From an uncultured Clostridia bacterium (GTDB lineage: Bacteria > Bacillota > Clostridia > Christensenellales > Borkfalkiaceae): a DNA stretch of 64,000 nt. Shown here piece after piece: positions 1 to 64,000 of this stretch. How positions within the stretch are numbered: position 1 is the stretch's first letter; the number at the start of each line of letters is the position of its first letter. A program made the position numbers and the translations under genes. The notes beneath the pieces were generated by a model. The model ran no database searches. It was not told the origin of the DNA and worked only from the letters and a program-made list of their open reading frames with translations. The stretch spans positions 1 through 64,000 of the forward strand of contig CANREM010000009.1 in NCBI GenBank assembly GCA_947629675.1, written 5' to 3'.

Positions 1-40
1 GAGTTCCTTTGTCATCCTTATCGGCAAAGCCTTCTATGAA

Positions 41-67
41 CCCCCGGACTATCCGGGGGTTTTCTTT
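41..67 (+). terminator. Rho-independent terminator of a gene upstream of the window
   Basis: CCCCCGG-ACTAT-CCGGGGG followed by TTTTCTTT. Confidence 0.7.
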
Positions 68-73
68 ATACAA

Positions 74-110
74 AAAATGAGGGGGCGGAGCAAAGGCTCC
101 GTCCCCTCAT
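74..110 (-). terminator. Rho-independent terminator of the MarR/ABC operon
   Basis: On the minus strand GAGGGGaCGGAGcctttGCTCCGcCCCCTC followed by ATTTTTTG. Confidence 0.7.
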
Positions 111-181
111 TTCTGCAATAGCCGCCGAAGATACGCTTCGTATTCCTCGTCGGTGAGTTTTTTGACTTTCTTCTTCGCCAT
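107..181 (-). CDS. Putative 24-aa small basic protein MAKKKVKKLTDEEYEAYLRRLLQK
   Basis: ATG preceded by GAGGTGAAGT; stop overlaps the operon terminator; not in the supplied ORF track because of its length. Confidence 0.4.
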   Translation of the reverse strand: MAKKKVKKLTDEEYEAYLRRLLQK

Positions 182-230
182 ACTTCACCTCGCAAAGCTT
201 TGCAATGAGTATGGGCGGGTCTCCCCCTTT

Positions 231-3200
231 TTATTCCGTTCGAAGAGCAATGACAGGATCCTTCTTGGCTGCGGCCTGAGCGGGGATCAGCCCCGAGATG
301 AGCGTCAAGACGACGCTGACACAGATCATGACGAAAGCCGCGAGCGGGGCAAGGGTAGCCATGCCCGCGATCCCCGTGTATTTGAAGAGGACCGCGCTGA
401 TGATCCCGCTGAAGATATAGGCGACGATGACGCCGAAGATGCCCGATGTGAGGCCGATCATAAAGGTCTCGGCATTGAAGAGGTTGCGGATATCCATCTT
501 CCTTGCGCCCAAACTTCGAAGGACACCGATCTCTTTGATGCGTTCGACGACAGAGACGTAGGTGATGATGCCGATCATGACGGAGGAGACGATGAGCGAA
601 ATGGCCGTAAACGCCACGAGGACATAGGAGATGAGGTTGAAGATGGTCTCGACCATGCTCATGATCATGCCCATCTGGTCGGTGTAGGTGATGTTCTCGT
701 AGAGCGGCTTTTGCTCATCGGGATGCTCTGCGTTCCAAGCCCTGATCTCCTCGTTGCGCGAATCGACGGTGTCGTTCCATTCATCGAGATAGTCCTTGAT
801 GTGCTGTTTTCCCTCAAATCCCGTCGGATAGATGGAAAGTTCGGAAATTTCTTCGCTTCCGCCGAGCGCGTGCAGGACGGTATTTTCGTCGAAGGCGATG
901 GGCATGCCTTGGAAACTGTAATGCTCTTCAAGATGTTCTGCGGGACAGAGATAAAAATGCAACCCCGTCCCGACAAAGTCGGGAGCAATATAGAGGAGAT
1001 ATTTGTCGATATTTCCCTTTTCGTTCATGAGCCACGACATAATGCCGTTCGGGTTCGTCTGTGCGTGCTCAATGTTATTCTTGATGTAACTGTCGATCGT
1101 CGCTTCGGGGAAGTTGAGTCCCTCTTCGAGACAGCCGTAGGAAAGCCCCTCTTTGAGACGCAGAATGGCCGTGATCTTGAAGTCGATACCCTGCTCATCA
1201 TTTACGTCTTGTAGCGCATCGGTATAGTCTGTTTCGGAAAGTTCGCCTTCGCGTTTATCACTATATTCTCCGCGCACATATTCAAACGGATATTTCCCAT
1301 TAAGTATATCGGTCGGAGCGTGATAATCGGGATTTGCCTTGTAGAGCGCGTCGCTGTAGTAGAGAACATAGTTTTGTTCGAGAATGCGGTCGAAGGCAAG
1401 GCGTTTTTTTGCCTCTTCGGGGGTGAGATCTTCTTCTCCCTCGACGGCGGTCTTGCTCGTCTTGGCGACCGTCTCCATGTCCCCGGCGGCCTGCGCGTCG
1501 CGGAAGAGGTCGAGGAACTGCTCCTCATCGAGGAAACCGAGCTGCACGAGGGTCAGGTCGATGACGTCGTTGTTAGGCCCGATGACCATGACGGCCTCGT
1601 GTTCGTTTGTAGGAAGGTATCCGCCCTCGTTGACGATATCATACTGCGAACGAACATAATCCGCAAAGGTGTCATCGTTAAAATCCGATGTGCCGGGCAT
1701 CTTGTTGATGACGTCGGTGAAGTAGTGTACGAATTGAAGAAGGTTAGAATATTGGTCGGCCTCCTCCATCAGCTCATCGATCAGATACGCTTTGAGAGCT
1801 TCGACGGAGAAATAGCGCGTGACGAATATGTCTCTGCTGAAATTAAAGGACTGCTTTCCGTCTGTGGTTTTTAGGGAGATCGCTTCGACGGCATCGCCCT
1901 TTGTGCGTGTTCCCGAAGCATAGAGAGTCTTCTCTTCTCCCGAACCCATATATAGCTCGATCGTGCCTTCCTGTATATAGGAAATATAACTTCCCGTAGT
2001 CTGTGTGGATGGCACCTCGGGATCAGAGGGATCTGCAAGAGACATGATCCATGTTCCCTCTGTTTTGCTCGAGTCTACGACTTGCTGCTTTGCGGATCTC
2101 AATTCGAGCGAGTTGCTCTCGTCATATTCTCCGTTATTTGAAAAATAGAATTTCCCTTTGTTGGTCGTCTGCATCGGCGTGAAGAGGGCGTCGGCGAGGT
2201 TGAAACCGTAGCCGTATTGTACCGCGGCATAATCCTCGGGGTTCTTCTCCATGCCATCCTTGATATATTCGAGATACTCGGGCGTGACCTTGTTTTGGAT
2301 CGCCATGCCCTGCGCAAGGCCGGTGAGGAAGGAGTTGATATACACCTTGTCGCCGAGCTTCTTGAGATCGGGCATCTCCTGCGGGGACATGATGCCGTTC
2401 ATGACGGCGGAGAGATCGAAGGTGCTCTCGGAGATCTCGAGGGGATAGGCAGAGAGCATATCCTCCTCTGTCTTGCGGATGTAGTTGCCGAAGCCGTTGG
2501 AAAGGGCCAGCACGAGGCAGACGCTGATGATGCCGATGCTTCCGCCGATGGAGGTGATGATCGTCCTCCCCTTCTTGGTGAGAAGGTTGCGGAAGGAAAG
2601 GGAAAGCGAGGTGAAAAAGCCCATTTTGGCGCGAGCCTTCTTCTCCTTCTTCGGCTTGGCCGCGGGAATATTTTCGGGTGAGCTTTCCGAGGAGACTTCG
2701 CCAATCACAGGTGTTTCCTGAGGCTGTATCTCGGACATGGTAGCCACATTTTCCGTCTCATCCTCTCCGTGATAGGGATTGGAATCGGATTCCACTTCGC
2801 CGTCTTTCAGTCGTACGATACGGGAGGCATAGTCCTCGGCGAGTTCGGGATTATGGGTGACCATGATGACAAGCCGCTCTCCCGAGATCTCACGGATGAG
2901 GTCCATAATGGCGACGCTCGTCTTACTGTCAAGGGCACCCGTCGGTTCGTCGGCGAGCAGGATATCGGGGTCATTGACAAGGGCACGGGCGATCGCGACG
3001 CGCTGCATCTGTCCGCCCGAGAGCTGGTTGGGGCGTTTGGAAAGCTCGTTTCCAAGTCCGACGCGCTCCAAAGCCTCCTTTGCGCGCCGCTTCCTCTCCT
3101 CCTTGCCGACGCCCGCGATCGTGAGGGCAAGTTCGACATTGGAAAGCACTGTCTGGTGCGGGATGAGGTTATAGGTCTGGAAAATGAAGCCTATGCGGTG

Positions 3201-3446
3201 ATTGCGGTAGACGTCCCAATCCCGGTCCTTGAAGTCCTTCGTGGACTTCCCCATGATCTCGAGATCGCCCGAGGTGTAGTGGTCGAGGCCTCCGATGATG
3301 TTGAGCAGCGTCGTCTTTCCGCAGCCGCTTGCCCCGAGGATGCAGACGAATTCGTTCTTGCGGAATTCGAGGGAGATCCCCTTCAAGGCATGCACATAGC
3401 TCGAGGCGACCTTGTAGTCCTTGGTGATATTGGTGAGTTTTAACAT
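231..3446 (-). CDS. ABC transporter, fused ATP-binding and MacB/FtsX-type permease
   Basis: N-terminal ABC ATPase ([11 protein letters not shown] Walker [16 protein letters not shown] signature, [12 protein letters not shown]); C-terminal FtsX-like permease segment. Confidence 0.93.
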
Positions 3447-3493
3447 CCTATCTCTTCCTTCTTTTTTTCTTGTCGATCAAAATCAATATTCTC

Positions 3494-3970
3494 TCATTGA
3501 TCGATCTTCTCTTTCTTTTCGGGAGCGACGGCTACCTTGCGGGCACGGCCGAGCGCGGCGGAAAATTCCTCATAATCCGCGATGAGTTTTTGCACCTTCG
3601 CCTCGCCGAGTTCTTCGACGACGGCCTCGATGATGGTGTTTGCCTGTTTGCACTGTTCCTCGAAGATCGCCATGGAACGGTCGGAGAGGCGGATATAGGC
3701 GATCTTTCTATCGTCGGGTGCGGCGGTGCGCTTGACGACGTCCCGCTGTTCGAGCTTTGTGACGACCTGCGAGACGGCCGAACGGGTGATCCCGAGACGG
3801 CGTGCAAGTTCGGAGGAGATGATGCTTCTCCCCTCTTTCCCCTCCATCACGATCTCACGGATGAGACGGAATTCCGTCTTGGAGAGCTTTGCGGCATCCG
3901 AGAAAAGATCGAGGCTCTCCATATCCTTGATGATCTTGAACAATTTTACAAGATATTCGTTTGTTTCCAC
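3494..3970 (-). CDS. MarR family transcriptional regulator
   Basis: 158 aa winged-helix protein with ELARRLGITRSAVSQVVTKLEQRDVVKR...DDRKIAYIRLSD. Confidence 0.9.
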   Translation of the reverse strand: METNEYLVKLFKIIKDMESLDLFSDAAKLSKTEFRLIREIVMEGKEGRSIISSELARRLGITRSAVSQVVTKLEQRDVVKRTAAPDDRKIAYIRLSDRSMAIFEEQCKQANTIIEAVVEELGEAKVQKLIADYEEFSAALGRARKVAVAPEKKEKIDQ

Positions 3971-4003
3971 AAGAATTATCCCCTTTGTATCATACTAAAC
4001 ATT

Positions 4004-4032
4004 ATTATACAAAGCGAACATTCAAATGTCAA
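4004..4032 (-). promoter_or_regulatory. Promoter of the marR-ABC operon (TTGACA-17 nt-TATAAT)
   Basis: Minus-strand TTGACA (4027-4032), 17-nt spacer, TATAAT (4004-4009). Confidence 0.75.
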
Positions 4033-4069
4033 ATGAATGAAACAAAAAATTGCAAAAAATCTAAAATAA

Positions 4070-5197
4070 TTATATGCCGCCTTCGGGCTTTTTGCCAAAG
4101 TAGGTGAGAAGGCTGCATTTCAGGTTCGCATTGAAGAGATAGCGGCGTTTATCCGCCCGTCCGAAGGCCTCTTCCGCGCCCTCATAGGAGGTGACAAAGT
4201 ACGCGCTCCAATCGGGGAGAGCGTGAAACGCGGCTGCAAAATTTCGGTAGAGGAAAAAAAGATCGACGCTCTTTATCCGCTCCCCGTAGGGCGGGTTGGA
4301 AATGAGGACGCCGTAGCGTTCTTGAAGAGAGAGGTCTTTCACATCCCGTACGGAGAAGGTGATGTCCTGCAGGACGCCCGCGCGGCGGGCATGCTCCCGC
4401 GCGGTCTCCACCGCCTTCGGGGAGATGTCGGAAGCGTAGATCGGGGCGATCGGACCGTGATATTCCCCCTCCCGCGCCTCTTCACGGATGGGCGGCAGGA
4501 GACTCTTTTGCACGCACTTCCAACTTTCAAAGTCAAATTTCCTGTCCCGTCCCGGGGCGATATTTCTCGCATAGAGGGCGGCCTCGATGGGAATGGTCCC
4601 GCTCCCCGAGAAGGGGTCGGCGAAGGCTTTATTCCTCCGATATAGGGAATCTTCGATGATGGCGGCAGCCGTGGTCTCGCGCAAGGGAGCCTCGCCCGTA
4701 AGGACGCGATAGCCGCGCCTGTGAAGGCCGTCGCCCGAGGTATCGAGGGTGATCTGCACCTCGTCCTCAAAGAGGGAGACGCCGACGATGGCCCGCTCTC
4801 CCCTTTCGTCGAAGGTGCGTACGTGCAGCCTTTCGCGAAGGCGGGAGAGGATCGCCTTTTTGACGACGCCGCCCGCAGCCTTGACGGCGGCGAGCTTGCT
4901 CTTTACGCTCTTTCCGTCGATGAGAATGCGGGCGTGCGGGGTGAGAAATTCCTCCCACGGAAGAGAAAAGACGCCCTCAAAGAGTGCGTCGAAAGTCTCG
5001 GCGTGAAAACTGCCGATAAGGATGAGAACGCGCTCGCCCGCACGCAAAAATACGTTGAGTTTTGCAACGTCCTCCCAGCTGCCCGAAAGGGCGATGCGAC
5101 CGCGAATGGCGGGGGCATGTCCGAAACCAAGGCGTTCTATTTCACGTTTTGCCGCCGCTTCGATACCGCTTGCGACGGGGATCAGAAGTTTCATCAC
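4070..5197 (-). CDS. THUMP domain class I SAM-dependent RNA methyltransferase (YpsC/RlmL type)
   Basis: DPFSGSGTIPIEAALYARNIAPG and NPPYGERI motifs. Confidence 0.9.
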   Translation of the reverse strand: MMKLLIPVASGIEAAAKREIERLGFGHAPAIRGRIALSGSWEDVAKLNVFLRAGERVLILIGSFHAETFDALFEGVFSLPWEEFLTPHARILIDGKSVKSKLAAVKAAGGVVKKAILSRLRERLHVRTFDERGERAIVGVSLFEDEVQITLDTSGDGLHRRGYRVLTGEAPLRETTAAAIIEDSLYRRNKAFADPFSGSGTIPIEAALYARNIAPGRDRKFDFESWKCVQKSLLPPIREEAREGEYHGPIAPIYASDISPKAVETAREHARRAGVLQDITFSVRDVKDLSLQERYGVLISNPPYGERIKSVDLFFLYRNFAAAFHALPDWSAYFVTSYEGAEEAFGRADKRRYLFNANLKCSLLTYFGKKPEGGI

Positions 5198-5210
5198 TTT
5201 GTCTTAAAAT

Positions 5211-6278
5211 TCATTCTTCCGTCTCGTCCACCGCCTCGGGATCGACGGGCTCCGGCTCGGGAATGAAGGGCTTCAAAGGGGAGGTCACGGGCGTTAAGTC
5301 GTACTTGTCGTCGACGTCGCCCAAAAGCTCCTCGATGATGTCCTCCCGCGTGATGAGGCCGAGCGCGTTCCCCTCCGAGCCGACGATCACCATGTGTTCG
5401 CGGCGGGATTGCATCCATTCCATGAGGTCGGCGACCTTCTCGTCCGTCTGCGTGAAGGAGACGGGACGCACGATATTGTCGAAATCACGACGCTTGGCGA
5501 GGAGATTTTCGTAGAAATCCGCGCGATAAAGGATGCCGATGATATTCTGCCGCGTCCCCTTATAGATGGGAAGGCGGGAGAAATTCGTCTCGCGGAAGAT
5601 CTTGAAGAGGAGATGAGAATCGTCGCGGATCTCCGCCATGACCACCCGGTCGAGAGGGATCATGCAGGAGCCGACGTGCAGTTCGTCGTAACGGAGCGTC
5701 TTGGTGATGAGATCGTGTTCCGTCTCGTTGATGGTCCCCTCCTCACGAACGTCGGAGACGAGCATCTTGAACTCTTCCTCGGTGATCTTCTTTTTCTTCT
5801 TATTGAGTCCGAAGACGAGGAAGATGAGCTGTTTCCACCACGAAAAGAGGTAGTTGAAGGGGGTGCAGATGTAGTAGCACACGAGGAGCGGATAGGCGAT
5901 GAAGCAGGCGAACCGCTCGGGATTTTCCTTTGCGAGCGTCTTGGGAGTGATCTCGCCGAAGATGAGGACCGCCACGGTCAAAACGATCGTGGAGATCGTC
6001 GGGCCAAGCTCCCCGCCCAATAAACGTGTAAAAAGTATCGTCGCGAGCGTTGCCGCGGCGATGTTTACGATATTATTCCCGATGAGGAGGGTGGTGAGTA
6101 CTTTGTTGTAATCCTCGCTCAATTTGAGCGCGACGCGCGCAGACTTGCGTTTTTGCGCAAAGCGTCGCATGCGGACCGTACTGAAGCTGGTGTATGCCGT
6201 CTCCGTCGCCGAGAAAAACCCGGAAAGGATCACAAGCACGAGAATTGCGACCAATAGCCCTATGTCGCCGCCATCCAT
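5211..6278 (-). CDS. Hemolysin-family CNNM/CBS-domain membrane protein
   Basis: N-terminal DUF21/CNNM TM region, FGEITPKTLAKENPE, tandem CBS domains. Confidence 0.9.
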   Translation of the reverse strand: MDGGDIGLLVAILVLVILSGFFSATETAYTSFSTVRMRRFAQKRKSARVALKLSEDYNKVLTTLLIGNNIVNIAAATLATILFTRLLGGELGPTISTIVLTVAVLIFGEITPKTLAKENPERFACFIAYPLLVCYYICTPFNYLFSWWKQLIFLVFGLNKKKKKITEEEFKMLVSDVREEGTINETEHDLITKTLRYDELHVGSCMIPLDRVVMAEIRDDSHLLFKIFRETNFSRLPIYKGTRQNIIGILYRADFYENLLAKRRDFDNIVRPVSFTQTDEKVADLMEWMQSRREHMVIVGSEGNALGLITREDIIEELLGDVDDKYDLTPVTSPLKPFIPEPEPVDPEAVDETEE

Positions 6279-6381
6279 AAAAAAATTTTCCTCCGTCGCG
6301 GCAATTGCGCCGCGTATTCCTATTATACTATATTATGTGACAAATTACAAGATGATTTGAAAAAATATTTGCAAATGCCCC

Positions 6382-7242
6382 TTATTTGCCCAAATTGTTG
6401 AGATATGCCTTCACGGAGTGCGCTGCGACGCAGCCCTCCCCCGCGGCCTTCGCGTATTGATACGGCCTTCCCGTGATGTCACCTGCGGCGAACAGCCCCG
6501 CGAGGTTGGTAGAGAGGTCGCGCGCGACTTTCACATGCGCACCCTCTGTCTCGAGTCCGCCGACGAGTGCCCCGGGCGGAGCGGAATTCTTGAGGAAAAA
6601 GACGCCGTCCACGGGGAGCGTTCCCTCCTTCGTCACGACGCGCTCGACACGCTGATTTCCCTCTATCGCAAGCGGGATGTCTTTGCGCACTTCGATGTTT
6701 TCCCCTTGAAGATCTGAACCCTCATAGAGACAAAAGGCATATACCATGTCCGCGAAACGAGCCAAAAAATGCACTTCTTCCTCGAATGCGGGAGAGGAGA
6801 TGACGGCCGCGATCCGCTTCCCCTTATAGAGCGCGCCGTCGCACACGGCACAGTAGCTCACGCCGCGGCCCAAAAAATCTCTTTCCCCTTTGAGTTGCCC
6901 CTTTGTCTCCACGCCCGTGGCCAAAATCACCGCTCTTGCTTCGAAAGTTTTCTCTCCGGCGGTGAGAAGAAATTTGCTCCCCGCGGCATAGATGCCGTCA
7001 ACGCGGCAGGGGGTGAGAAGAACTTCCTCTCTTTCCCTTTGCGCCTCAAGGGCTGCAAAAAAGTCTTTGCCCCGCCCGGAAACTCCGGGAAAATTGGTGA
7101 CCTTCTCGGCACAAGCGAGCTTTTCGCCGAACGCGCTCGCGCCCAGCCAGAGATAGTCCAGGAGCAGATTTTTCGAGGTGAGAGCCGCGGTGTAGCCCGC
7201 GATCCCTCCGCCGACGACGGCGACATCAAATGTGTGTTCCAT
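6382..7242 (-). CDS. Thioredoxin reductase-like FAD/NAD(P) oxidoreductase
   Basis: GGGIAGYTAAL FAD motif, YCAVCDGALYKG redox CxxC, C-terminal AAGDITGRPYQYAKAAGEG. Confidence 0.88.
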   Translation of the reverse strand: MEHTFDVAVVGGGIAGYTAALTSKNLLLDYLWLGASAFGEKLACAEKVTNFPGVSGRGKDFFAALEAQREREEVLLTPCRVDGIYAAGSKFLLTAGEKTFEARAVILATGVETKGQLKGERDFLGRGVSYCAVCDGALYKGKRIAAVISSPAFEEEVHFLARFADMVYAFCLYEGSDLQGENIEVRKDIPLAIEGNQRVERVVTKEGTLPVDGVFFLKNSAPPGALVGGLETEGAHVKVARDLSTNLAGLFAAGDITGRPYQYAKAAGEGCVAAHSVKAYLNNLGK

Positions 7243-7278
7243 GGTGATAGTTTCCCCCTTTCGCGCCTGTTTTAATTT

Positions 7279-7956
7279 TCAGGCAAAGATATTTTTCAGG
7301 GTGAAGATCTCCCCTTCGCCCCGCCTCACGCGGGAAATAAAGTCCTGCACGGAGGTAAGCCTTGACGGAAATTGCATGCCCGAGAGGACGGGCTGATCCT
7401 TGGCATGGCAGTCCGAGCCGCCCGTCATGCACTTCCCGCACCCTTCGGCATATTCACGCGCAAGGGCGTTGGAAAGGGGCGAACGGGCGGAATTCATGAC
7501 CTCGATCCCCTCGGCGGACGGAACTATGCGGAATCCGTCTGCCCGCTCCGCATCGCGGAAGGGGTGGGCGTGAACAGCCAAAATTCCCCTCTCTTTGCAG
7601 TAGCGGCAGAGAGCGTCGAGGTCCATATCGAGAATGCCCTCCTCCAAAAGAAGCATCTCCTCATCGAAGCCGTAGAGGAGAATGTCCGTACCGCGGTCTG
7701 AAAATTCCAGCCCGAAGAAAACCTGCAGACGGCCTTCGGCGTACGCCTTCACTGCGCGGTAGCCCTCCGTGAAGGCATGAATGCGTTCCCTGTAGGGAAG
7801 GTCGCGCCCGACCGTGGTGTTGCCGTTCAGAAAATGATCGGTGACAAAAAGCCCCGCATAGCCGTTTTTCTCATACAGTTCTACCGCGTCCTTTGGGGAA
7901 AGACGGGAACAGGCACTCGTCGCCTTGATATGGCAATGCGTATCGTAGCGGAACAT
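7279..7956 (-). CDS. PHP domain metal-dependent phosphoesterase
   Basis: Starts MFRYDTHCHIKATSACS; later VHAHPF and GGSDCHAK; the longer ORF start overlaps tsaD and is rejected. Confidence 0.85.
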   Translation of the reverse strand: MFRYDTHCHIKATSACSRLSPKDAVELYEKNGYAGLFVTDHFLNGNTTVGRDLPYRERIHAFTEGYRAVKAYAEGRLQVFFGLEFSDRGTDILLYGFDEEMLLLEEGILDMDLDALCRYCKERGILAVHAHPFRDAERADGFRIVPSAEGIEVMNSARSPLSNALAREYAEGCGKCMTGGSDCHAKDQPVLSGMQFPSRLTSVQDFISRVRRGEGEIFTLKNIFA

Positions 7957-7967
7957 ATTGCCTCCCT

Positions 7968-8984
7968 TCAGCGGAGCGGGATGCTCGCCGCAGCGTTCAG
8001 AGTGAGCGGAGAGAAATTCCCCGCGCGGTACTGGATGAGTCCCTCTGCGGCGATCATTGCGGCATTGTCGGTACAGCGTTTTTTTGTGGGAAGGACGAGC
8101 TTCAATCCCGCCTTCTCGCAGGCCTTTGTAAGCGACTCGCGCAGGTACCCGTTGGCGATGACGCCGCCCCCCGCCGTCACGGTATCGACCCCTCTCTCCC
8201 GCGCCGCCTCCACCGCCTTTTCGACGAGGATGTCGAGGGCGGCATGCTGGAAGGAACAGGCGAGGTCCGCCTTGCTCCATGAGACCCCCTTCTGCGACAT
8301 GGTATGGGCGTAATTGATGACATGCGTCTTGAGACCGCTGTATGAAAAGTCGTAGCCGCCCTGTCCCTTGAGCATCTTCGGCATGGGGATGATGTTCTTC
8401 CCTTCGCGGGCCAATACTTCGACATGCGGGCCTCCGGGGTATGGAAGCCCCAGAATGCGGGCGACTTTATCGAACGCTTCCCCCGCCGCGTCGTCCTTCG
8501 TCCCTCCCAAAACTTCGAACTCCGTCTCCGTCTTGGTGTAGAGAATGGCGGTGTGCCCGCCGCTCGCAAGCAGGGTGATAAAGGGCGGCTTCAGGTTTTC
8601 GTCCTCGAGATAACTCGCGGCGAGGTGCCCGCGGATGTGGTTGACGCCGATGAGCGGGATCTTCAGACTATATGCAAGCCCCTTTGCAAAGGATAGCCCG
8701 ACGAGGAGCGCGCCCAAAAGTCCCGCCCCGTAGGTGACGGCGACGGCGTCGAGATCCTCCTTTTTGACGTCTGCGGAAATCAGGGCGCGAGAGACCACTT
8801 CGCCGATGGCGTCGGTATGGGCGCGGGAGGCGATCTCGGGCACTACCCCGCCGTACTTCGCCTGAATGGAGGCGGAAGAGATGATCTCGTCCGATAAAAG
8901 CGTGCGGCCGCGGATGACCGCTGCCGCCGTTTCGTCACAGGACGATTCTATTCCCAAAATCAAAGGTTGCTTCATGATGTTCAT
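7968..8984 (-). CDS. tsaD: tRNA N6-adenosine threonylcarbamoyltransferase TsaD
   Basis: LGIESSCDETAAAVI, VNHIRGHLAASY, LLASGGHTAI. Confidence 0.96.
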   Translation of the reverse strand: MNIMKQPLILGIESSCDETAAAVIRGRTLLSDEIISSASIQAKYGGVVPEIASRAHTDAIGEVVSRALISADVKKEDLDAVAVTYGAGLLGALLVGLSFAKGLAYSLKIPLIGVNHIRGHLAASYLEDENLKPPFITLLASGGHTAILYTKTETEFEVLGGTKDDAAGEAFDKVARILGLPYPGGPHVEVLAREGKNIIPMPKMLKGQGGYDFSYSGLKTHVINYAHTMSQKGVSWSKADLACSFQHAALDILVEKAVEAARERGVDTVTAGGGVIANGYLRESLTKACEKAGLKLVLPTKKRCTDNAAMIAAEGLIQYRAGNFSPLTLNAAASIPLR

Positions 8985-8997
8985 TTGCGTAAAGGCA

Positions 8998-10095
8998 TCA
9001 GGTCTTTTTGAGATAATCGACGATAAAGCCCTGAATGTTGCCGTCCATGACGGCCTGCACGTCGCCCACTTCGTAGCCCGTCCTGTGATCCTTCACCATC
9101 GTGTAGGGACAGAATACATAGGAGCGGATCTGGGAGCCCCATTCGATCTTCTTGGTCTCCCCCTTCAGGGCGGCCTCGGCGGCCATGCGCTCCTCGATCT
9201 GTCTTTCGAGAAGTTTAGAGCGAAGATACTTGAACGCCATCTCCTTGTTCTGGAGTTGGCTGCGCTCGTTCTGACAGGTGACGACGATGCCCGTCGGGAA
9301 GTGCGTGATGCGAATGGCGGTCTCCGTCTTGTTGACCTTCTGTCCGCCTGCGCCCGAGGAGCGGTAGACGTCGATGCGGATGTCCTCGTCCTTGATCTCG
9401 ATCTCTGCGTCGTCGTCCACTTCGGGCATGACCTCCAAAGAGGCGAAGGAGGTCTGACGGCGTTTGTTCGCGTCGAAGGGCGAGATGCGCACGAGGCGGT
9501 GTACGCCGATCTCGGCCTTCAGGTAGCCGTAGGCGTTCTCCCCCTCCACTTTGAAATCCACGGATTTCAATCCGGCGGCGTCGCCCGGAAGGCGGTCGAT
9601 CTCCGTGACCTTATATCCGCTGCGCTCCGCATAACGGCAATACATGCGGTAGAGCATGGAGACCCAATCGCATGCCTCTGTCCCGCCCGCGCCCGCATGG
9701 ATGGAGAGGAGGGCGTTGGAACTGTCGTACTTGCCGCGAAGAAGGGCGCGGACACGCATGTCCTCGATGTCCTCTTCCGCCTCGCGCATCATGCGTTCGA
9801 GTTCGGGAACAAGGGCTTCCTCCTCCGTCTCCTCGATGAGGTCGATAATCTCGCCCGCATCGTCGAGGGCCTTGCGGCATTTCTCATAGGCAGCGATCTT
9901 TGCCTCGTTGGAAGAGATCTCCCGCCCGATCTTCGCCGAACGCTCTAAGTCCTGCCAAACGGCGGGGTCCTGCTGTTCCTCGCGAAGGTTCTTCACTGCC
10001 TCGTAGCGATGGTCGATGTCGAGGGCGTACTTTGCCTCGCCGAGGGTCTCTTCGAGGGATTTGATTTTCAGTCTATAGTCGTCTGCTTTGAACAT
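8998..10095 (-). CDS. prfB: Peptide chain release factor 2
   Basis: GAGGTEACDWVSMLYRMY and SSGAGGQKVNKTETAIRITH (GGQ); start placed at MFKADDYRLKIK; upstream part of the ORF is repeat sequence. Confidence 0.94.
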   Translation of the reverse strand: MFKADDYRLKIKSLEETLGEAKYALDIDHRYEAVKNLREEQQDPAVWQDLERSAKIGREISSNEAKIAAYEKCRKALDDAGEIIDLIEETEEEALVPELERMMREAEEDIEDMRVRALLRGKYDSSNALLSIHAGAGGTEACDWVSMLYRMYCRYAERSGYKVTEIDRLPGDAAGLKSVDFKVEGENAYGYLKAEIGVHRLVRISPFDANKRRQTSFASLEVMPEVDDDAEIEIKDEDIRIDVYRSSGAGGQKVNKTETAIRITHFPTGIVVTCQNERSQLQNKEMAFKYLRSKLLERQIEERMAAEAALKGETKKIEWGSQIRSYVFCPYTMVKDHRTGYEVGDVQAVMDGNIQGFIVDYLKKT

Positions 10096-10136
10096 ACTCG
10101 GTTGTTGGTAGAGCCTTGATATTGATGTGGGGAAAA

Positions 10137-10197
10137 CGGACTTCGTACTTCGGGATCCTTCGACTTCGGCTTCGCCTCCGCTCAGGATGACGCGGGT
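10137..10197. repeat. Dispersed intergenic repeat, copy 1
   Basis: ggacttcgtacttcgggatccttcgacttcggcttcgcctccgctcaggatgacgcggg; shares modules with copies near 22.8, 36, 55.4, 61.2 and 62 kb. Confidence 0.8.
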
Positions 10198-10237
10198 AGC
10201 CGACACGGCTTATTGACCCGCCTTTCGGTTACCGTTA

Positions 10238-10353
10238 AAATGCGTAGAAGCAAGCAAGGCAAGGAGAAGGAGCATTTCCGCAGGGAGCGTACTTTCGTAC
10301 GTGACCAAGGAAAGCGCATCTTCGACGAAGCATTGCGCCGCTTATACGCATTT
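10238..10353. other. Intergenic palindromic element / candidate structured RNA between secA and prfB
   Basis: Ends AAATGCGTAGAAGC / GCTTATACGCATTT form a 14-bp inverted repeat with one mismatch; internal GTACTTTCGTAC palindrome. Confidence 0.45.
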
Positions 10354-10364
10354 CGTTCGTTATA

Positions 10365-13337
10365 TCAGAATGGTTTCCCGTGGCACTTCTTGTATTTCAA
10401 TCCGCTCCCGCAGGGGCAGGGGTCATTGGGACCGACCTTCTTCGCTTTCTTCATGGTGGCGGGATTGAACTTCTCGTTGCCGCTCGTCTTGAGGGAGGCG
10501 ACATCCACATGGGCAGGTGCGTCTACGCCGGAGAGCGGAACTTCCTCGGGGCGCACCATGGCAGGATTTGAGACGGGTCCGACCGGTGCAGGCTGCACCG
10601 GCTGTGCAGGCTGTGCGGGCGCGGGCGTCTCTGCGGGAACGGGTGCAGGGCGGGAAGGTGCGGAGGGATAGATGCGCTGTGCGGGACGGCGGGGCGTAGC
10701 CTCCACCTTGGCGCGGAGAAGCATCTCGATGGTGCGGCTCTGGATGCGTTCGATCATCTCGTCGAACATCGCAAGCCCCTCTTGCTTGTAGGCGATGACG
10801 GGGTCGATCTGCCCCGTTGCCCTCAGGCCTATCCCCTTGCGGAGCTGGTCCATCGCGTCGATGTGGTCGATCCATTCGCGATCGACGAAGCGCAGAAGGA
10901 CGTTGCGCTCGATTGCGCCGAAGTCAAAATTCGCATTCGGATTGTTCTCGAGAACATGTGCCTTGAGGTCGGCGATCTTCTGCTCATACGCTTCCTCCAC
11001 CTTCTTGGAGATGCGGGAGAGTGCGACGTCTAAATCCCATTTTTCCAACTTCTCGCGGGTCACATAATTCGTCCCCTCGGGAAGAAGGCCGTTTTCAAGG
11101 GCCTTGTTGAGGTCCTCCTCGCTCCACTTCTCGGGCATATCGTCGATGTTGACCGCACTGCGGACGACATCTGCGACATAGTCGGGAATGTACTTCAGAA
11201 CTTGTTCATGCACATCTTCGCCCTTTAAGACCTTCATGCGCTCGGCATACATGATCTTGCGCTGTGTGTTCATGACATCGTCGTATTGGAGGACGTTCTT
11301 GCGGATGCCGAAGTTCCTGCCCTCAATCTGTTTCTGTGCGTATTCGATGAGGCGGGAGAGAAGTCTGCTCTCGAGGCATTCGTCCTCCTCCATCTTGCTG
11401 CGCGCATAGATCCCCTTCATGCGTTCTCCGCCGAAGCGTTTCATGAGGTCGTCCTCCAAAGAGAGGAAGAATACGGAAGCACCAATGTCGCCCTGACGGC
11501 CGGAACGGCCGCGGAGCTGGTTATCGATACGGCGGCTCTCGTGCCGCTCGGTACCGATGATGCAGAGGCCGCCCGCCTCAATGACCTGTTTCTTCTCTTC
11601 GTCTGTCTTGGCCTTATATTCGCTGTAGAGCTTATTGTAACGGTCGCGGACGACCTGCGTCTCCTCGTCCACTTCTGCATAGCTCGTCGCAAGCTCGATG
11701 ACCTCGTGTTCGACGCCCTCCTCGCGCAGACGCTTCTTTGCGAGATATTCGGGGTTGCCGCCGAGCAGGATATCCGTACCGCGGCCCGCCATGTTGGTGG
11801 AGATGGTGACCGCACCGTAGCGGCCTGCCTGTGCAACGATCTCTGCCTCGCGCTCGTGGTTTTTCGCGTTGAGGATGTTATGCTGAACGCCGTTCCTTCT
11901 CAAGAGCCTTGAGATCTCCTCCGACTTCTCGACGGAGACGGTACCCACGAGGACGGGCTGGCCCTTCTCGTGCCGCTCGACGATCTCGCGGACGATGGCC
12001 TTCTTCTTCCCTTCCTCGGTCGCAAAGATCTTGTCGTGCTGATCGATCCTCGCGACGGGACGGTTGGTGGGGATCTCGACGACGTCAAGGGAATAGATCG
12101 TGCGGAACTCGCCCTCCTCCGTCTTTGCGGTACCCGTCATGCCCGAGAGCTTGCGGTAGAGACGGAAGTAGTTCTGGAAGGTGATGGTCGCGAACGTCTT
12201 GTTCTCCTCGCGGATCTTCACACCCTCCTTCGCCTCGATGGCCTGATGCAGACCGTCCGAGTATCTTCTGCCGATCATGAGACGGCCCGTGAACTCGTCC
12301 ACGATGATGATCTCGCCGTCGTGTATAATGTATTCCTCATTGAGGTGGAAGAGCTTGTGCGCCTTCAGGGCCTGTTGGATGTGATGGTTGAGGGAGGCGT
12401 TCGCAACGTCTGCGACATTTTCGATATTGAAATACTTTTCCGCCTTCTCTGCACCGTACTCGGTGAGATGCACCTGCTTATCCTTGCGCTCGATGACATA
12501 GTCCCACTCGCGCGCTTCGGCAAGGGCAAGTTTGCGCTCCGCGCTCCCCTTATTCTTGCGGCTCTCGTTTTCCGCTTCCTTCAGATCGTCGTCAAAACCG
12601 CCCGTGAGCGTGCGGACGAATTTATCCACGCGCTCATACAGTTCGGAGGACTGTTCCCCCCTTCCCGAAATAATGAGCGGCGTCCTCGCCTCATCGATGA
12701 GGATGGAGTCGACCTCGTCGACGATGGCGAAATTGAGTTCGCGCTGGACCATGAGACGAAGATCGGGCTTCAGATTGTCGCGCAGATAGTCGAAGCCGAA
12801 CTCGTTGTTTGTCCCATAGGTGATGTCGGAATTATACGCCTGACGCTTCAGATCGTCGTCCATACCGGGGACGACGACGCCGACCGTGAGACCCATGAAT
12901 TTGTGGACCTTGCCCATCCATTCCGCGTCGCGGCGGGCGAGGTAGTCGTTGACGGTGACGATGTGGACCCCCCTTCCCGAAAGTGCCTCGAGGTAGGCGG
13001 GAAGAGTGGCGACGAGCGTCTTTCCTTCACCCGTTTTCATCTCGGCGATACGGCCCTGGAAGAGGCAGATACCGCCGACGATCTGCACGTGGAAGTGCTT
13101 CATGCCGAGGACACGCCAGCTCGCTTCCCGAAGGGCTGCGAAAGCGTCATAGAGGATATCGTCGAGCGTCTCGCCTGCGGCGAGGCGATCCTTCAGAACT
13201 TGCGTCTGAGAGGAAAGCTCTTTGTCGCTCATCGCGCTGTACTTTGGTTCAAGCTCCTCCACTTTCAGAGCCATCTTGTTGAGCTTTTTCAGGCTCCTGC
13301 GGCTGTCGCTGTTTTTGATGTATGATATAAGACCCAT
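10365..13337 (-). CDS. secA: Preprotein translocase ATPase SecA
   Basis: MKTGEGKTLVATLPAYL, DEVDSILIDEARTPLIISG, SEC-C motif GPNDPCPCGSGLKYKKCHG. Confidence 0.98.
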   Translation of the reverse strand: MGLISYIKNSDSRRSLKKLNKMALKVEELEPKYSAMSDKELSSQTQVLKDRLAAGETLDDILYDAFAALREASWRVLGMKHFHVQIVGGICLFQGRIAEMKTGEGKTLVATLPAYLEALSGRGVHIVTVNDYLARRDAEWMGKVHKFMGLTVGVVVPGMDDDLKRQAYNSDITYGTNNEFGFDYLRDNLKPDLRLMVQRELNFAIVDEVDSILIDEARTPLIISGRGEQSSELYERVDKFVRTLTGGFDDDLKEAENESRKNKGSAERKLALAEAREWDYVIERKDKQVHLTEYGAEKAEKYFNIENVADVANASLNHHIQQALKAHKLFHLNEEYIIHDGEIIIVDEFTGRLMIGRRYSDGLHQAIEAKEGVKIREENKTFATITFQNYFRLYRKLSGMTGTAKTEEGEFRTIYSLDVVEIPTNRPVARIDQHDKIFATEEGKKKAIVREIVERHEKGQPVLVGTVSVEKSEEISRLLRRNGVQHNILNAKNHEREAEIVAQAGRYGAVTISTNMAGRGTDILLGGNPEYLAKKRLREEGVEHEVIELATSYAEVDEETQVVRDRYNKLYSEYKAKTDEEKKQVIEAGGLCIIGTERHESRRIDNQLRGRSGRQGDIGASVFFLSLEDDLMKRFGGERMKGIYARSKMEEDECLESRLLSRLIEYAQKQIEGRNFGIRKNVLQYDDVMNTQRKIMYAERMKVLKGEDVHEQVLKYIPDYVADVVRSAVNIDDMPEKWSEEDLNKALENGLLPEGTNYVTREKLEKWDLDVALSRISKKVEEAYEQKIADLKAHVLENNPNANFDFGAIERNVLLRFVDREWIDHIDAMDQLRKGIGLRATGQIDPVIAYKQEGLAMFDEMIERIQSRTIEMLLRAKVEATPRRPAQRIYPSAPSRPAPVPAETPAPAQPAQPVQPAPVGPVSNPAMVRPEEVPLSGVDAPAHVDVASLKTSGNEKFNPATMKKAKKVGPNDPCPCGSGLKYKKCHGKPF

Positions 13338-13564
13338 GGATATATCTCCGTTTGCATGCGTAGCACGCCGAAATTTCTCCTTTTATTCTACACTATTTTT
13401 TGGGAAATTCAAAGCGTTTTTCAAGAGATTTCCATATTTTGTCCCGCGCGCGGGAAGAAAACTTTGTGTGAAATTTGTAAAAAAAGGAGATTTGCGGACG
13501 AATAGACGTCCGCCATCCATAGAATGCGCCCCCGTCCGCGGGAGAGGACGGGGGCACAAAAAAT

Positions 13565-14341
13565 TTATTTCGTTTCTTCTTCCGAAGTGCTTTGCGGCAT
13601 GAGGGGGACCGTCCCGATGTGGGAGGCCTCCTCCCGCGCCATGCGATACATCTCCTCTGCGATCTCTTCGGCACACGCCGTCGTGATAAGTCCGGCTCCC
13701 GCCTTCAGAAGGGAACGCATCTGCTCGGCGTTCTCGACATGGGAGGCGTCCACGCGCAGTTTCCCCGCGCTCACGCGGAGGGCGCGCAGGACGAGTGCGA
13801 CCTCTCCCCTTACGCATACGCCGTCCGCCCCTCCCTCGCATGCGGCACGCGTTCCGAGCGCGACCTCTTCCTCCGTAAAGGAGCGGTCCTCCAAGGAGAG
13901 GATGACGGAAAGTTTCCTCGCCGCCCGCTTGACCCTCTTCACCTCCCGCCTGAGATAGCTGAGATCCCCCGCTTTCAATGCGGAGCCGCAGGGAAAGAGG
14001 CGGATCTCCTTCGCCCCCTGCGAAATACATTTTCTTGCCTCATACTTTTTGACGGAAGGAAGCGTCTCCCCCGTCCCCCCGATGCAGGCGATGACATAGC
14101 TCTCGCTCCCCGCGAGGTACTTTTTCGCGGAGGCAGCAAGCACGGGCGGGACAAGTACCCCGTAAGAAAAGAGCCTTCTTACGCAACTGCACGCGCCCTT
14201 GAGCGTTCCCCGGCTTGCCTCGTGCGATGCGTCAACGATGACCTTATGCAGGGAGACGGCGATCTCCGCCTCCCGCCTCGTGCGTTTGAATTCCCCGTAC
14301 TCCGCGGCCTCCGCCGCCGAAAGAAAAGTTCCGTTTTCCAT
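13565..14341 (-). CDS. DeoC (deoxyribose-phosphate aldolase)-fold protein, probably catalytically inactive
   Basis: DERA-like order of motifs (SALKAGDLSYLRREV, ACEGGADGVCVRGE, LRVDASHVENAEQMRSLLKAGAG) but catalytic Lys/Asp positions replaced. Confidence 0.7.
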   Translation of the reverse strand: MENGTFLSAAEAAEYGEFKRTRREAEIAVSLHKVIVDASHEASRGTLKGACSCVRRLFSYGVLVPPVLAASAKKYLAGSESYVIACIGGTGETLPSVKKYEARKCISQGAKEIRLFPCGSALKAGDLSYLRREVKRVKRAARKLSVILSLEDRSFTEEEVALGTRAACEGGADGVCVRGEVALVLRALRVSAGKLRVDASHVENAEQMRSLLKAGAGLITTACAEEIAEEMYRMAREEASHIGTVPLMPQSTSEEETK

Positions 14342-14394
14342 ATACGCGCATCTTTCCCGAAAATGCGGGAAATTATTCGTAAACTTACCAAGTT

Positions 14395-14667
14395 ATGACA
14401 ACGCAGACCCGCTATCATGGAGACATGCTCCTCTCTGTTCAAGGCACGGGTGCCGTCGCGGTCCTCGTCATCCTCTTCATCTGTATCGTCGTCGTATATG
14501 TGGGAAAGCTCGCCTACCTCGGCTACCGCACGCGCGCAAAAAAACTCCCTCCCGACCCGCCGAAACCGGCCGAGCCAGAAAAAGAACCCGTCTACTATAT
14601 CGTGGAGAAAAAGAAAAAGCGCGTGAGATCGGAATATTCCGAGCCAAAGCGCATCTCCTTCAAATGA
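14395..14667 (+). CDS. Small single-TM hypothetical protein
   Basis: 90 aa, one TM segment, basic C-terminus, followed by a strong terminator. Confidence 0.65.
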   Translation: MTTQTRYHGDMLLSVQGTGAVAVLVILFICIVVVYVGKLAYLGYRTRAKKLPPDPPKPAEPEKEPVYYIVEKKKKRVRSEYSEPKRISFK

Positions 14668-14676
14668 GAGAACCGA

Positions 14677-14712
14677 AAGGGACGCACCCACGCGGGGTGC
14701 GTCCCTTTTTTG
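14677..14712 (+). terminator. Rho-independent terminator
   Basis: AGGGACGCACC..GGGGTGCGTCCCTTTTTT. Confidence 0.85.
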
Positions 14713-14718
14713 CATCTC

Positions 14719-15069
14719 TCAATCCTCGTATTTTTCGACGTTCCTTCCCGAATCCCAGAGGCGTTCGAGATAGTAGAAGAGCCTCGACTCCTCGTTGAAG
14801 ATGTGTACGACGACGTCGCCGTAGTCGAGGACGCCCCAGCGGCCCTCCCGCAGACCCTCCGTACGGACGGGCGAGAGGTCGTAGTTTTTCTTGAGAGCCT
14901 CCTCCAGATTGTCGCCGAGCGACTTCACCTGCGTGGATGACTTTCCGCTCGCGATGACGAAGTAACTGCACACCACCGTCTGTTCGTCCACACGGATGAT
15001 GACGATGTCCTCCGCCTTCTTATCCGACAAGGCCTTTGCCGCCGCTCTCGCAAGTTCGTAACTTTCCAT
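14719..15069 (-). CDS. rsfS: Ribosome silencing factor RsfS
   Basis: 116 aa; ADDIVIIRVDEQTVVCSYFVIASGKSSTQVKSL.. GRWGVLDYGDVVVHIF. Confidence 0.93.
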   Translation of the reverse strand: MESYELARAAAKALSDKKAEDIVIIRVDEQTVVCSYFVIASGKSSTQVKSLGDNLEEALKKNYDLSPVRTEGLREGRWGVLDYGDVVVHIFNEESRLFYYLERLWDSGRNVEKYED

Positions 15070-15154
15070 AAAAATCCCCCTTGTTGAATTTTTTGTATAC
15101 TATGATCGGGATTTTGAGAACTATTATGTCACGCATAGTACTCTGCAACCCGCA

Positions 15155-16285
15155 TCATTCCTTGTTTTTTACCCCTCTGATCCAAACATATGCCTCTTCG
15201 GTGAGGGGATAGACGGGCGTGCCCTTCGACTTCAGATAATCGATCTGAAGAGCCAAACTTCCCAAAAGGCATTCGTCGAGGTCGTGCCGAAACATCTCGC
15301 GGAGTTTTTCGATACCCGCGAATTCGCGTCTGCTCTCGAGCAGGTCTGCAAGGTAGATGAGCTTCTCAAGTTCTCCCATCCCAGCTCTTCCGCTCGTGTG
15401 AAAACGGATGGCATTCAAGATCTCTTCGTCCGAAATTTTCAGATAGTTCTCGGCGATGTACGCCCCCGTATATTGGTGCAGAACGGGCGCGGGCACTCCC
15501 TTGGGAGGATCGAAGCCGAGAAGAAGTTCATCTCCGAGCGGGACGCTCTTTCCGCAGTCGTGGACGGCCGCCGCGATGAGGGCCTTTCTCTCGGGAATGT
15601 GCAGGCTCCTTGCCCGCGCTGTGGCCATCTTGGCGACGCGCAGGCTGTGCGCACGGCGTCTTTGGCTCTCCAATGCGAGCGCGGCGGGAATGCAAGGCTC
15701 CTTATAGAGGCCCATCTTTTGGATGTACTGATAGACGGCGCGGGGGATCGCTTTCGGGCGGATGCCGAAGGCAAGCTCGGTGCGCACGGCCGTTGAAGAG
15801 ACATCCTTCCCAACAAACGGTATCTCGACAAAGTCCACCCCGAAGGTCTCGCGGAAACGGATATGCGCCTCTTTTGCGACGCGCTCCCCCCTTCCGACGA
15901 CGGCGAGGGTGACATGCTGTAGAATGTCCGTCGGCCGCTTCCATGTGTAGAAGTCCTCGAGCATGTCCGCGCCGATGAGGAAGAACCGCTCGGCATCCGG
16001 ATACTCATCGGCAAAGTGGCGGCAGGTGAGATAGGTGTAACTCGTACCCCCCATTCTCAGTTCGAAGTCGCTCACCTCCGCCCTCTTCTCCCGGCGAAAG
16101 GCGATTGCACACATGGAGAGGCGATGCTCCGCACTCACGTCCGACCCCTGCAACTTGTGCGGCGGCACATATGCGGGGACGATAAAGAGCTTCTCGGGAT
16201 GCAGGAATTTGACCGCCGCCCTTGCAAGACGCACATGTTCTTTGTGAACGGGGTCGAAGGAACCCCCGAAGATCGCGATCTTCAT
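15155..16285 (-). CDS. nadD: Fused nicotinate-nucleotide adenylyltransferase (NadD) and HD-domain YqeK-like hydrolase
   Basis: IFGGSFDPVHKEHV at the N-terminus; C-terminal AHSLRVAKMATARA..AAAVHDCGK HD domain. Confidence 0.93.
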   Translation of the reverse strand: MKIAIFGGSFDPVHKEHVRLARAAVKFLHPEKLFIVPAYVPPHKLQGSDVSAEHRLSMCAIAFRREKRAEVSDFELRMGGTSYTYLTCRHFADEYPDAERFFLIGADMLEDFYTWKRPTDILQHVTLAVVGRGERVAKEAHIRFRETFGVDFVEIPFVGKDVSSTAVRTELAFGIRPKAIPRAVYQYIQKMGLYKEPCIPAALALESQRRRAHSLRVAKMATARARSLHIPERKALIAAAVHDCGKSVPLGDELLLGFDPPKGVPAPVLHQYTGAYIAENYLKISDEEILNAIRFHTSGRAGMGELEKLIYLADLLESRREFAGIEKLREMFRHDLDECLLGSLALQIDYLKSKGTPVYPLTEEAYVWIRGVKNKE

Positions 16286-16354
16286 GCAACCATTATACTA
16301 TACTTCTTGCTGCATTGCAAGTTTAATTTTTCGTATTTTGTCAAAAATCTGCAT

Positions 16355-17113
16355 ATGAGAAAACTCTATCCCCCACTTATTTTTGACGTCCTCTTCTATG
16401 CGACCGCGGCGTGGTTTCTTTCCGTCGGGATATTGCGCTATTTCCGCGCCGCGACATGGGTCGTCTTTCTCTCTGCCACCCTCATCGCCCTCGCCGTCCT
16501 CGGCGTGAGTTTTGTGATCATTTTGCACGGACATCGAAAGAGGACGCTTTCACGGGCGGAACGGGAGAAAAGGGAAAAGCTTCTCCTGCACCTTGCCCTC
16601 GAGAAGGAGGAAAACGTAAAGGCCTCCCTCCTTCGCGCCTATCTGGCGGATGGAAAAGAGGCAAAAACAGAGGATGATCTCCTCATCGTGGAGGGGGAAC
16701 CGCTCGTTCCTATCTTCACGATGCAGCCCCTCTCGGCGGACACGGCGGCGAGCGTTCTGAAGAGCTTCGGCACCTCCACCTTTGTCCTCGCATGCAACGC
16801 CCTCACCATGGAGGCGGAAAAACTGCTCTCCTCCTTCGGACGGAAGGCTGTGACGGGCGATGAGATCTTTTCCCTCTTTGAGCGGACGGGGACAACGCCC
16901 GAAAAGCTCATCTGCGGCGAGATCCCCCGCCCCAAGTTCAAAGCGAGGATGCGGCGCGTTTTCTCCAAAAAAAATGCGCGCCCGTTCTTTACGGGCGGCA
17001 TCCTTCTTCTCATCATGAGCCTATTCGCCATCTTTCCCCTGTACTATCTCATCTCGGGAAGTATTTTGCTCCTTCTCTCCGTGTTCATCCGCATGCTCGG
17101 CTATGCCTCATAA
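16355..17113 (+). CDS. Hypothetical membrane protein
   Basis: Start MRKLYPPLIFDVLFYATAAW; paired TM segments at both ends; no family recognised. Confidence 0.65.
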   Translation: MRKLYPPLIFDVLFYATAAWFLSVGILRYFRAATWVVFLSATLIALAVLGVSFVIILHGHRKRTLSRAEREKREKLLLHLALEKEENVKASLLRAYLADGKEAKTEDDLLIVEGEPLVPIFTMQPLSADTAASVLKSFGTSTFVLACNALTMEAEKLLSSFGRKAVTGDEIFSLFERTGTTPEKLICGEIPRPKFKARMRRVFSKKNARPFFTGGILLLIMSLFAIFPLYYLISGSILLLLSVFIRMLGYAS

Positions 17114-18012
17114 AGCCCCTTGATCGCCGCGGGAATGCGGGAAGTGACGTCCGTCGCATCGGGAGAGTATTCCCCCATGTCGAGGGCGGCGATCTCCCCC
17201 GCACGGCCTAGGACATAGCAGGAAGCAACGGCCGCCTCGAAGGGGGCAAGCCCGCGGGCAACGGTCCCGGCGAGGAAGCCCGAGAGCGCGTCTCCGCTTC
17301 CCCCCTTTGCAAGTGCGGGCGAGCCCGTCATATTGAGCACCACCCGTTTGCCGTCGGTGATGACGGTGCGATGATCTTTCAGGACGACGGTCACGCCGTA
17401 TTCCTCCGCAAATGCCCTCGCATAGGCGATGGGATCGGACAGGATCTCATAGATCGACCTGCCCGAAATGCGGGAAAACTCCTTGGGATGCGGGGTGACG
17501 ACAACGGAGCATCCCCGTCCTTTGAGAAGGCCATGCATCTTTTCCGCCGAAAGCGTATTGAGGGCGTCCGCATCGAGGACGAGGGTGCCGTTTTCATACG
17601 TCTTGAGAAGGGTCTCGAGCGTCTCCTTCGTGGCGGGGGTCATACCCGCTCCCATGCCGAAGGCGATCGCACTATCGGAAAGCGGCTCTCCCGCGTAGAA
17701 ATTCACGATGCACGCGGGATATTTTGCGGAAAAAACCGTGCGGCGCATCTCGTCCGTCTCACGGCTGTCCGTGTGCGGGAGAAAGAGCTTTGTATAGCCT
17801 GCGCCAGAGCGAAGTGCCGCGCCGACCGCCATAAGCGGTGCACCGAACGATCCCTCCCCCGCGAGAATGGCGACCGAGCCGCAGTCCCCCTTGTTGAGGG
17901 TTTCCCTGCGCGGGGGAAAGAGGGCGGCGATATCCCCGTCCTCAAAGACGGCGACAGGCCCGTCCTCAAATCTTTCTTCCAAGGCTTCTCTGTAATTTTT
18001 TGCGTATTTCAT
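17101..18012 (-). CDS. nnrD: ADP/ATP-dependent NAD(P)H-hydrate dehydratase (NnrD type)
   Basis: NKGDCGSVAILAGEGSFGAP, VVTPHPKEFSR, MTGSPALAKGGSGDALSG. Confidence 0.9.
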   Translation of the reverse strand: MKYAKNYREALEERFEDGPVAVFEDGDIAALFPPRRETLNKGDCGSVAILAGEGSFGAPLMAVGAALRSGAGYTKLFLPHTDSRETDEMRRTVFSAKYPACIVNFYAGEPLSDSAIAFGMGAGMTPATKETLETLLKTYENGTLVLDADALNTLSAEKMHGLLKGRGCSVVVTPHPKEFSRISGRSIYEILSDPIAYARAFAEEYGVTVVLKDHRTVITDGKRVVLNMTGSPALAKGGSGDALSGFLAGTVARGLAPFEAAVASCYVLGRAGEIAALDMGEYSPDATDVTSRIPAAIKGLYEA

Positions 18013-18021
18013 ATTGACCTC

Positions 18022-18702
18022 TCAAATATTCAGATCGATCTCTGCGGAGGAGAGAGCGCGGACATGCCCCCCCTCTGTGATCTCCAGCCGTCCGTCCCCG
18101 AGGATGCGCTCGGCTACGGCGGAATACGACTTTCCGCCCTCCGTGACGCGCACTTCCCTTCCCAAAAAGCGGACGAAGGAGAGATATTCCGGAAGATCGC
18201 TCTCCCGCGTAAAGCTGTCGATGAGGATGGGGCGGACTTCCTCGGGACGCAAATTTTTTCCCGCCGCCTCCGAGAGGGAGATCGCGATCCCGCCGAGGGC
18301 GGAGACGTCGTTGGCGACATTCAGCCCGATCCCGACAATGCTGCAAGAGATGTTCTCCCCAAATAGAGCATTCTCGATGAGGATGCCTGCAAGTTTTTTC
18401 CCCTTTGCAAAGACGTCGTTGGGCCACTTTACAGATGGCTCCGCGCCGAAATGCTTCGCCGTCCTGCAGACGGAGACGGCTGCATGCGCCATGATGCGGA
18501 ACGCCTCCGAGGCAGGGAAATCTCTGTAAAAGTTCAAAAAAGAGCAATATACGCCCCCCCTTTCCGAGAGGAAGCTCCTGCCCTTCGTCCCCCTTCCCTC
18601 CGTCTGGCGGGCGGCGCAGACTGCGACATCCTCTCCGAGCGGGAGAAATTTTTTGATGTATTCGTTGGTGGAGGAAGTTTCCTCAAGAAAAATTGTCCTC
18701 AT
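18022..18702 (-). CDS. birA: Biotin--[acetyl-CoA-carboxylase] ligase
   Basis: EETSSTNEYIK, QTEGRGTKGRSF, VKWPNDVF. Confidence 0.9.
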   Translation of the reverse strand: MRTIFLEETSSTNEYIKKFLPLGEDVAVCAARQTEGRGTKGRSFLSERGGVYCSFLNFYRDFPASEAFRIMAHAAVSVCRTAKHFGAEPSVKWPNDVFAKGKKLAGILIENALFGENISCSIVGIGLNVANDVSALGGIAISLSEAAGKNLRPEEVRPILIDSFTRESDLPEYLSFVRFLGREVRVTEGGKSYSAVAERILGDGRLEITEGGHVRALSSAEIDLNI

Positions 18703-19306
18703 CGCGGACCCCCTTCAGAACTTCCCTCACCGTATCCCCGTCAAACCCCTTTGAAAGAAGATGGGAATAGGCCTTACGGTATGTCTTTGGATCGGCAAGG
18801 TCCTTTCCGCGGAGATACTTTTCGAGGACGGCCTTCGCGCTCTCCTCCTCCCCTTCAATTCCTTTGAGGGCGGCTGATATTTCCTCATCGCCGATCCCCT
18901 TTCTCCTCAGTTCCAATGCAATGAGACGGGCACCCTTGCGGCTCTTTACACCCTCTGCATAGCGGGCGGCGTACTCTTTGTCGTCAAGGTAGCCATACCC
19001 CTTCATCTTCCCGATGACATAGGAGATGATCTCTTCGAGATACCCTTTTCCCCGCAAAAAATCGCGCATCTCTCTCTCCGTTTTCATGGAATGGGAGATG
19101 TGCGTGAGTGCCTTGTCGAGAGCGGTAAGTTTCTCGCTCTCGAATTGCATGCGGGAAAGTTCTTCTGGGGTGATCGTCATCCCCGCCATCAAACGGTTCT
19201 GCATGGCTGTCTCGAGCTTCATGCCGCAGAAAAATCTTCCGTCGATCGCGATATTCACGCGGGACTTGTCCTTCTTTTGGGGAGTGATGGATGTGATCTC
19301 GGGCAC
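18683..19306 (-). CDS. recX: Regulatory protein RecX
   Basis: REMRDFLRGKGY..IGKMKGYGYLDDKEYAARYAEG; helical RecX repeats. Confidence 0.85.
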   Translation of the reverse strand: MPEITSITPQKKDKSRVNIAIDGRFFCGMKLETAMQNRLMAGMTITPEELSRMQFESEKLTALDKALTHISHSMKTEREMRDFLRGKGYLEEIISYVIGKMKGYGYLDDKEYAARYAEGVKSRKGARLIALELRRKGIGDEEISAALKGIEGEEESAKAVLEKYLRGKDLADPKTYRKAYSHLLSKGFDGDTVREVLKGVRDEDNFS

Positions 19307-19310
19307 AGTG

Positions 19311-20435
19311 CTACTCCACGCCGTTTTGCGGCCAGGTGCGGTTCTCTTTGAACCACTCGGTGTCCTTTAAGATCGTGCTGTTGTTGCTCCCCGTGACAGT
19401 GACGCCCTCAGAGGAAGAGGTCACGGTGATGTTGCCGTTCATGGAGGCATAGCCCGACGTCTTCTTGTTTACTTTATCGATGCCCGTGGACATGGTGGTC
19501 ACGTAGATGTTCTTGGTGTACTTCGCCACGCGGTCGATAAAGGCCTGCGAAGGGAAAGTGTTCTCGTCTGTTTTGGAGTATTCATAGGACCCCGCACAGC
19601 AGCAGACACACACGATCTCGGGGGTGATTTTGGAGAGCAAGACGTCGTTGGATGAAGTGGGACTTCCGTGATGACCTCCCTTGAAGAGCTTCACGTGAGG
19701 AAGGGAATTGCTCTCGGCGAGGCTCTTCTCCCCCGCCTCTTCGAGATCTCCCGTAAAAAGGAAACGATTTTCCCCATGCGTCAGAAGCAGGCAGACGGAG
19801 TAGTTATTCTCATCGGAGGACTTGTTCTCGTAGAATTTTTGATAGAGGATCTCGAAGGAAACGCCCTCGGAAAGCGCGTAGCTGCGCTCGGCACCGTTTG
19901 TACGGTTCCAACAATCGAGAGCGGTGTAATGCACCGCGCCCGCGGTAACGGAAACTTCCTCGTCGCGGGCGGCCTCATAGTCCTTCGAAACTTGCGAAGT
20001 GGTGTTCTTGAGGGCATAGTCGATGATCGTCTTGCATTCGAAATTCGCAAAAATACCATCTGTGCCGCTGTTTCCCACGAATGCCGCGATGTGGTCCTCG
20101 TGGGCATGTGTTGCGATGACATATTCGAGAATTCCGTCCGTGCAATACTGCTTGATGTAGGGAACGAGGGTCGCCGCGGAGCCGCGCTTGGAACCCGCGT
20201 CGATCAGCATTTCGGTGTCCCCCACCTTGATGAGGGTGCAATCCCCTGCGTTGCCGTTGCCGAGTTCGGGGAAGCGGATGATGAGTTCTCCCGAGACGAT
20301 CTCTTCCTCTTTCTTCTCCTTCTTATAGACAAAGAAATACCAGAATGCCCCCGCGGCGAGCGCGAGGATAATTACGATCGCAACGGTGATGAAAAATGCC
20401 CGCGCGCCCTTCTTTTTTGCCTTATTTTTTGCCAT
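19311..20435 (-). CDS. ComEC/Rec2-like metallo-beta-lactamase-fold hydrolase with N-terminal TM
   Basis: DCTLIKVGDTEMLIDAGS, ATHAHEDHIAAF, FTGDLE, FKGGHHGSPTSS. Confidence 0.88.
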   Translation of the reverse strand: MAKNKAKKKGARAFFITVAIVIILALAAGAFWYFFVYKKEKKEEEIVSGELIIRFPELGNGNAGDCTLIKVGDTEMLIDAGSKRGSAATLVPYIKQYCTDGILEYVIATHAHEDHIAAFVGNSGTDGIFANFECKTIIDYALKNTTSQVSKDYEAARDEEVSVTAGAVHYTALDCWNRTNGAERSYALSEGVSFEILYQKFYENKSSDENNYSVCLLLTHGENRFLFTGDLEEAGEKSLAESNSLPHVKLFKGGHHGSPTSSNDVLLSKITPEIVCVCCCAGSYEYSKTDENTFPSQAFIDRVAKYTKNIYVTTMSTGIDKVNKKTSGYASMNGNITVTSSSEGVTVTGSNNSTILKDTEWFKENRTWPQNGVE

Positions 20436-21638
20436 TTACAGTTTTCCTTTCAGCCAAAGCATGCGTCTTGCGGAGGAGACGCTGTCCCTTCCGCGCTTGT
20501 TTTTTACGGGAGCAAATTCCTCGCCTCGGATGACTTCGAATGGGAGACAGGCACCCGAGAGCCGTACCATGTCCAAGATCAGCGTCTCATATTTGTATCC
20601 ATTGGGTTTTTTGGGGTGGATGGTCTGTCCGTTTTCTCCAAGGTATGGAATGACCTTTTTGACGGCGTGAATGGGGATCTTTGCAGTGGAGATCTCGTCG
20701 AGGAGACGGGCGGAAAAGAGATAGTTGAGCGTCATGCCGAAGCGGTAGAGAAGCTCTCCCCCCTTCCCGCGTGCCTTGGCGAGCTTCTCGGGAAGTTCGT
20801 AATACTCTATGACGGAGGGCGTTCCGTCCTCAAGACAGAGGACGCCGACGCGCTCTTTCCACCTTCTCTTTTTGACATACTTGGCCCCGCAGGGTGCCCC
20901 CGAGAGAATGGTCGCTCCGACAAAGGCGGGATCCGCGATCTTCTGCAGGACATTGTCTACGCCGAATACATTGTACCACTCGACATCGGGAAAATCCTTT
21001 GCGATGCCTGCTCTCTTCAGAGAGGAGAACCATCCGCCGTTCCCGTTGGGGGAGAGGGCGAGCTTGCCCTTTGCCTCCAAAAGAATTTTTCCGTCAAAAT
21101 CGGTGCAGGGATACATCTCCTGCACGAAGAAACGGACGTAATCCTTCGGATAGCCGAAATAGGCGTGCTGCTGCAAAAATTCCCGCGTTTCGCGATCGTT
21201 CTTCTCGCTCGTCATGATGAGGAGGGGAACAAAAGCTCCGCATTTTTCACATACCGAAAGAAGATTCTCGATGAGAAGTTCGAAGATGTAGCGCGGACGC
21301 CGCTTCGTGCCCATGTTGAAGGTGCCCTTCGGACCGTCAAAGCCGAGCCGCGTGCCCTGTCCTCCCGCGAGAAGGACTGCAGCGACTTTTCCCGCGCGGA
21401 TAGCGGACATGCCTGCGGCGGTGTATTCGTCCAGCCGGCTTTGAATGGCGTCTGCGGACAGCCCTTCGATGGGCGAGATCTTCCCCCTTTGCGCAGCCGT
21501 CCTTCCGCACGCCTCACATGAAGTGAGATCGACAAGAGAAAGTTCGGAAAGATAAGCCTCCCGCTCTTCCTCCGTGAGGCCTTCCGTATTGAGAAGATGC
21601 TCCTGCCCTGAGGCCCTGAGCCGCTCTGTGAGGTCCAT
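20436..21638 (-). CDS. UDPGP-type UTP--sugar-1-phosphate uridylyltransferase
   Basis: LLAGGQGTRLGFDGPKGTFNMG, NGNGGWFSSLKRAGI. Confidence 0.9.
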   Translation of the reverse strand: MDLTERLRASGQEHLLNTEGLTEEEREAYLSELSLVDLTSCEACGRTAAQRGKISPIEGLSADAIQSRLDEYTAAGMSAIRAGKVAAVLLAGGQGTRLGFDGPKGTFNMGTKRRPRYIFELLIENLLSVCEKCGAFVPLLIMTSEKNDRETREFLQQHAYFGYPKDYVRFFVQEMYPCTDFDGKILLEAKGKLALSPNGNGGWFSSLKRAGIAKDFPDVEWYNVFGVDNVLQKIADPAFVGATILSGAPCGAKYVKKRRWKERVGVLCLEDGTPSVIEYYELPEKLAKARGKGGELLYRFGMTLNYLFSARLLDEISTAKIPIHAVKKVIPYLGENGQTIHPKKPNGYKYETLILDMVRLSGACLPFEVIRGEEFAPVKNKRGRDSVSSARRMLWLKGKL

Positions 21639-21667
21639 AGCATCCCCCTTGCATTCAGTCTATTCAT

Positions 21668-21696
21668 ATTATAAAAAAATGCGGCGGGATTGTCAA
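21668..21696 (-). promoter_or_regulatory. Promoter of the uridylyltransferase gene embedded in the mscS terminator
   Basis: Minus strand TTGACA (21691-21696), 17-nt spacer, TATAAT (21668-21673). Confidence 0.7.
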
Positions 21697-21712
21697 TGCC
21701 CCGCCGCAAATT
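21674..21712 (-). terminator. Rho-independent terminator of mscS
   Basis: TGCGGCGGGGcattgacaatCCCGCCGCATTTTTTT on the minus strand. Confidence 0.8.
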
Positions 21713-21725
21713 TTCCGCTTTTCGC

Positions 21726-22712
21726 TTACGCCTTCTCCCTTTCGCGGTAGTTGACGACGACCTGCGGGAAGGGAATGTTGATCCCGTTCGCATCGAAGAG
21801 CAGCTTGATCTCCCGCTTCAGATCGCGCTGGACCTGAAAGAAATCCCCCTCCTTGCAATGCGCGCCGAAGAGAAGGTTGACGCTCGAGCTGTCGAGGGCG
21901 TCCACGCCCAAATATTTCGGATCGTCGAGAACAAGCGGAAGGTGCGAGCGAAGCTCTTGCTTGCTCTCCTCAAAGACGCGCTCGACGCGCTTCAAGTCCT
22001 CGCCGTATTCCACGCCGACGGTGACCGTCGGGAAGGAATTGACGCGGCTCTGATTGACGAACACTTTGATCGTACTGTTGTTTGCCACGCGGATATCCCC
22101 CGAGGCGTTGATGAGTTTTGTATTGCGGATACCGATCTCCTGCACCTCGCCGCGCCAACCTTCGATCTGCACGATGTCCCCCACCTGCAGCGTGCCGTCA
22201 CACACGAGAAAGACGCCTGCGACGACGTCGGCGATGAGGCTCTGCATGCCAAGCCCTATGATGAGGGTGAGGACGCCTGCTCCCGCAACGAGAGCGGCGA
22301 CGTTCACGCCCCATGCGGCAAGAATGGCGATCACGCAGACGATCCAGACGACCGCCTTGAAGATACTGTTCACGAGTTTCCCGATCGTCACCCTTCTCGG
22401 AGTTCCCCGAAAGACCCTCTTGATGACGGTGCAAACGATATAGAGGACGAGCAAGGTGAGGAAGAGGATCATGATGCTTGTGACGATCTTCGGAACGATG
22501 CGCAGCACACTGTTGAAAAATGCGATGCCCGTATCATGGGTGGCGAACCAGCCCGTCTCGGAGCGTAGCTCCTTATAGAATACGAACCCGAGTATGGTCA
22601 CGACCGCAAAGATGCCGAGAAAGACAAGCCCGACGATCGTGGATTTTTTGAGCTTGCCCTTTTTGAGCTTTTCAAGGACTTCCTTGGGGGAATTGTTGTT
22701 TTCTTCTGCCAT
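21726..22712 (-). CDS. MscS-type small-conductance mechanosensitive channel
   Basis: AGAGVLTLIIGLGMQSLIADVVAGVFLVCDGTLQVGD; start at MAEENNNSPKEV. Confidence 0.93.
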   Translation of the reverse strand: MAEENNNSPKEVLEKLKKGKLKKSTIVGLVFLGIFAVVTILGFVFYKELRSETGWFATHDTGIAFFNSVLRIVPKIVTSIMILFLTLLVLYIVCTVIKRVFRGTPRRVTIGKLVNSIFKAVVWIVCVIAILAAWGVNVAALVAGAGVLTLIIGLGMQSLIADVVAGVFLVCDGTLQVGDIVQIEGWRGEVQEIGIRNTKLINASGDIRVANNSTIKVFVNQSRVNSFPTVTVGVEYGEDLKRVERVFEESKQELRSHLPLVLDDPKYLGVDALDSSSVNLLFGAHCKEGDFFQVQRDLKREIKLLFDANGINIPFPQVVVNYREREKA

Positions 22713-22840
22713 AATATGCCTCCGATGGGTTTTTGCAACATTATAGAAAAACTTCTCGGCGTTTGTCAAGCGTTGCACAAAAAAACACAGAAAAGGCAAG
22801 GAAATCCCCCTCCTTGCGGAGGGGGAAGTGGCTAATAGTC

Positions 22841-22895
22841 GGACTTCGTAGTTCGGGATCCTTCGGTCGCTACGCTCCCTCAGGATGACACGGTT
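22841..22895. repeat. Dispersed intergenic repeat, copy 2
   Basis: ggacttcgtagttcgggatccttcggtcgctacgctccctcaggatgacacggtt; preceded by ccccctccttgcggaggggg hairpin. Confidence 0.8.
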
Positions 22896-22935
22896 CATCT
22901 TCGGACATGGTATGGCCGTTTTTGGTCAGATGGGA

Positions 22936-24402
22936 CTACAACAGGATGCAGATGACGCCGCCTTTGCCTTCGTTGACGATACGGGTGACCGTCTTGCGCA
23001 TCTTGCGCTGGACGCCCTCCCCCATCGAACGGTTCTTGACGGTCAGCTCCTCGCCGAGCATCTCCTTCAAGGTCCTGCCGAACATGCTCGTATTCCACGC
23101 TTTCTCGGGGTCGCCTTTGAGGTCCTCGTTGATCTTCTTCACGAAGGCCTCGCTCTGTTCGAGAGTGCCGACAGCGGGACGCACTTCCCCGCAGAGATCG
23201 ACGCGGATGATGTGGTAGCTGGGTGCCTCCGCCTGCAAATTCACCCCCACCCGCTTGCTTTTCTTGACGAGGCGCGGTTCGGAGAGGTTCATCTCCACCG
23301 TATCGGGCGGGACGATGCCGTAGCCGTATTCCTTGGCGTCCGCAAACGCCTTGCCCACGCGCTCGTACACTTTTTTGGCCTCGGAGAGGGAGAGAACGTA
23401 GTTCATGAGGGCGCATTCGTCGGAGAGATCCTCGCCGCAACGCTCGCCGAGTACGCGGTAGAACACCCCTTCCCGCGCCTCGATGCGGCACTGTGCGGTC
23501 CCCGTGGCGGCGTCCACCTTGATGGAGACGGGCGGGGTCAAATTTTCGCTCTCCGTGAAGAGGGTGTCGAGGAGGGCGCAGTCGCTCATCTTGCAGATGT
23601 GCGGGGCGACGCTTCTGACTCCCTCCAAAAGTTCGCCGACGATGGGCGTATCCGCATCGAGGACGCGCATCCATTCGGGAATATCGATGTCGATGGAGAC
23701 GACGGGGAATTCATAGAGGATGCGCTCCAAGACGGATGCGGCCTTCTCGGCATCCATCTGCTCGGCATTCGCGGCGATGACAGGGGTCGCATATTTTTCT
23801 TCGAGGGCGGCGCGAAGCTCTTCGGAGGCAGCGGGATCCTTGCAGTTCAAAAAGATGATAAAGGGTTTTTGCGCGGCACGAAGCTCTTCGAACGCCTTCT
23901 CCTCGGCCGCCTCGTACGCACTGCGCGGAATGCCCGTCACCGAGCCGTCCGTCGTCACGAGGATGTCGATGGTGGAGTGGTCGCGTGCGACCCTTCTCGT
24001 CCCCTCCTCTGCGGCTTCCTCGAAGGGGATGGGACCGTCGTTCCAAGGGGTCTTGACGAGGCGGGGCGAACCCTCCTCTTCAAACCCCACCGCCCCTTCG
24101 ACGGGATAGCCGACGCAATCGATGAGACGCACGCGGGCGACGGCGTTGCCCACGGCGATCTCGGCAGCCTGTTCGGGGACAAATTTCGGCTCCGTCGTCA
24201 TGACTGTTCTGCCCGCCGCCGACTGCGGAAGTTCGTCGATGGAACGCTGACGCTTGGAACCGTCGATCCCCGGCAGTACGAGTTCCTCCATAAATTTTTT
24301 GATGAACGTGGATTTGCCCGTGCGCACCGGCCCGACGACTCCGATGAAGATATCTCCGCCCGTACGCCCTGCCACGTCCTCGTAAACACCGAAAGATTTC
24401 AT
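22936..24402 (-). CDS. spoIVA: Stage IV sporulation protein A
   Basis: 488 aa; GVVGPVRTGKSTFIKKFMEELVLP, GRTVMTTEPKFVP, characteristic C-terminal region. Confidence 0.96.
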   Translation of the reverse strand: MKSFGVYEDVAGRTGGDIFIGVVGPVRTGKSTFIKKFMEELVLPGIDGSKRQRSIDELPQSAAGRTVMTTEPKFVPEQAAEIAVGNAVARVRLIDCVGYPVEGAVGFEEEGSPRLVKTPWNDGPIPFEEAAEEGTRRVARDHSTIDILVTTDGSVTGIPRSAYEAAEEKAFEELRAAQKPFIIFLNCKDPAASEELRAALEEKYATPVIAANAEQMDAEKAASVLERILYEFPVVSIDIDIPEWMRVLDADTPIVGELLEGVRSVAPHICKMSDCALLDTLFTESENLTPPVSIKVDAATGTAQCRIEAREGVFYRVLGERCGEDLSDECALMNYVLSLSEAKKVYERVGKAFADAKEYGYGIVPPDTVEMNLSEPRLVKKSKRVGVNLQAEAPSYHIIRVDLCGEVRPAVGTLEQSEAFVKKINEDLKGDPEKAWNTSMFGRTLKEMLGEELTVKNRSMGEGVQRKMRKTVTRIVNEGKGGVICILL

Positions 24403-24574
24403 GATTGCCTCCGCGAAATTCTTGCTATGTTACGATATGACGGCGCAGGCAAAGTTATGACAAGAAATAAGCCGCCCTTTTGCACACCTTTCTTTGGGGA
24501 TCCAAAGCAAAAAAAGGAATGCTGTTACTTGGAAGAGGTCAAACAAAAAATTTCACATTGATGATTGAAAATCA

Positions 24575-24604
24575 TTGACTTCAATTCAACGAATGTGGTA
24601 AAAT
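24575..24604 (+). promoter_or_regulatory. Promoter of the plus-strand island
   Basis: TTGACT, 18-nt spacer, TAAAAT. Confidence 0.6.
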
Positions 24605-24634
24605 CAAATAAAAGATTCGAAAGGAGACTGTAAA

Positions 24635-24848
24635 ATGAACGATTTTGTTTTTCAAAACACCACAAAAGTTTATTTCGGAAAAGACCAACTGAAACATCTC
24701 GGTGCGGAATAGACTGCACAACGGCGATCGCCGCGGCAACTTATTACGACGGCGACGCTTGGGATCTGGTAAAAGGTACGGGATATTGCAGGGATTCAAA
24801 CCGCTTACCCCCAAGGACGTGGAAGCGATTTTCAGAATGTGCCTATGA
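24635..24848 (+). pseudogene. Remnant of an iron-containing alcohol dehydrogenase
   Basis: Three collapsed fragments in different frames: MNDFVFQNTTKVYFGKDQLKHLGAE*, TTAIAAATYYDGDAWDLVKG, GFKPLTPKDVEAIFRMCL*. Confidence 0.85.
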
Positions 24849-24894
24849 TCACATAACCGAAAAATGTAAAAATAAAAATCGGAGGTAATTTACG

Positions 24895-25473
24895 ATGATC
24901 GAACAGGTTCTTGCAAGACACAACTCGGCTCTCCGTGTCAAGATCACGGTAAAAACACTCATTTCGCTCGGAATAATCGCGCTTGCGGTAATTCTTCCGC
25001 AACTTATTCATCTCGCCCTCGGCGCACCCGGCGGCGTAAAATGGTTGCCCATGTATCTGCCGGTCTTACTCGGCGGATGTCTCCTCGGATGGAAATGGGG
25101 TTTGGGCGTGGGGATCCTCTCCCCCCTCATCAGCTTTGCGATAACTGCCCTTGCCGGCGATCCCATGCCTGCTTTGGTTCGTCTGCCTTATATGATCGTC
25201 GAACTTGCGGTCTTTGCGGCGGTTTCGGGACTATTTTCGCAAAGGATCGCCAAAAACGGCTGGATGGCGTTCCCCGCGGTACTCCTTGCCGAGGTCGCGG
25301 GCAGGCTCACCTTCCTCGCCATAGCTGCCATTTTCCAGAGCGTTTCTCCCCTCTCTGCAGAGGTAGTATGGTCGCAGATACAGACGGGACTTTTGGGTAT
25401 GGTTTTGCAAGCCGTCGTCGTCCCCTTCATCGTAATGGGACTGCGCCTGCTCCTTATAAAAGACAAGGAATAA
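24895..25473 (+). CDS. ECF transporter S-component-like membrane protein
   Basis: 192 aa, about six TM segments, LPVLLGGCLLGWKWGLGVGILSPLISF. Confidence 0.7.
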   Translation: MIEQVLARHNSALRVKITVKTLISLGIIALAVILPQLIHLALGAPGGVKWLPMYLPVLLGGCLLGWKWGLGVGILSPLISFAITALAGDPMPALVRLPYMIVELAVFAAVSGLFSQRIAKNGWMAFPAVLLAEVAGRLTFLAIAAIFQSVSPLSAEVVWSQIQTGLLGMVLQAVVVPFIVMGLRLLLIKDKE

Positions 25474-25478
25474 AGAGT

Positions 25479-26129
25479 ATGTCTGAAAAAATGACGAACA
25501 GAAAACTTGCCGCTTTGGAGACAAAGAGGAAGCTGTTGGAGACGGCAAAGGTCATCATCCGCGAAAAAGGGCTTGTAAATACCTCGATCGAAGAAATAAC
25601 AAGGGCGTGCGGCGTTGCAAACGGGACGTTTTACACCTATTTCAAGCGCAAGGAGGACGTGGTATTTGCGATAAGCCACGATATGTTTCGTGAGATCTAC
25701 GACAAGGCCCAAAGCTACGACGGACCGTTTATGGATCGGCTGACGTTTTACATGGTCACTTTTTCGGGACATATCGAACGGGACGGACTCAAGCTCTGCC
25801 AGGAATGGGTGCGCAATACCGTAGACCCCGATCTCGTGGGCAGCCCCTACGACAAGGAAAAACTCCGCATGGACAACGATTCCATGCAAGGAATAATAAG
25901 AATGGGCGTAAAGCGGGGCGAACTCAAAGCGGACACGCCGATCGGCGCGATCGCTGACGCCTTGACAGACATCATTTACGGTGAAATGCTCTGTTGGGAT
26001 ATGGCGGGCGGTGCATACAGTTTCGAGGAACGCACCAAAACGTTTTGTGCGATGTTTCTGCCCGCAATGATGAAGCCGTACTTAAACGGCAATGCAGAAT
26101 ATCAAAAAGGAGAGAATGACGATGCGTGA
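25479..26129 (+). CDS. TetR/AcrR family transcriptional regulator
   Basis: KRKLLETAKVIIREKGLVNTSIEEITRACGVANGTFYTYFKRKEDV; start at MSEKMTNRK. Confidence 0.92.
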   Translation: MSEKMTNRKLAALETKRKLLETAKVIIREKGLVNTSIEEITRACGVANGTFYTYFKRKEDVVFAISHDMFREIYDKAQSYDGPFMDRLTFYMVTFSGHIERDGLKLCQEWVRNTVDPDLVGSPYDKEKLRMDNDSMQGIIRMGVKRGELKADTPIGAIADALTDIIYGEMLCWDMAGGAYSFEERTKTFCAMFLPAMMKPYLNGNAEYQKGENDDA

Positions 26130-27267
26130 AATTAAAAAATTGGGATTCGGTCTCATGCGACTGCCGCAAAGAAGCGAAAGCGGTGCCGACATCGACATGG
26201 AACAATTTAAGAAAATGGTAGACCTCTTTCTCGAACGTGGTTTCACCTATTTCGATACGTCCTATGTTTACCACAACGGCGCGTCCGAGACGGCGATCCG
26301 CGAAGCCCTCGTAAAACGTCATCCGAGGAACAGCTTCTTGCTCGTGTCAAAGTTTCCCACGTTCCAAATGCCCGCGGAGGACAGGGTGGAAGCGATTTTC
26401 AATGAACAACTTGAAAAGTGCGGCGTGGAATACTTCGACTACTATCTCTTACACAACCTCAACCGCTATCTCTATCCGAATGAAGTGAAAGCCTGTCACC
26501 TGTTCGACTACATGAAGAAGTGGAAACAACAGGGAAAGATACGCCACATTGCTTTCTCTTACCACGACGACGCGGAGCACCTTGATAATATTCTCACCGA
26601 ACACCCCGAGGTGGACGCCGTGCAGATCGTTTTGAACTATTACGATTGGGAAGAACCGTTCATTCAGTCGAAAAAGTGCTACGAAGTCATCCGCAAACAC
26701 GGCAAACAAGTCATCGTCATGGAACCCGTCAAGGGCGGTGCGCTTGCCCGCGTGCCAACGGGCGCGGAGCATATCCTCAAAGAAATCGACCCATGCGCCT
26801 CTCCCGCGAGCTTTGCCATCCGCTTTTCCGCCTCGCGCGAGGGTGTTCTCGTCGTCCTCTCCGGCATGAGCGATCTTTCACAGGTCGAAGAAAATACGGG
26901 CTTTATGCGGGACTTCAAACCATTGAGCGAGGCGGAAGAGCGCGCCTTAAAAGAAGTGAGATCCGAGTACCAAAAGACATGGAAATATCGTTGCGACAAT
27001 TGGTCGGCACTGGACGACAACGCTTACGGCGTTCCGATTTCGGGCATCATCCGAGCTTATAACAGCATGTTCATTCAGCCCGATCCCTTTTTCAGCGCGG
27101 AACTCAATTACTATAAAAGTTTCCGCTCCGCCTACGATCTTGCCTTTGAAACGGGAGATTACTCCAAAGAGACGGCGAAAATCGGCGGTGCATTCGATGT
27201 GACCGCCGCGCTCAAAGAAGCCGTCAGAACACAGTTTGAAAACAGCTTTCAATCCTATATGGATTGA
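26122..27267 (+). CDS. Aldo/keto reductase family protein
   Basis: KLGFGLMRLPQR, FDTSYVYHNGASE, DYYLLHNLNR; start overlaps the end of tetR. Confidence 0.92.
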   Translation: MREIKKLGFGLMRLPQRSESGADIDMEQFKKMVDLFLERGFTYFDTSYVYHNGASETAIREALVKRHPRNSFLLVSKFPTFQMPAEDRVEAIFNEQLEKCGVEYFDYYLLHNLNRYLYPNEVKACHLFDYMKKWKQQGKIRHIAFSYHDDAEHLDNILTEHPEVDAVQIVLNYYDWEEPFIQSKKCYEVIRKHGKQVIVMEPVKGGALARVPTGAEHILKEIDPCASPASFAIRFSASREGVLVVLSGMSDLSQVEENTGFMRDFKPLSEAEERALKEVRSEYQKTWKYRCDNWSALDDNAYGVPISGIIRAYNSMFIQPDPFFSAELNYYKSFRSAYDLAFETGDYSKETAKIGGAFDVTAALKEAVRTQFENSFQSYMD

Positions 27268-27302
27268 GCGGTTTGATGAGCAAATCACTGAATAACACCG
27301 TT

Positions 27303-27335
27303 CAAAAAGGCGAGGAAGTATCCTCGCCTTTTTTG
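27303..27335 (+). terminator. Rho-independent terminator closing the island
   Basis: AAAAAGGCGAGGaagtatCCTCGCCTTTTTT. Confidence 0.85.
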
Positions 27336-27382
27336 TGATTTTCTATCGACCCCGCTCTTTTCACAGCGGGAAGTCGTATCCT

Positions 27383-28225
27383 TCAATGCTTGTGTGCATC
27401 GGGGTCGGGATCGCCCTCGGGCGCGGACGCCATATAGGCCTGCAACTGCAAAAAGTAAGGATCTTCGGAGAAATCGCGCGGGCGGATGTATTCCCCTCCC
27501 AATGCCTCGATGGCGAACTTTAGCTCGCGATATTCGAGATAGTTGATGTCCTCCCTGTCGATGACGGCAAGAAGATCGTCGAGGGCGCGGGGATCGCCAT
27601 AGGCCGCAAGTTGCCCCGCACGGATGGGAAGATCGCCGTCGCTCTCGCGGAAGGCGGCAAGAAGCATTTCGAACACATCGTCCGAGGGCTGCTTCACGCG
27701 GGACAAAATGTCGAGCATGAGATCTTTGCGCACGCCCTTTTTGCAGAGCGAAATCGCCCGCTCCTTGACGGCGTCGGCATTTTCTTTGAGCGCGTCGCAG
27801 ACGGCCTCCGCGACGCTCTCGTCCGTCTCTTCCCTTTCAAGAAGAGCAAAGTATGCATCGAAGGCCTCCTCGTTCGCGCCGAGAAGGTTGACGGCTAAAG
27901 TGAGAACGGCGGGATCGTCTCCCCCGAGAAGGGAGAGAAGTGCGGAGGGCGAACGGGAGCCAAGCTCGCGGCAAAGAAAGTCGGAGACGGGCACTCCCTC
28001 CTCCTTATGACGTTTCAGAAGAGAGATGAGTTCCGCGTCCGTCATGGCGGCAAAATAGCCTTTCGGCGTATTCTTTGCGCGCGGGATATAGGTGTCGCCG
28101 AATTCAAGGTAGAGCTTCGGGATGATCTCCTCCCACTCCTCCTCCGTATGTTTGCCGCGCAGCCGCCGCATGTACTCCGCAAGTTTTTCCTCGAAGAGTC
28201 CGTCGAAATCAATGAGTTTGCCCAT
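27383..28225 (-). CDS. HEAT-repeat-like hypothetical protein
   Basis: 280 aa helical repeats (DDPAVLTLAVNLLGANEEAFDAYFALLE..). Confidence 0.65.
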   Translation of the reverse strand: MGKLIDFDGLFEEKLAEYMRRLRGKHTEEEWEEIIPKLYLEFGDTYIPRAKNTPKGYFAAMTDAELISLLKRHKEEGVPVSDFLCRELGSRSPSALLSLLGGDDPAVLTLAVNLLGANEEAFDAYFALLEREETDESVAEAVCDALKENADAVKERAISLCKKGVRKDLMLDILSRVKQPSDDVFEMLLAAFRESDGDLPIRAGQLAAYGDPRALDDLLAVIDREDINYLEYRELKFAIEALGGEYIRPRDFSEDPYFLQLQAYMASAPEGDPDPDAHKH

Positions 28226-28232
28226 AAGATAC

Positions 28233-29888
28233 CTACATCATAAAATCGAGAATGTGTTCCGCTGTTACTTTATCCGCATCGAACATCTTGCAGACCTCGG
28301 CAAAGGAGCGTTCCCCCTTGCGCATACGCGCCTCGCGGTAGATGGCCGCGGCGAGGGCGTTCCTCTCGTCGAAAAGCTCCCATGCCTCCGCATCGGAGAG
28401 GGCGAAGTAGAGATCCTCCCCCGCGGCACAGATCTTGCGCTCGTATTCCTCGCCGAGCATGGCATATTTGGAATAGACGTCCGCAAAGGCCTCCATGAAC
28501 GCGCCGCCCTTTCTCTTCCCGACCTCGATCTCGTGCATGAAAAATTCCTTATACAGATCGCAGATGACGACGCCGAAGGAGTTGTCCTCGTTGCGGCAGA
28601 CGAGGTCGTGCAGAATGGAGAACTTGACGATCTCATCCCCGTTATGATCCAAAAGGGCGGAACGGATGAGGGCGTCCGCGCGGAAGCGTACCGCGACCTT
28701 TGCGGCGAGCAGCTGTAATTTTCCGTCTCTCCCCTCCATTTCGTCGAAGGCGAGGCGGAAATTCTCCTTGAACTCCTCGCCCTTTGCGGCCTCTCCGCCC
28801 TCCTTTTCGTCCATGGCGTTCAGCTCCAAAAAGTATGCGGCGACGCTCCTGTATTTTTTCTCGGGGAGGCGGTAGAAATAGTTGATCTTCAGTTCCCCGC
28901 CCTCGTCGCGGATAAGGCGCATGCTCTCGAGATAAAAGATGGCGACGGCCTTCCTCGGGAAGAGCAGGGTGAGAAGTTCCAAAGACTCGATCGCAGCATC
29001 TATATCGCCGACATGGTATGCCGCGACGGCGTGGAACCACAGTACGTTCTCGTCGTAGGGAAGCCGAATTTTCAGGATCTCGAGCTTCTCCTTTGCAGAG
29101 GCGTCAAGCCCCGTTTCGCACAGAGCCGTTGCGATGCGGTAGAGGTCGTCCGTGGAATCCGTCTCAAGGGCGGCGAGCCGCTTTGCGATCTCCCTCGCCT
29201 CCTCCGGCCGCTCCTCCGCGCCGAGTACGGCGCAATAGGTGGTGAGTACCTGCACGTTCTCGGGGAATCTTTCGGCGAGATCCCTGCAAGCTTCCTCCGC
29301 CCCCTTCTCGTCCCCCGACATGAGGGTACACATCGCGGCAAGCCCCTGTGCGGAGGGATATTCCTTGCACCCTTCCTCTACCTCCGAAAAGGCGCGCGTT
29401 GCCGCGTCGAGATCCCCTGCGCGCAGATAGGCAAGGCCCTCCGCGATCGCCTCGGGATCGGAGAGCGTCTCCCCCTCCATATGCACGAGACGGAGACGGG
29501 GTTTTGTTTCATGCGGACGGAAGATGTCCTCGAATTCTTCCTCGTCGCCCCCGTCCGAAGAGAGGGCGTGATGATAGAAGATGCCCGATTGCAACTCATT
29601 CCCCATATTCATGAAGCAGACGGCAAGCCCTTCGTAGCCCTCCGCAAAATCCGCTTCGTTGCAGGTGTCGAGGAAGCGGAACCATGCGTCGGCGGCTTGT
29701 GGCCAAAGCTCGAGTGCCTCATAGACGTCGGCATAGGCGGCATAGCCGTCCGCGAGGGGATCGTTCATCTCCTCGCGCTTATTGAGAATTTTGAGCGCGC
29801 CGAAATAGTCCCCCTCGTCAAAGCGTTTTTCCGCACTTTCGAGCAGGAACTCATCGTCAAATCGAAGTCGGCTCGTGTTATTTTTCAT
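28233..29888 (-). CDS. TPR-repeat protein
   Basis: Start MKNNTSRLRFDDEFLLESAEKRFDEGDYFGALKIL; multiple TPR-like helical pairs. Confidence 0.75.
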   Translation of the reverse strand: MKNNTSRLRFDDEFLLESAEKRFDEGDYFGALKILNKREEMNDPLADGYAAYADVYEALELWPQAADAWFRFLDTCNEADFAEGYEGLAVCFMNMGNELQSGIFYHHALSSDGGDEEEFEDIFRPHETKPRLRLVHMEGETLSDPEAIAEGLAYLRAGDLDAATRAFSEVEEGCKEYPSAQGLAAMCTLMSGDEKGAEEACRDLAERFPENVQVLTTYCAVLGAEERPEEAREIAKRLAALETDSTDDLYRIATALCETGLDASAKEKLEILKIRLPYDENVLWFHAVAAYHVGDIDAAIESLELLTLLFPRKAVAIFYLESMRLIRDEGGELKINYFYRLPEKKYRSVAAYFLELNAMDEKEGGEAAKGEEFKENFRLAFDEMEGRDGKLQLLAAKVAVRFRADALIRSALLDHNGDEIVKFSILHDLVCRNEDNSFGVVICDLYKEFFMHEIEVGKRKGGAFMEAFADVYSKYAMLGEEYERKICAAGEDLYFALSDAEAWELFDERNALAAAIYREARMRKGERSFAEVCKMFDADKVTAEHILDFMM

Positions 29889-30765
29889 GTTTCCCCTCTT
29901 TGGAAAAGATGGTCTCGACGTCCTCTTTCGTGAAATCGTATGCGGTGTTGCAATAATGGCAATATACGGAGATCTTGCCCTGTTCTTTGAGGATCTCCTC
30001 CGCTTCATGCCTCCCCAAAGAGAGGATGAGCGAGGAGATGCGTCTGCGCGAACACCGGCACTTGAAATATGGCTCGCGGACCTCTATGGGCGTCTCGGGA
30101 GAAAGCCCTGCGAGAATGCCTTCCGCGCCCTCCTCTTCGATAAGGAGGGAGATATTCGAATACTTTCCGATCGCCCCTTCGATGAAGGATAGGCACTCCT
30201 CCGAGGCCCCGGGAAGGGGCTGGAAGAAGATGCCGCCCGCGCCGAGACATTTCCCGTCCGTCCCGATCCTGACGCCGAGGGCAAGGGCAGTCGGACGCTG
30301 TTCGCTCGAGAGAAAATAGGCGGAAAAGTCCTCCGCGATCTCCCCCGTAAGCAGCGCGCTCGTTCCCACAAAGGGGATGCCGTCGCCGTCGTCGCGGATG
30401 ACGGTGAGCGTGCCGTGTCTTCCCACAAAGCCGCCCACGTCGAGCTTATGATCTTTCCTCGGAGGAAGAGAAGCATCGGGATGTTCGACAAATCCGCGGA
30501 GGCGGAGCGCGCCGTCTCCCACGGCGCAGATCTTCCCCCCGACGCCGTCCCCGTCGATGGTGACGGAGAGCGAACTTTTTTCCTCTTTGAGCCAGCTGCA
30601 GAGATATGCTGTCGCGGACATGGTACGCCCCAATGCCGCCGCGGCGACGGGAGAGAGGTGATGACGGCGGATGGCTTCGTTGACCACCGCAGTCATATCG
30701 CACACGGCGAGGGAGACTTCCCCGCCGCAGATGAGCGTCTTTAAGAGCTTGCCTTTTTTCTGCAT
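29878..30765 (-). CDS. hslO: Redox-regulated chaperone Hsp33
   Basis: GRTMSATAYL..; C-terminal zinc motif FKCRCSRRR..YCHYCNTAYDF. Confidence 0.95.
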   Translation of the reverse strand: MQKKGKLLKTLICGGEVSLAVCDMTAVVNEAIRRHHLSPVAAAALGRTMSATAYLCSWLKEEKSSLSVTIDGDGVGGKICAVGDGALRLRGFVEHPDASLPPRKDHKLDVGGFVGRHGTLTVIRDDGDGIPFVGTSALLTGEIAEDFSAYFLSSEQRPTALALGVRIGTDGKCLGAGGIFFQPLPGASEECLSFIEGAIGKYSNISLLIEEEGAEGILAGLSPETPIEVREPYFKCRCSRRRISSLILSLGRHEAEEILKEQGKISVYCHYCNTAYDFTKEDVETIFSKEGKHEK

Positions 30766-31496
30766 ATGAAATTCAACCTGTCAGAATTTTGCTTTTCTTC
30801 GCCGAGATGCCCCTCGGTGCGAAGAAGCTCGAACCCCGCCTTTGCGAGCGCGGAGGCGATCTCCTTCTCTTCGTGGATATACTGTGTGTGTTTCTCGTCG
30901 AAGCGGGCAAAGCGGCCGTCTTTTTCTTTGACGAAGATGGTCGCGTCTAGCTCCACGCGGTCCTCATAGAGTTTGGAAAAACAAAGATAGGTCACGTCAT
31001 CGCGGTCGTCGGCGAACATATTATTTGCAACTTTCTCCTTTAGCTTGCGCGGAGAACTCACATCCAACCAGAAGATGCCCTCCTCTTTCAGCGCGGCCGC
31101 CGCATGCGAAAAGGCGGACGAAAGCGCAGAAGTCTGCATATAATTATAGCAGTCGTTGGGGGAGAGGATAAAGTCGTACTTCTCGAAGGAGCGGAAGGTG
31201 CGGGCGTCCGCCTGGAGGAATTTTATCCGAAGGCCCTCCTGTGAGGCGAGCTGTTCCCCCTTGGTGAGCATGGGAAAGGAGATATCCGCTCCCGTCATGG
31301 AGTAGCCGGCCCTTGTGAGAGCGCGGGAGAAAGCCCCGCTGCCGCAACCGAGTTCCAACCCCTTTCTCCCCGCGCCGAGGCGGGCAAGCCCCTCAATAAA
31401 ATACTGCGACCATTTCGGATAGTCGCAGTCGTCGTTCAAGGTTTCGAACCACTCGGCAAGATAGTCGTAGGCGTGCGGCATATCGGATGCCCTCAT
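30741..31496 (-). CDS. Class I SAM-dependent methyltransferase
   Basis: GLELGCGSGAFSRALTRAGYSMTGADIS. Confidence 0.88.
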   Translation of the reverse strand: MRASDMPHAYDYLAEWFETLNDDCDYPKWSQYFIEGLARLGAGRKGLELGCGSGAFSRALTRAGYSMTGADISFPMLTKGEQLASQEGLRIKFLQADARTFRSFEKYDFILSPNDCYNYMQTSALSSAFSHAAAALKEEGIFWLDVSSPRKLKEKVANNMFADDRDDVTYLCFSKLYEDRVELDATIFVKEKDGRFARFDEKHTQYIHEEKEIASALAKAGFELLRTEGHLGEEKQNSDRLNFICRKKASS

Positions 31497-32782
31497 CTCT
31501 TTCCGCCCGTCAGAAGTTTGGGCGGTTTGGGCGACTTCTTCTTGCCCTTGCTTTTCTTCTCTTTTGCAAGCTCCGCCTCGCGGATGGCGCGTTCACGCTC
31601 CTCGAAGAGACGGTTATATTCCACATATTGAGGGTCGTTTTTATGCGCCTCGACATATTCGTCGATCTCCCGCTGCATGTTCGTGCGGCTGTCGCGGAGC
31701 TTTTTGAGATCCTCGCGGGAGAACTTTTCGGGGAGGCGGTACAGCCCTGCCCCGTCGTCGAGCGGGCGGAGCGGCCTTGAGGCGAGGTCGGACTTCCCGT
31801 GCGAGAAGATGAGACGCTGGACATCTTCGCGGGCCTCGGAGCTGTCGCGCGGAGCGGCCTTCGTCTCCTCCTTTGCGGCGGGAACTTCGGGCGGGCTGAC
31901 GAATTTATCGAATGCCCAATCCGCATAGTCCATCCAGATGAGGCAGGGATAAGTGAAGCCGAACAGGATAAAGATGAACAGCCCTATGAGGCCGAAAAAT
32001 CCCGATGTGAAGAGAAGGAGGAAGAGCGGCCAAAGAGCGACGGCGGCGAAAAGAAGGGTCTGCGGGAAGGTCCCGAACGTCATCATAAAGGCGTTCTTGA
32101 AGAGTGCCCAAGGGCCGAGTTTATAACTTGTCCCGATGGCGATCATCCAAAGTGAGATGAGGGCAAACAGCCCGACAAAGATGTATCCGAACACTTCGGA
32201 CGCGATGAGCCATCCCGCCGTGGGAAGCCCTTTTGCCACATAATAGCTCGCTATATTCCCCGTATAGCGGGCAAGGAAAAGAATGACGGCGAAGATGAGC
32301 GAGGCCTCGAGAACGCTCCAAATGCCCCGTTTGATACCGCGGAAAAAGTCTTTGAAGATGAAGATCCCGTCCGTGCGGATGAGGTTCCTCGTAAGGTATG
32401 CCCCGCCCGAGATCCCGATGCCGCCGATGATAAGACAGGGAATGAGGAGGGCGAAGAAGATGAGATCGGAGCGGAGAATCATGTATTCGTAGGTCCCCGT
32501 CACGTCGGGCACGATGGGATAGCCCACGCCAAGCCCCGAACCCCAAGGGCCTATCGTCTGCTGTCCGCCGATGCTGATCGTCCTATAGAAAAGTACGACA
32601 AAGAGCGGGAGAAAGAAGAGGAAGATGAGAAGATTCACAAGGATGAGCCTTCCGAATCTCCCCTTGAAGGTCTCCCAAAAGAGACGCACCCGTCCCGATG
32701 CGTGAACGACGCGCTCGATGTCGCCGCTATATTCTTTCCCGACCAGTTGGCGCGAGACATAGCCCCTGCGTTTTTCTGCCAT
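31493..32782 (-). CDS. YesL/DUF624-like membrane protein with charged C-terminal extension
   Basis: Multiple TM helices; Lys-rich tail. Confidence 0.6.
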   Translation of the reverse strand: MAEKRRGYVSRQLVGKEYSGDIERVVHASGRVRLFWETFKGRFGRLILVNLLIFLFFLPLFVVLFYRTISIGGQQTIGPWGSGLGVGYPIVPDVTGTYEYMILRSDLIFFALLIPCLIIGGIGISGGAYLTRNLIRTDGIFIFKDFFRGIKRGIWSVLEASLIFAVILFLARYTGNIASYYVAKGLPTAGWLIASEVFGYIFVGLFALISLWMIAIGTSYKLGPWALFKNAFMMTFGTFPQTLLFAAVALWPLFLLLFTSGFFGLIGLFIFILFGFTYPCLIWMDYADWAFDKFVSPPEVPAAKEETKAAPRDSSEAREDVQRLIFSHGKSDLASRPLRPLDDGAGLYRLPEKFSREDLKKLRDSRTNMQREIDEYVEAHKNDPQYVEYNRLFEERERAIREAELAKEKKSKGKKKSPKPPKLLTGGKR

Positions 32783-32887
32783 AGTTTACTCCGCGATAAG
32801 CCGAATTTCGGGTAGTGCTTCTACCCCCTATGTGCCATTATAACACACGGAGAATTTTTTTTCAATGAAAAAACGGGTGAAAATGAT

Positions 32888-32916
32888 TGATTTTTCTGAT
32901 ATGCTATGGTAAAATC
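32888..32916 (+). promoter_or_regulatory. Promoter of the lysine-riboswitch/asd operon
   Basis: TTGATT, 17-nt spacer, TAAAAT. Confidence 0.6.
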
Positions 32917-32920
32917 ATCT

Positions 32921-33100
32921 TGCTAAAAAGAGGAGCGGCCGAACATGAGTACCGCACGGGAGGGATCTGCAGGAGATTCCGTCGAGCGTACGGGAAAGGG
33001 TATCCCCGCCGAAATGCGCCTTTTCCCTGCGCGGCGCGTTGGGTCTGCGGGAGAATACCCGCCTTCCTGTCACCCGTGGGTGATGCGCTTTTTCGGCAAA
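32921..33100 (+). promoter_or_regulatory. Lysine (L-box) riboswitch aptamer
   Basis: AGAGGAGCGgcCGAAC..GAGTAcCGC..GGAGGG..GGAAAGGG..CCGCCGAA..TTGGGTCTG..CCTGTCACC; P1 candidate TTGCtAAAAA / TTTTTcgGCAA; lies upstream of asd-dapA-dapB. Confidence 0.87.
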
Positions 33101-33105
33101 CTTTC

Positions 33106-33135
33106 CGAGACGGCGCGGCCGCCTCGTTTTTATTT
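33106..33135 (+). terminator. Riboswitch-controlled terminator
   Basis: GAGaCGGCgcgGCCGcCTC followed by GTTTTTATTT just before the asd RBS. Confidence 0.75.
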
Positions 33136-33145
33136 GGAGAACGCC

Positions 33146-34228
33146 ATGCAAACTAAAAAATATCGCGTTGGGATCGTCGGCTCGACGGGCACCGTCGGAC
33201 AGAAATTCATCACCCTTTTAGAGGGTCATCCCTGGTTCGAACCCGCCGTCCTTCTCGCGAGCAAAAAGAATGCGGGAAAACGCTATGCGGATGCAATGGA
33301 GGGCCGCTGGGCACAGACTTCCCCCATTCCCGCCTATGCGCGGGACATGATCCTCGAGGACGGGGCAGACATCGCCGCGCTCGAGGGAAGGGTGGACTTT
33401 GTCTTTTGCGCCGTCAATATGGACAAAAATGCGACGGCCGCCCTTGAAGAGGAATATGCCCGCCATGAGATCCCCGTCGTCTCCAACAATTCCGCACACC
33501 GGTTTACGCCCGACGTGCCCATGATCATTCCGGAAGTCAACCCCGAGCACCTCGCCGTCATCCCCTCGCAACGGAAACGGCTGGGCACCAAACGGGGATT
33601 TATCGCCGTCAAGAGCAACTGCTCGCTGCAATCCTATGTTCCCCTCCTGCACCCCCTGCGAGAGTTCGGGCTTGAGAAGGTCGCCGTCTGCACCTATCAG
33701 GCCATCTCGGGGGCGGGCAAGACGTTCGAGACGATGCCCGAGATCGTAGACAGCCTCATCCCCTACATCGGGGGCGAAGAGGAAAAGAGCGAAAAAGAGC
33801 CTCTGAAGGTCTGGGGTAGCGTGGAAGGCGGGACGATCGTCGAGGCGAGAAGCCCGCTCATCACGGCGCAATGCGTGCGCGTGCCCGTTTCGGACGGCCA
33901 CACGGCGGCAGTGTTTGTCTCCTTCCGCAATGCGCCGACAAAGGAGGAGATCTTGTCCGCATGGAAAAATTTCCAAGGGGAACCTCAACGTCTCGCCCTC
34001 CCCTCCGCGCCCAAAGAATTTTTGCACTATTTCGAGGAAGAGGACCGACCGCAGCCGAGGCTCGACAGGATGCGCGAGAGCGGCATGGCAGTGACGGCGG
34101 GAAGGCTGAGGAAGGATGCCGTCTTTGATTGGAAATTCATCGGACTTTCACACAACACTCTGCGGGGTGCGGCGGGCGGAGGAGTTCTCCTTGCCGAACT
34201 TCTCGCCGCAAAGGGTTACTTCGATTGA
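33146..34228 (+). CDS. asd: Aspartate-semialdehyde dehydrogenase (archaeal/fungal-type branch)
   Basis: VGIVGSTGTVGQKFI, AVKSNCSLQSYV, YQAISGAGK; start MQTKKYRVG with TTTGGAGAACGCC upstream. Confidence 0.93.
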   Translation: MQTKKYRVGIVGSTGTVGQKFITLLEGHPWFEPAVLLASKKNAGKRYADAMEGRWAQTSPIPAYARDMILEDGADIAALEGRVDFVFCAVNMDKNATAALEEEYARHEIPVVSNNSAHRFTPDVPMIIPEVNPEHLAVIPSQRKRLGTKRGFIAVKSNCSLQSYVPLLHPLREFGLEKVAVCTYQAISGAGKTFETMPEIVDSLIPYIGGEEEKSEKEPLKVWGSVEGGTIVEARSPLITAQCVRVPVSDGHTAAVFVSFRNAPTKEEILSAWKNFQGEPQRLALPSAPKEFLHYFEEEDRPQPRLDRMRESGMAVTAGRLRKDAVFDWKFIGLSHNTLRGAAGGGVLLAELLAAKGYFD

Positions 34229-34272
34229 GCAAACAAGAGGCGGCCGGCATACTATTAGATGAGGAGATCGAT

Positions 34273-35163
34273 ATGACAGGATTTTTGCATGGATGCGTCA
34301 CCGCAATGGTGACCCCCTTCACCCGCTACGGGATAAACAAAGAGTGCCTCGGCGAGATGATCGACCGCCAGATCGAGAGCGGCGTCAAGGCCCTCTGTTT
34401 CCTCGGTACGACGGGCGAGCCTGCCACCATGTCCGAAAGAGAACGCTCGGAAATACTCTCCTTCGCTCTGAATAAAGTGGCGGGAAGGGCGAAGGTCATC
34501 GTGGGGACGGGGAGCAACTCCACGGCCCAAGCCGCGCTCAATTCCCGCCGCGCGGCGGAGATGGGTGCGGACGGCGTACTCGTCATAACCCCCTATTATA
34601 ATAAGTGTACGCAGGCGGGCCTTGTTTCCCACTACGAAAGGGTGTGTGAGGCGGCCGGGGTTCCCGTAATCGCCTATCATGTGCCCTCGCGCACGGGCGT
34701 TACCATGCTTCCCGAGACGGCGGAAAAACTCGCCCTCCTTTCCAACTTTGCGGGCATCAAGGAGGCGAGCGGCGACATGGCTTTAACATTGGATATCCTG
34801 CGCCGTGTCCGCGGAAAATGCGACGTCTATTCGGGGGAAGATCTTCTCAACTTTCCCATTCTCTGTGCGGGCGGAGCGGGGGTCTTTTCCGTCCTCTCCA
34901 ACGTCGTTCCGAGAGAGGTCTGCGCACTCGTCAAGGCGGTCGACGAACGCAAACTATACACCGCAAACAAGCTCGCCGACAGGCTGTTCCCGCTCACCAA
35001 GGCCCTCTTTTCGGAAGTCAACCCCATTCCCGTCAAGGAGGCGATGAACCTGCTCGGCTTCAACGCGGGCGTGCCGCGCGCCCCTCTTACCCCTTTGGAG
35101 AAGGAACACCGCGACCTTTTGAAGGCAGAAATGTTAAAATTCGGGCTTGAGGTGAAGGCATGA
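34273..35163 (+). CDS. dapA: 4-hydroxy-tetrahydrodipicolinate synthase
   Basis: GTTGEPATMSERER, VITPYYNKCTQAGL, YHVPSRTGV, GIKEASGD. Confidence 0.96.
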   Translation: MTGFLHGCVTAMVTPFTRYGINKECLGEMIDRQIESGVKALCFLGTTGEPATMSERERSEILSFALNKVAGRAKVIVGTGSNSTAQAALNSRRAAEMGADGVLVITPYYNKCTQAGLVSHYERVCEAAGVPVIAYHVPSRTGVTMLPETAEKLALLSNFAGIKEASGDMALTLDILRRVRGKCDVYSGEDLLNFPILCAGGAGVFSVLSNVVPREVCALVKAVDERKLYTANKLADRLFPLTKALFSEVNPIPVKEAMNLLGFNAGVPRAPLTPLEKEHRDLLKAEMLKFGLEVKA

Positions 35164-35915
35164 AACTCATCCTATGCGGCGCGTGCGGAAGAATGGGTAG
35201 CGAGGTGACAAAGCTCTGCGCGGAGCGGGGCGTTGAGATCGTCTGCGGCGTAGATCTCGTGAAAAAACAACTGCCCTATCCCCTCTTTCCCACCTTTGCG
35301 GAGGTGAAGGAGGAGGCGGACGTCATCGTGGATTTCTCCTCGGCGGCGGGGCTTGAGGAGCGGCTCTTGTTTGCAAAAGAGCATCGCCTTCCCATCGTGC
35401 TTGCGGCAACGGGGTATACGGAAGCGGACGAAGAACTTATAAAAGTATTCTCCGGGCGCATCCCCATCTTCAAGACGGGAAATCTTTCCATCGGCGTCAA
35501 CCTTTTGGAACTCCTCGTGAAGAAGGCTGCGGCCGTACTCGGCGAGGACTTTGACATCGAGATCGTCGAGCGGCATCATAGCCAAAAAAAGGACGCTCCC
35601 TCGGGCACCGCGCTCATGCTCGCAAGGGCCGCCGAAGAGGCGCGCGGGAGTGATTTTGAACGTGTCTATGGCAGACATGGTATGGTCGGAGCGCGTCAGA
35701 AGGACGAGATCGGCATCCATTCCGTACGGGGCGGGAACGTCGTCGGAGAGCATGAAGTCGGCTTCTACGGCGAGGACGAGATCGTCACCCTCTCCCATTC
35801 CGCGAGGAGCCGCAGGGTGTTCGCCGTCGGGGCGATCCGCGCAGCAGAGTGGCTCATGCAAAAAGAGGCGGGGCTGTACGACATGAACGCCCTTCTCCGA
35901 GAGATCGCCATGTGA
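35160..35915 (+). CDS. dapB: 4-hydroxy-tetrahydrodipicolinate reductase
   Basis: ILCGACGRMGSEV, ERHHSQKKDAPSGTAL, IHSVRGGNVVGEHEV. Confidence 0.96.
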   Translation: MKLILCGACGRMGSEVTKLCAERGVEIVCGVDLVKKQLPYPLFPTFAEVKEEADVIVDFSSAAGLEERLLFAKEHRLPIVLAATGYTEADEELIKVFSGRIPIFKTGNLSIGVNLLELLVKKAAAVLGEDFDIEIVERHHSQKKDAPSGTALMLARAAEEARGSDFERVYGRHGMVGARQKDEIGIHSVRGGNVVGEHEVGFYGEDEIVTLSHSARSRRVFAVGAIRAAEWLMQKEAGLYDMNALLREIAM

Positions 35916-35964
35916 CCGAAAGGAAAATTCTTTTTTGAAATTTACAAAATCCGCGCATTATCGC

Positions 35965-35993
35965 TTGACGAAATACGCGGATTTTACTATACT
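35965..35993 (+). promoter_or_regulatory. Promoter of the tRNA-Thr locus
   Basis: TTGACG, 17-nt spacer, TATACT, flanked by 10-bp inverted repeat AAAATCCGCG/CGCGGATTTT. Confidence 0.65.
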
Positions 35994-36023
35994 GTTTAAG
36001 GAATTGGTGCTAGATGTTAAATC

Positions 36024-36041
36024 AAGTTTGCTGGTGTAGCT
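36024..36041 (+). repeat. Truncated 5' copy of the tRNA-Thr leader and first 12 nt
   Basis: aagtttgctggtgtagct identical to 36133-36150. Confidence 0.8.
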
Positions 36042-36112
36042 ACTTCGCGGGCGCAGCTCGCTCGTGCCGCGCTTCGTTGAATAGTGCGCGCGGGGCAGCA
36101 GGTTTCGCACAT
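36042..36112. repeat. Dispersed repeat module inserted between the tRNA fragments
   Basis: acttcgcgggcgcagctcgctcgtgccgcgcttcgttgaatagtgcgcgcggggcag; matches the module at 62211-62275. Confidence 0.7.
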
Positions 36113-36138
36113 CAGTTACAATTCGTTAATTTAAGTTT

Positions 36139-36210
<72 letters not shown>

Positions 36211-36214
<4 letters not shown>

Positions 36215-36253
36215 AAAGGAAATAGAGGCAAAAAGCCTCTCTTTCCTTTTGGA
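36211..36253 (+). terminator. tRNA terminator-like hairpin
   Basis: CCAAAAGGAAATAGAGGCaaaaaGCCTCTCTTTCCTTTTGG. Confidence 0.6.
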
Positions 36254-36398
36254 AATGATAAATCGAGACCGCCGACGAGGACTTACCTCATTAGATGGCT
36301 CCCACAAAAAGACAAAGTATTTTGTGGAAAGAGGAGCTGCCGTTCGCAAAAAGAGCTTTTCGGAAGAAAAGCGTAAATAAGCGGACGTGCGGCGACGA

Positions 36399-36424
36399 GA
36401 CGAGGTCGGCGGTCCGAGTCCGCT
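36399..36424 (+). repeat. Truncated 3' tRNA-Thr fragment fused to a repeat module
   Basis: gacgaggtcggcggtccgagtccgct identical to 36178-36203, followed by acttcgcctacggctcgtgcc. Confidence 0.8.
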
Positions 36425-36576
36425 ACTTCGCCTACGGCTCGTGCCGACCTTCGATGACAATCAGAATGTGCGAGCGGGGCAGGATGACGCGGTGGACCAT
36501 GCGGCGAATGCGCCCCACCCCCCTACCCCCCTCCCACGGAGGGGGCATGTTAGAGAATGAATTGAAAATGAAGAGC

Positions 36577-36618
36577 CCAAAGGAAGGGGAGAGGCAAACG
36601 CCTCTCCCCTTCCTTTGG
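36577..36618. terminator. Perfect 19-bp hairpin downstream of the giant gene
   Basis: CCAAAGGAAGGGGAGAGGC-aaac-GCCTCTCCCCTTCCTTTGG; no clear U-tract. Confidence 0.6.
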
Positions 36619-36639
36619 AGGTTAAACTTCGTTTACTAA

Positions 36640-39600
36640 TTAAACTCCATGTGTAGCAAAGCCTGTCGTTTCTCCTATGAGTGTGCCGTTCCATTTATAT
36701 TGTATATTGACATCACAGCATAGATAGCTCTTTCTATCCCAGCCTTGATTGGATAACGCATCTGTTGTAGCGCGTTCATTGTGTTCATTTACTTTTGTTC
36801 CATTACCTGTTCCACCTTGTTTACCATCGTTGTTCACATAATATGTAAAGGTCATATAGATAGAAATGAGATTGCTTTCCTTTGGCTCTCCAATCAATTC
36901 TCCGCCTGATAATATTTCCACTCTGGCATTATATTTATAACCCCAATCAAATTTCCTACTTGCACTACTTATGCTCACCTTCAATTCACTCAACCACATT
37001 GCATGAGCGCGGATAGGTTCTTCGGATGCCGTGATCTGCAACTTGTCGGGAAGTTTTTCCCACTTGCCGTCCGCATCCTTTGCATACCAGCCGAGGAATT
37101 TGTATGTGACGCCGTTGACCGTTGTTGCGCTGCCATCGGGGACGATGAGCGTGTGTTCGCTCGAATACTCGAAGGAATATTCCATCTTCGCGTCGAACCC
37201 ATAGACGGCGTCTTCGACGGTGATAGTGAAGCCAAGTTCGCTGTAATAGATAATTGTGTCCGGCTTGTACTGCACGATAAACGTTGCGCCGTATTCGCCG
37301 ATGAGTGCCGATTCCTCCGTCCAATAGCCGTTGCGCACTTCCGCTGCCTTCGGAAGATCGGTGGGAACGGCAAAGGTCTGGAGCTGCTTCCCCTCCTCGA
37401 CCGTATAGGACTTGAAGACCACACCGTTGGCGATAAATTCGATCGTGGAATAAGGACGCATCTTCGTCGTATAGGTGAACGACTTGCCGTCTGCGCTTGC
37501 CTTCCAAGCGTCGGAGAATTTGAAGTTGCTCGTGAATGTCACGGGGACGGGATCAAGCACGAAGGCCGGATAGATGTCCGCATTGCCCGTGATCGCCCTG
37601 TGCGGCCATTCGTATTTCCCCTCATTTTGCCGGCTGCCGTCCTGCGGGCAGGCAATCTTATTTTCTGCGGCGAGTTCATCGGCATAGACCGTGTTGTCAA
37701 ACTTGAGGTCGGCAACCGTGATGCCCCAATCGGAGAAGGCACTCATATCGTATCTGCCGTTATACCCCGTGCGCACGTCACTTACCGCCTTAACGACTTC
37801 TCCACCTTCATGATGATAGGTGACAGTGTAGGTTGCCATCGAAACGACATCCCCGCCATAGAACACGATGGAATCGGAACCGTATTTGAATTCCATGCGC
37901 ATGACGACGCCACCGTAGGTCGCACGCTCTGTCCAAACGAACGCGCCGAAAGTGCCGCTGTTCATCCCCGTCTGCGAGAAGCTGCCGACATTTGTGATCG
38001 GATCGCGGGTGACCGTGATATTCTGCTGGCCGCCGGGGGTATCGCTCGTACTGCCATCCCTGTTGAACAATACATAGTAGCCCGTGGTCGTAGGGGTCAT
38101 TTTGACTGCATCATAGATGTCGCCGCTCTTCGAACCGCTCGGAAGGCCGCCTGTGAGGGTGCCGCCGATATTGTACTGCGCACCGCCAAGCATGTTGTTC
38201 GTGTGGAAGCTCGTGATCTTGATATCGATATCCTCGATCCACATGGCGAAGATCTTGACAGTCGCCTGCGTCTTAAGATCGGTGTTGCGGAATCTCTCGA
38301 CATTGGTGATCGCAGTCCAATTCCCTGCATTGTCCTGATACCACCAACCAAGGCGGCGAAGGTCGGAGCGTTCTGTAAGGGTAAGCGTTTCTTCGGTGAT
38401 GTCGTAATCGCCTTCCATCTTCTTGACGGACTTATAGTATCCGTCGATATCGACCCCCATCCTGCCCGTAAAATCGTAGTCGCTATAGAGATGTACTTCG
38501 ACGGAGTTATCGATCCAATTCGCGAAGAGGACGTTCTGCTCATAGAAATCTTTGCTGTCACCCACTCGGAATTTGAAAATTTTACTGATGAGCCAATCGT
38601 TGATGACGGCGGGGTCGATCTTGATGCCCTGACCAAACCGCTCGGTGTAGTAGGCGTCGAAGTCAAATCCGCGCACATCCTCGCTCGCACCGAGGGTGAG
38701 CGGGTGCGGCGTGCCACCATAGACATAGGCATAGGTCTTTCTCCAATAGGAAGTCCCCTGAATGCCCTCGGAATCAAAGTTACCCTTGACTTCCTCAAAC
38801 CCATCGATACGCTTCAAGCTATATTCATGGATGTAGTAAGTGATGCCCGTGTATTTTGCATAGATCGTGTCGCCACCGAATGGCACGGTATAATCTTCGC
38901 TGAAATCCCAAACGCCCGTGTAGCCGTCTCTATTCGGGACCTTCGGAAGATTGGAGAGTTTATCGCCGGGGGTGAAGTCCTTGATCTCCACAACGATATC
39001 TTTCCCGCTTTCGCTGTCCTCCGCCTTGACGACGAAGCGAACATCCACGCCGCGCAGCTTCCAGACAGCATAGAGCGTGAGGTCATCGGAGGTCAGCGGG
39101 ACCTTCGTGTAGTGCGTCGACGTATCCTCCTTGGAGAGAGACCAACCGTTCAGAATATACCCTTCTGTTTCGACGTTGGCAGGAAGGGAAGTATCGCTGT
39201 CGTAGACATACTCGATGACTTTCTCGTAGTGGCCGTCAATGAGTGCAAAACCATCGATCGGCTGATCGCTCACAAGGGTGATGTGATAGGTGTTCGGCTC
39301 CCATATCGCATGGATGGTAACATTGCCTGCGATGGTGTGGCTCCCCTCTACGGCGGGAATATCCCAACCTTTGAAGGTGTAGCCTTCACGAATGGGGTCA
39401 ACAGGGTACTCTACTTTACCGCCAAAGTGCCCCGGTTTTTTTACAGCAGACTGTCCGTTGCCGAGATCGAAGGTGACCGTGTAGTCGATATACTCCCACT
39501 CTGCCCTGTATTCGACGGTAGGCTGATTGTAGAAGTCAAGGCCGCGGTGACTCTCGTTATGGAGCTTTTCGTTGGGGCAACGGAAGCCGATGATCTTTCC

Positions 39601-42600
39601 GACCTTCGTCGTGATATAAGGAAGGTCGATATAATTCTCGGAATCGTACGTCCAATGGAACAACTTGGTGTAAGCGTTCTGCGATGCATCCCACGAATAG
39701 CCCGCCGCCGCGAGTTGCTCCGGTGTGACCCCGTATGCTTCGACATCTTCAGGCTTGATGATGAAAGTAAGATCATAGACGTTGGCCTTCGGCCGGGCGT
39801 ATATGGTCATCTCTGACTTGAAAGCGGAAGTGTCGAAGGGTTCCCATTCGTATGTGTAGCCGTCCAGTGCGAGTTCGGGGTTCTTTTCGAGGAAATTCTT
39901 GATGGACGGATAGGAGAAGTTTGCATACAGTTCCTTCGTTGTGGGATCGAACACGATCTGTTGTTTACCGACTTCCTTGCCACCGAGGGAATAGACGACG
40001 GTCGCGAGTTGCCCCTCGAGATAGGTCGTTTCGAGCCAGTCAACGACTTTGAGTTTGTTCGCCATCGCCTGTTCGAGGATGTCGGCAATGCTCTCCGTCT
40101 TATCGTAGCAACCTTCATCGAATTTATACTCGGGGTTGCGGAGACGAAGGTCGGCATTGATGTTGACAACGCTTGCAATGGAGAAGTTCGGGATATTGAT
40201 GCTGCGAAGGACGCCCTTTTCCACGCCGAGATTGACGGTGATATCTTCGAAGCTATCACTATTGGTAAGCCCCGCGCCATTCAAAATAAGTTCATAGAGA
40301 AGATCCCCCTCCGCCGTTTCGCTCGGCTTATAGGTCGCACTCTTGATATATTTACTCAGAAGGTCGCCGAGATCAGAGGAAGCCGCCGTGCCGCCGCCCG
40401 TGCCGCCGCCAATGCTGCCCATGATAGTGGAAATGAGTTCTTCGCTCAGGTTGAACATGAAGCAGATGTTGTTCATCATGGTCGTAGTATCCTTCGCGAA
40501 GTTGGCAAGCGGCATTGCGCGATAGATGACTTCTTTCGGGATCAAATCCTTTGAGGTGCTGCCGTCGAAATATGTGGACTGCGTTCTGCGCAGATACATC
40601 ATTCCGTCTTTGATCGTGAGATCAAGTACGGTATCGCCTTTAATGATAACACTGCTTCCGGCAAGTCCCGCCAAGACGTTGCGAACGCCCGGATAGGAGA
40701 GTTTCGCATTCAGTGAGATCTGATTGTTTGCATCAAAGTTGACCGTGAGACCCACCACATTGATATTGATCGCCTCAAGTTCGATGCCAATGAGCGATAG
40801 GTCGAGGTGCAGGCTTCCATCGATATAGAACAGATCGTTGCGGACATATTCGTCCGTGCTGCCCGCGATGCCTTGCGTCACTTCGTCGAAGGTCGCCTTG
40901 TGCGTGGCGGTGCGGGCGAGGGCGAGAACGAGTTCGTCGACGCCCTCGATATCGAAGAAGCCCGTAAGATCTGTAGGCTTTTTCTCGGCGGATCCGACAC
41001 GGCTGAATTCGAAGGCGAGGTCGGAGGTCTTGGTGTAGGTCGCGTCGCCCGACTTCTCCTCCTCTTCCGTCGTGATGCCGAGAAGGGTGAGGTAGGAAGT
41101 ATCGCCATCCTTTTCCGACTTGAATTGGAGTTTGACATTGCCGAACTGCACGCCGAAGGCGTCCTCGGGGATCACCACGTTGTTTGCGATCGTGGCCGAA
41201 CTTTCCGTCTCGTCTGTATCCTTCAAGAGCATGTCGAGGATGGTGGGCACGAGGCTGACGCCCAAGCCCTTGAGGCGGGCGACCATGTCCTCATCAAGAA
41301 GGGGCTGGATGAGATATTGGTTGACATAGGTCACGGCGTCCATGCCGAGGATGGATGCCACACCCGAGAGAATGGTGAGGATCTCCTTTGCGGGGGCATA
41401 GAGCTTCAAAGGATTGTAGCCCTCGTTCCCCTCTCCGATCTGGGAGACGGAGACGAAGAAGTCAAGCTCTCCATCCGTCGCGCGTTCGAGATCACAGTCG
41501 GTGATGAAGATGTCGATGTAGAGGTTCTTGGGTGTGGTGTCGACGGGGGAACCGTTGACCATGGTCTGCTGCGTCCCCGCCTTGATGTAGAGATTGAAGT
41601 GCAAGAAGAAGTCCGTATTCACCTCGATGACGTTCTCATCCATGTCGAGCTTGATGGGGAAGGAGCCGCCCGAAGCGTATTGCATGTTGCCAGAGATATC
41701 GTAGACGAGGCCTTCGTTGCCTTCCGTTGTATACATGGCGGTGTTCGTGGACGTCACACTGCCGCCGATCGTGGCGGTGAGGTTGGAAGCGGACATAAGG
41801 GCGACCGCATCGCCCGCATAGCCGAGCATGTCGATGAAATCTCTGAGGTTGTAGAAGTCGCCTGCGATCTCGGGGAAATCTCCCGTGAAAACTGCCGTAT
41901 TCACGGTCGCAGAGAGAGTGGTTTTTGTCTCATCCCCGACGGTAAGCCCGAGGCCGAGGAGGCCGCGATCTTCAAATTTTGTCTCGTCGAAAAGCTCGAT
42001 CGTGAGCTTGCCGAGGGAGAAACCGAAGAGCTTCGTCCTTGCGTTTTCATCCGGTGTGAGGGCAGAGGACACAAGCTGCATGCCACCCATGTTCAGAACT
42101 TCCTTTGCGGAGACGGCCGCCGCCGCTGCATCCTTGCTCCCGCCGAGGAAGCCGATGAGATCATTGAGGACGTCGACGATGCCCTGCAAGCTGCCGACGA
42201 GGTCGTCGCGGCTGAAGGTGCCCGTAATGTTCTTCTTGATGTCGGCGATCGTCGCCTTCACGCGGGCGATGAGACCCTTGACGGCCTCGATGAGGTCGCC
42301 GATATCCGAGAAAGCAAATTCTACGCCGAAGCTACCGACCTTGAGTTTGGCCTTCTCCCCTATGATGAGAAGTTCGAGGTGGATATCGCCGAGCGAGGCC
42401 TTGAGGTAGAACTTCTTGTTTTCTTCCTTCCAGCTGAAGACGCCCTGCTCGATGGCGAGCTTCAATTCTCCGATCGTGAGGTCGCCCGAGAACTCGATTT
42501 CCTGCGCCTCGATGAGATCGACCACGCGCTTCACGATGGGCGTGATATCGTGATAGTCGCCCTCTGCGGGCTTTTCGAGCTGAGGTGCGCGGGTCGTCCC

Positions 42601-45600
42601 GTAGAGGTCGATGTGAAGCCCCGCCTTGTCGGGAAGGTCAAGCATGATCGAACCCTTCTCGATCGTAACAATTACGTCGCCGAGGTTGAAGTTGACGCCG
42701 AACGCTTTCAAAAGATCTGCGGTTGCAATGGTGACGGTGAGGGAATCGCTCTCGTCCACGGCGGCCGCAAGTTCCTCTTTAAGTTCAAACACTTTGCCGA
42801 AGTCAAGGGAAAGCAGTCTTTCGAGGGTATCCATGTCCGCGTCAGAGAGCGCGATCGGCGCGATCCTGCCCCTCGCCTCCTTTTTCGTCTTCTCATCCTT
42901 GATGATACGGATGACTTCGGAGACGTTCGCCATGAGCTTGACGTTTTCGCCCACTTTCACATAGATGAGAACGTCCTTCGTACTCGTTTCCGCGCCCTCT
43001 GTCTGATGCTCTTCGAGTACATAGATGAGGTCGAGGTTGAGGCTGCCATAGATGAGCGTCCCCTGTGCCATCGTGAAGTCCTTCTTGAATTTGAGGCTGA
43101 GGGTAAGAGGTTTACCGCCGATCGTGGCACGGATGTCCGCCTGCAAGGAGTTGGACGCGAGGATGTCCTTCACCATTTCGCCGTACTTTAATACGTCGAT
43201 ATACGTCGGGAGATCTTTGGTGTCTTCATCTGTGAGTGCAGTCTTATCGCTCTTGGAGAGGGAAACTTCGAGGGCGATATCCTTGCCCGAGGCAGAGGCA
43301 TCCGCCGAGACAGAGAAGACATTTTGGGAAATGGAGAGGCCGACGCTCTCGAGAGAGAACTTCTCGCCGAGGAGAGACTTCACCTTTTCGCCGAGGAGGT
43401 CCATGAGCTTTTCACCGCTCAGGGTGAGGGTGAGGACGCCGCCTTCCTCGGTGAGGGAGAAGGTATCGAAGCTCTCGAAGGAGAGCGTTTCCGCCTCGGA
43501 AATGACTGCAACGGCATAGCCGAGGGCAATCGTTTCGGACTTGCCTGCCTCTTTCCCTGTGACTTTTTGGAAGAGGCTCTTCAAAAGATTTAATATATTC
43601 TCCGTCTTTGCCTTGATCTTCACGCCGTCGAGGTCGAGATAGAGCCAGCCTTCCGTGTTGCCCTCTTCGCCTTCTTTCTTTTCATATATGAAGCTAAAGG
43701 TCTTCTCCTCGACGGAGCGATAGTTGAGCGTGATCTCGCCCTTCATGAAGGCGTTGCCCTTGATGACGTCGAGAGAAACATCGATCTTGAGATCGCCCGC
43801 CGAGATCGAGACGCCGATCGCCTTCGCCTCGGAGGAGAAGATGTCCTTCGCCCACTGCACATATTGCAGAACATCGGTGTAGCCCGCCTTCTCCTCGTCG
43901 GTCAGCGCAGTAAAGCCGTCTTTGCTACCCGTCGCAGTGATCGTTGCGCCGAGGACGGAGAGCGTGAGGCCGCCGTTTTGTTCCACTTCGACCGTAATAT
44001 TGCCGAGCTTGATGTCCTTGCCGAGAAGTTTTGCGAGAAGTTCCGTTCCCTTGACGGTGAGCGTGAGGGAATCCGCACCCTCCTTCCTTTCCTCCGCAAG
44101 TTCGAAGTAGTCGTCCAAGTTGAGAGAAAGGATGGTCTCGAGGATGCCGAGGATCTTATTCTTCTGATCCTCGGTGAGAGCGGCCTTAAGCGGTGTGCGG
44201 GCGGAGAGCCTGCGGCCGAGAGGCTCGCTCGAGCTGTTGTTCTTCGAGAATAGCCCCTTGACAAGATCGATAATAGCCTTTGCCTCTGCCTTGATCTTCG
44301 CGCCGTCGAGGTTGAGATAGATATAGCCGTCCTTGTCGTACACAATGCCGAGGGAAATTTTTGTCTCCCCTTTCGTGATGGTGATGTCCGCGCGAACCTG
44401 TGTATTCTTAATATTCTTAACATCGATGAAGAGGTCGCCTGCGATCGCGAAGTCCTTATCACTGTAATTGACTGTGATCTTGATGTAGTCTTGCTTGAAG
44501 ATGTTCACCACGCTGTCCACATAGGTGGAGAGGTCGGTATAGTCCGCTTCGTCCAATGTGATGGTGAGCCGGTCGCTTCTGCCCGAAACGGAGAGGTTCG
44601 CGCCGAGGATGGTAAGGGCAAGGCTATCCCTTTCAAGCTGAACGCCGATGTCGCCGAGCTTGAAGTCGCCGAGGGAGACCTTGAGCTTTTCGAGAAGCTG
44701 TGTGCCGTCCACAAGGATGGTGAGAACGTCTTCTTTTTCGCTCAAAGAGATGAGCTTGTTGAAATCGTCGAAGAGGCCTTCGAAGGCATCATCGGGTATT
44801 GTGATGTCGGAAAGTTCGTCCGTTCCCGAGACGCCGAGGTAACCGAGGATGAGGGCGACTGCCGAGGCGGTATTCGCCTTGAACTTGAAGTCGTCCTTCC
44901 CTTCTTCTCTTGCAAGAGTGAGATAGAGATACCCGTCCTTGTAGATGAGGTCGAGGTGCTTGTTTGCGCCCTTGTAGCCGAGGTTGAGGGCGGCGGTCGC
45001 CGTCTTGCTCTCGGTATCGAAGGAGACCTTCCCTTCGATCGTGAGATCGTTCTTCGCGTAAGAGATCGTGAGGTCGTATGCCTTGTTGCGGAAGAGCTCG
45101 ACGGCAAAGTCGACATACTTCACAAGGTCGATGTAGTCTTCCTTATCAGCAATGCCCTTAAAGTTATCGGTGCCAACTGCGGAAAGGGTTGCATCAATGG
45201 TAAACTTCTCCGCCACAACGGACAGGCCGAGGCTGTCCGTCGCGACTTCGAGCTGAATGCTGTCGAGCTTGAAGTCGGAGCCGAGGAGCTTCATGAGTTT
45301 TTCGCCGTTGACGGCAAGGGCGAGAACGTTGTTTTCGACATTCACGCCGAAGAGGTCTTTCTCGGCAAAGATTGCCGCAAGACGGAGCGCGTGCGCCGAG
45401 GCGGGTTCTTTATTCTTGAGTTTGTCGATGAGGGCCTGGATGTCCTCGATGCTCGCCTTGAGCTTGACGCCGCCAAGTTCGAGATAGAGGGTATTCTTGC
45501 CGTTTTCCTTCTCGTAGTAGAGCGTGAGCGTGAGAGACTTTTCGCCCACTCCCAAAGTGAGCGTGCCGCCCGCAAGGGTGCCGTCCGTCCTGATGTCGAT

Positions 45601-48600
45601 GTCGCCCGAGGCAGAGATCTCCGTCTCCCCCGCCTGCACGGTGAGCTTTTCGATATGGAGCTTCAAAATGTCAGACTTGAAGAGTTTGGAGATGTAGTCG
45701 ATATATTGGAGAATATCGGCGTACCCCGCCTTCTCCTCGTCGGTCAGCGCAGTAAAGCCGGTTTCCGAACCCGTCGCGGTGATCGTTGCGCCGAGGATGG
45801 AGAGCGTGAGACCGCCGTTTTGTTCCACTTCGACCGTAATATTGCCGAGCTTGATGTCCTTGCCGAGAAGTTTTGCGAGAAGTTCCGTTCCCTTGACGGT
45901 GAGCGTGAGGGAATCCGCGCCCTCCTTCCTTTCCTCTGCAAGTTCGAAGTAGTCGTCGAGGTTGAGGGAGAGAATGGTCTCGAGGATGTCGATGAGCTTG
46001 CTCTTCTGGTCCTCGGTGAGAGCGGCCTTAAGCGGCGTGCGGGCAGAGAGCCTGCGGCCGAGAGGCTCGCTCGGGCTGTCGTTCTTCGAGAATAGCCCCT
46101 TGACAAGATCGATAATCGCCTTTGCCTCTGCCTTGATCTTCGCACCGTCGAGGTTGAGATAGATATAGCCGTCCTTGTCGTAGGCGATGCCGAGGGAAAT
46201 TTTTGTCTCCCCTTTCGTGATGGTGATGTCCGCGCGAACCTGTGTATTCTTAATATTCTTAACATCGATGAAGAGGTCGCCTGCGATCGCGAAGTCCTTA
46301 TCACTGTAATTGACTGTGATCTTGATGTAGTCTTGCTTGAAGATGTTCACCACGCTGTCCACATAGGTGGAGAGGTCGGTATAGTCCGCTTCGTCCAATG
46401 TGATGGTGAGCCGGTCGCTTCTGCCCGAAACGGAGAGGTTCGCGCCGAGGATGGTAAGGGCAAGGCTATCCCTTTCAAGCTGAACGCCGATGTCGCCGAG
46501 CTTGAAGTCGCCGAGGGAGACCTTGAGCTTTTCGAGAAGCTGTGTGCCGTCCACAAGGATGGTGAGAACGTCTTCTTTTTCGCTCAAAGAGATGAGCTTG
46601 TTGAAATCGTCGAAGAGGCCTTCGAAGGCATCATCGGGTATTGTGATGTCGGAAAGTTCGTCCGTTCCCGAGACGCCGAGGTAACCGAGGATGAGGGCGA
46701 CTGCCGAGGCGGTATTCGCCTTGAACTTGAAGTCGTCCTTCCCTTCTTCTCTTGCAAGAGTGAGATAGAGATACCCGTCCTTGTAGATGAGGTCGAGGTG
46801 CTTGTTTGCGCCCTTGTAGCCGAGGTTGAGGGCGGCGGTCGCCGTCTTGCTCTCGGTATCGAAGGAGACCTTCCCTTCGATCGTGAGATCGTTCTTCGCG
46901 TAAGAGATCGTGAGGTCGTATGCCTTGTTGCGGAAGAGCTCGACGGCAAAGTCGACATACTTCACAAGGTCGATGTAGTCTTCCTTATCAGCAATGCCCT
47001 TAAAGTTATCGGTGCCAACTGCGGAAAGGGTTGCATCAATGGTAAACTTCTCCGCCACAACGGACAGGCCGAGGCTGTCCGTCGCGACTTCGAGCTGAAT
47101 GCTGTCGAGCTTGAAGTCGGAGCCGAGGAGCTTCATGAGTTTTTCGCCGTTGACGGCAAGGGCGAGAACGTTGTTTTCGACATTCACGCCGAAGAGGTCT
47201 TTCTCGGCAAAGATTGCCGCAAGACGGAGCGCGTGCGCCGCCGCGGGTTCTTTATTCTTGAGTTTGTCGATGAGGGTCTTGATGTCCTCGATGCTCGCCT
47301 TGAGCTTGACGCCGCCAAGTTCGAGATAGAGGGTATTCTTGCCGTTTTCTTTCTCGTAGTAGAGCGTGAGCGTGAGAGACTTTTCGCCCACTCCCAAAGT
47401 GAGCGTGCCGCCCGCGAGAGAGCCGTCCGTCTTGATGTCGATGTCGCCCGAAGCAGAGATCTCCGTCTCCCCTGCCTGCACGGTGAGCTTTTCGATATGG
47501 AGCTGCAAGATTTCAGACTTGAAGAGTTTGGAGATGTAGTCGATATATTGGAGAATATCGGCGTACCCCGCTTTCTCCTCGTCGGTCAGCGCAGTAAAGC
47601 CGTCTTTGCTACCCGTCGCAGTGATCGTTGCGCCGAGGACGGAGAGCGTGAGGCCGCCGTTTTGTTCCACTTCGACCGTAATATTGCCGAGCTTGATGTC
47701 CTTGCCGAGAAGTTTTGCGAGAAGTTCCGTTCCCTTGACGGTGAGCGTGAGGGAATCCGCACCCTCCTTCCTTTCCTCCGCAAGTTCGAAGTAGTCGTCC
47801 AAATTGAGCGAGAGAATGGTCTCGAGGATGTCGAGGATCTTATTCTTCTGCTCCTCCGTGAGCGCGGCCTTAAGCGGCGTGCGGGCAGAGAGCCTGCGGC
47901 CGAGAAGCTCGCCGCTGTCTTGCTCCGAATTGTCATTCTTTGAGAAGAGACCCTTGATGCGGTCGATGATCTGCTGCGCACTTGCCTTGATCTTCGCGCC
48001 ATCGAGGTTCAGATAGATATAGCCGTCCTTGTCGTAGGCGATGCCGAGCTTGATCGATGTCCCATCCTTCTCGATGGTGATGTCCGCACGGGCCTGCTTG
48101 CCCTTGACGTCGATGGAAATCTTGCCATTCACCTTGAACGGATCCGCCTCTTTCCCATAGGCAAGGCTCAAAGTGATGTAGTCCTGTTTGAAAACATTGA
48201 CGACGCTGTCGAGATAGCCCGAGAGGTCGGTGTAACCCGTCTTTTCCTCATCGGTGAGGGTGGAGAGCGTCGCGCCGCTTCCGTTCACTTCGACACTGAG
48301 TCCCTTGACGGAGGCATAGAGGAAGTTTTCTGCGATCTGCAGGTCCACTTCTCCGAGGTCGAGGTCGATGCCGAGTGCCTTCAGAAGGGCGGAACCGTCG
48401 AGAAGGACGGTGAGGATGCGTGCGTCCCCTTCCTCCGTCTCGTGAAGGGTGAGAAGCCCTTCGAGGCTCGTGTCGAGGACTCTGTCAAGCCCCTCTTCCC
48501 AAGTCGCGCCGTCCTCCGAGAGGCCGAGATAGCCCGCGAGAAGGGCGATTGCCCCCGCCGTCTTTGCCTTGAGATGATAGGAATTGCCGAGGGCGAGATA

Positions 48601-51600
48601 GAACCAGCCGTCCTCATAGGCGAAGGAGACCTCTTTCGCCGCCTCTTTATAGATGAGGATGAGACTGCCGCGGGCGAGTTTCTTTGCGGTGTCGAAGGAG
48701 ACGTCGGCGCGGACTTTGAGAGATGTCCCGTTATAGGAAGCCGTGACTTTATAGGTATTGTTGGCAAAGAGATCGAGGAGGTATTTCCCGTAAGTGACGA
48801 TATCGACATACCCCTCTGTGTTCTGCTTTTCGAACGCTTCGCCGCCGCGGACGGAGAGGGCGAGCTTTCCGTCCATGACATGGAGAGAGATGTGCCCTTC
48901 CGTATCCAAAGAAAGTGCCACATCGCCAAGGTCGAAAGAGAGTCCGAGGGCGGAAAGAAGCTGCGTCCCCTTCACCGTGAGGGTGAGGGTACTGTCCGCG
49001 CCGCTTTGCACCTCTGAAAGAGTAAAGAATTCGCCGAGGTCGAAGGAGAGCAATTTTTCGAGGACGGTAAGCCCTTCCTCTTCCTGCGTTTCCACGTCTG
49101 AAGCCCTGCCCCTTACGTTTGCGGGCTTTACTTTTTGGATGAGCGACTTGACAAGGTCCACCGCATCCGTGACGTTCGCCCGAAGTTTGACGCCGTCGAT
49201 GGCGAGATAGATGATGTTCTCTTCCTTCGTCCAAAGAAGGGAGATCGCATGTTCCGTCTTGCTCCCCTCTTTGTTCCGGTAGGCGAGGGTAAGGTCGCCC
49301 TGTGCGGCCGTGCCGTCGAGAAGAATGTCGATGGCACCCTGAAGCGAGATCTTTTCGCCTCCGTCGTAGCTGACGTTGACCGTGAGAGCCTTTGCATTTG
49401 CAAATGCAGCGACCGCGCCGAGGTAATCGGTGATGTCGAGGAACTGCCCGCTCGGCCCCTCGAAAGAGGAACCTGCCGCCGCCGTGAGAACGATCTTGCC
49501 GAGTTTGGCGGTCGCACCCTTCCCATCGACCGCAAGGCGGAGATCGCCGAGGTCGAGAGAGACGCCGAAGAGGGAGAGAAGTTTTCCGCTCGCAACCGTG
49601 ATATGCAGTGCGCCGTCCGATTCCCAAAGTTCGGGGATGAGTTCGGAGAAGTTTGCTCCGAGGAGTGCTTTGATGGCGTCGATCTCCTCGCCGCTGCTGC
49701 CGAGATCAAGGAGACCGCCGAGAAGCTCTGCCCCCTCCTCTACATTCACTTTGAGGCGGATATTATCTACGGCAAGGAAGATCTCCCCGCCTTCGTAGAA
49801 GATGTCCACGTCCTTCTGCTTGTTGCCGGAGATGAGAGAGAGGGTGGCGGCGACATTGAAGGATCTAAGGTCGATGTCCACCCTGCCCGCGATCCCGAGA
49901 CTGCCGATGGGAACATTCACATTGAGGGCAAGGTAGCCGCTTTGATAGATCTCCAGAATGGTCTTTGCATAGGGCACGATCTCGGAGTAGCCGTCGACGG
50001 AATATTCGAAAGCATTGCCCGCCTTGATCTCAGCCGAAACGCCGTCCGCCGTGAGGGTGATGCCTTTCTCTTCGATGGAGAGGGCAATATCGCCGAGGTC
50101 GAAGGAAAGCCCGAGGGCATGAAGAAGATCCGTCCCCGCGACCGTGAGGGTGAGGGTATCCTCCTTTGCGGAGAGCTTGACAAGTTCGGAGAAGTTAAGG
50201 GCGAAGAGGTCCGCAACGATCTTGAGAGCATCGCCGTCCCCGGAGGGGATCTCGACAAATTCCCGGACGAGTCCGATGGCATCCTTTACATTCGCCTTGA
50301 TGCGAAGGCCATCGACCGTGAGATAGAGTTCTCCGTCCGCATAGAGGACTTCGAGCGTTTTCGGAGTACCCATGTACGAGAGGGTGAACGTCCCTTTCGC
50401 GGCGAGTTTCTTCACATCGAGGGTGAGGCCGCCCGTCACGGAGAGCGTTTCGCCCGTGTAGGAGACCTCGGCCGCAAGGTAGCCGCCCGAGACAAGCTCT
50501 GCGATGCGTGCGGCGTAGGGAACGATGTCGGTATATCCTTCGGGCGTGAAGGTGAACGTCTCCCCCTTCTTCAGGGAAACGGTCACGCCGAGCGCGCCCA
50601 AAGAGAGCGTTTCGGGAGCGATCTCGAGGGAGACGTCGCCGAGCGCGAAGTCGATGCCGAGGGCACTCAAAATATTCGTCCCGCGCAGAAGGAGATGCAG
50701 TTTGCTCTCCTCCCCGGTGGCGATGACGTTTTGCGCAAATTCGGAGGAGAGGAGATTTCCGACCACATCCCCTATATCCAACGATAGCCCGCCTTCCGTG
50801 AGCGAGCTGAAATCGAGATATTTCGAAATGAGAGAACCTGCGTCGGAAATGCCCGCACGCAGTTTGATGCCGTCGAGGTCGAGATAGACCGTCCCCTCCT
50901 TATAGGCGAGAGAGACCTTCTTTTCCGCATTGTAAGCGGGGAGCTTCACGGCAATGTCTCCCTTCAAAGCGAACGGGGAGACGGCGATGTCGATGCCGCC
51001 TACGACCTGTACGCCGTGCCCTTCATAGCCGAGATCGGCGTGAAGCGCGGGCGAGGTGAAGAGATCGACAAGGCTTTGGATGTGCGGAACAAGTTCGATA
51101 TAGTCCGCCTTCTCCCCCTCCTTGAGGGCGGGGATGGCCTCGCCGCCGAAGGAGATATCCGCGCCGATCGCAAGCCCGTCGAGGTCGAGCGAGACGGCAG
51201 CATGGTCGAGGGTGACATTCTTTTCCTCGTCCACATTGAAGTAGAAGTCGATGGGGATCTCGTAGCCGAGAAGGGGCAGTCTGGAATGCAGTTCCGCCTT
51301 CCCGTCCTCTGCTTTGAATTCGCCGTTTGCGAGCGCGCCGAGAAGATCGTCGGTGTTGAGTCCGCCGCCCTCTTCCTCTTCTGCCTCCGCCGCAGGCTGT
51401 GCGGGCGTGAGGAGGGAGAGCAGCTCGGAGAGGGAGAGCGAGAGTTTGGCACCGCCGTAACTGATGTATGCCTTCCCCCCTTCCACCCAGAGGTTGAGTG
51501 CCCCAAGCCCGACGCGCGCCTCGATGGCACCGACGTCAAAGGCAGAAAGATCTGTCTTGCTCAGGTCCACAAAGGCGGTCCCCGCTGTCTGCTTTCCGCC

Positions 51601-52782
51601 GATCGAGAGGTCGAGCTTCAGCGTCGTAGGCTCGGCAAGGAGCGGTCCGAACGCGCCCGCCAAGGCATCGAGTGCAGTGATGGGACGTTCGAAATCGGTA
51701 TCGGGAGCCGCATCCATGTAGTGTTGGAAGTATTCTTCGTAGGCGTCGGGATAGGGATTATCCGTCTCGTTGTAAGGCTCGTAAGAATAGGTGGTGGTGC
51801 CGCCGCCCTTGCAGGGAGCCTTGATGGGACCGTATGCCGCGCTGTAATTTTCCTCCACGACCGTCGCATAGGTCACCCAATTTTCATCGAAGTAGTAGGT
51901 GATGTTGAGGGAGGTAAATTCGGGGGCCTCGGGAAGTCCGCCCGTGAAGATCATCTGGTTGATGTAGTAGGCGTTCGCGCCCTTGACGATGGTATTGCCG
52001 TTTGCATCCTTGTCCGTCCAGATGTCCGGATTCATCACAAAATCCGCTCTGTAGAGCGTTCCCCCATCCTGCCGTGCCCGCCTTATGGCCGCCCGTGCGG
52101 CAGCTTTTTCGGGATAATACAATTCGTATTCCTCATCGGTCGCCTCGCGGACGGTGGAGGAAAGCACGGTGTTCGGCTCGATGACGTAGGGGCTGAGTTC
52201 ATATGCGGGAAGGCCGTTTATGGACTTGAACCCATTCTCACCTGAGATCGTCATGTTGCGGTAGGGATCGCCGCTCTGCCAAGGAGTGTCCAATTTATCG
52301 TAGGTGGAGGAGCCGCCCGCAGCCTCACGCCAAAGGACGCGGTCGTTGTCCTTTACATAACAAAATTCCCGCGCGGCATTCACGAGAGAACTTTCCGTGA
52401 TGTCCGCCGAGATGAGCATGCCGTCCTTATAGTACTTGTATGTATGTACGTCCTGTGTGACGACGGTATTCACATATCCCGAATACTCGCCGTACCACTC
52501 CGTCTGCTGGGCGAAAGTCCAATTGAGGCGGCCGAAGATGTCGACGGGATCGTAGCCGCCGGAAGCGGTATAGACCTCCCCCTGTTCCACGGGCGTTATG
52601 ACGGAGCCGTAGGAAAGATCGACGGCATTGCGTTTCGCCTCCTTTGTAAATGCGGCGATGATGCTCCCCGCACCGACGCCCACGGCGACGAGTGCGGAGA
52701 GGACGGCGACGGCCTTCATGCCGCCGCTCCAATGGCCGCTCCTGATCCCTGAATGTTTGACGGGTTTGCTATTATAACGCAT
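36640..52782 (-). CDS. Giant (about 5,380 aa) secreted repetitive protein with C-terminal InlB/Listeria-Bacteroides-type repeats
   Basis: Single uninterrupted ORF; ATG at 52782 with GGAGGGTCAAA RBS; N-terminal signal/TM (MKAVAVLSALVAVGVGAGSIIAAF); about 16 units of about 205 aa; VTFDLGNGQSAVKKPGHFGGKVEYPVDPIREGYTFKGWD repeats. Confidence 0.9.
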   Translation of the reverse strand: MRYNSKPVKHSGIRSGHWSGGMKAVAVLSALVAVGVGAGSIIAAFTKEAKRNAVDLSYGSVITPVEQGEVYTASGGYDPVDIFGRLNWTFAQQTEWYGEYSGYVNTVVTQDVHTYKYYKDGMLISADITESSLVNAAREFCYVKDNDRVLWREAAGGSSTYDKLDTPWQSGDPYRNMTISGENGFKSINGLPAYELSPYVIEPNTVLSSTVREATDEEYELYYPEKAAARAAIRRARQDGGTLYRADFVMNPDIWTDKDANGNTIVKGANAYYINQMIFTGGLPEAPEFTSLNITYYFDENWVTYATVVEENYSAAYGPIKAPCKGGGTTTYSYEPYNETDNPYPDAYEEYFQHYMDAAPDTDFERPITALDALAGAFGPLLAEPTTLKLDLSIGGKQTAGTAFVDLSKTDLSAFDVGAIEARVGLGALNLWVEGGKAYISYGGAKLSLSLSELLSLLTPAQPAAEAEEEEGGGLNTDDLLGALANGEFKAEDGKAELHSRLPLLGYEIPIDFYFNVDEEKNVTLDHAAVSLDLDGLAIGADISFGGEAIPALKEGEKADYIELVPHIQSLVDLFTSPALHADLGYEGHGVQVVGGIDIAVSPFALKGDIAVKLPAYNAEKKVSLAYKEGTVYLDLDGIKLRAGISDAGSLISKYLDFSSLTEGGLSLDIGDVVGNLLSSEFAQNVIATGEESKLHLLLRGTNILSALGIDFALGDVSLEIAPETLSLGALGVTVSLKKGETFTFTPEGYTDIVPYAARIAELVSGGYLAAEVSYTGETLSVTGGLTLDVKKLAAKGTFTLSYMGTPKTLEVLYADGELYLTVDGLRIKANVKDAIGLVREFVEIPSGDGDALKIVADLFALNFSELVKLSAKEDTLTLTVAGTDLLHALGLSFDLGDIALSIEEKGITLTADGVSAEIKAGNAFEYSVDGYSEIVPYAKTILEIYQSGYLALNVNVPIGSLGIAGRVDIDLRSFNVAATLSLISGNKQKDVDIFYEGGEIFLAVDNIRLKVNVEEGAELLGGLLDLGSSGEEIDAIKALLGANFSELIPELWESDGALHITVASGKLLSLFGVSLDLGDLRLAVDGKGATAKLGKIVLTAAAGSSFEGPSGQFLDITDYLGAVAAFANAKALTVNVSYDGGEKISLQGAIDILLDGTAAQGDLTLAYRNKEGSKTEHAISLLWTKEENIIYLAIDGVKLRANVTDAVDLVKSLIQKVKPANVRGRASDVETQEEEGLTVLEKLLSFDLGEFFTLSEVQSGADSTLTLTVKGTQLLSALGLSFDLGDVALSLDTEGHISLHVMDGKLALSVRGGEAFEKQNTEGYVDIVTYGKYLLDLFANNTYKVTASYNGTSLKVRADVSFDTAKKLARGSLILIYKEAAKEVSFAYEDGWFYLALGNSYHLKAKTAGAIALLAGYLGLSEDGATWEEGLDRVLDTSLEGLLTLHETEEGDARILTVLLDGSALLKALGIDLDLGEVDLQIAENFLYASVKGLSVEVNGSGATLSTLTDEEKTGYTDLSGYLDSVVNVFKQDYITLSLAYGKEADPFKVNGKISIDVKGKQARADITIEKDGTSIKLGIAYDKDGYIYLNLDGAKIKASAQQIIDRIKGLFSKNDNSEQDSGELLGRRLSARTPLKAALTEEQKNKILDILETILSLNLDDYFELAEERKEGADSLTLTVKGTELLAKLLGKDIKLGNITVEVEQNGGLTLSVLGATITATGSKDGFTALTDEEKAGYADILQYIDYISKLFKSEILQLHIEKLTVQAGETEISASGDIDIKTDGSLAGGTLTLGVGEKSLTLTLYYEKENGKNTLYLELGGVKLKASIEDIKTLIDKLKNKEPAAAHALRLAAIFAEKDLFGVNVENNVLALAVNGEKLMKLLGSDFKLDSIQLEVATDSLGLSVVAEKFTIDATLSAVGTDNFKGIADKEDYIDLVKYVDFAVELFRNKAYDLTISYAKNDLTIEGKVSFDTESKTATAALNLGYKGANKHLDLIYKDGYLYLTLAREEGKDDFKFKANTASAVALILGYLGVSGTDELSDITIPDDAFEGLFDDFNKLISLSEKEDVLTILVDGTQLLEKLKVSLGDFKLGDIGVQLERDSLALTILGANLSVSGRSDRLTITLDEADYTDLSTYVDSVVNIFKQDYIKITVNYSDKDFAIAGDLFIDVKNIKNTQVRADITITKGETKISLGIAYDKDGYIYLNLDGAKIKAEAKAIIDLVKGLFSKNDSPSEPLGRRLSARTPLKAALTEDQKSKLIDILETILSLNLDDYFELAEERKEGADSLTLTVKGTELLAKLLGKDIKLGNITVEVEQNGGLTLSILGATITATGSETGFTALTDEEKAGYADILQYIDYISKLFKSDILKLHIEKLTVQAGETEISASGDIDIRTDGTLAGGTLTLGVGEKSLTLTLYYEKENGKNTLYLELGGVKLKASIEDIQALIDKLKNKEPASAHALRLAAIFAEKDLFGVNVENNVLALAVNGEKLMKLLGSDFKLDSIQLEVATDSLGLSVVAEKFTIDATLSAVGTDNFKGIADKEDYIDLVKYVDFAVELFRNKAYDLTISYAKNDLTIEGKVSFDTESKTATAALNLGYKGANKHLDLIYKDGYLYLTLAREEGKDDFKFKANTASAVALILGYLGVSGTDELSDITIPDDAFEGLFDDFNKLISLSEKEDVLTILVDGTQLLEKLKVSLGDFKLGDIGVQLERDSLALTILGANLSVSGRSDRLTITLDEADYTDLSTYVDSVVNIFKQDYIKITVNYSDKDFAIAGDLFIDVKNIKNTQVRADITITKGETKISLGIVYDKDGYIYLNLDGAKIKAEAKAIIDLVKGLFSKNNSSSEPLGRRLSARTPLKAALTEDQKNKILGILETILSLNLDDYFELAEERKEGADSLTLTVKGTELLAKLLGKDIKLGNITVEVEQNGGLTLSVLGATITATGSKDGFTALTDEEKAGYTDVLQYVQWAKDIFSSEAKAIGVSISAGDLKIDVSLDVIKGNAFMKGEITLNYRSVEEKTFSFIYEKKEGEEGNTEGWLYLDLDGVKIKAKTENILNLLKSLFQKVTGKEAGKSETIALGYAVAVISEAETLSFESFDTFSLTEEGGVLTLTLSGEKLMDLLGEKVKSLLGEKFSLESVGLSISQNVFSVSADASASGKDIALEVSLSKSDKTALTDEDTKDLPTYIDVLKYGEMVKDILASNSLQADIRATIGGKPLTLSLKFKKDFTMAQGTLIYGSLNLDLIYVLEEHQTEGAETSTKDVLIYVKVGENVKLMANVSEVIRIIKDEKTKKEARGRIAPIALSDADMDTLERLLSLDFGKVFELKEELAAAVDESDSLTVTIATADLLKAFGVNFNLGDVIVTIEKGSIMLDLPDKAGLHIDLYGTTRAPQLEKPAEGDYHDITPIVKRVVDLIEAQEIEFSGDLTIGELKLAIEQGVFSWKEENKKFYLKASLGDIHLELLIIGEKAKLKVGSFGVEFAFSDIGDLIEAVKGLIARVKATIADIKKNITGTFSRDDLVGSLQGIVDVLNDLIGFLGGSKDAAAAAVSAKEVLNMGGMQLVSSALTPDENARTKLFGFSLGKLTIELFDETKFEDRGLLGLGLTVGDETKTTLSATVNTAVFTGDFPEIAGDFYNLRDFIDMLGYAGDAVALMSASNLTATIGGSVTSTNTAMYTTEGNEGLVYDISGNMQYASGGSFPIKLDMDENVIEVNTDFFLHFNLYIKAGTQQTMVNGSPVDTTPKNLYIDIFITDCDLERATDGELDFFVSVSQIGEGNEGYNPLKLYAPAKEILTILSGVASILGMDAVTYVNQYLIQPLLDEDMVARLKGLGVSLVPTILDMLLKDTDETESSATIANNVVIPEDAFGVQFGNVKLQFKSEKDGDTSYLTLLGITTEEEEKSGDATYTKTSDLAFEFSRVGSAEKKPTDLTGFFDIEGVDELVLALARTATHKATFDEVTQGIAGSTDEYVRNDLFYIDGSLHLDLSLIGIELEAININVVGLTVNFDANNQISLNAKLSYPGVRNVLAGLAGSSVIIKGDTVLDLTIKDGMMYLRRTQSTYFDGSTSKDLIPKEVIYRAMPLANFAKDTTTMMNNICFMFNLSEELISTIMGSIGGGTGGGTAASSDLGDLLSKYIKSATYKPSETAEGDLLYELILNGAGLTNSDSFEDITVNLGVEKGVLRSINIPNFSIASVVNINADLRLRNPEYKFDEGCYDKTESIADILEQAMANKLKVVDWLETTYLEGQLATVVYSLGGKEVGKQQIVFDPTTKELYANFSYPSIKNFLEKNPELALDGYTYEWEPFDTSAFKSEMTIYARPKANVYDLTFIIKPEDVEAYGVTPEQLAAAGYSWDASQNAYTKLFHWTYDSENYIDLPYITTKVGKIIGFRCPNEKLHNESHRGLDFYNQPTVEYRAEWEYIDYTVTFDLGNGQSAVKKPGHFGGKVEYPVDPIREGYTFKGWDIPAVEGSHTIAGNVTIHAIWEPNTYHITLVSDQPIDGFALIDGHYEKVIEYVYDSDTSLPANVETEGYILNGWSLSKEDTSTHYTKVPLTSDDLTLYAVWKLRGVDVRFVVKAEDSESGKDIVVEIKDFTPGDKLSNLPKVPNRDGYTGVWDFSEDYTVPFGGDTIYAKYTGITYYIHEYSLKRIDGFEEVKGNFDSEGIQGTSYWRKTYAYVYGGTPHPLTLGASEDVRGFDFDAYYTERFGQGIKIDPAVINDWLISKIFKFRVGDSKDFYEQNVLFANWIDNSVEVHLYSDYDFTGRMGVDIDGYYKSVKKMEGDYDITEETLTLTERSDLRRLGWWYQDNAGNWTAITNVERFRNTDLKTQATVKIFAMWIEDIDIKITSFHTNNMLGGAQYNIGGTLTGGLPSGSKSGDIYDAVKMTPTTTGYYVLFNRDGSTSDTPGGQQNITVTRDPITNVGSFSQTGMNSGTFGAFVWTERATYGGVVMRMEFKYGSDSIVFYGGDVVSMATYTVTYHHEGGEVVKAVSDVRTGYNGRYDMSAFSDWGITVADLKFDNTVYADELAAENKIACPQDGSRQNEGKYEWPHRAITGNADIYPAFVLDPVPVTFTSNFKFSDAWKASADGKSFTYTTKMRPYSTIEFIANGVVFKSYTVEEGKQLQTFAVPTDLPKAAEVRNGYWTEESALIGEYGATFIVQYKPDTIIYYSELGFTITVEDAVYGFDAKMEYSFEYSSEHTLIVPDGSATTVNGVTYKFLGWYAKDADGKWEKLPDKLQITASEEPIRAHAMWLSELKVSISSASRKFDWGYKYNARVEILSGGELIGEPKESNLISIYMTFTYYVNNDGKQGGTGNGTKVNEHNERATTDALSNQGWDRKSYLCCDVNIQYKWNGTLIGETTGFATHGV
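43855..47890 (-). repeat. Near-identical tandem repeat, period 1,842 bp (614 aa), about 2.2 copies, inside the giant gene
   Basis: Anchors at 43864/45706/47548 and 44491/46333 offset exactly 1,842 nt; long stretches identical. Confidence 0.92.
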
Positions 52783-52848
52783 TTTGACCCTCCTTCGCAA
52801 AGAAGTCACAACACGATGATGACATGTGTAATATTGGTTTATGACATC

Positions 52849-52877
52849 ATTCTACCAACTTTATGACAGCTTGTCAA
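52849..52877 (-). promoter_or_regulatory. Promoter of the giant gene
   Basis: Minus strand TTGACA, 17-nt spacer, TAGAAT, about 65 nt upstream of the ATG. Confidence 0.75.
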
Positions 52878-52907
52878 GAAAATGACAGAAAAAATTTGAA
52901 ATTTCAT

Positions 52908-52935
52908 AAAAAAATCCACCCTTTAGGGTGGAGAG
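52908..52935 (-). terminator. Terminator of the GH3 gene
   Basis: Minus strand TCCACCCTAAAGGGTGGATTTTTTT. Confidence 0.8.
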
Positions 52936-52982
52936 GAAGTTTTCAGGCAGGTTTTCGGAGGTCACAGGCCCGTATGACAGGA

Positions 52983-55334
52983 CTATGACAATTTTGCAAG
53001 AACTTTTACGATCTCGAGGGCGTTGCGGAAAAGTTCGGCGCGGGTGAGAGCTTCCCTCTTCCCGAGGCCCTTTAAGGGAGAGCCGCCCTGCACTCTTTTT
53101 CCGAGATAGTCCCCGCCCGGCATGAGGACATTGACCCCCGCACGGATGCGGTAGGCGTTGTTTTTCACATGGCGGAATTCGGGGCTTTTGGCGCACTTCA
53201 TCCACCAATCGGTGACGACGCACCCGTCAAAGCCCCACTCGCCGCGAAGGATGCCGCGGACAAGTTCGAAATTATAGTATGCCCAGACACCGTTGATCTT
53301 GTTGTAGGAGGTCATGAGAAAGTCCGGCCTGCCCTCCTTCACGCAGATCTCGAAGGCGTAGAGGTGCAGCTCGCGCAGGGCGCGCTCGGAGAGACGGGAA
53401 TCGTTCCGGCTGCGGTTGAACTCCTGATCGTTGCAGGCGAAGTGTTTGGGACAGGCACAGGTGCCGCCCCTCTTCAGCCCGCGGACGGCCGCAGCGGCCA
53501 TCTTACCCGTGAGGAGCGGGTCCTCGGAAAAGTACTCGAAATTGCGTCCGCAGAGCGGATTTCGCTGGAGGTCCATGGCGGGGGCAAGGAGGACGTTTGA
53601 CCCCCTTTCTTTCATCTCTGTCGCGAGCATGGTATAGACCTCTTCGATGAGGGCGACATCAAAACTGCTCGCAAGCAGGGTGCCGATGGGGATGAGGGAT
53701 GAGGGCGTTTTCAGGCGGACGCCCGAGGGTCCGTCCGTCATCGTGATGCAGGGAACGCCCCGCGCGCGAAGCTCCTTCGTGACGCCGCCCATGACGCCGG
53801 CATTGCCGGACGCGCCCAAGGGGCTGTCCATCCTGAGTGCCCCGTGCGAGAGGTCGAAAAGCTCCTGATTTGTGAGCTGTGCCAAAAATTCTTCTGCGGT
53901 GGCGCGGCTCTCTTTCACATCGGAAAAGGTGACGCCCCGCTCTCCCGAGAAGGGGACCTCAGCGGGAAGGCGGGACAAGATCTCTTTTTTCAAGTCCTTT
54001 CGGGCGGTGCGCACCTCGCGCTTTGCGCCCTCCCCTCCGCATACGGAAAAGGCATATTGGGGTGCACAATTTTCGGAGAGCTGTTCGACGATCTTCTCCT
54101 CTTCGACGTAAAATCCCCCTACCATGTCCGCGATACGCACGTCAGATCCGACATAAATTTCATACCGTCCGCGGCTCATTACGAAGGCGGACTTTTCTTC
54201 GTCATAGACGCAATATGCCCTCTTCGGGATGGGAAGCTTGCCCTCCTCCTCTTCGCCAGGGGAAAGGGTGCACGTCTTTCGGAAGGCGGCAAGGCATCGG
54301 GCGGGACCGTCCGGCACTCTCACATATACCTCGACGACCTCCCGCCCTGCAGTGTTTCCCACATTTTTCACACGGTATTTTACGGCATCCTCCGAGAAGG
54401 ACGCCTTGATCTCAAACTCTGTATAGCTCAGCCCGAAGCCGAAGGGGAAGAGGACGCGCTCCTTCGCGAAACTCTCGAAGTAGCGATAGCCGAGAAAGAT
54501 ATCCTCCTCGTATTCGTTGTAGTCCGCACCTCCGAAGTTCTGCGCGGGGTAGTCCTCGTACGACTTCGCGATACAGGCGGGCAGCTTCCCCGAGGGGGAG
54601 AGCTTGCCGAGGAGAAGGTCGGCCGCGGCATTTCCCGTCTCCATCCCCCCTTGCCAGATGATAAGGACCGCCCCGACGGGAAATTCCTCTATCCACGAAA
54701 GATCGATGATACTGCCGATGTTGAGGAGGACGGCGACGTGCGGAAAGCGCGCCGTGACCTTGCGCAATAGCTCTCTCTCCGCCTTCGTGAGATAGAAACT
54801 CCCCTCGCGCAGTTCGTTCTCGCGATCCTCCCCCGCCGCTCTTCCGAGGACGATGACGGCGGTGTCCGTCTCCCGTTCGGCCGCCGAGAAAATTTCTTCG
54901 GGGACCTCCGCCTCGGGGTAGAAGTAAGGCCAATTCCCCCAGCTTCCCTCGGGGGCGGGGTTTTGCTTTCTCCAATCTTCGTAGAACTTTTTGACACATT
55001 CGACGATGGGGGCTTCCGCCCGCTCGAGGCCCTCGAGGATGCTCACGGCGTAGGGACGGACGACGTCGCCGCCCGAGCCGTACCCCGTGTAAAAGGTATC
55101 CGCCTGCACCCTGCCGAAGAGGGCGAATTTTCCCTTTATGGGGAGCGTGCCGTCGTTTTTGAGGAGAACGGCCCCCTCGGCGGCCGCACGGCGAAGGAGG
55201 GCGGAGATCTCCTCGGGGACGCTCGCGCCCACGGCGAGATGAGCGTTCTCCTTCTGTGAGAGCGCGGATCCCGTGAGTTTGAAAAAGATCCTTGCGGCAA
55301 AATTTTTCAGCCGATCCCTGACCGTCTTTGGCAT
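52983..55334 (-). CDS. Glycoside hydrolase family 3 with permuted domain order (C-terminal domain and FnIII first, TIM barrel last)
   Basis: N-half AAAEGAVLLKNDGTLPI, LFPFGFGLSYTEFEI; C-half TDGPSGVRL, NPLCGRNFEYFSEDPLLTGKMA, KHFACNDQEFNR, FDGCVVTDWWM. Confidence 0.92.
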   Translation of the reverse strand: MPKTVRDRLKNFAARIFFKLTGSALSQKENAHLAVGASVPEEISALLRRAAAEGAVLLKNDGTLPIKGKFALFGRVQADTFYTGYGSGGDVVRPYAVSILEGLERAEAPIVECVKKFYEDWRKQNPAPEGSWGNWPYFYPEAEVPEEIFSAAERETDTAVIVLGRAAGEDRENELREGSFYLTKAERELLRKVTARFPHVAVLLNIGSIIDLSWIEEFPVGAVLIIWQGGMETGNAAADLLLGKLSPSGKLPACIAKSYEDYPAQNFGGADYNEYEEDIFLGYRYFESFAKERVLFPFGFGLSYTEFEIKASFSEDAVKYRVKNVGNTAGREVVEVYVRVPDGPARCLAAFRKTCTLSPGEEEEGKLPIPKRAYCVYDEEKSAFVMSRGRYEIYVGSDVRIADMVGGFYVEEEKIVEQLSENCAPQYAFSVCGGEGAKREVRTARKDLKKEILSRLPAEVPFSGERGVTFSDVKESRATAEEFLAQLTNQELFDLSHGALRMDSPLGASGNAGVMGGVTKELRARGVPCITMTDGPSGVRLKTPSSLIPIGTLLASSFDVALIEEVYTMLATEMKERGSNVLLAPAMDLQRNPLCGRNFEYFSEDPLLTGKMAAAAVRGLKRGGTCACPKHFACNDQEFNRSRNDSRLSERALRELHLYAFEICVKEGRPDFLMTSYNKINGVWAYYNFELVRGILRGEWGFDGCVVTDWWMKCAKSPEFRHVKNNAYRIRAGVNVLMPGGDYLGKRVQGGSPLKGLGKREALTRAELFRNALEIVKVLAKLS

Positions 55335-55390
55335 GCGGTCCCTCCCCGTTTTTTGTATATTATAGCATGCGGAGGGAGAAGTGTCAAGGG

Positions 55391-55668
55391 GACTTGCGCC
55401 CACCCCCCTACCCCCCTCCCGCGGAGGGGGGCAACGGACTGCGTATGAGGGGATCCTCTCGGGGCTATGCCCTCGGGATGACACGTAGGGCGGGGAAGGA
55501 TGACGCGGTTAAACGCGGACTGCGTATGAGGGGATCCACTCGGGGTTATGCCCCTCGGGATGACACGTAGGGCGGGGCAGGATGACGTGGTTAAACGCGG
55601 ACTGCGTATGAGGGGATCCTCTCGGGGGTATGCCCCTCGGGATGACACGTAGGGCGGGATGACGCGGG
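55391..55668. repeat. Tandem cluster of three dispersed-repeat units (period 81-82 bp)
   Basis: cggactgcgtatgaggggatcc.. at 55435, 55516, 55598; preceded by the cccccctacccccctcccgcggagggggg hairpin module. Confidence 0.85.
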
Positions 55669-55743
55669 TACCAAATGTGCTATGAATTTTTCTTGCATTT
55701 GAATAAAGTTTATTATATAATGTTGGAAAAGGAGAAAGCGTTC

Positions 55744-56985
55744 ATGGATCTTTGCGAATTTTTGAGAAGTTCTTACACCGCCTATCATGCGGCGGAAAAC
55801 GCGGCCAAAATGTGCGAAGAAGCGGGCTTTACGCGCCTTCGCGAACAGGAAATATGGAACCTTCAGGACGGCGGGGCGTACTATGTCGTGCGGGGCGGGA
55901 GCATCGTCGCCTTCCGCTTTGCGAAGGGCGGAAAGTTCAGGATCGTCGCCTCGCATAGCGATTCCCCCTGCCTCAAACTCAAGGAAAACGCCGCGTGCTT
56001 TGACGGGACGCATTGCCGCCTCAATGCGGAGGGATACGGCGGAGGACTTTGGTACACCTTCTTCGACCGCCCGCTCGCCCTCGCGGGAAGGGTCATTCGG
56101 GAGAAGGGCGACGCGCTCACAGCCGAACTCTATACGAGTGATTTTCGTATCGTCCTTCCCTCGCTCGCCATTCATCAGAACCGCGAGGCAAACGAAAAGT
56201 TTGCGGTCAATCTTCAGACGGAGCTTGCGCTAGCAGGGCTAAGAGACACCTCTGTCACGGACATGGTAGGCCCGTATTCTGCCTATGACCTCTTTTTGGT
56301 GCCCGCCGAAGAGCCTTTTTCGAGCGGAGCAAACAAAGAATTTCTTACCTCGCCCCGTCTCGACGATCTTATGGGCGTCTATACCTCTGTAAGCTCCCTC
56401 CTTGCGGCAAAACCTTCTTCCGACACCCTCGTTGCCGCCTGTTTCGAGGCGGAGGAGATCGGGAGCGGCACGCAGAGCGGCGCGGGGAGCGACTTTTTGA
56501 GAAACATCCTTGCCCGCATCTCCAATGCGCAAAAGAGAGGCCGCGAAGAGGAGCTTGCCGCATATTCCTCCTCACTTCTTTTCTCCCTCGACAACGCGCA
56601 TGCGGTTCACCCCAATCATCCCGAAAAGAGCGACCCGACCAACCGCGTTGTTCTCGGCGGAGGAGTGGTCCTGAAGGCGCATGCAGGCGGGGCGTACACG
56701 ACGGACGGCATGACTGCCGCCATTGCAAAGAAGATCTTCTCCGGGGCGGGGGTGAAGGTGCAGACCTTCTATAACCGCTCGGACGTAAGGAGCGGCTCCA
56801 CTCTTGGGGCGATCTCCATGAGGGCAGTGAGCATCCCCTCCGTCGATTTGGGGGTGGCCCAGCTCGCGATGCACTCCGCCTCGGAGACGGCAGCATGGAG
56901 CGATATCAAAGAACTTGAAAAGGCCCTCGAGGCGTTCTATCGGGCTGAAATCGAATTTACGGGGAATGAGGCGACGGTGAAGTAA
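55744..56985 (+). CDS. M18 family aminopeptidase
   Basis: VASHSDSPCLKLKEN, FEAEEIGSGTQSGAGS, LDNAHAVHPNHPEKSDPTN; start MDLCEFLRSS. Confidence 0.93.
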   Translation: MDLCEFLRSSYTAYHAAENAAKMCEEAGFTRLREQEIWNLQDGGAYYVVRGGSIVAFRFAKGGKFRIVASHSDSPCLKLKENAACFDGTHCRLNAEGYGGGLWYTFFDRPLALAGRVIREKGDALTAELYTSDFRIVLPSLAIHQNREANEKFAVNLQTELALAGLRDTSVTDMVGPYSAYDLFLVPAEEPFSSGANKEFLTSPRLDDLMGVYTSVSSLLAAKPSSDTLVAACFEAEEIGSGTQSGAGSDFLRNILARISNAQKRGREEELAAYSSSLLFSLDNAHAVHPNHPEKSDPTNRVVLGGGVVLKAHAGGAYTTDGMTAAIAKKIFSGAGVKVQTFYNRSDVRSGSTLGAISMRAVSIPSVDLGVAQLAMHSASETAAWSDIKELEKALEAFYRAEIEFTGNEATVK

Positions 56986-57107
56986 CCCCTTCAGTCTCGG
57001 CTTTGCCTCGACAGCTCCCCACAGGGGCAGCAAGGGGTGTTATCGTTCCCCCATCTCTCGGACATGGTATGGGGGAAATGCATCGGAGTTGAATTTTCAA
57101 AACAGAA

Positions 57108-57148
57108 AACCGCCCGCCGTGCGATGCACGGCGGGCGGTTCTTTTTTT
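57108..57148. terminator. Bidirectional Rho-independent terminator
   Basis: AACCGCCCGCCGTGCgatGCACGGCGGGCGGTTCTTTTTTT between convergent genes. Confidence 0.9.
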
Positions 57149-57151
57149 ACT

Positions 57152-59158
57152 TTATTCAAGCTCGAACGCGCCCGTATAGAGCTGATAATATTTGCCCTTC
57201 TGGGCGATGAGCTGTTCGTGGGTGCCGCGCTCGATGATGCGGCCGTGCTCGAGGACCATGATGACGTTGGAGTTCTTGACGGTGGAAAGCCTGTGGGCGA
57301 TGACGAACACCGTTCTGCCCTCCATGAGTTTATCCATGCCGCGCTGGACGATGGCCTCCGTGCGGGTATCGATGGAGGAGGTCGCCTCGTCCAAGATCAT
57401 GACGGGCGGGTCGGCGACGGCGGCACGGGCGATGGAGAGGAGCTGCCTCTGCCCCTGCGAGAGATTCGCGCCGTTCTGGTGCAGCATCGTGTTGTACCCT
57501 TCGGGAAGGCGGGTGATAAAGTCGTCCGCGCCCGCGAGTTTGGCCGCCGCGATGCACTCCTCATCGGTGGCGTCGAGCTTGCCGTAGCGGATGTTCTCCA
57601 TGACGGTGCCCGTGAAGAGGTTGGTGTCCTGCAAAACCATGCCGATCGCGCGGCGCAGTTCCCCCTTCTTGATCTTATTGACGTTGATGCCGTCGTAGCG
57701 GATCTTGCCGTCGGCGATGTCGTAAAAGCGGGTGAGAAGGTTGGTGATGGTCGTCTTGCCCGCCCCCGTTGCCCCGACAAAGGCGACCTTCTGCCCGGGC
57801 TTAGCATAGAGCGAGATGTCGTGCAAAACGATCTTATCGGGGGTGTAGCCGAAGTCCACTTCGGACATCCGGATGTCCCCTTCGAGCTTGGTGTAGGTGA
57901 CGCTCCCGTCCTCTTTATGCGGATGCCGCCATGCCCATATGCCCGTGCGCTCCTCGCACTCTGTGAGCGTGCCGTCCTCCGCCTCGCGTACGTTGACGAG
58001 AGTGACATAGCCTTCGTCCTCCTCCGGCTTTTCATCGATGAGGGCGAAGATGCGCGCCGAGCCTGCAAGGCCCATGACGACAGAGTTGACCTGGTTGGAG
58101 ACCTGGTTGACATTGTTGGAGAACTGCCGCGTCATCTGCAGGAAGGAGACGATGTTCGCAACGGAGAAGGAACCGGCCTCGACGCCGAGCAGAGTGATGA
58201 CGCCAATGTTATGCACGTGCCCGATGGCGAACACGCAGCCGACGACGGCGATGATGACATAGAGGACGTGCCCGAAGTTGCCGAGGATGGGCATGAGCAT
58301 GTTCGCGTAGCGGTTTGCGCGGTTGGACTGGTCGTAGAGGTGGTCGTTGACCTTGTCGAAGTCGCGCTTTGCGGCCTCCTCATGGCAGAACACTTTGACG
58401 ACCTTCTGTCCGTTCATCATCTCCTCGATGTAGCCCTCCGTCTGCGCAACGGCGCGCTGCTGGCCGAGGAAATATTTCCCCGCGCCGCCGCCCACGACCT
58501 TGGTGATGACGAGGATGACCCCCACGCCGCCGAGGACGATGAGGGCGAGCCAGAAACTATAGTAGAGCATGATGCAGAAGAGCGTTGTGACCATGACGCC
58601 CGAGGTGATGAGTTGCGGGACGCTTTGTGCGATCATCTGGCGGAGCGAATCGATGTCGTTCGTGTAATAACTCATGATATCGCCGTGGCTCATCGTGTCG
58701 AAGTAGCGGATGGGAAGCTCCTGCATCCCGTCGAACATCTGCCCGCGCATCTTCTTCAAAAAGCCCTGCGTGATGATGGCGAGGAGCTGATGATAGACGC
58801 CTGTCGCGATGAGCGAGAGGATATACAGCCCGATGAGGGTGAGCATGTAGCGGGTGATCGCCCCGCCGACGACAAAGGTCGAGTTCTCGAAAGTGATCGT
58901 TCCGCCCCAACCTGCTCCCTGTTCGATCGCCGTGCCGACGACGGAGAACACCCTCTCCATGAAGATGGAGGGAAGGGCGGAGACGATCGCATTGAATACG
59001 ATGCACACGAGGGCCACCGTCATCATCTTGGGATAGAACTTGAAAAGGGCCTTGACGACGCGTTTGAACGTTCCCTTCGGGGCCTTCACATGCCCCTTTG
59101 CGGGCGCATGGCCGCGGCCGGGGCGCGCCATAGACATTTTAGGAGGCATCGTTTTCAC
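57152..59158 (-). CDS. ABC transporter ATP-binding/permease subunit (exporter)
   Basis: VGATGAGKTTITNLL, ANLSQGQRQLLSIARA, MILDEATSSIDTRTE. Confidence 0.94.
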   Translation of the reverse strand: MKTMPPKMSMARPGRGHAPAKGHVKAPKGTFKRVVKALFKFYPKMMTVALVCIVFNAIVSALPSIFMERVFSVVGTAIEQGAGWGGTITFENSTFVVGGAITRYMLTLIGLYILSLIATGVYHQLLAIITQGFLKKMRGQMFDGMQELPIRYFDTMSHGDIMSYYTNDIDSLRQMIAQSVPQLITSGVMVTTLFCIMLYYSFWLALIVLGGVGVILVITKVVGGGAGKYFLGQQRAVAQTEGYIEEMMNGQKVVKVFCHEEAAKRDFDKVNDHLYDQSNRANRYANMLMPILGNFGHVLYVIIAVVGCVFAIGHVHNIGVITLLGVEAGSFSVANIVSFLQMTRQFSNNVNQVSNQVNSVVMGLAGSARIFALIDEKPEEDEGYVTLVNVREAEDGTLTECEERTGIWAWRHPHKEDGSVTYTKLEGDIRMSEVDFGYTPDKIVLHDISLYAKPGQKVAFVGATGAGKTTITNLLTRFYDIADGKIRYDGINVNKIKKGELRRAIGMVLQDTNLFTGTVMENIRYGKLDATDEECIAAAKLAGADDFITRLPEGYNTMLHQNGANLSQGQRQLLSIARAAVADPPVMILDEATSSIDTRTEAIVQRGMDKLMEGRTVFVIAHRLSTVKNSNVIMVLEHGRIIERGTHEQLIAQKGKYYQLYTGAFELE

Positions 59159-60956
59159 CTCCTTCTTCGCTCAGTTCCCCCATTTCGCCGAGGGAGGAGA
59201 CGGCCTTGCCGCCCTTGTTCTGGGTGGTGTAAACTTCGGTATAGATGGCGTTGGTGCCGAGCAGCTCCTCATGGGTGCCCACGGCGTCTATTTTGCCGTT
59301 CTCCATGATGATGATGCGGTCGGCATCCTCCACGGAAGAGGTGCGCTGGGCGATGATGATCTTGGTGGTCGAAGGGATATATTCGCGCATGGCCTTGCGG
59401 ATGAGGGCGTCGGTGTGCGTATCGACGGCGGAGGTGGAGTCGTCCAAAATCAAGATCTTGGGTTTTTTGAGAAGTGCCCGCGCGATGCAGAGGCGTTGCT
59501 TCTGACCGCCCGAGACATTCGTCCCGCCCTGCTCGATATAGGTGTCGTATTTGTCGGGGAAGCCTTGGATGAACTCGTCCGCCTGTGCGAGACGGCAGGC
59601 CTCCTCCATCTCCTCGTCCGTGGCGTCGGGATCCCCCCAGCGGAGATTCTCCTTTATGGTGCCCGAGAAGAGGACGTTCTTCTGAAGGACGACGGCGACC
59701 TGATTGCGGAGGGCCTCGAGGTCGTACTCTCTCACGTCCCTTCCGCCCACCTTCACGCTCCCCTCCGTCACGTCATAGAGACGGGAGATGAGGTTGACGA
59801 GCGACGTCTTGGAGGAGCCGGTCCCGCCGATGATGCCGATGGTCTCGCCCGAACGGATATGAAGATCGATATGATCGAGGACGTTCTTTTCCGCCGCCAG
59901 AGAATATTTGAAGGAGACGTCGTCGAAGTCGATGGAGCCGTCCTCCACTTCGAGAATGGCATCATCAGGGCTTTTTAAGGTACTCTCCTCGCCGAGGATC
60001 TCGCAGATACGCCTCGCGCTCTCCACCGACATCGCGATCATCGCAAACACCATGGAGAACATCATGAGCGACATCAGGATCTGCATGCCGTAGACGACGA
60101 GCTGGGAGATGCTCCAGACCGTGAGGCCCGTGTTCTTGAAGATGAGGTAGGAGCCGAGGAAGAGTACGGACGAGAGAACGCCGTAAAAGAATACCTGCAT
60201 GACGGGCTGGTTCCATGCGAGGATGCGCTCTGCCTTGGTGAAGTCCACCTGCACGTCTGTTGCGGCGCGGTCGAACTTGCGCTTCTCGAAATCCTCCCGC
60301 ACATAGGATTTCACGACACGGGCACCCGCGATGTTCTCCTGGATGCTCTCGTTGAGGTTATCGTACTTTTTGAACACGCGGTGAAAAAGGGGCATCGCCT
60401 TGCGCATGAGAAGGAAGAGGATGCAGGCAAGAGGCGGAATGACGCCCACGAAGATCCATGCGAGATTCCCCCCCATCACGAACGCCATGACGACGGAGAA
60501 GATCATCATGAGCGGACAGCGGATGGCGGTACGCACGATCATCATGAAGGACATCTGCACGTTCCCGACGTCCGTCGTCATACGGGTGACGAGAGAGGGC
60601 GTGGAGAATTTGTCGATGTTCTCGAAGGAAAATTCCTGCACTTTATAGTAGAGGTCCTTGCGAAGATTTTTCGCAAAGCCCGCCGAGGCCTTCGCACAGA
60701 AGGCACCCGCCAACGCCCCGCATGCAAGGGACGCTATGGACATGGCGACGAGGATCAGCCCGAACTGCCCCACGCCGAGGGTGGACCAGCTCGAACCCGA
60801 ACCCCAAAGCCCGATGCCCGATTCGATCGCCGTGCCCAGCTGGGCAATGACGAACGGAATGAGACATTCGAGAACGACTTCCCCCGTCACAAAGATGGGC
60901 GAAAGGATGGAGGCCGTCTTGTATTCCCGAACGCTCTTTGCCAAAGTTTTGATCAA
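59139..60956 (-). CDS. ABC transporter ATP-binding/permease subunit (partner)
   Basis: GGTGSSKTSLVNLI, TNVSGGQKQRLCIARA, LILDDSTSAVDTHTD; TTG start after GGAGGTGATTTT; overlaps the partner gene by 20 bp. Confidence 0.93.
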   Translation of the reverse strand: MIKTLAKSVREYKTASILSPIFVTGEVVLECLIPFVIAQLGTAIESGIGLWGSGSSWSTLGVGQFGLILVAMSIASLACGALAGAFCAKASAGFAKNLRKDLYYKVQEFSFENIDKFSTPSLVTRMTTDVGNVQMSFMMIVRTAIRCPLMMIFSVVMAFVMGGNLAWIFVGVIPPLACILFLLMRKAMPLFHRVFKKYDNLNESIQENIAGARVVKSYVREDFEKRKFDRAATDVQVDFTKAERILAWNQPVMQVFFYGVLSSVLFLGSYLIFKNTGLTVWSISQLVVYGMQILMSLMMFSMVFAMIAMSVESARRICEILGEESTLKSPDDAILEVEDGSIDFDDVSFKYSLAAEKNVLDHIDLHIRSGETIGIIGGTGSSKTSLVNLISRLYDVTEGSVKVGGRDVREYDLEALRNQVAVVLQKNVLFSGTIKENLRWGDPDATDEEMEEACRLAQADEFIQGFPDKYDTYIEQGGTNVSGGQKQRLCIARALLKKPKILILDDSTSAVDTHTDALIRKAMREYIPSTTKIIIAQRTSSVEDADRIIIMENGKIDAVGTHEELLGTNAIYTEVYTTQNKGGKAVSSLGEMGELSEEGGENDAS

Positions 60957-61226
60957 AAAATCACCTCCGTAGCCACAAACAAGGTCAAAACGCAAAAAAA
61001 CATAAATCTCGCGAAGAAATTTACGTTTCCCGTGCTGTTCCTCTTATAATTGTTTTTATATTAACATCTCGCGCGCGAAATGTCAAACAAAGATGAGAAT
61101 ATATTATATTTTTCACAAAATAAACATCAATGGGGGTTTTTCGGAAAGAAATAAACAGTGGAATGTGAATTTCAAACGAATGGAAAGAGGGAAATCGCGC
61201 ACAGGACAGGATGAGGCGGTTACATG

Positions 61227-61460
61227 CGGACTTCGTATTAGGGGATCCTCTCGGGGCTACGCCCCTCGGGATGACGCGGTTGACCCGCGCGGTCGCCCCA
61301 CCCCCTTTGATTCCCCCTCCCGAGGGAGGGGGTGACGGACTTCGTAACGGGGGATCCTCTCGGGGCTACGCCCCTCGGGATGACGCGGTTGACCCGCGCG
61401 GTCGCCCCACCCCCTTTGATTCCCCCTCCCGAGGGAGGGGGTGACGGACTTCGTATCGGG
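61227..61460. repeat. Tandem cluster of dispersed-repeat units (period 109 bp)
   Basis: cggacttcgtat.. at 61227, 61336, 61445; intervening ggatcctctcggggctacgcccctcgggatgacgcggttgacccgcgcggtcgccccaccccctttgattccccctcccgagggaggggg. Confidence 0.88.
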
Positions 61461-61476
61461 GGACGTTGATTTTTTA

Positions 61477-61701
61477 TCAGTGGTCCTTCTTGATTTCCAG
61501 AATATCATCGGCGGAACAACCGATGAAGTTGCAAAGTTTGGAGAGGTTCGCAAGCGTGGGCAGCGTTCGGCCCGAGAGATATTGCGAGAGCGACGATGAA
61601 TCGATCCCCAAAGCCCTTGCGATCTCGATCTTCTTTTTCCCGCTGTGTTCGATCTCGAACTTCAAATTTTCACTGATTTTTTCATCTAAAGTTTTATCCA
61701 T
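61477..61701 (-). CDS. Small XRE-family HTH regulator
   Basis: IARALGIDSSSLSQYLSGRTLPTLANLSKLCNFIGCSADDIL; ATG at 61701 preferred over GTG at 61707. Confidence 0.88.
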   Translation of the reverse strand: MDKTLDEKISENLKFEIEHSGKKKIEIARALGIDSSSLSQYLSGRTLPTLANLSKLCNFIGCSADDILEIKKDH

Positions 61702-61734
61702 ACCCACATTTTATTGGGTAATGCTAAAAAATGC

Positions 61735-61764
61735 TTGACATCTGGGTGTCGCCCAGATTATAAT
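61735..61764 (+). promoter_or_regulatory. Promoter with palindromic operator in the spacer
   Basis: TTGACA (61735-61740), TATAAT (61759-61764), TCTGGGtgtcgCCCAGA between them. Confidence 0.75.
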
Positions 61765-61795
61765 TTAAGCAACACTTAAATAAACGGAGGAAAAA

Positions 61796-61930
61796 ATGAG
61801 CATAGAACAGCTGCTTGCTCTGCTGCGGGCGGAGCTTGAGGACGATCTCGTCGGAATGGTCTCAGTGGAAAAGAACACACTCATAATCTCTTTTGCAGAT
61901 GGATCGGAACGCAAAATCACTGTCTCGTAA
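61796..61930 (+). CDS. 44-aa small protein divergent from the XRE regulator
   Basis: MSIEQLLALLRAELEDDLVGMVSVEKNTLIISFADGSERKITVS; RBS ACGGAGGAAAAAATG. Confidence 0.65.
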   Translation: MSIEQLLALLRAELEDDLVGMVSVEKNTLIISFADGSERKITVS

Positions 61931-61945
61931 CGCTTTTGTAAGCAA

Positions 61946-61982
61946 CAAGGTCTCCGCAGACAATTTGCCTGCGGAGACCTTG
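61946..61982 (+). terminator. Hairpin downstream of the 44-aa ORF
   Basis: CAAGGTCTCCGCAG-acaatttgc-CTGCGGAGACCTTG, perfect 14-bp stem. Confidence 0.7.
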
Positions 61983-62021
61983 TGTTTCGGACATGGTATG
62001 GTCGTTTCATGTCGGGATGAC

Positions 62022-62300
62022 GCGGTGGGACATCGGACTTCGTAGTTCGGGATGCTTCGAGGATGGGCCGCTATGGACTGCGTATTTTTTTGGTCGGCTC
62101 AGCATGACGCGGTTGACCCCGCGGTCGCCCCACCCCCTTTGATTCCCCCTCCCGAGGGAGGGGGTATTGGACTTCGTATGAGGGGATCCTTCGACTTCGG
62201 CTTCGCCTCCGCTACTTCGCCTGCGGCTCGTGCCGCGCTTAGTAGACAATAGTGCGCGCGGGGCAGAATGACGCGTGGGATAGGCAAGGCGCGGGGCAGA
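62022..62300. repeat. Mosaic cluster of dispersed-repeat modules
   Basis: ggacttcgtagttcgggatgcttcgagg.., gcggtcgccccaccccctttgattccccctcccgagggaggggg, ggatccttcgacttcggcttcgcctccgct + acttcgcctgcggctcgtgccgcgcttag.. Confidence 0.82.
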
Positions 62301-62361
62301 ATGACGCGGTTACCAGACGCAGAATCGCGTAGCAGATATGCGATTAGCAAGATGAAAACAT

Positions 62362-63756
62362 TCACCCGCGAGGTTCGGTTAGAAGCAACGGATCCAGCAC
62401 CTCATCCAATTTCTTCTCATCCATTAGCCCTTCACGGAGGACAATGGAGCGGATGCTCTCCCCCGTCTTCAGCGATTCCTTCGCGATCTCGGCGGCCTTC
62501 AGGTAGCCGATGTAGGGATTGAGGGCGGTGACGATGCCGACGCTTCTGTTCACCCACTCTGTGCAGCGTTCGCGATTGGCGACGATGCCGACGATACAGT
62601 TCTCGGAGAGCGTCTTGACCGCTCCCGTGAGCGCGCGGATGCTCTCGAAAAGCTGGTAGAAGATGACGGGTTCGAAGGCATTGAGTTCCAGCTGTCCCGC
62701 CTCGGCCGCCATGGTCACGGTGACGTCGTGCCCGATGACGAGGAATGCGACCTGGTTGACGACTTCGGGAATGACGGGGTTGATCTTGCCCGGCATGATG
62801 GAAGAGCCGTTCTGTTTGGCGGGAAGAATGATCTCGCCGAGGCCCGTGCGGGGGCCGCTCGACATGAGGCGGAGGTCGTTACACATCTTGGAGAGGTTGA
62901 CGGCGAGAGCCTTGAGCGTCCCCGAGACGGCGGCGAAGCCGTCCACGTTCTGGGTGCCGTCGAAGAGGTCGTCGGCGCGCTTTAAGCTCTCCCCCGAGAG
63001 AAGGGAAAGTTCCTCCGTGATGTGGGCAAAGTACGCCTCCCGCGCATTGATCGCCGTCCCGATCGCCGTCGCACCCATATTGATGACGCGCATCTCCTCA
63101 AGAGAATTTTCGATGCGCTCCTTGGAACGGGAAATGGAGGTCGCGAAGGCGTGGAAGGCCTGCCCGAGGCGCATGGGAACTGCGTCCTGAAGCTGCGTTC
63201 TGCCCATTTTGAGGACGCCGTCGAACTCCTTTGCCTTCTTGAGAAGGGCGGTATTGAGGTGGCCGAGTTCGGTGAGAAGTTCGGGCATGAGCGAAAGGAC
63301 GGTGAGCTTGCCCGCCGTGGGGATGACGTCGTTGGTGGACTGCTCCATGTTCACGTCGTCGTTCGGGCTGATGACGGAGTAATCGCCGAGTTTTCCGCCA
63401 AGATGCTCGATGGCGATGTTGGCGATGACTTCGTTCACGTTCATATTGGCGGAGGTGCCCGCCCCGCCCTGCACGGCGTCGATGATGAAGTCTCTCCTGT
63501 GCTTGCCGTGCAAAATTTCGTCGCAGGCCGCGATGATGGCGTCTGCCTTCGTGCCGTCGAGGAGACCGTACGACTTGTTGACGATGGCGGCCGCCTTCTT
63601 GATGAGGACGACGTTCTTCACGAATGCAAATGTGAGACGGGTGCCCGTGATCTCGAAATTTTCCTTGGCGCGGAGCGTCTGAATGCCGTAGTAAGCAGAA
63701 CTGTCGATGGCAAGTTCGCCGACGGAATCGCTCTCTTTCCTGAATTCCTTTTCCAT
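62362..63756 (-). CDS. aspA: Aspartate ammonia-lyase
   Basis: GQ/GSSIMPGKINPVIPEVVNQVAF fumarase/aspartase signature; GGAGTSANMNVNEVIANIA; start MEKEFRKESDSVG. Confidence 0.94.
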   Translation of the reverse strand: MEKEFRKESDSVGELAIDSSAYYGIQTLRAKENFEITGTRLTFAFVKNVVLIKKAAAIVNKSYGLLDGTKADAIIAACDEILHGKHRRDFIIDAVQGGAGTSANMNVNEVIANIAIEHLGGKLGDYSVISPNDDVNMEQSTNDVIPTAGKLTVLSLMPELLTELGHLNTALLKKAKEFDGVLKMGRTQLQDAVPMRLGQAFHAFATSISRSKERIENSLEEMRVINMGATAIGTAINAREAYFAHITEELSLLSGESLKRADDLFDGTQNVDGFAAVSGTLKALAVNLSKMCNDLRLMSSGPRTGLGEIILPAKQNGSSIMPGKINPVIPEVVNQVAFLVIGHDVTVTMAAEAGQLELNAFEPVIFYQLFESIRALTGAVKTLSENCIVGIVANRERCTEWVNRSVGIVTALNPYIGYLKAAEIAKESLKTGESIRSIVLREGLMDEKKLDEVLDPLLLTEPRG

Positions 63757-63946
63757 ATGTTCTCCGTATCTTTTGCCCGAATTTGTTTGGTCGTGAATAT
63801 TATAATCCCCCACGCATCAAATTGCAAGCATATCTCAATTATTTCAAAGGAAAGATCTTTCCCCCTCCTCCCCCTTTTTTAATTGCCGCCGAAGGAGATG
63901 CATAGAATTTTCAAACGGGCACAAAATAGCGTTGGAGGTATTCGAT

Positions 63947-64000
63947 ATGGAAAAATTCAGAAGCGGTGATACTGTGCCCATGTCCTGCCGGTATAAGGCA
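63947..64000 (+). CDS. Partial small ORF running off the window (MEKFRSGDTVPMSCRYKA..), YjzC-like by eye
   Basis: ATG with GGAGGT RBS; truncated by window end. Confidence 0.4.
   Translation, partial: MEKFRSGDTVPMSCRYKA

Follow-up and report, generated by a model that had tools for sequence, protein, structure and literature searches.

The window analysed here, a stretch of 64,000 nucleotides from an uncultured Clostridia bacterium, carries on its minus strand an uninterrupted ORF of exactly 5,380 aa (36640-52782, from ATG 52782). An initial annotation had described one uninterrupted ORF of 16.1 kb and ~5,380 aa, with a good promoter and RBS, and left the strand unstated; this description holds, with a TTGACA-17 nt-TAGAAT promoter and a GGAGGG five bases before the ATG. 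The product is strongly acidic, with a net charge of about -309, and has nine cysteines, none of them within the repeat array. The features of the gene are, in the direction of reading:

52849..52877, minus strand: sigma-A-like promoter TTGACA-17-TAGAAT, read directly in the sequence
52788..52793, minus strand: RBS GGAGGG, 5 nt before ATG 52782
36640..52782, minus strand: single ORF, 5,380 aa
52645..52728, minus strand: N-terminal signal-anchor/TM segment, residues ~19-46 (hydropathy)
51628..52635, minus strand: N-terminal domain, residues ~50-385 (alignments of relatives, dN/dS)
41863..51627, minus strand: array of about 16 tandem domains, predicted to be LolA/LprG-like, residues 386-3640 (unit HMM, direct coupling analysis, AlphaFold2, Foldseek)
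44215..47826, minus strand: three-unit block present twice in tandem, period 1,842 bp; units in equivalent positions share 95-100% protein identity
36640..41862, minus strand: C-terminal region, residues ~3641-5380 (blastp to relatives)
39043..39480, minus strand: InlB/Listeria-Bacteroides-type repeats, residues ~4434-4580, limits approximate (Pfam PF09479, TIGR02543)

An assembly fusion or a chance ORF can be ruled out. Orthologues from independent MAGs have the same architecture, and L068 (sample Lapin-023), which shares 94% of the N-terminal domain with the window protein, carries the same number of units in the same order. The gene is adjoined by dap genes, a tRNA-Thr, a GH3 enzyme that precedes it, and ABC-transporter half-genes. 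Of the relatives compared, about half have an ABC-importer-like cluster immediately ahead of the giant gene. The window has none; thus no fixed partner gene is indicated, and the cluster was rejected as a conserved partner. Where we inspected it (L062, L063, L118, L125, L053, L071), it consists of a substrate-binding-like lipoprotein, a permease and an ATPase, and looks NitT/TauT-like by eye.

The N-terminal signal/TM of the initial annotation corresponds to the sole hydrophobic segment of the protein, and most relatives likewise have a basic N-terminus and one TM segment ahead of the N-terminal domain. Neither an LPxTG-like motif, whose absence had been noted before, nor a hydrophobic C-terminal tail is present in the window protein. 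No match to a sortase or to Omp85 was found in the window's genome, an absence that is not absolute in an assembly 91% complete, searched with working controls. In L060, from the same genus (LIGC), and in L169, L171 and L182, from other genera, the plain TM is replaced by a lipobox-like motif (called by eye and by pattern, without a dedicated predictor), and this suggests that the N-terminus is attached to the membrane on its outer side. We infer that the window protein is outward-facing and held at its N-terminus, and its earlier description as a secreted giant is supported. The N-terminal domain that follows the anchor is the most constrained region of the protein (dN/dS 0.06-0.12) and has no relation to the repeat unit detectable at sequence level (hhalign, no match). 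The idea that this domain or the C-terminal region consists of extra unit copies likewise found no support in hhalign comparisons.

The array was delimited with a unit HMM built from the anchors that the initial annotation had named. Once refined, it recognised 15 full units at residues 495-3540, scoring 84-198 bits each, preceded by a leading second-half unit at residues 386-471 and followed by a faint trace at residues 3610-3684. With a mean spacing of about 202 aa, 15 full units and a leading half, the earlier count of roughly 16 units of ~205 aa was accurate. The first half of the unit reads LTLTVxGTxLLxxLGxxFxLGDV... and the second YxDIxxY...LF..., then strands and DGxxYLxLDGxKxKA. Hydrophobic and polar residues alternate along the strands, and the near-invariant positions are Tyr, Leu and Gly only. 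No sequence match in Pfam, NCBIfam or the PDB explains the unit, which, as had been suspected, belongs to no named family in Pfam or NCBIfam. Searches against Pfam, NCBIfam, PADLOC and PHROG families gave no coherent match, the hits of single members looking like noise, and matches to VDAC were rejected (E 0.1-1, over one 39-residue stretch).

Downstream of the array, the C-terminal region can be aligned by blastp with the corresponding region of the complete relatives compared. Flg_new (PF09479; E 2.4e-13, 50.4 bits against a cut-off of 27) is the sole Pfam domain found in the window protein, in which no adhesive domain was recognised, and TIGR02543 matches the same repeats. The Listeria-Bacteroides repeats assigned earlier to the last third of the protein are therefore present, but they are recognisable only near residues 4434-4580, the later part being loosely similar. 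Their number differs among relatives, and Flg_new repeats by themselves do not prove adhesion.

Units were found in 31 of the 61 genomes of a relatives search, 30 belonging to the window's genus (37 genomes, including the window's own) and one to a different family of the order, which we take to be Christensenellales. Most genomes of the genus have orthologues, and some of its members have no unit match. Records that carry a name assign the group to Candidatus Gallimonas and to uncultured Clostridia, and many of them derive from the gut of rabbits ('Lapin') or chickens. When 297 genomes of the order were sampled, diverged units turned up, mostly within long ORFs of about 1,000-3,400 aa, in three further families (f19, f28, f32) and in other genera of the window's family. 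Beyond the order, a class sample of 388 genomes gave just two marginal matches (E about 8e-4), and a phylum sample of 398 genomes gave none apart from the window's own genome. A phage or plasmid origin was rejected, there being no tblastn match. One contig assigned to an f19 genome (L135, G282:C41) has units with scores as high as 227 bits, which no other f19 genome approaches; this genome also has a normal, weak f19-type homologue on C5, and the contig is probably a misbinned Gallimonas contig, or else reflects horizontal transfer.

The length of the array varies widely. Among 31 non-redundant complete relatives there are 1-13 full units, compared with 15.5 in the window protein, while the N-terminal domain and the C-terminal region are kept. 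Two further relatives, L183 and L184, have about 18-19 units in open frames of 6,238 and 5,888 aa that run off the fetched stretch and are longer than the window protein. Within the window, the two copies of the 1,842-bp block, a duplication that the initial annotation did not mention, share 92-97% DNA identity over the compared core. Units at the ends of the array are orthologous one-to-one, and in order, with those of L068 and L049, whereas the middle blocks are 95-100% identical to each other within the window protein and only 62-75% identical to L068. L049 has one three-unit block fewer, and L054 (7313-13342) carries a 1,146-bp two-unit block five times in nearly identical form and a sixth time in diverged form, likely a site of rapid length variation. 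The array thus changes in length by recombination and homogenisation between tandem blocks, as expected of a spacer.

Selection acts unevenly along the protein. Measured against L049, the N-terminal domain has a dN/dS of 0.12, the array 0.34 and the C-terminal region 0.24-0.26; the closer L068 gives 0.06 for the N-terminal domain and 0.37 for the array, which is the least constrained part of the protein (0.34-0.37). An array that evolves fast and varies in copy number, in a protein with no known adhesive domain and with no counterpart in some members of the genus, might belong to a coat or bulk surface fibre, that is, a repeat protein of structural or immune-decoy function that lacks a specific ligand. 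The strong purifying selection on the N-terminal domain, and a C-terminal region that remains alignable across the genus, argue against this explanation, which we consider quite unlikely. The uneven selection is in keeping with a stalk, the reading developed below.

How the units fold was approached through residue couplings and structure prediction. In a mean-field direct coupling analysis of 356 unit-and-a-half sequences, 52 of the top 250 couplings linked the second half of one unit to the first half of the next; 17 linked the two halves in the phase of the initial annotation, where the background, given by successive first halves, is 14. The couplings led us to reject that phase as the folding domain and favour a predicted domain shifted by half a unit, made of the second half of one unit and the first half of the next, with a helix, six strands, a helical lid and five strands. 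Distant matches are also better in the shifted phase, for example 41.4 versus 35.2 bits for G127, though the alignments differ and the comparison is supporting only. AlphaFold2 modelled three units, with 85 related rows, at pLDDT 88 and pTM 0.61, and the shifted domain alone (residues 927-1107) at pLDDT 85.5 and pTM 0.78, the latter in the order helix, six strands, two lid helices, two strands, helix, three strands.

Both models resemble mycobacterial LprG. When the shifted-domain model was compared with the PDB by Foldseek, LprG came first (probability 1.00, E 2.6e-3, TM 0.39-0.43), and further LprG entries and LprF also matched; the three-unit model matched LprG and RseB with probability 1.00, with target-normalised TM for LprG of 0.42-0.47. 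Overall, the matches to LprG, RseB and LprF have Foldseek probabilities of 0.85-1.00, those to LprG 0.96-1.00. Matches to DNA sliding clamps were spurious (TM about 0.1-0.2), and a viral structure library gave no credible match. The LolA superfamily is built on a core of 11 strands, and its lid loop, L7, takes a helical form in LprG and LolB (PMC6363788); LprG itself has 10 strands apposed by six helices (PMC4709180); the order of elements in our model fits the published superfamily layout (PMC6363788). These predictions favour an array of discrete domains of ~180-200 aa, each with its own helical lid, that resemble LprG/LolA beta-clam proteins.

The initial annotation had proposed that the strands could form an extended beta-groove or a stalk. 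A continuous, repeating groove would be a conduit like the bridge-like lipid transfer proteins of the VPS13/AsmA type, and the long amphipathic strands, the tandem units and the well-ordered junction between the two halves of the unit in the three-unit model are all compatible with it. The predominance of couplings that join a second half to the first half after it (52, as against 17 in the earlier phase and a background of 14) points the other way, and Foldseek finds LprG-like single domains, with no match of the AsmA, TamB, VPS13 or LptA type in its top 50. The couplings and models thus give no support to the groove, which we regard as very improbable; the stalk, the other option, is supported.

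The likeness to LprG should be read as a resemblance in fold and not as membership. Superpositions on LprG give TM 0.36-0.47 overall, below 0.5, with an rmsd of 8-12 A, and an hhalign comparison of the unit profile with the ~300-aa LppX-like lipoproteins of the same order failed (prob 0.1, from only four sequences). LppX_LprAFG (PF07161) is among the commonest weak Pfam matches of family members, in four of the 85 three-unit rows and three of the 100 single domains, all below cut-off and sporadic; it matches neither pieces of the window nor anything else in the window's own genome. Thus, the structural match to a lipid-binding family that the initial annotation had envisaged was found in part: LprG is the best match, but at low TM and with no sequence match above cut-off. 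The unit is predicted to have a LolA/LprG-like fold. Separately, proteins of about 300 aa resembling LppX_LprAFG occur in other families of the order (L185, L186, L187, L188); three carry a lipobox-like motif, and L186 scores 17.6 bits with the domain HMM.

Because of this fold, an array that binds lipids is the main rival to a stalk. Each bead would have an LprG/LolA-type cavity, and the array would capture lipids or other hydrophobic ligands (membrane lipids, bile acids, dietary fats) or relay them between the membrane and the outside. LprG, which with RseB is the closest structure, binds triacyl lipids and passes them on (PMC4709180), members of the LolA superfamily are united by a hydrophobic ligand pocket (PMC6363788), and the alternating strands and predicted helical lid are consistent with such a pocket. 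A unit number that ranges from 1 to 19 would be odd for a fixed conduit, however, and the array is the part under least constraint, with no conserved polar residues to mark a cavity rim. The relatives have no lipid exporter in common as a partner, the importer being upstream in about half of them and absent from the window, and nothing points to a second membrane that could act as acceptor. We therefore think multi-site lipid binding unlikely. It is also improbable, a little more so, that all of the roughly 16 beads keep a lipid-binding cavity and form a tandem lipid-carrier string that projects outward from a monoderm's cytoplasmic membrane; such a string would be a multi-site device for surface lipid capture or hand-over, of which we found none described for any bacterium.

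The reading that we consider probable is that of a fibrillar surface protein with an N-terminal anchor, a length-variable stalk of LolA/LprG-like beads and a C-terminal region presented outward. An anchor, a constrained N-terminal domain, a copy-variable array and a C-terminal region that is conserved and bears InlB-type repeats all emerge directly from the computation. In this model, in what would be a monoderm lineage of gut Clostridia (the Candidatus Gallimonas group), the N-terminus would stay in the cytoplasmic membrane, each domain would fold as an 11-stranded beta-clam with a helical lid, and the beads would extend through and beyond the wall. The stalk, 65-80 nm long by our estimate of roughly 4-5 nm per domain, would most likely hold the C-terminal region away from the membrane, where it may contact host glycans, mucus, other cells or a wall component, and its length could be altered by recombination between tandem blocks. 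The shortest forms count against the stalk, since with only 1-2 units they could scarcely reach past the wall of a Gram-positive cell.

A survey of the open-licence literature on tandem LolA folds, fibrillar adhesins, giant extracellular proteins and the surface proteins of this order turned up nothing equivalent. The protein brings to light a domain that probably forms stalks and that Pfam and NCBIfam lack, a tandemly used lookalike of single-domain lipid-carrier lipoproteins; it also suggests that giant surface proteins can be anchored N-terminally in Clostridia with no detectable sortase. Found widely across a single order of gut bacteria, the family is a candidate for a major surface structure in gut lineages that have received little study. 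Should the cavities indeed bind lipid, the array would amount to lipid-handling machinery of a new type.

Several known systems share parts of this design. Gram-positive fibrillar adhesins combine a stalk of tandem domains with an adhesive domain (PMC8286594), and the window protein is like them in its long tandem array, copy-number variation and export signal; it differs in that they are attached by a C-terminal sortase motif whereas it is anchored in the membrane at its N-terminus, so that its polarity would be reversed, and in having a stalk domain absent from Pfam and no recognised adhesive domain. With InlB B-repeat, or Listeria-Bacteroides repeat, proteins (PF09479) it shares at least two recognisable repeats in its C-terminal region, but these make up little of its length, and their number differs from one relative to another. 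The giant extracellular proteins of Apilactobacillus kunkeei, of 3,000-8,000 aa, are comparable by description, with no sequence similarity claimed, in size and in their long internal repeats; theirs are mostly alpha-helical or other repeats, with a signal peptide and a C-terminal DUF5776 (PMC12863079). The closest likeness is to LprG, LppX and LprF (PF07161; LolA/LolB beta-clam superfamily, CATH 2.50.20), which match the predicted helix, six strands, helical lid and five strands over ~180-200 aa, include the best PDB structural match of the unit (probability up to 1.00), and are exported; some relatives of the window protein would also share their lipobox anchoring. The TM of 0.36-0.47 and the lack of a match above the Pfam cut-off set the window protein apart from them, as do its N-terminal TM in place of a lipobox lipid anchor and its build, with 1-19 tandem copies per chain in this family and a single domain in theirs. 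What appears to be new is thus a giant surface protein built of a repeated domain that the family libraries lack and that is nearest, in predicted fold, to single-domain lipid carriers.
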